A DNA stretch of 39,287 bases from Patescibacteria group bacterium (GTDB lineage: Bacteria > Patescibacteriota > Patescibacteriia > Patescibacteriales > UBA12465): positions 1 to 39,287 of the forward strand of contig JAFGTW010000029.1 in assembly GCA_016938835.1 (NCBI GenBank). The letters are read 5' to 3'. A program made the translations under genes and the position numbers. The notes beneath the pieces were generated by a model that was not told the origin of the DNA, did no database searches, and worked only from the letters and a program-made list of their open reading frames with translations. Below, piece after piece: positions 1-39,287 of the stretch (position 1 is the stretch's first letter; each line of letters begins with the position of its first letter).

Positions 1-552
1 GATAAAGGTTATTCACCATCACTTAATGAAATTAAAGAAGCTGTTGGCAGCTCGGCTATTTCTACCGTTCATGAGCATGTCAGTAATCTGATTCGTAAAG
101 GTGTCTTAAAGCGCGTTAAAGGGGCAGCACGAAGCCTAGAGCTAGCTAAGGTAAAGTTCGGCGCAACTATGTCTGTACCTTTAGTTGGTGCGATTGCCTG
201 CGGTGAACCGATTGAAGCAATTGAAGAAACAGATGACGTTGTTTCTATTGCTCAGGACGATCGCTTTAGCCCTAAAGATTTATATGCCTTAAGAGCGAAG
301 GGAAATTCAATGATTGGTGACGGAATATTTAGCGGTGATTTCCTGATTATTAAAAAACAGACTTGGGCAAATAATGGTGATACTGTAGTAGCAATTATCG
401 ATGACAACGAAGCAACCTTAAAAAGATTTTATAAAGAGAAAGATAAAATTAGACTGCAACCGGCTAATACTGACTATGAACCGATTTTCCGCCGTGAGGT
501 AGCTGTTAGAGGTATTGTTGTCAAAGTTATTCGCGATTTAGTTCACGCTTAA
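1..552 (+). CDS. lexA: LexA-type SOS repressor/S24 peptidase, 5'-truncated at window edge
   Basis: Frame 1 is open from base 1 (DKGYSPSLNEIKEAVGSSAISTVHEHVSNLIRKGVLKRVKG... winged HTH) into the ORF-track protein; cleavage region VGAIACGEP, catalytic Ser in GNSMIGDGI, Lys in EATLKRF. Confidence 0.93.
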   Translation, partial: DKGYSPSLNEIKEAVGSSAISTVHEHVSNLIRKGVLKRVKGAARSLELAKVKFGATMSVPLVGAIACGEPIEAIEETDDVVSIAQDDRFSPKDLYALRAKGNSMIGDGIFSGDFLIIKKQTWANNGDTVVAIIDDNEATLKRFYKEKDKIRLQPANTDYEPIFRREVAVRGIVVKVIRDLVHA

Positions 553-581
553 TTAATTTACTTATTAATAATTTTAAATAT

Positions 582-719
582 ATGATTAGTTCAATCTTCT
601 CCACTCAAAAAAAGCTGGTTTATAGAATCAGCAAAGAATCACCTCGCGATCAAAAGATTTTTCGCGCTAAGTATAACCGCTTAATGCAATCTCGCCCAAT
701 CTTTATGTGGGCAAGATAA
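582..719 (+). CDS. 45-aa basic small protein candidate (MISSIFSTQKKLVYRISKESPRDQKIFRAKYNRLMQSRPIFMWAR)
   Basis: ATG-to-TAA ORF 29 bp after lexA stop and just before an intrinsic terminator; not in the supplied ORF track because of size. Confidence 0.45.
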   Translation: MISSIFSTQKKLVYRISKESPRDQKIFRAKYNRLMQSRPIFMWAR

Positions 720-736
720 TAGTTTTTAGGTTATTT

Positions 737-766
737 AAAAAACCCGTCAAATAGGCGGGTTTTTTG
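737..766 (+). terminator. Rho-independent terminator after lexA/small ORF
   Basis: AAAAAACCCG-tcaaatagg-CGGGTTTTTT hairpin with T tract. Confidence 0.9.
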
Positions 767-860
767 TTATCCATTACTTTGATTGGTAATTGTTATCTAA
801 ATGTTAATTTGTTTTTGTTAATATTTACTGGCAATAAATTAATTAATGACAATCGTAGGT

Positions 861-891
861 TTGACTTATTATATCTAATTAGATATAATAA
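861..891 (+). promoter_or_regulatory. Promoter with palindromic operator of toxin-antitoxin operon
   Basis: TTGACT (861-866), 17-bp spacer, TATAAT (884-889); perfect 26-bp palindrome ttattatatctaattagatataataa at 866-891. Confidence 0.85.
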
Positions 892-925
892 CCTTATATT
901 CCTTCATTGTTGTTTTTCTAAATAA

Positions 926-1354
926 ATGAAGGTAGTGTACTATTTTGACCATGATTTACAGTATTGTCCGGTAAAAGAATATTTATCAAGATATTCTCTT
1001 GATTGCAGAATAAAGTCTCAGATTAAGAATAAAAATTTAAATCTACTGGCAAATATTGATGCAAAGATAAATTATGTGCTCGCAAATTTTGGTCGACCAG
1101 TGGCTCCTATCTCCTATAGCTTGGATAGAAATTTCAATTTTTTAGAAATAAAGCAGCGGAAAGATAAAAATATTTTGATCAGAATTTTTTATTGCTGTTA
1201 TGAAGATTTGTTGGTTTTGCTAGCTTGTCTGGAAAAGCCAGATAACTATGACAACCGAAAGACAAGACAGAAAATTAGAAGGGAATTAGAGCTTGTTCAA
1301 GATTTTCAAGATAAATTTATTGCTAACCCAAAATTATATGAGAACTACCAATAA
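926..1354 (+). CDS. HigB/Gp49-like type II toxin (RelE/ParE superfamily)
   Basis: NFLEIKQRKDKNILIRIFYCCYEDLLVLLACLEKPDNYDNRKTRQKIRREL resembles the Gp49/HigB core; followed by overlapping XRE gene. Confidence 0.75.
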   Translation: MKVVYYFDHDLQYCPVKEYLSRYSLDCRIKSQIKNKNLNLLANIDAKINYVLANFGRPVAPISYSLDRNFNFLEIKQRKDKNILIRIFYCCYEDLLVLLACLEKPDNYDNRKTRQKIRRELELVQDFQDKFIANPKLYENYQ

Positions 1355-1748
1355 AAAAGTAATTGATACCATGGCCGAGGCTAGAAAAATGCCCGGTTTT
1401 TCAGAAATTTTTTCAGATGCAAATATGCGTTTACGTTTGGCTGTGGAGATTTATCAGAGTAGAGAAAAATTAGGATTAAGTCAGCAAGATTTAGCAAAAA
1501 TAATTAAATCTACTCAGAAGGTTATTTCTCACTTGGAAAGCGGTGATGTTAATCTAGGTCTTAGTTTATTAAATAGAATCTCGTCTGCCTTACACTTTAA
1601 CGCCGATAATTGGGCAAGAATATTAGATTTTGATTTACCTGGAATTAAGTTTGTTGTTTCGGCTCAGGCTAGTCAATGTGGTCGCGTTATTAAGCAAAGT
1701 AATATCTCAGAAACTGATGCAAGTTTTAACCTTTCTAAATTATTTTAA
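1338..1748 (+). CDS. HigA-like XRE-family antitoxin
   Basis: HTH_XRE motif REKLGLSQQDLAKIIKSTQKVISHLESGDVNLGLSLLNRISSAL; ATG at 1338 preferred over the track start at 1293; overlaps toxin stop by 17 bp. Confidence 0.8.
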   Translation: MRTTNKKVIDTMAEARKMPGFSEIFSDANMRLRLAVEIYQSREKLGLSQQDLAKIIKSTQKVISHLESGDVNLGLSLLNRISSALHFNADNWARILDFDLPGIKFVVSAQASQCGRVIKQSNISETDASFNLSKLF

Positions 1749-1769
1749 AAAAATAAATAATATAATCAT

Positions 1770-2201
1770 ATGCAACATCATTGGTCAGTCTTATGTCAAA
1801 GTTCAGTTATAGATATTGATAGCAATTTACTCAGTCTTTATGACTGCTTAGAAGAGTTAAATATTAATACCCCTTTAAAGCCAGGTCAGCCGATTAATAT
1901 ACCCATTAGCTTTGAGGTGGTGAGCTTTTTAAGTGATAATAAGTTAAAAACGGAGAGAAAGTTAGAGTTAAAAGCCGAGATGATTGATCCTAAGGGCAAG
2001 AAGATTAATGAATTTGGGGGACAATTATTTTTTAAAGATGGTTCTAAGCGTTTACGTAGTCGCTTAAAGATTCAGGGCTTGACTTTAAATGAACCGGGTA
2101 CTTATATTATGCATATAAGCTTTCAAGGACTTGATGGTTTAGATTTTAAGGCTGAATGTGATTTACCACTAGATGTAAATATTAGTTATAAGTTAATGTA
2201 G
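1770..2201 (+). CDS. Conserved-looking hypothetical protein, probably beta-rich (possibly DUF6941-like)
   Basis: 143-aa ORF, 21 bp after the antitoxin stop, followed by a terminator. Confidence 0.6.
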   Translation: MQHHWSVLCQSSVIDIDSNLLSLYDCLEELNINTPLKPGQPINIPISFEVVSFLSDNKLKTERKLELKAEMIDPKGKKINEFGGQLFFKDGSKRLRSRLKIQGLTLNEPGTYIMHISFQGLDGLDFKAECDLPLDVNISYKLM

Positions 2202-2213
2202 AGCATTTCTGAA

Positions 2214-2251
2214 TAAAAAAAGAAGCCGAACATAGAAGTGCTCGGCTTTTA
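2214..2251 (+). terminator. Intrinsic terminator
   Basis: AAGCCGA-acatagaagtgc-TCGGCTT followed by TTT. Confidence 0.8.
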
Positions 2252-2263
2252 TTGAGGTCATTA

Positions 2264-2623
2264 TTACTCCATACATCTAGAGGGAAGTATAGTTATTCCT
2301 ATTGAGGCCAATAAAAATAGAGTTATGCTGGCGCTTAAGGCCTCTATATTGGAGAAATAAGAGGGCATAGTGAATACATCCAAATAAATATTAATTATGC
2401 TAATAATTAATATGGTTAAGGATATGGGTAGGTTAATTTTTGATAATTTAATTATCTTTTTTTCATTTAGCAATATGCCTATACAAAGATAGCTTAAAAA
2501 GACAGCCCAGATGGCGGCATTGGTTGCATCATGTGAGAAAATGAAAGAAATGAAAAATAATACAAAAGCAATTATTCCTAATCTTTTTAATCTCTGCAGG
2601 GTAAAGTTTAATGATTTTTGCAT
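2264..2623 (-). CDS. Small multi-pass membrane protein, unknown function
   Basis: 119 aa with about four hydrophobic segments; flanked by terminator and intergenic DNA. Confidence 0.6.
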   Translation of the reverse strand: MQKSLNFTLQRLKRLGIIAFVLFFISFIFSHDATNAAIWAVFLSYLCIGILLNEKKIIKLSKINLPISLTILIISIINIYLDVFTMPSYFSNIEALSASITLFLLASIGITILPSRCME

Positions 2624-2706
2624 GGCAGTATAATTTAATTAGGTTTATAATGTTAAAGATCTATTATAATATCATCACAAATAACCTTATAAGTCAAGTT
2701 ATTTGG

Positions 2707-2736
2707 TTGAATAAATTATAATTTCTGTGTTATACT
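2707..2736 (+). promoter_or_regulatory. Ferritin promoter
   Basis: TTGAAT (2707-2712), 18-bp spacer, TATACT (2731-2736). Confidence 0.5.
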
Positions 2737-2783
2737 ACAATTTAGTCCCAGTTATGGGGTATTAATAATTTAATTACATATTT

Positions 2784-3305
2784 ATGACTGATAAAATAAA
2801 AAATATTTTAAATGAGCAAATTCGTGAGGAAATGTATTCTTCTAATCTCTATTTAGCTATGGCAGGACGTTTAGAGTCTTGGAATTTAAAGGGAATGGCT
2901 AATTGGATGCATATACAGGCTAAGGAAGAGCATAATCATGCCCTTGGTTTTTTCTATTTTCTTTTGGACCGTGATATAGAGCCAATTGTCCCAGCAATTG
3001 CACTGCCTGACTTAAGTGGCATTAACAAGGCTAGTGATGTTTTTGCGGCCGCCTTAAAACACGAACAGCATATTACTGCTTGTATCTACAAAATATATGA
3101 ACTAGCCAAGGAAGAGAAGGATCACGCCTTAGAATCATTTATTAAGTGGTATATTGATGAGCAAGTAGAAGAAGAAGCTAACGCCAAGGAAATTTCTGGC
3201 AAATTAAATTTGGTTGGCGATGCTGGGCCTTCCTTGTATTTATTGGATCAGGAATTGGCCGCTCGTGTCTTTGTTGAATATATTCCTGGGAAAACTGCCG
3301 CTTAA
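2784..3305 (+). CDS. ftnA: Non-heme ferritin
   Basis: LNEQIREEMYSSNLYLAMAGRLESWNLKGMANWMHIQAKEEHNHALGFF and EQVEEEANAKEI match the bacterial ferritin pattern. Confidence 0.93.
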   Translation: MTDKIKNILNEQIREEMYSSNLYLAMAGRLESWNLKGMANWMHIQAKEEHNHALGFFYFLLDRDIEPIVPAIALPDLSGINKASDVFAAALKHEQHITACIYKIYELAKEEKDHALESFIKWYIDEQVEEEANAKEISGKLNLVGDAGPSLYLLDQELAARVFVEYIPGKTAA

Positions 3306-3331
3306 TAACAACTAATTTTAGACTCTTGTTT

Positions 3332-3365
3332 AAAAATCCACCGCACTCTACGCGGTGGGTTTTTA
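3332..3365 (+). terminator. Intrinsic terminator
   Basis: aaaaaTCCACCGC-actctac-GCGGTGGGttttt. Confidence 0.88.
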
Positions 3366-3442
3366 ATTATTAGCTCGTCGTTGTTGTTTAAGTTTATATA
3401 TTATATAATAGTGTTAGTAATTAAATATTAAATTTAGACTTT

Positions 3443-5689
3443 ATGTCCGCTAAAACTTATCAGCGTATTTTGCAAATTGGCGTTTTTGCCTCTTTGGGCG
3501 TTGTTTTTCTTGTTTTCTCAAATCTACTGTTCCCATACATTTCCTCAAAGCAGTTAAGCTTTAATATCCTAATTGAAGCCTTATTGCCTTTTTGGTTGTT
3601 GTTAATTTGGAAATATCCCTCTTTTCGTCCAAAATCTTCACCAATAACTTGGGGTCTTTTGGCTTATTTAGCGATTATTCTGTTGTCGTGTTTTACCGGC
3701 ATTGATTTTAATCTGAGTTTCTGGGGTGATGTAGAGCGCTTGCTCGGCTTTTTTCATATTTTTCATTTCTTCGTGCTGTATTTATATATTATTACCGTTT
3801 TTCGTAATCAGGAAGATTGGTATTGGTTATTATCAGCCTCTGTACTGGCTGCTTCAGTCGAAGCGTTTTTAATTATACGCGGACAAGATATTGGCACAAT
3901 TGGTAATACGGCTTATGTAAGTGGTTACATGATTTTTAATCTGTTTTTTGCCGGCTTGTTATTACTAAGAACTTCTTGGCAAAAACAGTGGCCCTTCTAT
4001 ATCGCCATTATTTTAATGTTTATTGCTTTTTTTAAGGCGGATACTTCGGGAGCAATTATTGGTTTGGGCTTGGGCTTGCTTTTTCTTGTCTTTTTACTCG
4101 GTTTTTTTGCCTCACGACGTCTATGGCGACGGAGCTCTTTAATTGCCTTTGCCGTGGCTATAATTGCTGTTTTAGTTTTATTCTCTCAATACAATCAACC
4201 TTGGTTTAAAAATAATAGCTTTCTGCATGATTTAAGCGCCAATAAATCTACTTTTCAAACACGTTTAATTTCTTGGCGAGGGGCGGCGGCTGATTTTCAT
4301 TTACATCCTTGGCTCGGTAACGGTTTTGGTAACTATGCCATGATTTTTGATCGTCAATTTGATTCTAAGTTTTTTGATTACACGACTTCTGATACCTATT
4401 TTGATCGAGCTCACAATAATTTAATTGATATTACTTCTACTACTGGTGTTATTGGTTTACTATCATATTTAAGTATTTTTGTAGCGGCTGCATTTATTTG
4501 GCGCCGAAAAATAGTAAGCGAAGGAAAGAGAATTAAGCCTGGTTATGAGGGAATTGTTATGAAAGAACTGATGGTTTTAGCGGCTCTGCTGCTAGCTTAT
4601 TTTGTCCAAAATTTGGCTGTTTTTGACTCGCTGGTGACTTATATTGGTTTAATGCTTGTTTTGGCATATCTGGTATTTTTGACGCAGAAAGATGAAACAG
4701 ACGAGCCTATTAGTTTAACTGAAGTAAATGCTAGATACAGCGCTGCTAAAGAATTGTTTTTTCTTATTTTGCTCGCCCTAACTTCTCTTGTATTAATTTA
4801 TTCATATAGTATCCGACCTTTTATAATGTTGAAAACTACCATCGATGCTTATACGGATATGGCTTATTCTAAGTATGATCAAGCCTTTGATAAATATAAA
4901 CAAGCTTTCTCTTTTCATACACCATTAGATCGAGATGCTCGTAACACTTTAATTAACTTGGTTATTAGCAAACCAACCATGTTTACCAGTCTTAACGATA
5001 ATGGAATTAAAGAATCTTTAGCATATGTTTTATCATTGTCGGAAGAAAATTTAGTCTATAATGAAGAGGATAGTCTTGCTCAAATGCAAGCAGCACAATT
5101 GTATGATGTCGCTTCACGATATTATTCTCAGGATATATCAATGTTTAAGTTTTATTCGGATAAAGCTTTAGAGGCGATTGATAAGTCTTTGGCGGCTAGT
5201 CCACGGCGTATACCTGTATATTTTGTTAAAGCCCAAATTCAGGCTAATCGTGGCGACTTAGATGGTGCCGAGCGGTCATTTTTAACTGCTTATGATTTAA
5301 ATCCAAATTACGTTGAGGTGCATTGTCAATTAGCAAATTTTTATTTCTTAACAGATTCAGATAAATATATTGATTATGCTAGTAATTGTCTTGATCATAG
5401 TGGTAAAAATTTAATGCCTTCAACTTTAGGAGCTGCTACCACTTACTATCAAGAGAATGAAGATAATGCTCATCTTTTGCTAGCTTATCGTCTGCTCGTT
5501 GTTCAGGGTAATAAAGAGGCTTTACTCTATGCCAATTTAGCTAAATTAGAGTTAGCGGCCGGTGATTTTGAAGCTGCTTTAAATGATGCTGTTATGGCGG
5601 CTGAAATTGATCCATCTTTACGACCAGCCGTTCAAGCGTTTTTACAGGATGTAGAAAAAATTAAAAACGCTAATTCTGAAACAAATTAA
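3443..5689 (+). CDS. O-antigen ligase/Wzy_C family membrane protein with C-terminal TPR repeats
   Basis: Multi-pass; WLGNGFGNYAMIFDRQF...DRAHNNLIDITSTTGVIGLLSYLSIF motif; TPR-like ALEAIDKSLAASPRRIPVYFVKAQIQANRGDLDGAERSF. Confidence 0.85.
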   Translation: MSAKTYQRILQIGVFASLGVVFLVFSNLLFPYISSKQLSFNILIEALLPFWLLLIWKYPSFRPKSSPITWGLLAYLAIILLSCFTGIDFNLSFWGDVERLLGFFHIFHFFVLYLYIITVFRNQEDWYWLLSASVLAASVEAFLIIRGQDIGTIGNTAYVSGYMIFNLFFAGLLLLRTSWQKQWPFYIAIILMFIAFFKADTSGAIIGLGLGLLFLVFLLGFFASRRLWRRSSLIAFAVAIIAVLVLFSQYNQPWFKNNSFLHDLSANKSTFQTRLISWRGAAADFHLHPWLGNGFGNYAMIFDRQFDSKFFDYTTSDTYFDRAHNNLIDITSTTGVIGLLSYLSIFVAAAFIWRRKIVSEGKRIKPGYEGIVMKELMVLAALLLAYFVQNLAVFDSLVTYIGLMLVLAYLVFLTQKDETDEPISLTEVNARYSAAKELFFLILLALTSLVLIYSYSIRPFIMLKTTIDAYTDMAYSKYDQAFDKYKQAFSFHTPLDRDARNTLINLVISKPTMFTSLNDNGIKESLAYVLSLSEENLVYNEEDSLAQMQAAQLYDVASRYYSQDISMFKFYSDKALEAIDKSLAASPRRIPVYFVKAQIQANRGDLDGAERSFLTAYDLNPNYVEVHCQLANFYFLTDSDKYIDYASNCLDHSGKNLMPSTLGAATTYYQENEDNAHLLLAYRLLVVQGNKEALLYANLAKLELAAGDFEAALNDAVMAAEIDPSLRPAVQAFLQDVEKIKNANSETN

Positions 5690-5710
5690 ATACTGTTGTT
5701 AAAAATAGAC

Positions 5711-5739
5711 AAAACGCCCGTTAATACGGGCGTTTTTTG
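5711..5739 (+). terminator. Intrinsic terminator
   Basis: AAAACGCCCG-ttaata-CGGGCGTTTTTT. Confidence 0.9.
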
Positions 5740-5890
5740 TTGTATATTTTCAGAACTATCTTAATTTTATCTTCAGCTGTCTTCAGCTTGCTTTTGCTAT
5801 TATATTTTTTGGTACCGTAATTTGCCGACTAGCTTTCGCCCTTGATATAAACGCGCCGTATTTGAGGGCCAAGGCCTCGGCTCTAATTTT

Positions 5891-6841
5891 ATGTTAATGC
5901 CTTTAATTCCCAAGAAAAAGAGTAAATATCATATACTTTGGCAGAAATATCGTTGGTGGATAATTTTGGCTGTTATTATTTTAATATTTATTATTTTATT
6001 AAGTCCTTATGTTTTTCGTCCTTGGACTCGTTATCCTGAAGTTTTACGTACTAAAATCGCTTGGCGAAATTTTGAAGCTACTTTTCAAGAATCATGTCGG
6101 GAGGAATGTTTATCAAAACGACAGTCCTATGCCATAATTTGGCGCCAAGTATATAAAAGGCGGCCGGAATTATTAACTGAATATTTTCAGAGCGTTTTTA
6201 GTGGTGACAACAGGGAATTACAATCTGCTTTAATTAAAATAATGGCGGCTGATAGTGTAAATAAAAATTTACCAGCACTATTAGCGCAAGTTATCGCGGA
6301 TAAAGATGCTTCTTTGGAAAATAAGCGCTTAATTGTAAATTTATTTTCAGAATCCTTTGCTGATGATAATTGGCTTGATCAATTAAGAACGCAAATTAGT
6401 GACGCCGGTATATTGTTAGCGGACAGGCTTTACGCTTTGTCATTATTAAAATCATATCCTAATCCAGCCAATGCTTTAATTTTAAAAAATATTATTCTCA
6501 ATAATTCGCCTGAAGAATTATTAGGCGAGTCTTGTCAACTGGCCGGTGAATGGGATGAAAAGTTATTTGTTTGGACAGAAACTGACATGGACATAATGGC
6601 ACAAATTATTGCTCAGGCGGAAAGTGGTCCTCAGCGTTGGCGTAGAATTTGGTTATTACTGCTAATTAAAGCTCATGATTCCAAACTTCAAACGATATTA
6701 CGCGATGTAGCTGAAAATATCACTTTAGATAACATCAGTCGAGGTTTAGCAGCGGAGGCGCTTAAGAATAAATTTTCTTTAGATATTAATACGCCTGAAC
6801 CGACGGCGGCGGAGTGGCAAGTATTTTATGAAAAAATATAA
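5891..6841 (+). CDS. Membrane-anchored alpha-helical (HEAT-like) protein, unknown function
   Basis: Single N-terminal TM (WWIILAVIILIFIILLSPYVF) then helical repeats; overlaps the next gene by 14 bp. Confidence 0.6.
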   Translation: MLMPLIPKKKSKYHILWQKYRWWIILAVIILIFIILLSPYVFRPWTRYPEVLRTKIAWRNFEATFQESCREECLSKRQSYAIIWRQVYKRRPELLTEYFQSVFSGDNRELQSALIKIMAADSVNKNLPALLAQVIADKDASLENKRLIVNLFSESFADDNWLDQLRTQISDAGILLADRLYALSLLKSYPNPANALILKNIILNNSPEELLGESCQLAGEWDEKLFVWTETDMDIMAQIIAQAESGPQRWRRIWLLLLIKAHDSKLQTILRDVAENITLDNISRGLAAEALKNKFSLDINTPEPTAAEWQVFYEKI

Positions 6842-9800
6842 ACACATTTTTATTATCTTTCTTGTCTTTGCTTGTGGTTTTTGTTTAGGCAAAAGTGTTT
6901 TAGCTTTAGAACCGGGAACCATTTTATACCGCACTTCTAGTAATGGCGAGATGTATGGTTATAGTAGCAAGGAATTAATTAAGGAAAAAAATGGTGTCAT
7001 GACTAATATATATCCTGGTCATGCCGCTATTTATATCGGACAAGAAGATGGAGTTGATTATGTAGTTGAAGCTTTAAGCGGCGGTATTGTAAAAACACCG
7101 GCCAAATATTTTGTGAATGAGTCCTTGGGAGAAGAATTAGTTGCCGCTAAATTGCCACAAGCGGCTACTCCTTGGCAACGTGCTCGAGCGGTAGCTTTAG
7201 CTAAATATTTAGCTAGTGCTGATTTGGCCTATGACTTTGATTTTTCCGCACAAAAAGGTCCTTGGAGCGGTGATTGGACCTGCGTTGGCTTAACTGAAAA
7301 GGTGTACGAAAGTTCTAATGCTAGCAATCCTGAGCGCTTAGGCGCCTTAGAATATGATTATCGTTATTATGCTGTTGATATTACTCCAGATGGTTATGAT
7401 AATGATAGTTATTATAATGATGTGGGCGACTGTTTTTCCAGTCGTCGTGAATATTCCAAAATTACACGCCGGAAAAATACAGTTTTACCAGTTCCGGAAA
7501 TTATTGGTTATAATGCTGGTAAAGAATATGCTGGTAATCGTTATATATTTTTACCATACACTCAGGCTTTGCAATCAAGTTTGCGTGATGTGCCTGTAGA
7601 CATTCAATTAAGTAGTTCTTTTGAAGATAAAAACGTACGGGGTAAGGTAAATAATGTGGGTATTATTTTGCAGTGGAGTTTAATTAATAATCCTATTTCT
7701 AGTCTTAAAAAAATAGCCTCAAGTTTAAGTAACGGACTTGGTCAGATTATTAACAGTGATACAAAAACCGATGAATTAGTTTGGTCGGAGCAGATTCCTG
7801 AAAATAAGGTAAGTGAATCAGCTTTAGTAGCAGCTGATAATACCAAAATAAATCCCCAAACTTCTTTACATGTCGCAGTTAATCCTAGTATTAATAAGGC
7901 GTCTTCTCCAGATATAGAGATTGATACAAATACAAAACAAAAGCTCAGTGAACAAATTAATGAAAAAACTCCAACGCCGCCTTCAGCTGATGTTTTCAGC
8001 GCTATCAGAGTAAATAGTGAAAATATTACGAGCATAGCAAGCTCATCCACCAATCTCAATATCCCGGTTAAAAATACAAGTGCAGAGAATAAAAAGGAAG
8101 TACAAGTGGCAAGTAATAAAGTTGATGATAAGAATGTGGCTCTATGGACACCGCTAATAAATAAAATTACTAGTTCAAGTAGTCCTAATATCAGCTCCAG
8201 TACTGTTATTACTGCGGCCACAACCACAAATACAACAATAGAGGCACCGCTTACTCTCCTTATTAGCCGTATATATGCCCAAGGTGATGATGACTGGATG
8301 GAGATCTGGAATTATGGGGAAGAAGATATTGATTTAGCAGCTCGTAAAATACGCTTAGAAAAAAGTCGCACCGCTTTAAATCCCTCTATTATGTTGCGTT
8401 TTGATAGTGATAGTGACGCCCAATTTCCTGGCGGCACTATTATTGCGGCTGGTTCGGCTTATCGAATTGTGCGCGATGATGCGGCTCCAGAACTAAGAGC
8501 GGCCGCTCATGCTATTGCCTTGCGAGATGATTTTATTTTTACTGATAGTGGCTATAGTATATATTTAGCCGCTGATGTCGTTAGCGGACCAGATGACCCG
8601 GATATTTTAGATTATATCGGTTATGGTGAGGCTTCATATTATGAAGGCCTTGGGCCGGCACCAGCTTTGACTGAAAATTATTTACTTCGTCGTAAAGCTG
8701 ATAGTAATACTGTGTTAGCGGACATTCTTAATGGCGGTGAAAAAGCTAATTGGGCGCCAATTTACGATAGTAATAATAATAGTCGCGACTGGCTACTTTG
8801 GCCTTTAGGCGGTGAAGAAATTGTTAGTCCAGACCCCGATCCAGACCCCGATCCAGAACCTGATCCAGACCCTGACCCAGACCCTGACCCAGACCCTGAC
8901 CCAGACCCCGATCCAGAACCTGATCCTGACACGCCTTTTACTCTTTTATCCGGTCTTGATAGCGCTGGCTTAAGCTATCTTTGGTCATTTGAAGAGTGCA
9001 CTGGTTCAAGCACTCAAGAAATGATTAGTAATAATGAAAGTCGAGCCCTACTTTCTGAAGCTCAATGGAGTTTAGGACGATGGGGCTGTGGACAGAAATT
9101 ACCTTATCAGGGAGAAAGTTTAAGAGCGGACTTAAATCCGGCTTTAAGTGGTGGCAATTTTTCTATGGCTGCGCAATTTAAGGGTGATGGTGATTATGCT
9201 CATTCATATTATATTTTAAGCAATCAAGCAGAAGGCATTTCTATAAGCTTTCATTTGTTTAATGGCATGGTGGAATTTAATGGTTTGCCGGGCTTAGATG
9301 GACGTTATAATACTTCTAAGTATATGGATAATAATTGGCATCAAGTAGTTTTTGTGTGGTCTAGTGATGAGGGCTATTGGGCTTTATATATTGATGGCGA
9401 ACAATTATTTTATCAAGATTTTTTAGGTCTTTCTCCTGATTTTGATCATATTTATGCTACAGCCATGTCTGGTGATGTTTATATTGATGACTTAGCTTTA
9501 TGGAATCGCTTGTTGTCAGAAACTGAAATTCAAAACTGGGCTGTCGGTCCCGCTCCCTTTAATCCGCAAGTTAGTCGTGAAGAACCAGCTTCTTTAAGCT
9601 TGTTGCATTTTTGGAATTTTGATGAAGCTAGTGGTAGTTTAGCGGCTGACAGTGTAGGTAATTTGGACTGGCAATTTCCAGATAACGCTTTTGTTTACAG
9701 CGGTGTGAGTGGACGTGCGCTAAATTATCCCCCCTTAAACACTAATTATGAATTGAATGATATAAATTTAAGTACAAATAATTTTTCTTTTTCTTGGTGG

Positions 9801-10202
9801 TGGCAAAATATGGCGCCTGACGGCTATAATGGTCGTCTGCATTTAGGACTATTGGATGAAAATAACTTAGAAACTAGTTTTACTTTTAGTAATTATCGGC
9901 AGATACTAAATACTAATGGTGATGAATTGCGTTGGGCTGATAATTACGAAATTTTGAATAATGATAATCTATGGCATCATCTAGCGCTTGTGTATGATGA
10001 TTATCGTTACCTTTGGCAATTATATGTTGATGGCGATTTAAAACTTGAGTCATATCGTTTGCCGCTACAATCAGATATAATTAGTAAGTTATATATGTCG
10101 ACTGAAGTAACTGATTATAAGTTAGATAATTTTAAGATTTGGCAGGGTATTTTGGATGCTGATAAAGTGCTATCTGAATATATAAATGAGAAGCCGGAAT
10201 AA
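6828..10202 (+). CDS. Secreted modular protein: permuted NlpC/P60-like (YiiX-type) domain, Ser/Thr/Asn-rich linker, lamin-tail domain, Asp-Pro repeat, two LamG-like domains
   Basis: Signal peptide; YPGHAAIYIGQ...VVEAL...DWTCVGLTEKVYE (His then Cys order); ISRIYAQGDDDWMEIWNYGEEDIDL lamin-tail start; (DP)n; two LamG/ConA-like repeats (NNWHQVVFVWSSDEGYWALYIDGEQ; NLWHHLALVYDDYRYLWQLYVDGDL). Confidence 0.78.
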   Translation: MKKYKHIFIIFLVFACGFCLGKSVLALEPGTILYRTSSNGEMYGYSSKELIKEKNGVMTNIYPGHAAIYIGQEDGVDYVVEALSGGIVKTPAKYFVNESLGEELVAAKLPQAATPWQRARAVALAKYLASADLAYDFDFSAQKGPWSGDWTCVGLTEKVYESSNASNPERLGALEYDYRYYAVDITPDGYDNDSYYNDVGDCFSSRREYSKITRRKNTVLPVPEIIGYNAGKEYAGNRYIFLPYTQALQSSLRDVPVDIQLSSSFEDKNVRGKVNNVGIILQWSLINNPISSLKKIASSLSNGLGQIINSDTKTDELVWSEQIPENKVSESALVAADNTKINPQTSLHVAVNPSINKASSPDIEIDTNTKQKLSEQINEKTPTPPSADVFSAIRVNSENITSIASSSTNLNIPVKNTSAENKKEVQVASNKVDDKNVALWTPLINKITSSSSPNISSSTVITAATTTNTTIEAPLTLLISRIYAQGDDDWMEIWNYGEEDIDLAARKIRLEKSRTALNPSIMLRFDSDSDAQFPGGTIIAAGSAYRIVRDDAAPELRAAAHAIALRDDFIFTDSGYSIYLAADVVSGPDDPDILDYIGYGEASYYEGLGPAPALTENYLLRRKADSNTVLADILNGGEKANWAPIYDSNNNSRDWLLWPLGGEEIVSPDPDPDPDPEPDPDPDPDPDPDPDPDPDPEPDPDTPFTLLSGLDSAGLSYLWSFEECTGSSTQEMISNNESRALLSEAQWSLGRWGCGQKLPYQGESLRADLNPALSGGNFSMAAQFKGDGDYAHSYYILSNQAEGISISFHLFNGMVEFNGLPGLDGRYNTSKYMDNNWHQVVFVWSSDEGYWALYIDGEQLFYQDFLGLSPDFDHIYATAMSGDVYIDDLALWNRLLSETEIQNWAVGPAPFNPQVSREEPASLSLLHFWNFDEASGSLAADSVGNLDWQFPDNAFVYSGVSGRALNYPPLNTNYELNDINLSTNNFSFSWWWQNMAPDGYNGRLHLGLLDENNLETSFTFSNYRQILNTNGDELRWADNYEILNNDNLWHHLALVYDDYRYLWQLYVDGDLKLESYRLPLQSDIISKLYMSTEVTDYKLDNFKIWQGILDADKVLSEYINEKPE
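8829..8930 (+). repeat. In-frame tandem repeat encoding the Asp-Pro/Glu-Pro spacer
   Basis: Imperfect 12-bp unit ccagaccc[ct]ga[ct]; 26-bp block ccagaccccgatccagaacctgatcc occurs at 8841-8866 and 8901-8926. Confidence 0.95.
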
Positions 10203-10204
10203 GA

Positions 10205-10235
10205 AAAAAGCGGGGACAGTAGTCTCCGCTTTTTC
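10205..10235 (+). terminator. Intrinsic terminator
   Basis: AAAAAGCGGGGAC-agta-GTCTCCGCTTTTT. Confidence 0.88.
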
Positions 10236-10292
10236 ATTTTTTATAGTAAATGTCAATATCTTGTCAAAAATGCCCAAATATTTCTTAAAAAT

Positions 10293-10321
10293 TTGATTTT
10301 TTTTGATTTTTTTAGTACGAT
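10293..10321 (+). promoter_or_regulatory. rnpB promoter candidate
   Basis: TTGATT (10293-10298), 17-bp spacer, TACGAT (10316-10321). Confidence 0.45.
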
Positions 10322-10334
10322 ATAGGTGTTAATC

Positions 10335-10694
10335 GGGGCAGGTAAGCGGCCGCTCTTTTGCGTTATTTGACGTAAAGGGGAGGAAAGTCCGGACTTCATA
10401 AAAAGGGTAGCGGCTAATGACCGCCGAGAGCAATCTTAGGGAAAGTGCCACAGAGACAATACTATCTGCGTTTACGTGGAGAAAGGTGAAAAGTAGTTTG
10501 GTGTCCTTTATTGGGCTACAAGCTTCGACCGCCGGTAACGGCGTGTTCGTGGTAAACCCTGCCTGAAGCAAGAGCAAAGCCGCGTGGCCCGTAAGGGCTT
10601 TACGCGGTAAAAAGTAGCTCGCTTGACTTAATTGGTAACAATTAAGCTAGATAAATGGCCGCTCACGACAGAATCCGGCTTATCGCCTACCCCT
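10335..10694 (+). ncRNA. rnpB: RNase P RNA, bacterial class A-like
   Basis: Conserved GAGGAAAGTCCGGACTTC, GGTAAACCCTGCC, and ACAGAATCCGGCTTATCGCC; termini ggggcagg/cctacccc can form P1. Confidence 0.95.
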
Positions 10695-10747
10695 ATTAAT
10701 ATTTTTAATATTTAGATAATTAATTATTAAATAGCTTTAATCATCTT

Positions 10748-12163
10748 ATGAAAAAACCAGAATTGTTTTTTAGTTTTCTTTTAGTGCCTCTTGATTATGC
10801 TTTGTTAGTGTTAGCCGCTGTTTCGGCCTATCATTTACGTTTTTCTAGTATCTCCACCGGAATTCGACCGGTAATTTTTAATCTACCTTTTGATCGTTAT
10901 TTTGAGCTTGCTCTATTAATTGCTGCCGCTTGGGTAATTCTATTTGCTTTAGCCGGTATGTATAGCATCCGCCAACCAGCCAATGTGGCTCGTGAATTAG
11001 CTCGCGTTATCCTCACCTGTTCTACTGGTCTAGCTTTAATTGCTATTTATATATTTTTTCAACGGGAACTTTTTGATTCCCGTTTTATCGTTATTGCCGC
11101 TTGGTTGTTATCAATTATTTATATTAGTTTTGGTCGTCTTTTTATTCGTTATTTAAGAAGACGTTTATATCGTTTTGGCATTGGTGCTAAAAATATCGTC
11201 TTAGTAGGTAATAGTAAGACCACGGAAAAATTATTATCAGAGTTTGCTGTTAATCCCTATCTCGGTTATAAGGTGGTTAAGCGCTTACGTGACTTTTCCT
11301 TAGAGAGTGCTCAAGAGTTATTAGAAATAATGAAGAGAGTGTCGGTGGATGATATTATGCAAAGTGATCCTAATCTAACTAAGGCTGAATCTTTACGGCT
11401 TTATGATTTTGCTGCCGAACATCATTTAACCTATAAATATGTGGCCGATTTATTAGAGGTTAAGGTTTTGCGCACGGAAGTTACAAGTTTATTGGGCATT
11501 CCAATTGTAGAAGTAAAGAAAACAACTCTAGATGGTTGGGGTAGAATTATTAAACGTTTACTTGATATAGTCGGCTCTGGTTTACTAATTATTATTTTTT
11601 CTCCTGTTTTATTGATAGTAGCAATAATCATTAAGCTTGATTCACGCGGACCTGTGTTTTTTTCTAATCGTGATGACGGCTCAGTTGTGACTCGGGTAGG
11701 TGAAGGGGGTAAGCCTTTTCGTTACTTTAAATTTCGTTCAATGATTGTTAATTCCGATAGCATGCGCTATCGCGAGCTGGCCGATAATAATTTACGCACT
11801 GATGGACCGCTGGTAAAGATTAAAGATGACCCTCGTGTTACTCACGTTGGACAGGTTATTCGTCGTTGGTCTATAGATGAATTGCCAGAATTATTTTTAG
11901 TATTTATTGGGAAGATGAGTCTTGTCGGTCCTCGTCCGCATTTACCAGAAGAAGTAGCAAAATATGAACATCATCATCGCAAGACATTAACGGTTAAGCC
12001 GGGAATTACTGGCTTAGCTCAGGTTTCTGGACGCAGTGATTTATTATTTGAAGAAGAAGTAAAGTTAGATGTTTATTATTTAGAAAATTGGTCTTTGTTT
12101 TTAGATATTTCTATCTTATTAAAAACACCTTTGGCGGTGTTAAAACATCGACAAGCCGAATAA
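10748..12163 (+). CDS. Polyprenyl glycosylphosphotransferase (undecaprenyl-phosphate sugar transferase, WbaP/PssY-like)
   Basis: N-terminal TMs; C-terminal sugar transferase motifs KRLLDIVGSGLLIIIFSP, FRYFKFRSM, RRWSIDELPELFLVFIGKMSLVGPRP, KPGITGLAQVSGRSDL. Confidence 0.93.
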   Translation: MKKPELFFSFLLVPLDYALLVLAAVSAYHLRFSSISTGIRPVIFNLPFDRYFELALLIAAAWVILFALAGMYSIRQPANVARELARVILTCSTGLALIAIYIFFQRELFDSRFIVIAAWLLSIIYISFGRLFIRYLRRRLYRFGIGAKNIVLVGNSKTTEKLLSEFAVNPYLGYKVVKRLRDFSLESAQELLEIMKRVSVDDIMQSDPNLTKAESLRLYDFAAEHHLTYKYVADLLEVKVLRTEVTSLLGIPIVEVKKTTLDGWGRIIKRLLDIVGSGLLIIIFSPVLLIVAIIIKLDSRGPVFFSNRDDGSVVTRVGEGGKPFRYFKFRSMIVNSDSMRYRELADNNLRTDGPLVKIKDDPRVTHVGQVIRRWSIDELPELFLVFIGKMSLVGPRPHLPEEVAKYEHHHRKTLTVKPGITGLAQVSGRSDLLFEEEVKLDVYYLENWSLFLDISILLKTPLAVLKHRQAE

Positions 12164-12170
12164 TTAATTT

Positions 12171-12204
12171 ACGCTTTTAAGCTTTGGCGAGTTTAAGCGT
12201 TTTT
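12171..12204 (+). terminator. Terminator-like hairpin between co-directional polysaccharide genes
   Basis: ACGCTT(tt)AAGCT-ttggcg-AGTTTAAGCGT followed by TTTTT. Confidence 0.5.
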
Positions 12205-12209
12205 AATCA

Positions 12210-13352
12210 ATGAAAGTTGCTTTAATCCATGATCATCTCGCTCAAGAGGGCGGGGCAGAAAAAGTTCTAAAAGTATTGGCAGACATGTTTCCGGAGGCAC
12301 CGATTTATACTCTTCTTTACGAAAAAAAGAATGTTGATAAGAATTTTTCCGGTCGTAAAATCGAAACTTCAATTATTCAACGTCTGCCTGGCGGCGTTCG
12401 TCATTATAAATGGTACCTATTTTTTATGCCTTTAGCGGTAGAGTTTTTTGATTTGCGTCCTTATGATTTAGTTATCTCTGATGCTAGTGCTTTTGCTAAA
12501 GGAGTTATTACTAACCCAGAGACGCTACATATTTGCTATTGCCATACTCCCACCCGTTATCTTTGGAGTGATACTCATCAGTATTTAAACGAATTGAAAT
12601 ATAATAAGTGGATTAAGAAAATTATCTCCTTAACTTTAGGACGTTTACGTCTTTGGGATTTTAGTGCCGCCCAAAGGGTCGATTACTTTATTGCTAATTC
12701 CAATACGGTTAAAAAGAGGATTAATAAATTTTATCGTCGTGATTCAGAAATTATTTATCCACCAGTTGAGACTCATAAATTTAAGTTGGTCGATTTAAGT
12801 CAGCAGAGTCGGGGTGAGCGTTATTTCTTACTTGGTTGTCGCTTGGCTCCATATAAGCGTGTAGATATTGTCGTGCAAGCTTTTGTCGCCTTAGGATCTG
12901 AGTATAAGTTGAAAATATTTGGCGACGGATTAGATTTACCGCGTTTACGTAAATTAGCTGGCGAAGCTAGTAATATTGAATTTTTAGGAAGAGTAAGCGA
13001 AGAACAAAAGATTGATTTGTATGCTCATGCGCTCGCCTTTATTAACCCTCAAGAAGAGGATTTTGGCATCACCGCTATTGAAGCCATGGCCTCGGGTCGA
13101 CCAGTTCTAGCTTATAAGCTTGGGGGAGCGACTGAGACAATTACTGAAAATGTGAGCGGTCTATTTTTTAAAGAACAGACAGCGGCGGCAATCATGAAAA
13201 CGGTCCGTAAGTTTATTGATGGGGTTGATAAGGAAGGGAAGATTTGGGATTCGCAGGCTATAAAAAATAGCACAAATAAATATTCGGTTGAGAATTTTAA
13301 ACAGCAAATCATGGCTGTGATTGAAGAGAAGAAGAAAGATTTAACAAGCTAA
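12210..13352 (+). CDS. Glycosyltransferase family 4
   Basis: HDHLAQEGGAEKVLKVLADMFP; RLAPYKRVDIVVQAF; EDFGITAIEAMASGRPVLAYKLGGATETI. Confidence 0.9.
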   Translation: MKVALIHDHLAQEGGAEKVLKVLADMFPEAPIYTLLYEKKNVDKNFSGRKIETSIIQRLPGGVRHYKWYLFFMPLAVEFFDLRPYDLVISDASAFAKGVITNPETLHICYCHTPTRYLWSDTHQYLNELKYNKWIKKIISLTLGRLRLWDFSAAQRVDYFIANSNTVKKRINKFYRRDSEIIYPPVETHKFKLVDLSQQSRGERYFLLGCRLAPYKRVDIVVQAFVALGSEYKLKIFGDGLDLPRLRKLAGEASNIEFLGRVSEEQKIDLYAHALAFINPQEEDFGITAIEAMASGRPVLAYKLGGATETITENVSGLFFKEQTAAAIMKTVRKFIDGVDKEGKIWDSQAIKNSTNKYSVENFKQQIMAVIEEKKKDLTS

Positions 13353-13356
13353 GTTT

Positions 13357-14499
13357 ATGCGCATTGGCGTTGATATTAGAGTATTAATGGATAAACACTA
13401 TAGTGGCGTTTCTCAATATGCCTCTTCTTTGTTGCGAACAATGTTGAAGATTGATAAAGATGATGAGTTTCGTCTTTTTTATAATTCCTATCATGATGTT
13501 AGGGCTAACATTGGTAGTTTTGATCACGCACAATTATCAATTAAACGTAGTCGTATTCCTAATAAAATATTTAACTATTTTTTACAAAAAAGCCTTGCTT
13601 GGCCAAAATTAGATAAGTTAGTCGGTGGGGTTGATATTTTTTGGTCTCCACATATTAATTTTACTAAATTATCTTCTCGCACAAAACACGTTTTAACTAT
13701 TCATGATATTTCTTTTTTGCGCTATCCAGAATTTTTTAGTTATCGTAAGAACTTTTGGCATAAAGCCTTGGTTTTAAAAAAACTAACTGATAGTTGTGCT
13801 GCTATCGTGGCCGTTTCTGAAAATACTCGTCGTGATATTATTGATCTATTGCAAGTTCCAGAAGAAAAGGTGATAACTATTTATTCTGGTTTGAATGTGA
13901 GCGTAGCTTTGCCTAGTCCGGAAAAAGAAAAAAATTTTTTTCGTCGTCATGAGCTTAAATCTAATTTTATTTTATATTTAGGTACAATTGAACCAAGAAA
14001 AAATATTGCTGGTTTAATTTATGCCTATAATCGTCTACGTGATGAGAATATTAAATTGGTTGACGTGCAATTAGTTTTAGCTGGTGCTAATGGTTGGCGT
14101 AATCGGGCCATTTATCGTGCTTGGGAAAATTCACCGTATCGTCGTGATATAAAATTTCTTGGTTATGTTTCTGACGGGGAAAAGGAATTACTTTATCGTC
14201 GCGCCCAAGTTTTTGTCTATCCATCATACTATGAAGGCTTTGGATTACCCCCTCTAGAGGCGATGGCGCACTCTTTGCCAGTTATAACTAGTAATGTGTC
14301 TAGTTTGCCAGAAGTAGTGGGCGCAGCCGCTTTATCAATTAATCCATATGATATTAATGAGATTGCCAAGGCTTTAGAGTTAGTGGTAACAAATGCAGAA
14401 TTAAAGGCTCAATTGATTAAGTCTGGGCAAGAGCAAATCAAGAAGTTTTCTTGGGAAAAAACAGCTCAAGAGTATTTCAAATTATTTAAGAACTTATAA
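13357..14499 (+). CDS. Glycosyltransferase family 4
   Basis: GVSQYASSLLRTML; LGTIEPRKNIAGLIYAY; YEGFGLPPLEAMAHSLPVITSNVSSLPEVVG. Confidence 0.92.
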   Translation: MRIGVDIRVLMDKHYSGVSQYASSLLRTMLKIDKDDEFRLFYNSYHDVRANIGSFDHAQLSIKRSRIPNKIFNYFLQKSLAWPKLDKLVGGVDIFWSPHINFTKLSSRTKHVLTIHDISFLRYPEFFSYRKNFWHKALVLKKLTDSCAAIVAVSENTRRDIIDLLQVPEEKVITIYSGLNVSVALPSPEKEKNFFRRHELKSNFILYLGTIEPRKNIAGLIYAYNRLRDENIKLVDVQLVLAGANGWRNRAIYRAWENSPYRRDIKFLGYVSDGEKELLYRRAQVFVYPSYYEGFGLPPLEAMAHSLPVITSNVSSLPEVVGAAALSINPYDINEIAKALELVVTNAELKAQLIKSGQEQIKKFSWEKTAQEYFKLFKNL

Positions 14500-14500
14500 T

Positions 14501-14938
14501 ATGCGTGCAGTTATACAAAGAGTAAGCCAAGCAGTTGTTCATTATAATAATGAAGAGGTGAGTAAAATCGGCGCTGGTTTTTTAGTTTTAGTTGCTATTA
14601 AAGTCGGAGATGCAGAAGCCCAGGTAAAAAAGATGGCTGAAAAGATTGCACATCTGCGTATTCTTGAAGATGAAACAGGAAAAATGAATTTGTCATTGAT
14701 TGATAAGAAACAGAGTGTATTATTAGTTTCACAATTTACTCTCTATGGTGACTGTGAACGAGGGAATCGTCCGAGTTTTATTCATTCGGCTCGTCCAGAG
14801 GAAGCTTTGCCATTATTTAAATTATTGCAGAGTGAATTACAGAAGTTTATTAAAGAATTGCCAGTGGGTGTTTTTGGTGAATATATGCAAATTTCCTTAA
14901 CTAACGAAGGGCCAACTACAATTGTGTTGGATATCTAG
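14501..14938 (+). CDS. dtd: D-aminoacyl-tRNA deacylase
   Basis: MRAVIQRVSQAVV; LLVSQFTLYGDCERGNRPSF; LTNEGPTTIVLDI. Confidence 0.96.
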   Translation: MRAVIQRVSQAVVHYNNEEVSKIGAGFLVLVAIKVGDAEAQVKKMAEKIAHLRILEDETGKMNLSLIDKKQSVLLVSQFTLYGDCERGNRPSFIHSARPEEALPLFKLLQSELQKFIKELPVGVFGEYMQISLTNEGPTTIVLDI

Positions 14939-14949
14939 CAAGATTAAAG

Positions 14950-16032
14950 ATGAAAAATAAAAAGCTTAAAATATTAGTAGCAATGTCAGGCGGAGTCGAT
15001 TCTTCGGTTGTGGCTCAATTATTAAAAAACCAAGGACATGAGGTCACTGGTATTTTTTTGTATTTTTGGAAAGATAATAAAGCACCGCTAAAAGAAGAAA
15101 ACAAGGCTTCTTCAAAGCAGTCATTTTTAGATGCTAAATCGGTAGCTAAAAAAATAGGAGTTCCCCTGCTTACGCTTAATTTTTCTAAGGAATTTAAAAA
15201 AGATGTAGTAGATTATTTTTTAGCAGAGTATGCAGCTGGACGTACGCCTAATCCTTGTGTGGTTTGCAATAAACAAGTTAAATTAGGTTTACTATTAAAA
15301 TATGCTAAGTCTAATGGTTTTAATTTTTTAGCGACTGGACATTATTTAAAACGTGTAGTTAAAGACGGGGAGGTCAAAATATACAAAGCTAAAGATGATA
15401 AGAAAGATCAATCATATTTTTTGTATACATTAGAACAATCTGAATTGAAGCGATTATCTTTTCCTTTGGGTAATTATAATAAGCCGCAGGTACGCGAGAT
15501 TGCCAAGCAATACGATTTAATAACTGCTTCTAAATCTGATAGCCAAGATATCTGTTTTTTGTCTGGACCTCATAACAATTTTTTAAAACGTTATCTTCAT
15601 TTGGTCCCCGGACCAATTAAGCGTCAGGAGGATGATGTAGTTGTTGGAGAACATCAAGGACTAGCTTTATATACGGTCGGACAAAGACGAGGCATTGAAG
15701 TCGGCGGCACTGGCCCTTATTATGTAGCTGATATGGATTATAAGGCGAATATTTTATGGGTAGTGCGGACTTGGAATGATGATTTACTTTATCAGCAAGA
15801 TTTTTCTATTAAAAATGTGTCTTGGTTAACTAAAGAAGTCCCTGTTTTTCCTTATCGCTGCCAAGTAGTTATTCGCTATGGTCATCCAGCGGTTTCCTGT
15901 TTAATTAGTAGGGGCAAGAAAAAAAATGAATTAAATATTCATTTACGCATTAAGACCAGAGCAATTACTCCTGGTCAAAGTGCTGTATTTTATCAAGGGA
16001 GGCGTTTATTAGGTGGTGGAGTGATTGTATAA
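14950..16032 (+). CDS. mnmA: tRNA 2-thiouridine(34) synthase MnmA
   Basis: VAMSGGVDSSVVAQLLK; GRTPNPCVVCNKQVKLGLLL; KKDQSYFLYTL; SKSDSQDICFL; YTVGQRRGIEVGG. Confidence 0.96.
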   Translation: MKNKKLKILVAMSGGVDSSVVAQLLKNQGHEVTGIFLYFWKDNKAPLKEENKASSKQSFLDAKSVAKKIGVPLLTLNFSKEFKKDVVDYFLAEYAAGRTPNPCVVCNKQVKLGLLLKYAKSNGFNFLATGHYLKRVVKDGEVKIYKAKDDKKDQSYFLYTLEQSELKRLSFPLGNYNKPQVREIAKQYDLITASKSDSQDICFLSGPHNNFLKRYLHLVPGPIKRQEDDVVVGEHQGLALYTVGQRRGIEVGGTGPYYVADMDYKANILWVVRTWNDDLLYQQDFSIKNVSWLTKEVPVFPYRCQVVIRYGHPAVSCLISRGKKKNELNIHLRIKTRAITPGQSAVFYQGRRLLGGGVIV

Positions 16033-16052
16033 AAATTTAATTAAAGCTTATT

Positions 16053-16078
16053 TTAAGGAGCAGTGTGCTCCTTTTTTC
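16053..16078 (+). terminator. Intrinsic terminator
   Basis: AAGGAGCA-gtg-TGCTCCTTTTTT. Confidence 0.88.
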
Positions 16079-16135
16079 TTTTTCTTTTTGCTCTATGCTA
16101 TAATGGTGATTATTTAAAATTAAGAAATATATCTT

Positions 16136-16489
16136 ATGTCTCAACTCAATCAAGTTTTTGCCCGTCTACAGGAGCAACAAAAAGCCCAACGTGAATTAAA
16201 AAAAATGTATCGGGATGCTTTAGCAGTTAATGGCGCCTATCATGAAATTGTAGAAGAATTGGATGCTTTAAAAATTAAAAAGAAACAAATTGAAGCTTCG
16301 GTTAAAGCAGATTTAAAAGAGGAGTTTGATAAACTTGAAGGCTTGAAATTAAATATTGCTGGTGATAAGCAGATGCTTAGCGATATTGCTTTAACTCACT
16401 TAAGTAAAGGTGAACCGGTTAAAGTAACTGATGAACATCAGGTTGAGTATGAACCAGTCTTTAATGTCAGATTTCAGAAGATAAGATAA
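16136..16489 (+). CDS. Coiled-coil hypothetical protein
   Basis: 117-aa charged helical ORF after a terminator. Confidence 0.65.
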   Translation: MSQLNQVFARLQEQQKAQRELKKMYRDALAVNGAYHEIVEELDALKIKKKQIEASVKADLKEEFDKLEGLKLNIAGDKQMLSDIALTHLSKGEPVKVTDEHQVEYEPVFNVRFQKIR

Positions 16490-16549
16490 ATAGTAGTATG
16501 TGTGAATGAAGTGAGTTATATGTTTTATAAGATAAGATAGTATCAGTTT

Positions 16550-16592
16550 TTGACTTTAAGGTTATCTTTAGTATAACTAAAGATAACCTTAA
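16550..16592 (+). promoter_or_regulatory. Promoter and long palindromic operator
   Basis: TTGACT (16550-16555), 16-bp spacer, TATAAC (16572-16577); perfect 17-bp arms 16556-16572 / 16576-16592 around a 3-nt centre. Confidence 0.8.
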
Positions 16593-16609
16593 TTAATTAA
16601 AATACAAAT

Positions 16610-16945
16610 ATGGAAAATATCATTGCTTTAAAAGACTTACGTTTAAATATAGATAAATATGTTCAAGGGGTAAAGTCTAGACAATCTTTTGTTGTTGTTA
16701 AACAAAGCAAGCCAATCTTTCGCATCTCACCTTTAGAGGATGATGGGCGCTGGGAAGAGGTCACTGATTTCACAAAATTAAAAAAAGGAGATTTGACTCG
16801 TTTGGATATAAAAAGATTAAAGGGGCAATCTGGTATTTTTCGTGTGAGCAAGGGGAAGTTCAGAATAATATATTGCCTGTCTAATTCCAAAATTAAAATT
16901 CTTAGTTTAGAGAGACGTAGTGATAATACATACAATTTAAAATAG
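16610..16945 (+). CDS. Apparent fusion of Phd/YefM-type antitoxin (N) and RelE-like toxin C-terminal half (C)
   Basis: N: MENIIALKDLRLNIDKYVQGVKSRQSFVVVKQSKPIFRISPLED; C: IKRLKGQSGIFRVSKGKFRIIYCLSNSKIKILSLERRSDNTYN, matching the RelE/ParE LKG-x-yRvr-gdyRviY...I..v..R.d pattern. Confidence 0.7.
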   Translation: MENIIALKDLRLNIDKYVQGVKSRQSFVVVKQSKPIFRISPLEDDGRWEEVTDFTKLKKGDLTRLDIKRLKGQSGIFRVSKGKFRIIYCLSNSKIKILSLERRSDNTYNLK

Positions 16946-16973
16946 ATTTCAGGTGATTCGCTCTCTTGCAATA

Positions 16974-16999
16974 AAAAAGACTCTTTACAGAGTCTTTTT
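16974..16999. terminator. Bidirectional-capable terminator between the fusion ORF and tRNA-Leu
   Basis: AAAAAGACTCT-ttac-AGAGTCTTTTT; A and T tracts on both sides. Confidence 0.85.
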
Positions 17000-17002
17000 A
17001 TG

Positions 17003-17086
17003 TGCCGCGAGAGGGAATCGAACCCTCACAGAGTTTCCTCTACACGAGTTTGAGTCGTGCGCGTCTACCAGTTCCGCCATCGCGGC
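17003..17086 (-). tRNA. tRNA-Leu(CAA)
   Basis: Reverse complement GCCGCGATGGCGGAACTGGTAGACGCGCACGACTCAAACTCGTG...GGTTCGATTCCCTCTCGCGGCA; long variable arm; anticodon CAA; CCA not encoded. Confidence 0.95.
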
Positions 17087-17232
17087 CTATTTGTAATTAA
17101 AGTGTGTATAAGTAATTACGAACAAAGTATAATAAATATAGATTTTATTGTCAAAGCCTTGTTTATAAGTTATAATAAATTTATTAAAGCTGAAAATTTG
17201 AGAATATTTTTTTCATTTTTTAATATTTTCCT

Positions 17233-18033
17233 ATGGGTAAAATAATTGCCGTAGTTAATCAAAAGGGTGGCGTAGGCAAAACCACCACCACCGTTAATTT
17301 AGGAGCTTATTTGGCGGAAGCTGGTAAGTCTGTTTTGTTAATTGATTTAGATCCTCAGGCAAATGCTACGTCTGGATTAGGAATTGAGCATCAAAAATTA
17401 GAGGCCGGTATTTATGAGGCTTTATTAGGAGAGAAAAGTTTATCAAGTGTAATAATTAAAACTTCACAAAAAAAATATAGTGTTGCTCCAGCGACCGTAG
17501 CTTTAGCTGGTGCTGGGATTGAAATGGTGTCTTTGGAAAATCGTGAATTTCGTCTCGCTCTACTTATTGAAGAAGTTATTAATGATTATGATTTTGTGAT
17601 TATTGATGGACCACCTTCATTAGGATTATTAACAGTTAATAGTTTAGTGGCTGCGGATGCCGTTCTCATCCCCATTCAAAGTGAATATTATGCCTTGGAA
17701 GGCTTAAGTCAATTGCTTGATACAATTAAATTGGTTCAAGATAATTTGAAGCCGAATCTAGAGATTATGGGGGCGGTAGTAACGATGTTTGATCGTCGCA
17801 ATAAATTATCCGGAGCCGTTTTAGATGAGTTAAAGCAATATTTTCCTGGAAAAGTTTTTAATTCTATTATTCCACGTAGTGTAAAATTAGCTGAAGCTCC
17901 TAGTCATGGTCTTAGTATTTTAAATTACGACCCTAGATCAAAAGGAGCAAAGGCCTACGAAAGTCTGGCTAAGGAAGTTATAGCTTTAAGTAAAGAAGCG
18001 GTGCCGGCGACTCAAATTAGTAATCAAGAATAA
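17233..18033 (+). CDS. parA: ParA/Soj chromosome-partitioning ATPase
   Basis: KIIAVVNQKGGVGKTTTTVNLG; LLIDLDPQANATSGLG; DFVIIDGPPSLGLLTVN. Confidence 0.96.
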   Translation: MGKIIAVVNQKGGVGKTTTTVNLGAYLAEAGKSVLLIDLDPQANATSGLGIEHQKLEAGIYEALLGEKSLSSVIIKTSQKKYSVAPATVALAGAGIEMVSLENREFRLALLIEEVINDYDFVIIDGPPSLGLLTVNSLVAADAVLIPIQSEYYALEGLSQLLDTIKLVQDNLKPNLEIMGAVVTMFDRRNKLSGAVLDELKQYFPGKVFNSIIPRSVKLAEAPSHGLSILNYDPRSKGAKAYESLAKEVIALSKEAVPATQISNQE

Positions 18034-18053
18034 TTTTTAATAATAAATAATAT

Positions 18054-18938
18054 ATGTCACAAGCTTTAGGTCGCGGTTTAGGCTCCTTGATTCCTAAGAA
18101 AACTCCAGAAAAAAATAGTAATCAAGAAAATGAAGTAAGTAAAATGATCGCGCCAGATTTAACTGATGCTGATAGGGTTTTTTATATTAATCCTGAAGAA
18201 ATTAGTATAAATCCATATCAGCCTCGCCATAATTTTAGTGAAGTAGCTTTACGTGAGTTAATGGATTCAATTAAAGAGCACGGACTACTTCAGCCTTTAG
18301 TTGTAACACGTAAGGGTGATAATTATGAATTAATTGCCGGTGAAAGGCGTTGGCGCAGTGTTAAAGCCTTGGGTCTAAAGACGGTGCCAGTCTTAATTAG
18401 AGCGGCTAGTGAACAAAAGAAATTAGAGTTAGCTTTAATTGAAAATGTGCAAAGGCAGGACCTTGATCCAGTTGAAACTGCTCGCGCCTATCGTCGTTTA
18501 ATGGATGAATTTAATTTAACTCAAGAAGATACAGCCAAGAAAATGGGTAAAGCTCGTTCTAGTGTGGCTAATATTTTACGTTTGTTAGATTTACCTTTAG
18601 AGATACAAGAGGCCTTGTCTGGTGGGCGTATTAGCGAGGCTCATGCCAAGTATTTACTTGGCATTGCTAATCCAGTGCAGCAATCCATTTTGTTTAAAAA
18701 AATAATCAATCAGAATTTAACAGTTGCACAGACAAATGAGGAAACTAAGCGCCTGGGTGGCACTAAATTAGCTCGAGTTACTGTTAATTATGCTGATCAA
18801 GACAAGGAAAAGATTTTGCGTTCATTTTTTGGCACTAAGGCCAAGATTGTGCGTCGGGGCAGGGGTGGTAAAGTTGTGCTTGATTTTTATAGTGATGAGG
18901 AATTAGGTAATATCATGGATAAAATTAGCGAGGAATAA
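18054..18938 (+). CDS. parB: ParB chromosome-partitioning protein
   Basis: NPYQPRHNFSEVALRELMDSIKEHGLLQPLVV; LIAGERRWRSVKALG; LIENVQRQDLDPVETARAY. Confidence 0.96.
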   Translation: MSQALGRGLGSLIPKKTPEKNSNQENEVSKMIAPDLTDADRVFYINPEEISINPYQPRHNFSEVALRELMDSIKEHGLLQPLVVTRKGDNYELIAGERRWRSVKALGLKTVPVLIRAASEQKKLELALIENVQRQDLDPVETARAYRRLMDEFNLTQEDTAKKMGKARSSVANILRLLDLPLEIQEALSGGRISEAHAKYLLGIANPVQQSILFKKIINQNLTVAQTNEETKRLGGTKLARVTVNYADQDKEKILRSFFGTKAKIVRRGRGGKVVLDFYSDEELGNIMDKISEE

Positions 18939-18960
18939 AAAATATCATTATATAAATAGA

Positions 18961-18987
18961 AAAAGGAGCTTATAATAGCTCTTTTTT
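18961..18987 (+). terminator. Weak intrinsic terminator
   Basis: aaaagGAGCT-tataat-AGCTCtttttt. Confidence 0.65.
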
Positions 18988-19088
18988 ATTATTTTGAGCA
19001 AGATTTAGCCTCTTTGGCAAGATTGCAGTATAAGATTAAAATTGTTATAGTTTAAAGATAAAAATAGCCTTAATATTTTCTAATTTTC

Positions 19089-22000
19089 ATGTTTGTCCAC
19101 CTCCATAATCACACTCATTACTCCTTACTTGACGGTCTCACTAAGATCGATGAGTTAGTGGCGCGCGTCAAAGAAGAAGGTATGCCGGCCGTGGCAATTA
19201 CCGACCATGGTGTTTTATATGGCGCCATTGAGTTTTATCAGAAATGTAAAAAGGCGGGTATCAAACCAATTATCGGGGTAGAAGCTTATTTGGCTCCAGC
19301 TTCAAGGCATGATAAAAGTACTCGTGCTGATGGACGTAGTTATCACTTAGTTTTGTTGGCTAAAAATGAGCAAGGGTATAAAAACCTAATTCAATTAGTT
19401 TCCAAGGCTCACTTGGAAGGTTTCTACTATAAGCCAAGAATTGACTGGGAATTGTTAACTAAACACCATGAAGGTCTTATCGCTATGAGCGCTTGTCTGG
19501 GTGGAGAAATTTCGCAGCATATTTTAGCTGGTGATTTAAAAAAGGCGCGAGAACGTATTTTAGAGTATAGTGAGTTATTTGGTCCAGATAATTATTATTT
19601 AGAATTAATGGATCATCCTGAGCTTGAAGGACAAACAAGAGTCAATGAACAATTAATTGCTTTTTCTAAAGAGTTAAACGTACCACTGGTCGCTACTAAT
19701 GATTCTCATTATTTAAATAAAGACGATGACGAGGCTCAGGATATTTTGCTTTGTTTGCAGAATAAGAAAAAAATTGATGATACTGATCGCATGCGCATGA
19801 TTGGTAAGGGCAATTATTCTTTTCGTTCGGCATCCGACATGAAAAAGGCTTTTGCTCATGTGCCTGAAGCAATTAGTAATACCTTAAAAATTGCTGAAAT
19901 GTGTAATGTTGACATTCCACTTGGTGAGATTCAGCTTCCAGAGTTTAATGTGCCTGAAGGTTTTGATGGTAATTCTTATTTACGCTATTTATGCGAAAAA
20001 GGAATGGAAAAGAAGTATACGATTTTCAAAAAAGATGACAGCTATATTTTAGAAAATAAAAATCATGAGATTGTTAAAATTTTAGGTCAAGATAAGATTA
20101 TTGAACGTCTTGATTATGAATTGGGAGTTATTGCTAAGATGGGTTGGCCGGCTTACTTTTTAATTGTGGCTGATTTTGTTAATTGGGCCAAGGATAATAA
20201 AATTGTGGTTGGTCCTGGTCGTGGTAGTGCCGCTGGTTCTTTAGTTTGTTATTTAACTGGCATTACTAATCTTGATCCTCTGCAGTACGACCTTCTCTTT
20301 GAGCGCTTTTTAAATCCTGATCGTATTTCCATGCCTGATATTGATATGGATTTTGCTGATATTCGTCGGGGCGACGTGCTTGATTATGTGGCTAATAAAT
20401 ATGGACAAGATCATGTTTCTCAGATTATTACTTTTGGAACAATGGCGGCTCGTGCAGCCGTGCGTGACGTTGGTCGTGTTTTAGGGGCTCCTTATGAATA
20501 TTGTGATAAGATTTCTAAAAGTATTCCTATGTTCACCACTCTTACTAAAGCCTTGGCTGAAGTTCCAGAAGTGAAGGAAATGTATCAAACAGAACCGGAA
20601 GCCAAGAGAATTTTAGATTTTGCTAAGCGCTTAGAAGGAGTGGCTCGTCATAGCTCAACTCATGCCTGTGGCGTTTTAATTACGCCGAAACCTTTAACCG
20701 AATATGTACCAATACAATACGCTTCTTCAGCGGATAAGAGCGTTATTTCTCAATATTCTTTACATCCAGTTGAAGACTTAGGTTTATTAAAGATGGACTT
20801 TTTAGGTTTGAAGAACTTAACCATTATTGAGTCAGCCTTGAAGATTATTAAAAAAACAAGAGGCTTGGAATTAAATATTGATGACTTACCGCTTGATGAT
20901 AAGCCTACTTTTGAATTATTTAAAAAAGGAGAAACTACGGGCGTTTTTCAGTTTGAATCTTCAGGCATGAAAAGATATTTGCGCGAATTAAAGCCGACCG
21001 AGTTTGAAGATATTATTGCGATGGTAGCTTTGTATCGTCCGGGACCAATGGAGTGGATACCTGATTATATTGCCGGAAAGCACAAAGAAAAGAAAGTTGA
21101 ATATTTACATGAGAAATTAGAGCCGATTTTGGCGCGTACTTATGGCGTAGCAATTTATCAAGAACAAGTAATGCAAATTGCTCGGGCTTTAGCTGGCTTT
21201 ACTCCTGGCGAAGCCGATGTTCTGCGAAAAGCCATGGGTAAGAAAATAGCCTCCTTACTAGTTGAACAGAAAGAGAAATTTATTGATGGCTGTGTTAAAA
21301 ACGGCATCTTTAAGGAGTTAGCTGAAAAAGTGTATTCCTTTATTGAACCTTTTGCTGGTTATGGTTTTAATCGTAGTCATGCCGCCTGTTATGCGATGAT
21401 TGGTTATCAAACGGCTTATTTGAAGGCTCATTGGCCAGTTGAATTTATGGCTGCCTTATTAACTTCTGACCAACATGATAGTGATCGTGTGGCTATTGAG
21501 ATAGAAGAGTGTCGGAGTATGGGCTTAAAGGTAATGGCGCCTGATATTAACGAATCGTTTGCTTCCTTTACTGTTGTTACTGCTGGCACAAAGGAAAATA
21601 GAGTTGCAGGTGAAGATGAAGCGGTTAATACTATTCGCTTTGGTTTAAATGCTATCAAAAATGTAGGCGAGCATATTATTGAAGTTATTATTGATGACCG
21701 TAAACAGAATGGACCTTTTAAAGATGTCTTTGATTTATTGGAAAGAATTAATGATCGTGATTTAAATAAAAAATCTTTAGAAAGTTTAATTAAGAGTGGT
21801 GCTCTCAGTAGTTTTGGTGAGCAGGGAATGCTTTTAGCTAATTTAGAGAAGTTTTTAATTTTTAATAAAGATCAGTCGGCTCAATTAGAGAGTCGTCAAA
21901 GTAGTTTGTTTTCTTCTTCGCCTGAATTTGATCACTTGGCGCGACCACAGTTAGTAGAATCAGAGCTGGTTGATCCAATGTTGAAATTGTCTTGGGAAAA

Positions 22001-22757
22001 AGATTTACTTGGTCTTTATATTAGTGATAATCCTTTATCTATGTTTGTACCTTTCTTGGGGAACTTCAGTATTCCTTTGATAAGGTTAAAAAATCATCGT
22101 GGTGATGAAAGCGTGGTAGCGGCTGGAGTAATTACCTCGCTCAAGAAAATTATTACCAGAAAAGGCGAGTCAATGCTATTTGTAAAAATTGAGGATAAGA
22201 ATGCCAGTGTTGAGTTATTAATATTTCCTAGCCTACTTAAAACTACAGCTGATATTTGGCAGGATGGCTCTATTGTTATTGTCCGCGGTAAACTCTCAGA
22301 AAAAGATAGCGATATAAAAATATTGGTTGATCAAGTGGGGCCATTGTGGCCAGAAAAAGCCCAGGAATCAATTGATAATTTTAAGCGTCAGATTTTAAAT
22401 AATAAGCCAAATAATCGTTGGCGCAAATCATATACAGATAACGGAGCAGTTAAGGCTAATGCGGTGATCACAAAGACTGAGCCAGAAAAACAAACCGCTA
22501 AACCAGCAGTTGATATTGAACCAAGTCTACGCATTGCTTTTAAACAAGCACCAACAAACGAAGAGCAGGGCGTTTTAAAAGAAACTTTAAATAGTTATTT
22601 GGGCAATAATTCAGTTTATTTACGTGTGCCGAACGGTAAACAAGATAATGTGATTAAAATTGCTGTACTCGTGGACAATTGTAGTGATTTACGTGAAAAA
22701 CTGCGTCAAGTTTTAAATGGATCAGTGCAAGTAGTTGAGCCGGGGGAAGATGTTTAA
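19089..22757 (+). CDS. dnaE: DNA polymerase III alpha subunit
   Basis: PHP start FVHLHNHTHYSLLDGLTKI; VGPGRGSAAGSLVCYLTGIT; PDIDMDFADIRRGDVLDY; EPFAGYGFNRSHAACYAMIGYQTAYLKAHWPVEFMAALL. Confidence 0.98.
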   Translation: MFVHLHNHTHYSLLDGLTKIDELVARVKEEGMPAVAITDHGVLYGAIEFYQKCKKAGIKPIIGVEAYLAPASRHDKSTRADGRSYHLVLLAKNEQGYKNLIQLVSKAHLEGFYYKPRIDWELLTKHHEGLIAMSACLGGEISQHILAGDLKKARERILEYSELFGPDNYYLELMDHPELEGQTRVNEQLIAFSKELNVPLVATNDSHYLNKDDDEAQDILLCLQNKKKIDDTDRMRMIGKGNYSFRSASDMKKAFAHVPEAISNTLKIAEMCNVDIPLGEIQLPEFNVPEGFDGNSYLRYLCEKGMEKKYTIFKKDDSYILENKNHEIVKILGQDKIIERLDYELGVIAKMGWPAYFLIVADFVNWAKDNKIVVGPGRGSAAGSLVCYLTGITNLDPLQYDLLFERFLNPDRISMPDIDMDFADIRRGDVLDYVANKYGQDHVSQIITFGTMAARAAVRDVGRVLGAPYEYCDKISKSIPMFTTLTKALAEVPEVKEMYQTEPEAKRILDFAKRLEGVARHSSTHACGVLITPKPLTEYVPIQYASSADKSVISQYSLHPVEDLGLLKMDFLGLKNLTIIESALKIIKKTRGLELNIDDLPLDDKPTFELFKKGETTGVFQFESSGMKRYLRELKPTEFEDIIAMVALYRPGPMEWIPDYIAGKHKEKKVEYLHEKLEPILARTYGVAIYQEQVMQIARALAGFTPGEADVLRKAMGKKIASLLVEQKEKFIDGCVKNGIFKELAEKVYSFIEPFAGYGFNRSHAACYAMIGYQTAYLKAHWPVEFMAALLTSDQHDSDRVAIEIEECRSMGLKVMAPDINESFASFTVVTAGTKENRVAGEDEAVNTIRFGLNAIKNVGEHIIEVIIDDRKQNGPFKDVFDLLERINDRDLNKKSLESLIKSGALSSFGEQGMLLANLEKFLIFNKDQSAQLESRQSSLFSSSPEFDHLARPQLVESELVDPMLKLSWEKDLLGLYISDNPLSMFVPFLGNFSIPLIRLKNHRGDESVVAAGVITSLKKIITRKGESMLFVKIEDKNASVELLIFPSLLKTTADIWQDGSIVIVRGKLSEKDSDIKILVDQVGPLWPEKAQESIDNFKRQILNNKPNNRWRKSYTDNGAVKANAVITKTEPEKQTAKPAVDIEPSLRIAFKQAPTNEEQGVLKETLNSYLGNNSVYLRVPNGKQDNVIKIAVLVDNCSDLREKLRQVLNGSVQVVEPGEDV

Positions 22758-22787
22758 TCTTGGCATAGCTAGTTATTCTTTTGATAA

Positions 22788-22825
22788 AAAATAACCCTGA
22801 ATTTAAGAATCTTCAGGGTTTTTAA
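22788..22825 (+). terminator. Intrinsic terminator
   Basis: AACCCTGAA-tttaagaatc-TTCAGGGTTTTTAATTT. Confidence 0.85.
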
Positions 22826-23016
22826 TTTGCAAAATAATAATATAGAATAAAAAAATAATATTAAATAATTTATTGAGATTTTAATTTATAGGATTACTGA
22901 TGCAAATTAATTGTGAGCTTGTTAAAAATTTGTTATAATGAAAAAGTTATGATTATCGTAGATGCGATGCTCAACATTTTTTATATTAAACCGGCTTGTC
23001 CGGAGGAAACAAGCAT

Positions 23017-24495
23017 ATGCCAAAAATAAAAAAAGAGACAAGTCCTAAAAAGACTATAAAAAAGAGTCTCAAAACCACTACAAAAAAAACTGCAGCTAAG
23101 ACTCATCTCACCAAGAAAGAAAAAACCTTACCAAAAGCCCAAGCAATTACTATTGATGTTATTGCTGATGATGAAGAAATTTTATCTAGGCAAGGGTTTT
23201 CTGCTTTGCCAGATGATAATGTGGAAGAACGTGAAAACATGGATGTGCAAAAGAAGTTCTTTTCTGATTTAGTGGCAGAAATAAAGGATAAAAAAAATGA
23301 ACAAGCTTTTAATGATGATTTGCCCTTTCCAGCAGTTAAGGTTCCACATAAAAATAAAGTTGGTAAGTCTCTAGGTCTTTATCGGCGTATTGCTACCCAG
23401 TTTGTTTTGATAATAGGAATTTTTTTATTAGTAGTTGCATATTTCTTTTTGCCAAGTTTGAAAATATCCTTATATCCAGCGGCTGAAGCTGTCGTTGATA
23501 ATTTAAGTTTTCAAGTTATTTCTTCGGTTGATAATACGGAAAATAACTCTAATACTAGTCGTAGTCTTACTGGGCAATTACGTAGCATTCCTCTTAATGC
23601 TGAAAAAGTGTATGAAGCTAGCGGTGAAGAGATATTAGGTGAAGAAGTTATTGGTGAAGTCACCTTGCATAATGAATACAATAAAGATCAACCATTAGTA
23701 GCTAAAACTCGCTTGTTAAGTCCTGATAATAAGTTATTTCGCATTAAAGAGGCAGTGAATATACCGGCTGGCGGTACAGTTGTGGTATCAATTTATGCTG
23801 ATCAGGTTTCAGCTGATATGGCTATTGCTCCTACACGTTTTACCATTCCCGGTCTTTGGGTTGGTTTACAAGACAAAATTTATGCTACTAGCGATAGAGC
23901 TTTTGAATATCGTCATCAAATTAAATATTATGTAAAACAACGTGACTTAGACCAAGCTATGAATGATATTAAGGCGACTCTAGCAACTAAGGCTCAAGCA
24001 ACCATTGATTCATTGGATGTATCATCTCAAGCTTTAGCTTATGCCCTTGATGATGGTGCAGCCAGTATGGAGTTAGGGGCAAAATTAGGTGAGGAAACTT
24101 CAGATTTTATTGTTTCCGCTAGTAATAATTTAACATTAGCTTTTTTCTCTAAAAATCAAGCAGAGGCTTTAGTTAAGGCTAAGCTCGCCTTCCTTCTCCC
24201 TGATGATAAGAAATTATCAAATTTCAACAGTGATGATATCGTTTATCGTTTAGATTCATTTGATGATGAAAGTAATGTTGCTACAGTTACTGCTAGTTTT
24301 CGCGGTAGCATGTCATTACGCACAGACGCTGATATTATTGATCAAAAACAGTTAGTGAATCTAAACAGAGATCAAATATCTGAATACCTTAAAGCTTTTC
24401 CGGAAATAGCCTCATTTGATTTAGATTTTTTTCCTAGTTTTATGAAGAGGGCGCCAAGTTTAGCTGATCGTATTAAAGTTGAGGTTGTGCAATAA
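23017..24495 (+). CDS. Membrane-anchored protein with Lys-rich cytoplasmic tail and extracytoplasmic beta-rich region, function unknown
   Basis: SD GGAGGA at 23002-23007 favours ATG at 23017 over the track start at 22996; Lys-rich N terminus; one TM (FVLIIGIFLLVVAYFFLPSLKI). Confidence 0.65.
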   Translation: MPKIKKETSPKKTIKKSLKTTTKKTAAKTHLTKKEKTLPKAQAITIDVIADDEEILSRQGFSALPDDNVEERENMDVQKKFFSDLVAEIKDKKNEQAFNDDLPFPAVKVPHKNKVGKSLGLYRRIATQFVLIIGIFLLVVAYFFLPSLKISLYPAAEAVVDNLSFQVISSVDNTENNSNTSRSLTGQLRSIPLNAEKVYEASGEEILGEEVIGEVTLHNEYNKDQPLVAKTRLLSPDNKLFRIKEAVNIPAGGTVVVSIYADQVSADMAIAPTRFTIPGLWVGLQDKIYATSDRAFEYRHQIKYYVKQRDLDQAMNDIKATLATKAQATIDSLDVSSQALAYALDDGAASMELGAKLGEETSDFIVSASNNLTLAFFSKNQAEALVKAKLAFLLPDDKKLSNFNSDDIVYRLDSFDDESNVATVTASFRGSMSLRTDADIIDQKQLVNLNRDQISEYLKAFPEIASFDLDFFPSFMKRAPSLADRIKVEVVQ

Positions 24496-24516
24496 TTCAA
24501 AATTATTCTTAGATAT

Positions 24517-24548
24517 ATAAAAGACCGTTTTTTAAAACGGTCTTTTAT
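24517..24548. terminator. Bidirectional terminator between convergent genes
   Basis: AAAAGACCGTTTT-tta-AAAACGGTCTTTT. Confidence 0.9.
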
Positions 24549-24575
24549 TATTTGATGTTTTATTCTGCTTTAAAT

Positions 24576-25535
24576 TTAGAATGAAAAGAATCCTAACATT
24601 TTACCCTTTATTTTTTTCTTTTTATTATCTTTATTATTTAATATTACTAAAGCTTCTTTGTAACTTGCATTATTGTGGAGCATGGCTGTAATTGCCTTTC
24701 CTAGGGCAGTGGCCTCAGTCAGTGATCGTTGGTGCATATTCCTACCAACCGCTAAACCAGAGGAACCAGTTTTTAATTGTCGCCCTAGATGTTGTAATAA
24801 ATTTTTAGCTTCTTGCTTGCTACCGCCAACACAAATAACCTTTGTTCGCCCGGCAGCGTCAATCACTTCTTTAAATACTTCTGCCTTTTTATCAGTAGAG
24901 GCAATTTTATAGGGATATTTAACTTTAACAAAATCAGCACCCAGACAAGCAGCAACGCCAGCGCCACCAGCAATCAAATGAGGGTCGTCTTCATTTTTTA
25001 TTTTTGAATTGCGAGGATACATCCAAATAATAGCAAGCATGCCATTTTTATGAGCAGTTTGAATCATTGCAGAGGCTTCTTTTAGCATTTGTGCCTCTTG
25101 GCTGCTGCCCAGGTAAATAGTATAGCCAAGTCCTACAATCTTTAATTTACTTTGATCTTTAAAATTTATAATATTATCTAAATCTAACCAAGAGGAGCTA
25201 ATAGCGTCATCAATTTTGGTGTTAAGAGAACTTTTACCATTAATTTTAAGGATATAAGGTATTTGTTTATAATCTTGACCGTAATGCGATAGGAGTCCAA
25301 TGTGAGTAGCTAAAACTGCCCCTGGAACTTGTGAGGCAATTTTAAATAAATGTTCTGGGCTGTTGTCTTCAGGGCTAATACCGGTGCCGTAAAAATCATT
25401 ATTTAGATGTTCTACTTTTTGATCACCGGCAAATAAAAATAAGTGACCGCTATTTTTAGTGGCTAGTTTGTAATTTTTTAAGTAGGTGTCATATTGACGC
25501 TTAGGTACAGAGAGTGGTACTAAAATTTTAGACAT
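24576..25535 (-). CDS. Class I fructose-bisphosphate aldolase (DhnA/FbaB-type)
   Basis: GHLFLFAGDQKVEHLNNDF; GADFVKVKYPYK; KVICVGGSKQEAKNLLQHL; GSSGLAVGRNMHQRS. Confidence 0.85.
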   Translation of the reverse strand: MSKILVPLSVPKRQYDTYLKNYKLATKNSGHLFLFAGDQKVEHLNNDFYGTGISPEDNSPEHLFKIASQVPGAVLATHIGLLSHYGQDYKQIPYILKINGKSSLNTKIDDAISSSWLDLDNIINFKDQSKLKIVGLGYTIYLGSSQEAQMLKEASAMIQTAHKNGMLAIIWMYPRNSKIKNEDDPHLIAGGAGVAACLGADFVKVKYPYKIASTDKKAEVFKEVIDAAGRTKVICVGGSKQEAKNLLQHLGRQLKTGSSGLAVGRNMHQRSLTEATALGKAITAMLHNNASYKEALVILNNKDNKKKKIKGKMLGFFSF

Positions 25536-25553
25536 ATTGTTTATTTAAAAAGT

Positions 25554-25604
25554 TATACATTTATGATATAATCAGAATATTCTTAATTATATCATAAATG
25601 TATA
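25554..25604. promoter_or_regulatory. 51-bp inverted repeat forming face-to-face overlapping promoters
   Basis: Perfect 19-bp arms 25554-25572 / 25586-25604, 13-nt centre; each arm carries extended -10 TGATATAAT, reading inward on opposite strands. Confidence 0.75.
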
Positions 25605-26524
25605 TGCAGGACAAAGATAAGACAAAAAAAGAACTTGATTTAAATAAATATGAAGATCTTGAAGGAATAACTTTAAACAAAATGAATTTTGGCTTATGGT
25701 TATCTTTAAATAGAAAAAGAATTTGGAGAATAGTGACGATTTTATTAATAGTTGTTTCGGCGCTGATGTTTATTTATTCAACTTATAATTATATTTATTA
25801 TTTTCTTTATGGTCGTCAGGCCGATAAAGATCTAGCAAGTGAAATTACAAGCAATCAATTAGATACTGCTGTTTATCGCGAAAATAATACCCCTCAGGAT
25901 TTGGAGGTGGGAGCAGTTTTAATTTTTTCTGTTCAAGGAAAATATGATATTTTGGTGCCATTAAATAATATTAATACTAAGCATAGTGGTAGTTTTGATT
26001 TCTGTCTTCAAGACTCAGGTGGAGTTGATCTTATTTGTGACCATTCCTTTATTTTACCAGATAGTAAGAAATACTTAATCATTGTTGGCAAAGAGTTCGC
26101 AGCTCGTCCTCAAAGTTTAAAAATGGTAGTTAAAAATATTTTTTGGCAGCGCTTAAATGCTCATAATATTCCTGATTGGAATGAATATAAAAATAACTAT
26201 TTAAATTTAACAATTAGCGATTTAAAATATACCGCCCCTGATACGCTTAGTAAAAATCCTTTTCATTCCTTGAGTTTTAAAGCTACAAATTTTAGTCCCT
26301 ATCATTTTTCTAAATTGCCTCTAGATATAATTTTACATAATGGAGCGCTAATTAGCGGAGTAAATGTTTATAATTTAGATAACTTTTTATCAGGAGAGCA
26401 GCGGGAACTTAACTTTTCTTGGCCGGCAGCCGGTGAACGTGTTAGTCGTGTGGAAATATTACCAGATGTAAATATTTTGGATGCTCGAGTGTATTTGCCT
26501 TATCAAGGTGAAGTTCAGCCTTAG
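25598..26524 (+). CDS. Membrane-anchored hypothetical protein upstream of rodA/ftsW
   Basis: One TM (RIVTILLIVVSALMFIYSTY), extracytoplasmic region; stop abuts the RodA start. Confidence 0.65.
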   Translation: MYMQDKDKTKKELDLNKYEDLEGITLNKMNFGLWLSLNRKRIWRIVTILLIVVSALMFIYSTYNYIYYFLYGRQADKDLASEITSNQLDTAVYRENNTPQDLEVGAVLIFSVQGKYDILVPLNNINTKHSGSFDFCLQDSGGVDLICDHSFILPDSKKYLIIVGKEFAARPQSLKMVVKNIFWQRLNAHNIPDWNEYKNNYLNLTISDLKYTAPDTLSKNPFHSLSFKATNFSPYHFSKLPLDIILHNGALISGVNVYNLDNFLSGEQRELNFSWPAAGERVSRVEILPDVNILDARVYLPYQGEVQP

Positions 26525-26529
26525 TGTTT

Positions 26530-27636
26530 ATGTGGACAAGAATAAAATTTTATTTAAAATCATTTGATTGGCTTTTATTAGCGGCCACTGTTTTGCTCTC
26601 AGCCTTTGGCTTGATGGAAATTTATAGTGTGGCTCTTGGTCAGGGGGATCTTAATCTGCTTAATTTTTATAAGCAGCTTTTATTTATCTTAATTGGTTTA
26701 GGGCTCATGTTCTTTTTTACTTTTGTTGATTATCGTTTTTTAAAAAGCTTGCGTTTTTATTTGTATGTCCTTGGTGTCTTGCTGTTAGTAGCTGTTTTAA
26801 TTTTTGGCTCGGATATTCGTGGAACGCGTGGCTGGTTTTATGTGGCTGGTTTCGGTATACAGCCAGTAGAATTTATTAAATTAATCTTGTTAATATTTTT
26901 AGCTGGTTATTTTGCCGATTTAGCTACTAAAGTGAAAACTTTGCGTCATTTTATTGTTTCTGCAATTAGTGTTGGTTTTTTGATGTTTTTGGTTTTATTA
27001 CAACCTGATTTTGGTTCAGCTTTAATTTTAGGAACAATTTGGTTGATTATGGTAATATTAGCAGGATTTCCAAAGAAGTATTTGTTGGCTATTTTTGCTT
27101 CAGTTTTAGTAATTTTTGTTCTATCTTGGTCTTTTTTCTTTAAAGATTACCAAAAAAATCGTATATTAACTTTTATTAATCCGGGTGAAAACGCTCTAGT
27201 TGAAGGTTATAACATTTCTCAGGCAATTATTGCCGTTGGTTCAGGTTCTTGGCATGGAAAGGGAGTCGGCCTAGGTTCACAGTCACAGTTAAAGTTTTTA
27301 CCGGAAGCTCAAAATGACTTTATTTTTGCGGTTATTGCTGAAGAATTGGGCTTTTTAGGAGTTAGCTTGGTCTTGTTATTCTTCGCTTTATTTTTTAGTC
27401 GTTGCATTGTCGCCGTTAAACATTTATCTAATGATTTCAGTATATATTTTGTGTTAGGAGCGGCGGGCTTGATTTTTATCCAAATGTTTATTAATATTGG
27501 TATGAACATTGGAATTATGCCCGTGGTCGGTTTGTCTTTACCATTTATCAGTTATGGAGGAAGTTCTATTTTTTTGTTGTTTATTTTAACTGGTATAATT
27601 GAGAATATTATTATTAAATCAAAAATTAACTATTAG
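26530..27636 (+). CDS. rodA: FtsW/RodA/SpoVE family peptidoglycan glycosyltransferase
   Basis: Multi-pass SEDS protein; DIRGTRGWFYVAGFGIQPVEFIKL; LPEAQNDFIFAVIAEELGF; GLSLPFISYGGSSI; ATG at 26530 preferred to GTG at 26524. Confidence 0.92.
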   Translation: MWTRIKFYLKSFDWLLLAATVLLSAFGLMEIYSVALGQGDLNLLNFYKQLLFILIGLGLMFFFTFVDYRFLKSLRFYLYVLGVLLLVAVLIFGSDIRGTRGWFYVAGFGIQPVEFIKLILLIFLAGYFADLATKVKTLRHFIVSAISVGFLMFLVLLQPDFGSALILGTIWLIMVILAGFPKKYLLAIFASVLVIFVLSWSFFFKDYQKNRILTFINPGENALVEGYNISQAIIAVGSGSWHGKGVGLGSQSQLKFLPEAQNDFIFAVIAEELGFLGVSLVLLFFALFFSRCIVAVKHLSNDFSIYFVLGAAGLIFIQMFINIGMNIGIMPVVGLSLPFISYGGSSIFLLFILTGIIENIIIKSKINY

Positions 27637-27683
27637 CCGCCGTTAGCTGACACTGTTTTAGCCAAGGTGAGCCAGATAAAAGT

Positions 27684-28322
27684 ATGGAATTAAAATTATC
27701 TGCCGAAGTTAGGGCCAAAGATGAAAAGCTTGATAAGGATTCGATCCCTGGGGTTATCTATGGACGCGGACTTGAAAGTCGCTCTCTTAAACTAAATTAT
27801 AATGCTTTTGTAAAAGTATTTGCAGAAGCTGGAGAATCAAACTTAATCACTTTAAATTTTGATAAGCAAGACATCCCTGTTTTAGTTAAAGCTACCCAGA
27901 AACATCCCTTAAAGAATACCTATACTCATGTTGATTTTTATCAAGTAAACATGAAAGAAAAAGTAAAAGCTGAAGTGCCATTAGAATTCGTGGGCGAATC
28001 AAAGGTTGTTAAAGAGGGTAGTGGTATTTTCTCCATTATTATTGATGAAATTGGCGTTGAATGTTTACCTGGAGATTTAGTTGATCATATCGATGTAGAT
28101 ATTAGTGTTTTACAGGAATTTGGTGATGCTATTCGTTTAAGTGATATTAACTTGCCTCAGGGTATGGAGTTATTACACGATGGTACTGAGGTGATATGTA
28201 TGGTTGAAGAGCCAAAAAAAGTAGTAGAAGAAGCTCCAGTTGCTGAAGCCGAAGAAAAGACCGAGGCTAAGGCGGGTGAGGAAAAAGGTGAGTCTGAAAA
28301 GACTGAAGAAGAGAAGAAATAA
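27684..28322 (+). CDS. rplY: 50S ribosomal protein L25/general stress protein Ctc
   Basis: DSIPGVIYGRGLESRSLKLNY; KHPLKNTYTHVDFYQVNMKEKVKAEVPLEFVGES; acidic C-terminal tail. Confidence 0.94.
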   Translation: MELKLSAEVRAKDEKLDKDSIPGVIYGRGLESRSLKLNYNAFVKVFAEAGESNLITLNFDKQDIPVLVKATQKHPLKNTYTHVDFYQVNMKEKVKAEVPLEFVGESKVVKEGSGIFSIIIDEIGVECLPGDLVDHIDVDISVLQEFGDAIRLSDINLPQGMELLHDGTEVICMVEEPKKVVEEAPVAEAEEKTEAKAGEEKGESEKTEEEKK

Positions 28323-28335
28323 ATTTATTGAAAAT

Positions 28336-29430
28336 ATGGGAGGGAATAGTAAAAAATATTTTACTAAAAAGGGACAGGCGATTTTAATCGCCTCCTTTTT
28401 TGTATTAATGATATCCGCACTTGGTTTATATTACTTTGTTTTTGTGCCCGATTGGCATTGGCTCAATGGATTATCACATTTGGAAGAAGAGACGGTGAAA
28501 ATTGATGAAGTGCCAGAAGATTTTGAATCACTTGATGAAGGTCTATGCGAGGGGTGTCAAAGACGTTGGCTTGATGGTGTGCAAGTTCCAACCGAAGAAG
28601 CAGATGTATTTCCAGTGGCAGTAATGATAGACAATGATGTTTTAGCCAGACCACAGGCTGGTTTAGCCAAAGCGTCCTTAGTTTATGAGGTTCCTGTTGA
28701 GGGCGGCATGACTCGTTATTTGGCTATTTATCCAAATAATATTAAGATTGAGTCAGTTGGACCAGTCCGAAGCGCTCGTCCATATTTTGTTAGTTTGGCT
28801 GCTGATTTGCAAGCTTTGTATTTACATTGCGGTGGCAGTCCTGAGGCTTTAGATAGAATTAAAAAATCCTCATTATATGATTTGAATGAATTTTATAATA
28901 GTCAATATTTTTGGCGTGTAAATGATGGCAGTCGAGAAGCGCCACATAATATTTTAACTAATTCTGATACTTGGCAGTCATATTTAGAAAAACAAGATTT
29001 GAGCGTTGCTAAGGTTGAAGCCTGGTTATTTAAAACGGAGGATATTCATGCAGAATCATCTCCAGATATTAGTATTTATTTTAGTGCTAATTTTCGAGCT
29101 TTGTGGCGATATAATGCTGAAAATAATAATTACCAGCGTTTTTTTAATGGTCTGGTCGCTCGGGATGAAAACGAGGAAATTTATGCCAAAAATATCATTA
29201 TTCAGTATATTGAAAGCGAAGTAACAGATGAAGTTGGACGCTTAGCTATTAATCTTCAAGGTAGTGGCGAGGCTTTATTTTGTGCTGATGGAGAATGCAA
29301 GGCGGTAACTTGGCATAAACAATCAAACCAACGCACCAAGTATTATTTTATTAACGGAGAGGAAATAAAATTAAATCCAGGGATTACCTGGATTGAGTTG
29401 GCTGATCAAAATACGAAAGTGAGTTATTAA
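28336..29430 (+). CDS. DUF3048 (YerB-like) membrane-anchored protein
   Basis: PVAVMIDNDVLARPQAGLAKASLVYEVPVEGGMTRYLAIYPN...VGPVRSARPYFVSLA; ATG at 28336 after rplY stop preferred. Confidence 0.88.
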   Translation: MGGNSKKYFTKKGQAILIASFFVLMISALGLYYFVFVPDWHWLNGLSHLEEETVKIDEVPEDFESLDEGLCEGCQRRWLDGVQVPTEEADVFPVAVMIDNDVLARPQAGLAKASLVYEVPVEGGMTRYLAIYPNNIKIESVGPVRSARPYFVSLAADLQALYLHCGGSPEALDRIKKSSLYDLNEFYNSQYFWRVNDGSREAPHNILTNSDTWQSYLEKQDLSVAKVEAWLFKTEDIHAESSPDISIYFSANFRALWRYNAENNNYQRFFNGLVARDENEEIYAKNIIIQYIESEVTDEVGRLAINLQGSGEALFCADGECKAVTWHKQSNQRTKYYFINGEEIKLNPGITWIELADQNTKVSY

Positions 29431-29434
29431 TTAT

Positions 29435-30301
29435 TTATTTTTTTATTACTTCAATAAAACGCGTCTGACCACTAAGGTCTGACGTTTTTTTAATTTGCAC
29501 TTCTGGAAAATTATTATTAACAGACTGAATTAATAGTTCGCTTTGCCAAGGATTAATTTCCATTATCAAGTGAAAGGGAATTAATTGACGGTTATTGTGT
29601 AAGGATTGTAATAACTCTATATATAAATCAAGACCGTCTTCTCCTCCTAGTAGAGCTAAATCTGGCTCCATAGTTATGCTTTTCTCCTGTTGGCGTTCAG
29701 AAGGGCTTAAATAAGGCAGATTGGCGGCAATAAAAAGTGATTTAAAGTGTTTTTTAGCAAGTGTAGAGATGAAAGGTTCAAGTAAGTTACCCTCTATAAA
29801 TTCAATCTTATCTTCTAAATTATGAGCCTTGGCATTGTCCTGGGCTATTTTTAAAGCCTTTGTTGAAATATCTCCGGCTAGAAATTTACTAGTTTTAAAA
29901 ATTTCTGTTGATAATTTTTTTATTTCCGCGGCAAGGCTAATAATAATAGCCCCCGAACCAGTACCAATATCCAAGCAGGCTGTTTTTCCTTGATTTTTTA
30001 GTAGATAATCCTTGGCTATGTCAACAATTAATTCTGTTTCTGGACGGGGAATTAAGACAGCACGTGAAACTTTGAAATTATAATTATAGAAAGATTGTTG
30101 GCCAATAATATAGGCAAGCGGCACTCCACTCTGTAAGAGTTTATAGTATTTAGTAAATTTAGACTCTTCTTGGTCTTGGAGTTTATATTCAGGATGACTA
30201 AGTAGCCAAGTTAATTCTTTTTTACAAACAAAAGCCAGGAGAATATTTATCTCCCGGCTAAAATTTTTATTTAAATTAAAATAGTCAGCTAAAGTAGGCA
30301 T
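29435..30301 (-). CDS. prmC: Release factor N5-glutamine methyltransferase
   Basis: PLAYIIGQQSFYNYNFKVSRAVLIPRPETELIV; LDIGTGSGAIIISLA; AANLPYLSPSE; adjacent to prfA. Confidence 0.93.
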   Translation of the reverse strand: MPTLADYFNLNKNFSREINILLAFVCKKELTWLLSHPEYKLQDQEESKFTKYYKLLQSGVPLAYIIGQQSFYNYNFKVSRAVLIPRPETELIVDIAKDYLLKNQGKTACLDIGTGSGAIIISLAAEIKKLSTEIFKTSKFLAGDISTKALKIAQDNAKAHNLEDKIEFIEGNLLEPFISTLAKKHFKSLFIAANLPYLSPSERQQEKSITMEPDLALLGGEDGLDLYIELLQSLHNNRQLIPFHLIMEINPWQSELLIQSVNNNFPEVQIKKTSDLSGQTRFIEVIKK

Positions 30302-30304
30302 AAA

Positions 30305-31342
30305 TTAGGCACGGAAAGCTTTTTTAACTGTTTTGATGACGTCATCAATATCTCCTTCTAGGATTGTGTTTAAATTGTGCCAAGAATGACCAATGCGGTG
30401 ATCAGTTAAACGATCTTGAGGAAAATTATAGGTACGAATTTTATCGCTGCGATCACCAGCCCCAACCTGATCTTTACGGGCACTAGATTCTAAGGCCATG
30501 CGCTCTTCTTCTTGTTTGGCGAGTAAACGTGAACGTAGAACTATTAAAGCTTTTTCACGATTTTGGTGCTGTGATTTTTGATCTTGGCAACTAACAATAA
30601 TGCCGGTGGGAATATGTAAAACACGAATAGCGGAGTAGGTTGTATTAACGCTTTGTCCGCCAGGCCCGCTAGAACAAAAAGTATCAATGCGGATATCGGC
30701 CATATTTAGGGATATATCAACTTCTTCAGCTTCTGGTAAAACTACCACTGTGGCGGTTGAAGTATGAATTCGGCCTTGTTTTTCAGTTTCGGGAACGCGC
30801 TGAACACGATGAGTCCCAGCTTCATACTTTAAGGCGCCAAAACTACCCATCCCTTTAACGGTAAAAATAACTTCTTTAAAACCTCCTACGCCCACTGTAC
30901 TAGAGGAAATCATTTCTGTTTTCCAGTTCTGACGTTCGCAAAAACGAAGATACATACGAAATAAATCACCAGCAAAGAGAGCCGCCTCATCACCGCCAGT
31001 ACCCGCTCGAATTTCGATAATTGCATTCTTATGATCATTTGGCCCCTGGGGATGCCTTTCTTCTTCTATTTCTTCACTTATTTTAACTAATTGCTCTTCT
31101 AGACTTTTAAGATCCTCTTCGGCCATCTTTTTTATTTCTTCATCATTTTCTTGAGCCAGTAATTCCTTATTGTCGGCAATTTCCTTATTTAATCTTTCTT
31201 CTTCAGTAATGAGATAAATTAAATTCTTCATAGCTGAGTGTTTTTGAGAAATTTTAATCATCTCCTGAGGATTGTTCATGAGTTTTGGGTCGGATAATTG
31301 TTTCTCAATTTCTGCGAATTGTTGTTTTATTTCTTCGTACAT
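30305..31342 (-). CDS. prfA: Peptide chain release factor 1
   Basis: [70 protein letters not shown]; a start at 31354 is also possible. Confidence 0.97.
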
Positions 31343-31442
31343 ACAAGGCGTCATTTTAAAAAAAATAATTAGTTCCTTTAATGATTATTTGGTATCAGTA
31401 ATACTGAATAATCAGGAACTAATTATCTTTAAGTTGAAATAT

Positions 31443-31772
31443 TTATTTTTTGTTACCAAGAGTAACTTGAGCAATCTTTTTCATATCTTTAGTCTTAACC
31501 ACCACTTCTTTTTTGCTCTTAGCTTTGGCGCGGGCAGCTTTCTTAACTTTTTTGCCGGTAGCAGCATCGGTCTTAGCGTCTAATTTAGCTTGGAATTTCT
31601 CAACGCGTCCGCCAGTATCAATTAATTTCTGTTTTCCAGTATAAAAAGGATGACAAGCCGAACAAAGCTCAACTTTAATTTCTTTGGCAGTTGAACCGGT
31701 CTTAAAGGTGTTGCCACATACGCAAATAACTTGGCAATCAGTATTATATTCTGGGTGAATGTTTTTTTTCAT
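31443..31772 (-). CDS. rpmE: 50S ribosomal protein L31 with Lys/Ala-rich C-terminal extension
   Basis: [60 protein letters not shown]; zinc-type CxC/CxxC. Confidence 0.95.
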
Positions 31773-31811
31773 ATTATTGTTTGATTGAGGCTGGAAGGGC
31801 CTGTGTAAATT

Positions 31812-31846
31812 CTTTCTTTTTGTAGTAAAGGTACAAAAAAAGAAAG
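31812..31846. repeat. AT-rich inverted repeat in the rpmE leader
   Basis: CTTTCTTTTTGTA-gtaaagg-TACAAAAAAAGAAAG (2-nt bulge). Confidence 0.6.
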
Positions 31847-31871
31847 CTATTTTTAGACTTCACTGTTAAAA

Positions 31872-31900
31872 ATAATATCATAACTTTTAAAAATAATCAA
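31872..31900 (-). promoter_or_regulatory. rpmE promoter
   Basis: Minus strand TTGATT (31900-31895), 17-bp spacer, TATTAT (31877-31872). Confidence 0.5.
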
Positions 31901-31948
31901 TACCTGATATAATTATCACGTCCCGACTTGAAACGGGCTAAATTTTTT

Positions 31949-33379
31949 ATGAATAAAGTTGCTAATATTGCTAAAAATACTTCCTATTTAACGCTTGCTC
32001 TGATTGTTCAGAAAGTGATGTCATTTTCTTATTTTATTATTTTAGCTAGGTTTTTAGGCTTAGATTCTTTGGGGCAATATTATACAGCTATTTCTTTTAC
32101 TACTATTTTTTCAATTTTTATTGATTTTGGCTTCGCCAATGTTTTAACTAGGGAGGTGGCCAAGAATCAAGAAAAAGCTTCAGATTACTTACGTAGCGTT
32201 TTGGGTATAAAGTTAATTTTAGCCGCCATTACCATTGTAGTGGCTATTTTAGTGGCATATTTTGTTTATGATTATCGGTTATTACTTTTGATTGCAGTTT
32301 CTTGTCTGTCTATGTTTCTTGATTCTTTTACTACTACTTTTTTTTCAGTAGTACGTGGATTTCATAATTTAAAATTTGAAAGCATAGCCTCTGTCGCTTT
32401 TCAGTTTATTATATTAGTGCTTGGTTATTTGTTAATGCGAGCCGGTTATCCCTTAGTTTATCTGTTATTGGCGATTGTAATTGCTAGTCTTTTTAACTTT
32501 CTTTATTCTGCCGGTATTGTTAAAAAATATTTGCATTTAAAAATTCGTCCGCAATGGAATTTAGATAAAATAAAAGTAGTTTTTAATATTAGTTGGCCAT
32601 TCGCTCTATATCAAATTTTTCAGCGTTTATTTACTTATCTTGATACCTTACTTTTAGGTTTTATTGCTGGTTATGGTCAAGTTGGTCTTTATCAAATTGC
32701 TTTTAAGCTTATTTTTGCTTTGCAATTTTTACCGATGGCTTTTAACGCTTCTTTGTATCCGGCTATGAGTGCATATTGGCAAAATAATCATGAGCAATTA
32801 CGTATTTCTTTTGAAAGGGCGATTAATTACCTTTTAATCATATCTTTACCAATTATTTTTGGTATTTTTGCTCTTGCCGATAAGATTGTGCCATTGTTTA
32901 AGGCTGGGCCAGAAGCAGTTTGGCCGCTTAGAATTTCTATTTTAGCGTTGGTATTTATATTTTTAAATTTTCCGGTTGGAGCTTTACTTAATGCTTGTGA
33001 TCGACAACGGCGCAATACCACTAATATGGCTATAGTTACCTTTGTTAGCTTAGGTCTAAATTTATTCTTTATTCCTCAGTGGCAGGCACTTGGCGCTAGT
33101 ATTACGGTTTTAATTAGTAATTTATTAATGTTATTACTTGGCTTGTTTTCTATGCGCGGTTTAATCGTTTATCGTCCTGTTAAGAACGCTCAAACCTTGC
33201 TGGCTGCCCTCAGTTCAGCGCTTCTAATGGCTTTAATAATATATCTATTTAAGCAGTATATTCATATATTTATTGCCGTTATCATTGGTGGACTAATATA
33301 CTTTGTCGCCTTAATTCTTTTGGGCGGAGTTAAAAAAGCGGATATTAGAAGTATTATTACTTCTTTTCAGCGTTCTTAG
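31949..33379 (+). CDS. Polysaccharide flippase (Wzx/MATE-like oligosaccharide exporter)
   Basis: ILARFLGLDSLGQYYTAISFTTIFSIFIDFGFANVLTREVAKN; multi-pass; ATG at 31949 preferred over track TTG 31928. Confidence 0.92.
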   Translation: MNKVANIAKNTSYLTLALIVQKVMSFSYFIILARFLGLDSLGQYYTAISFTTIFSIFIDFGFANVLTREVAKNQEKASDYLRSVLGIKLILAAITIVVAILVAYFVYDYRLLLLIAVSCLSMFLDSFTTTFFSVVRGFHNLKFESIASVAFQFIILVLGYLLMRAGYPLVYLLLAIVIASLFNFLYSAGIVKKYLHLKIRPQWNLDKIKVVFNISWPFALYQIFQRLFTYLDTLLLGFIAGYGQVGLYQIAFKLIFALQFLPMAFNASLYPAMSAYWQNNHEQLRISFERAINYLLIISLPIIFGIFALADKIVPLFKAGPEAVWPLRISILALVFIFLNFPVGALLNACDRQRRNTTNMAIVTFVSLGLNLFFIPQWQALGASITVLISNLLMLLLGLFSMRGLIVYRPVKNAQTLLAALSSALLMALIIYLFKQYIHIFIAVIIGGLIYFVALILLGGVKKADIRSIITSFQRS

Positions 33380-33382
33380 TTT

Positions 33383-34459
33383 ATGAAAATATTACTTTGC
33401 ACCCTTGAATATCCTCCCCAGATAGGGGGAGTTGCGAGTTATTATCATGACTTAATTGAGTCTTGGCCAGAAAAAGATGCTTGGACAGTTTTAGATAATA
33501 ATGAAAATAAATTATTGGCTTCTCGCTGGCCTTTTCCTTGGCGTCGAGCTATTAGCGCCTTAGTGAAAGAACAAACTAAAAATAAGTTTGATTTGATATT
33601 TATCGGACAAGTATTACCACTGGGAACGGCCGCTTTAATTGCTCAATTATTTAAGCCTTTTGCCTATGGCATATTTTTACACGGCATGGATTTTACTTTT
33701 GCTTTACGCTCAAAACGTAAGCGCTGGCTACTCGCTCTTATTTTAAAAAAGTCAAAAACAATTATTTGCGCAAATTCTTATGTAAAAAAATTATTAATAG
33801 AATTTATACCGGAAATAGAGTCTAAAAGTTTTTTGCTTAATCCCGGAGCTAAATTTGGAGAAAATAACGAAGAAGTTAAAAAAGCCTTAGTAGATAAATA
33901 TGAATTAGCGGGGAAGAAAATAATATTTTCCATTGGCCGTCTTGTGAAGCGCAAAGGTTTTGATCAGGTTATTTTAGCTTTGGAAAATTTATCGCAGAGC
34001 AATTGGGTTTATTTATTAGCTGGAGACGGACCCGAACTAGCTTCTTTGCAAGCTTTGGCCAATAAAAGCAAACACAGAGATAAGATTAAGTTTATTGGTC
34101 GTATTAGTGAAATTGAAAAATGGTCTTGTTTAGAATTATGTGATATATTTATAACAACTTCCCGTGATTTAAATGGTGATTTTGAAGGATTCGGAATTGT
34201 TTATTTGGAGGCGGCTCTAATGTCTAAACCAGTTATTGCTGGTTTAAGTGGCGGCGTAGCTGATGCGGTTATAAATGCTGAAACTGGTTTATTAGTTAAT
34301 TCAGAGGATATTAATGCTATTAGTCGGGCTTTAGATGATTTATTAAGTAATGATGATTTGGCTAAAAAACTAGGGGAGGCAGCCTGCGTTAGGGCTAAAT
34401 CAGACTTTAATTGGACGCTTCAGGCAGAAAAATTATTTAAATATTTAAAAACTTTTTAA
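33383..34459 (+). CDS. Glycosyltransferase family 4
   Basis: EYPPQIGGVASYYHDL; FSIGRLVKRKGFDQVILAL; EGFGIVYLEAALMSKPVIAGLSGGVADAV. Confidence 0.92.
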   Translation: MKILLCTLEYPPQIGGVASYYHDLIESWPEKDAWTVLDNNENKLLASRWPFPWRRAISALVKEQTKNKFDLIFIGQVLPLGTAALIAQLFKPFAYGIFLHGMDFTFALRSKRKRWLLALILKKSKTIICANSYVKKLLIEFIPEIESKSFLLNPGAKFGENNEEVKKALVDKYELAGKKIIFSIGRLVKRKGFDQVILALENLSQSNWVYLLAGDGPELASLQALANKSKHRDKIKFIGRISEIEKWSCLELCDIFITTSRDLNGDFEGFGIVYLEAALMSKPVIAGLSGGVADAVINAETGLLVNSEDINAISRALDDLLSNDDLAKKLGEAACVRAKSDFNWTLQAEKLFKYLKTF

Positions 34460-34482
34460 ATTTTAAGAAGATAAATTATCCT

Positions 34483-35184
34483 ATGATCTCAATTATCATT
34501 CCTGTTTATAATCAAGCCAAAAAATTAGCTAATACCTTAGAGAGTATTAGTAAGCAAACTTTAACTGACTGGGAACTAATTGTAGTGGATGATGGTTCTC
34601 ATGATGATCCAGAAAAGGTATTTACTGATTTTGTATCTAAAACAAAAAGCGAAAATAATTTTATTTTTCTCCATCAGGAGAATAAAGGGGCCCCAGCTGC
34701 TCGCAACCACGGCTGGCATAAATCGCAAGGCGATTTTTTGTTTTTTTGTGATGCTGACGCTATTTTACAAAGTAATGCCTTGGAGTTACTTTTAGATGCT
34801 TTGCAACAAAATGCAGAAAGTAGTTATGTTTATCCATCTTTTTATTGGGGGCGTAAATTATTTAAAGTCGGATCATTTAATCCTAATAAACTAAAACAAG
34901 AGCCATATATCCATACTATGGCTTTGATTAGATCGATGGATTTTCCTGAAAATGGCTGGGATGAAAGTATTAAAAAATTTCAGGACTGGGATTTATGGTT
35001 AACTATGCTTGAGTTTAATAAAACTGGTATTTGGCTTGATCAAATATTATTTAAGATTATTCCTGGGGGAACAATTAGTTCTTGGTTACCCGCTTTTGTT
35101 TATAAGCTTATGCCTTTTTTACCGGTTGTAAAAAAATATCAAGCGGCTAAAAAAGTTATTATGCAAAAACATGGCTTATTATAA
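34483..35184 (+). CDS. Glycosyltransferase family 2
   Basis: ISIIIPVYNQAKKLANTLESISKQTLTDWELIVVDDGSHDD; KGAPAARNHGWHKSQGDFLFFCDADA. Confidence 0.94.
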   Translation: MISIIIPVYNQAKKLANTLESISKQTLTDWELIVVDDGSHDDPEKVFTDFVSKTKSENNFIFLHQENKGAPAARNHGWHKSQGDFLFFCDADAILQSNALELLLDALQQNAESSYVYPSFYWGRKLFKVGSFNPNKLKQEPYIHTMALIRSMDFPENGWDESIKKFQDWDLWLTMLEFNKTGIWLDQILFKIIPGGTISSWLPAFVYKLMPFLPVVKKYQAAKKVIMQKHGLL

Positions 35185-35638
35185 AAAATATTTAAAATAT
35201 TGGCGTCAATATTGGCATTTAGTCCTATTGTTATTGATTATATCTTTTATCAGTGTATTTTATTTAAGTCTTAATCATTATCAATCTTTAAACGTTAAGG
35301 CTGGTATTTGTATCTTTCAAGCTGATATAGCGGATACTCACAGTAAGCAGTATCAAGGCTTATCTGATCGTAAACAAATGGCCGATAATGAAGGGACGCT
35401 ATTTTTATTTTTAGAGACTAGTGATAAAACTTTTGTGATGCGCCGTATGAATTTTCCTCTCGATATAATTTTTATTCGTAATCATAAGATAATAAATTTA
35501 TATCACGATTTACTGCCAGAGGGTGATTATCCGCAGTCAACATATCATAGCGGTTCACCAGCTGACGCCGTGTTGGAAATTTCAGCTGGTGCCAGTCGTG
35601 ATTGTCAGCTTGGCGTCGGCACAGAAATTTATTGGTAA
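35171..35638 (+). CDS. DUF192 family protein, membrane-anchored
   Basis: YQGLSDRKQMADNEGTLFLFLETSDKTFVMRRMNFPLDIIFI; AVLEISAGASRDCQLGVG. Confidence 0.9.
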   Translation: MAYYKKYLKYWRQYWHLVLLLLIISFISVFYLSLNHYQSLNVKAGICIFQADIADTHSKQYQGLSDRKQMADNEGTLFLFLETSDKTFVMRRMNFPLDIIFIRNHKIINLYHDLLPEGDYPQSTYHSGSPADAVLEISAGASRDCQLGVGTEIYW

Positions 35639-35641
35639 ATT

Positions 35642-37117
35642 ATGTTTTTAGTAAAACCTCGCTATCCTAAATTTTTTACTTTTAGTTTAATTATTTTAAT
35701 TGAACTTTTGTCTTTTTTAGCTTATTTTTATCCATCAATTCAGTTGTATCTATTGGCCGGCTCCTTAGTAATAGTTTTTATTCTGGCTCTCTATTCCCTT
35801 GAAACTGCTTTACTCGTAGCTCTGATTGAATTAGTGATTGGTTCCAAGGGGCACTTATTTTCAGCAGATATTTTTGGTTTTCCTGTTTCTTTACGTTTGG
35901 TTATTTGGTTAGCTTTATTATTGGCTAGCTTTTTTTATTTTTATCATCATGGATTAATAAAAACTTGGCATAAAAAAATAAAGTTTTATAAATTTTGGCC
36001 TTGGCTGGGAGTTTTATTGATATTTATTATTTTGGCTTTTATCCGTGGTTTGGTTTTTTCTTATTCCTGGTCTTTAGTTTTAGCTGATGTTAATGCTTGG
36101 TTGTATCTTGCTTTAATAATCCCAATCTTAATTGCTTATAATCCTGATGATAAAAAACAGGCGGAAAGGGTAAAAGCATATTTTTTATTAGCAGTTGTTT
36201 GGTTAAGCGTTAAGACGCTTTTATTACTTTTTATATTTTCTCATAATTTAGCTATTGTTCCTGATATTTATCTCTGGGTTAGACGTAGTGGTATAGGTGA
36301 AATTACGGCTATGGGTGGTGGTTTATTTCGTATATTTATTCAATCACAAGTTTATCTACCAATCGCTTTTTTCTTGGTTTTATTCCCGGCAATTAAATCA
36401 AACATATCAAACCGAACTAAATTGTTTCGTATACTTTTACTCTTAGCTTTATTTTTAGCTGTTATTGCAATTAGTATGTCTCGTAGCTTTTGGTTGGGTT
36501 TTGTTTTAGCTGGTATAGTGGGGGCAATTGCTAGTTGGCGTTTATCTTGGTTTTTATATTTTAAGGCTTTGTCTTATATAGTTATAGCTATTGCATTGGC
36601 AGCTCTGTTAGCTTTTATTGCCATTAAAGTTCCATTGCTTGGTAATAAAGTTAACGTTGGTTTTCAGGCGCTCTCTGATAGATTAGAAATTGATAACAGC
36701 GAGGCAGCGACTGCATCACGTTGGTCATTATTGCCAAATTTATGGCAGGCTATAAAAAAAGATCCTATCCTTGGCCATGGTTTCGGAGCTAGTGTTAGTT
36801 ATTATTCTAGGGATCCGCGCGTTTTAACAAATAATCCTAGTGGTTGGTATACTACCTATGCCTTTGAATGGGCTTATCTTGATACTTGGTTAAAGATAGG
36901 TATTTTAGGAATATTAGCTTATATTAGTTGGCTAGTTTACTTAGTTATTGCATTATGGCAATATGCACGTAGTCGACAATCAGAAATATATTTAGCTTTA
37001 GCTATTTCTATACTATTTTTAATGATAGTTAATATCTTTACTCCCTATTTAAATCATCCTTTGGGCTTAGGTTTTCTCCTATTTTCCTCTTGTTTTTTTC
37101 ATAAAAACTCATTATAA
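35642..37117 (+). CDS. O-antigen ligase/Wzy_C family membrane protein
   Basis: Multi-pass; ISMSRSFWLGFVLAGI; KDPILGHGFGASVSY; YLDTWLKIGILGILAYISWL. Confidence 0.82.
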   Translation: MFLVKPRYPKFFTFSLIILIELLSFLAYFYPSIQLYLLAGSLVIVFILALYSLETALLVALIELVIGSKGHLFSADIFGFPVSLRLVIWLALLLASFFYFYHHGLIKTWHKKIKFYKFWPWLGVLLIFIILAFIRGLVFSYSWSLVLADVNAWLYLALIIPILIAYNPDDKKQAERVKAYFLLAVVWLSVKTLLLLFIFSHNLAIVPDIYLWVRRSGIGEITAMGGGLFRIFIQSQVYLPIAFFLVLFPAIKSNISNRTKLFRILLLLALFLAVIAISMSRSFWLGFVLAGIVGAIASWRLSWFLYFKALSYIVIAIALAALLAFIAIKVPLLGNKVNVGFQALSDRLEIDNSEAATASRWSLLPNLWQAIKKDPILGHGFGASVSYYSRDPRVLTNNPSGWYTTYAFEWAYLDTWLKIGILGILAYISWLVYLVIALWQYARSRQSEIYLALAISILFLMIVNIFTPYLNHPLGLGFLLFSSCFFHKNSL

Positions 37118-37118
37118 T
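37090..37118 (+). promoter_or_regulatory. greA promoter candidate
   Basis: TTGTTT (37090-37095), 17-bp spacer, TATAAT (37113-37118); followed by CATCGTT...AACGATG hairpin at 37132-37156. Confidence 0.5.
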
Positions 37119-37177
37119 AATAAAATTGTAGCATCGTTGAATTTAAATAAACGATGTCTTAATTAAAATAACATTTT

Positions 37178-37636
37178 ATGTCTGATCAAATTATTACTCA
37201 AGAAGGTTATAATAAATTACAAGATGAATTAACACATCTAAGCACAATAAAAAGAAGGGAAATAGCAGAAAGAATTGAAAGGGCTAAAGACCTCGGTGAT
37301 TTAAGTGAGAATGCTGAGTATAGTGAAGCTAAAGATGCACAGGCTTTGAATGAAGGTAGAATTTTAGAATTAACTAATATTTTAAAAAATGTTATTGTAG
37401 TTAATAGTAAGGATAGAAGTGATGAGGTTGCCATGGGCTCAGAGGTTACTGTTAAAATTAGTGGCAAAGAAAAGAAATATACAATTGTTAGTTTTAATGA
37501 GGCCGACCCTTTAAATGGTATGATATCAAATGAATCACCTTTGGGTTTGTCTTTTTTAGGCAAGAAGAAGGGGGCAATTGTTAATGTGGAAACACCAAAG
37601 GGGGTTGTTGAGTATAAAATTATAAAAATTGATTAA
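37178..37636 (+). CDS. greA: Transcription elongation factor GreA
   Basis: ITQEGYNKLQDELTHLSTIKRREIAERIERAKDLGDLSENAEYSEAKDAQALNEGRILEL; SPLGLSFLGKKKGAIV. Confidence 0.97.
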   Translation: MSDQIITQEGYNKLQDELTHLSTIKRREIAERIERAKDLGDLSENAEYSEAKDAQALNEGRILELTNILKNVIVVNSKDRSDEVAMGSEVTVKISGKEKKYTIVSFNEADPLNGMISNESPLGLSFLGKKKGAIVNVETPKGVVEYKIIKID

Positions 37637-37641
37637 TTCTT

Positions 37642-39159
37642 ATGTCAGCAGAAAAAAAAATAATTCCAGGTAATGAAAAAGAAGAGCGCTTAAAGAAATT
37701 AGCACTTTTGTGTGATGCTGGTATTAATCCATATCCAGCTACGAGCAAACGTGATTATGTAATTGCTCAATTTTTTGCTGATTTTAAAGAGTTAGAGAAT
37801 AATCAAAAAGAAATAACTATAGCTGGCAGATTAAGGAGTATGCGTAGTCATGGCAATTTAACTTTTGCTAATCTTGAGGATGCTAGCGGTAAAATACAAT
37901 TAGCTTTTTCCAAGAAAGAGTTAGGTGATGAGAGTTACAAGCGTTTGGTTAAGTTAATCGATATTAGTGATTTTATTGAAGTGACCGGAAAAGCCTTTGT
38001 TACCACTCGCGGTGAAAGTAGTTTAATGGCTACTTCTTGGAATATTTTAAGCAAGGCCATTGCTCCAATTCCAGATGCTTGGTATGGCTTAAAAGATGAT
38101 GATGATCGCTATCGTCAGCGCTATCTTGATCTTTTACTTAATCCGGAAACAAGAGATTTATTTGTAAAAAAGGCTTTATTTTGGGAGGTTATTCGTGACT
38201 TTATGAAACGTCATGGCTTCTTTGAGGTTGAAACTCCAACTATTGAGACTAGTACTGGAGGCGCTGAAGCCAATCCTTTTAAAACTCACCACGATGACTT
38301 TGATTTGGATGTATTTATGCGTATTTCTGTCGGTGAATTGTGGCAGAAGCGTTTAATGGCGGCTGGGTTTGAAAAAGTTTTTGAAATTGGACGTGTTTAT
38401 CGCAATGAAGGTTCAAGTCCTGACCATTTACAGGAATTTACCAATATGGAATTTTACTGGGCTTATGCTAACTATGAAATGGGAATGGCTCTTACACAGG
38501 AATTATTTCAAGAAATAGGTCAAAAGGTATTTAATAAAAGTAAATTTGTTACTAAAGATATGGAATATGACTTGGCTGGAGAATGGCCAAGAATTGATTA
38601 TCGTAGCGAAGTGCTTAAACAAACTGGCATTGACGTTTTAGAGGATAGTGATGAAAAAATGAAAAAGAAATTGGAAGAATTAGGAGTGAGATACGAGGGT
38701 AGTAACAGGGAGCGTTTAACTGATACCTTATGGAAATATTGTCGTCGTAGTATTGCTGGACCAGCTTTTTTAATAAATCATCCTAAGCTTGTTTCGCCAT
38801 TATCTAAGGCTAAAGAAGATGATCCAAGATTGACTGAGAGATTTCAAGTTATTATTGCCGGCAGTGAAATTGCTAATGGTTTTTCTGAACTTAATGATCC
38901 GATAGATCAAAAAGAAAGGTTTTTATTACAACAAGAGTTGATTGATAGAGGTGATAAAGAAGCAATGATGCCTGATTGGGAATTTGTAGAAATGTTAGAG
39001 CACGGTATGCCACCAACCTGTGGCTTGGGTATGGGTGAAAGATTATTTGCTTATTTGGTTAATAAATCAGTTAGAGAAACAACTCTTTTTCCATTAATGC
39101 GCCCAAAAAGAGAGAGCACAAATAAAAAGTCTGAAATACTCTTGAAAAATAATAAGTAA
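37642..39159 (+). CDS. lysS: Lysyl-tRNA synthetase, class II
   Basis: RYRQRYLDLLLNPETRDLF; FFEVETPTIETSTGGAEANPFKTHHDDFDLDVFMRIS; FEIGRVYRNEGSSPDHLQEFTNMEFYWAY; CGLGMGERL. Confidence 0.96.
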   Translation: MSAEKKIIPGNEKEERLKKLALLCDAGINPYPATSKRDYVIAQFFADFKELENNQKEITIAGRLRSMRSHGNLTFANLEDASGKIQLAFSKKELGDESYKRLVKLIDISDFIEVTGKAFVTTRGESSLMATSWNILSKAIAPIPDAWYGLKDDDDRYRQRYLDLLLNPETRDLFVKKALFWEVIRDFMKRHGFFEVETPTIETSTGGAEANPFKTHHDDFDLDVFMRISVGELWQKRLMAAGFEKVFEIGRVYRNEGSSPDHLQEFTNMEFYWAYANYEMGMALTQELFQEIGQKVFNKSKFVTKDMEYDLAGEWPRIDYRSEVLKQTGIDVLEDSDEKMKKKLEELGVRYEGSNRERLTDTLWKYCRRSIAGPAFLINHPKLVSPLSKAKEDDPRLTERFQVIIAGSEIANGFSELNDPIDQKERFLLQQELIDRGDKEAMMPDWEFVEMLEHGMPPTCGLGMGERLFAYLVNKSVRETTLFPLMRPKRESTNKKSEILLKNNK

Positions 39160-39180
39160 TTGTTATAATAGCGTTACCAT

Positions 39181-39214
39181 AAAATGGCTTTAAACAATTT
39201 TAGCCATTTTTATT
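39181..39214 (+). terminator. Intrinsic terminator after lysS
   Basis: AAAATGGCT-ttaaacaatttt-AGCCATTTTTATT. Confidence 0.75.
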
Positions 39215-39284
39215 CGGGGATCGTCTAATGGTAGGACAGCTGGTTCTGGTCCAGTCAATCGGGGTTCGAATCCCTGTCCCCGAG
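39214..39284 (+). tRNA. tRNA-Gln(CTG)
   Basis: TCGGGGATCGTCTAATGGTAGGACAGCTGGTTCTGGTCCAGTCAATCGGGGTTCGAATCCCTGTCCCCGAG folds as cloverleaf; anticodon CTG; CCA not encoded. Confidence 0.92.
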
Positions 39285-39287
39285 CAA

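Follow-up and report, generated by a model that had tools for sequence, protein, structure and literature searches.

The 39,287-bp contig of a Patescibacteria group bacterium analysed here (JAFGTW010000029.1, referred to below as the window) carries at positions 16610-16945 a single open reading frame (ORF) of 111 amino acids, which starts with ATG and has no internal stop codons. The initial annotation described it as an uninterrupted ORF with a Phd-like N-terminal and a RelE C-terminal part, and this description holds, since profiles built from relatives both match the same ORF, with 97 bits for the antitoxin profile (residues 1-62) and 75 bits for the toxin one (residues 54-110), compared with about 10 and about 9 bits, respectively, for the best of 1000 shuffles. 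The order of the parts, first Phd and then RelE, stands as well, but the borders had to be moved, as the antitoxin part extends to residue 60 rather than to about residue 45, and the toxin part begins not at about residue 65 but at D61, which corresponds to the D of DFTRLD in the intact toxin. Pfam and NCBIfam by themselves recognise only the Phd part, and weakly (PF02604, residues 3-52, E=0.019, below the curated cut-off; TIGR01552, E=0.0034, also below the cut-off); the RelE half is missed by both. Elsewhere in the genome PF02604 gave no match, in a family search that is too weak even for the window ORF itself. A PF05016 match on C38 of the same genome, considered as a second toxin relic, lies antisense in a gyrB-like gene and was taken as a chance one. 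When antitoxins, toxins and the fusion were put into one alignment, the toxin rows were wrongly placed against the Phd half; each half was therefore given an alignment of its own.

Table 1. Features of the fused ORF and its surroundings (window coordinates)
Feature	Positions	Strand	Basis
Sigma-70-like promoter of the former phd-relE operon (TTGACT, 16 nt, TATAAC)	16550..16577	+	Read from the sequence
Operator-like palindrome, perfect 17-bp arms, 3-nt spacer (TTAAGGTTATCTTTAGT-ATA-ACTAAAGATAACCTTAA)	16556..16592		Shuffle comparison
Phd/YefM antitoxin part, residues 1-60 (DNA-binding half)	16610..16789	+	PF02604, TIGR01552, antitoxin profile of the relatives
Deletion junction (129 bp fewer than in G003), near-identical AAAAAA-G-G runs	16778..16793	+	Comparison with G003
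RelE toxin part, residues 61-111 and stop codon (beta-sheet core, R80S)	16790..16945	+	Toxin profile of the relatives, AlphaFold
Hairpin and T run after the ORF (GACTC-TTTACA-GAGTC-TTTTT)	16979..16999	+	Read from the sequence
tRNA-Leu (CAA) adjoining the locus	17002..17086	-	ARAGORN

A genome of the same genus, G003, possesses at the syntenic site (L002:3001-3465) an intact pair of phd (71 aa) and relE (80 aa). The gene order there is glycosyltransferase, dtd, mnmA, orf117, the pair, tRNA-Leu, parA, parB, dnaE, and these neighbours are common to the window; tRNA-Leu adjoins the pair in both L002 and L003. The window ORF corresponds to the G003 pair from which codons 61-103 (numbered from the first antitoxin codon), i.e. 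43 codons or 129 bp, have been removed in frame. The deleted stretch comprises the C-terminal 11 residues of the antitoxin (GVDIDDILTRL, 61-71 in the intact homologue), the stop codon, a 6-nt spacer amounting to two codons, and the first 29 toxin residues; the identity between the window and G003 is 81% in the aligned antitoxin and likewise 81% in the aligned toxin part. At the junction the window reads TTA AAA AAA GGA GAT TTG, and G003 reads GTA AAA AAG GGA GGA on the left side and ATT AAA AAA AGC GAT TTC on the right one. The simplest inference from these letters is that the junction would have originated by slipped-repeat deletion between the matched A-rich runs. G003 thus has, at the syntenic site, the intact orthologous pair that a decayed toxin-antitoxin (TA) locus would be expected to have in a close relative, and the earlier proposal that an in-frame deletion fused a TA pair with the loss of the toxin helices is directly supported by a syntenic two-gene pair from which exactly 129 bp are missing.

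In the model of the intact G003 toxin (pLDDT 88.5), two helices (residues 3-10 and 13-27) accompany a sheet of four strands; the structures most similar to this toxin are those of the archaeal RelE toxins 3bpq and 1wmi (probability 1.00, E 0.002-0.02), and the profile of its family matches RelE3 3bpq at E 3e-6. Both helices fall inside the deleted 29 residues, in agreement with the original remark that the N-terminal helices of RelE are missing. The AlphaFold model of the window toxin half (pLDDT 79.6) is a four-strand sheet alone, and its RelE-like nature, proposed from the letters only, is supported by its best PDB matches, which are again 3bpq and 1wmi (probability 1.00, but E 0.01-0.1). 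Since both toxin models lean on the alignment of relatives, they show homology more than stability. A single-protein PDB search with the window protein returned one unrelated weak match only. As a member of the RelE family, the fusion retains the beta-sheet core, the basic residues and the C-terminal Tyr and lacks the two N-terminal helices; as a member of Phd/YefM, it retains the N-terminal DNA-binding domain and lacks the C-terminal toxin-binding tail. Each domain is truncated at the junction, and the chain does not hold the two complete domains that define a fused TA mono-gene module.

In RelE of Escherichia coli, R61, R81 and Y87 are important for cleavage, while the K54A mutant is active (PMC2807027). 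The residues matching R61, R81 and Y87 are all retained in the fusion. Residue 80 in the toxin half is Ser, where the relatives have Arg and once Lys (24 toxins aligned), and it falls at or near the position of K54 of RelE. Our first reading of R80S as a catalytic loss was tempered by the activity of K54A, in view of which Ser80 alone proves nothing and the loss of the helices is the stronger argument. Judging from the sequence and the models, the toxin is likely to be inactive in the fusion ('toxin-dead'), and the fused protein would not be expected to be toxic.

AAGGAG at 16785-16790 and the TTG codons at 16793 and 16802, which the initial annotation considered as a possible internal start for the C-terminal part, are all present in the window. 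However, AAGGAG represents the codons of the conserved antitoxin KKGG at the junction and not a toxin ribosome-binding site, and similar purine-rich runs occur mid-antitoxin in G003 and in G004, another member of the genus. Separate translation was therefore rejected.

Upstream of the ORF, the promoter overlaps the palindrome. At the same place G003 has an identical -35 element and a shifted -10 element (TATACT) with 17-nt spacing; the window promoter was not listed by a generic scanner because the latter requires T at the last -10 position. The longest perfect arm in 500 shuffles was 15 bp (mean 6), against 17 bp in the window palindrome, and G003 and G004 possess imperfect palindromes at the corresponding position. 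The spacer TATAA of the window palindrome is the reverse complement of TTATA in these two genomes, as though an inversion, or a correction through template switching, had taken place in the palindrome. Compared with G003 and G004, about 40-50 extra bases (around 16490-16540), with AAGATAAGATA repeats on their flanks, lie between orf117 and the promoter. The hairpin downstream of the ORF is likely the terminator of the operon; a matching hairpin is situated 3' of the pair in both G003 and G004. As the promoter, the palindrome and the DNA-binding half are kept, residual autorepression is possible, i.e. the fusion might repress its own promoter as an autoregulator.

One collection scan found fourteen relatives, the closest one being L002 (G003); in most of them the match spans about 450 bases, versus 333 in the window, because the antitoxin (about 71 aa) and the toxin (about 80 aa) are encoded there by separate genes. 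The viral collection contained no relatives. Both profiles were run against the six-frame ORFs of the window and of 106 loci (107 sequences in total), the loci having come from one collection scan and from searches covering about 560 genomes, and no second fused antitoxin-toxin ORF was detected among them: the window ORF and its re-fetched copies alone match both profiles, so the fusion is private to this genome as far as seen. Conservation of the fusion in relatives, by which a fused TA mono-gene module could be recognised, is thus absent from these 107 sequences.

The pair itself has been eroded in several members of the genus. G004 has kept the antitoxin, and its relE is devoid of 66 bp encoding the start and the helices; in G006 the sole remnant is a 22-codon toxin tail; in G002, G005 and G007 the pair was not detected at the site. 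In G001 orf117 was not found, and this survey of pair loss covers the sites of G002 to G007. Outside these cases, in L024 (G058) and L014 the relatives of the Phd antitoxin have no recognisable adjoining toxin of this RelE family; these are perhaps further decayed or re-partnered pairs. The interval between orf117 and parA is occupied by unrelated sequence in L115 (G002) and L062 (G005), the former containing, as judged by eye, an apparent membrane protein of 420 aa, a methyltransferase-like ORF and a LAGLIDADG-endonuclease-like ORF; therefore, the interval looks like a small insertion hotspot beside tRNA-Leu. As for mnmA (window 14950-16032), its product shows 67% identity to the syntenic orthologues in G003 and G004; the other window genes there are 84-97% identical to G003, and the mnmA copy of G006 81%. 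Replacement of the window mnmA by recombination is possible.

Compared with G003, the antitoxin part of the ORF has a dN/dS of 0.095 and the toxin part one of 0.08. On the window branch (polarised with G004) the ORF has accumulated 9 nonsynonymous and 17 synonymous changes, which are small counts, and the amino-acid changes are far fewer than the neutral expectation (p about 1e-6). The neighbours orf117, parA and parB have a ratio of 13:86 on the same branch, versus 9:17 in the ORF (Fisher p=0.018), while no excess is observed on the G003 branch (2:9 in the ORF versus 33:86 in the neighbours). The low dN/dS in both halves implies a deletion of recent date or else some residual constraint. Most simply, the locus would have served for long as a working pair and undergone the deletion only recently, with partial constraint as a repressor being conceivable.

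Considering all of the above, we suppose, with a probability of about 0.8, that the fused ORF is a decaying Phd/YefM-RelE locus made by a 129-bp in-frame deletion between A-rich near-repeats. The comparison with G003 shows that a deletion between two short near-repeats of this kind joined phd to relE, removing the antitoxin residues expected to hold the toxin in this Phd/YefM family, and the toxin residues that form its two helices on the model. Such a single event would have taken both the toxin fold and the need for an antidote, and addiction could therefore have been lost without killing the cell. In the resulting protein the DNA-binding half of Phd is preserved, downstream of the original promoter and operator palindrome, and the protein may still dimerise and repress that promoter. 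Decay is favoured by the alteration of near-invariant positions in both halves (basic to S80 in the toxin, and G24 to R in the antitoxin, where every other aligned member has Gly), by the larger share of nonsynonymous changes than in the three neighbouring genes on the window branch, and by the independent erosion in five other members of the genus described above; the low dN/dS, the intact frame, the perfect palindrome and the retained equivalents of R61, R81 and Y87 count against it.

Part of the same evidence bears on another explanation, namely that the deletion turned the TA pair into a single-chain non-toxic autorepressor, now maintained by selection, in which the Phd half sits on the operator and the RelE sheet serves as a folded tail or a dimerisation aid. 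The intact promoter, the perfect palindrome, the DNA-binding half complete to residue 60 and the purifying selection visible on the window branch are all in line with it, and inactive TA pairs acting as regulators are known, e.g. MtvTA (PMC11826091). If true, it would present a one-step route from an addiction module to a regulator in a small-genome Patescibacterium. We regard it, however, as unlikely: the fusion occurs in no relative (106 loci), the ORF gains amino-acid changes faster than its neighbours on the window branch, the invariant Gly24 is replaced by Arg, and the perfection of the palindrome could stem from template switching. Far less credible is a working one-gene TA module, either as the whole fusion or with a toxic C-terminal half translated internally from TTG 16802. 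Fused antitoxin-BECR-toxin genes do exist (195 have been catalogued in the RelE/ParE superfamily, including YefM-YoeB fusions, 5 prokaryotic and 2 eukaryotic; PMC11980606), the single-chain TA protein EzeT (PMC4803016) is functional, and the three cleavage residues are retained here; but both toxin helices and the antitoxin tail are gone, AAGGAG is antitoxin coding sequence, and the published fusions consist of an antitoxin domain and a toxin domain rather than of truncated halves. The functional one-gene module suggested by the initial annotation also gains nothing from the relatives, none of which has this arrangement among the 106 loci. Finally, an assembly or consensus artefact at the junction, with the living population carrying the two-gene form, might be suspected in a 55-contig assembly where both ends of the deletion lie in A-rich near-repeats, but it is very improbable, given that the junction is located deep within a 39-kb contig, these repeats are both short and imperfect, and two further genus members have other deletions in the same pair, so that loss here is common.

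The decaying locus, being the preferred explanation, means that a TA pair has been caught during its loss, in a genus where the pair is also seen intact and at two other stages of decay. It suggests that one in-frame deletion across a gene boundary can disarm the toxin and the antitoxin together, providing a safe exit from addiction. It also calls for caution: before an ORF that fuses antitoxin and toxin is taken for a new one-gene module, a sister genome should be examined for the intact neighbour.

In comparison with known systems, the window locus shares with type II Phd/YefM-RelE pairs, such as that of G003, the same genes, their order, the promoter-operator layout and the genomic place, but instead of two genes of 71 and 80 aa it has one 111-aa chimera without 43 codons. 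Like the fused TA mono-gene modules YefM-YoeB and EzeT, it has the antitoxin at the N-terminus and the toxin at the C-terminus of one chain; it is unlike them because both its domains are truncated at the junction and no orthologue is fused. With degenerate or inactive TA loci of the MtvTA type (PMC11826091) it has in common a toxin presumed inactive and a preserved DNA-binding part of the antitoxin; in contrast to them, its regulatory role is hypothetical and it was inactivated by a gene-fusing deletion. Fusions of TA genes and decay of TA loci have both been described before, and the fused ORF is a tidy example.
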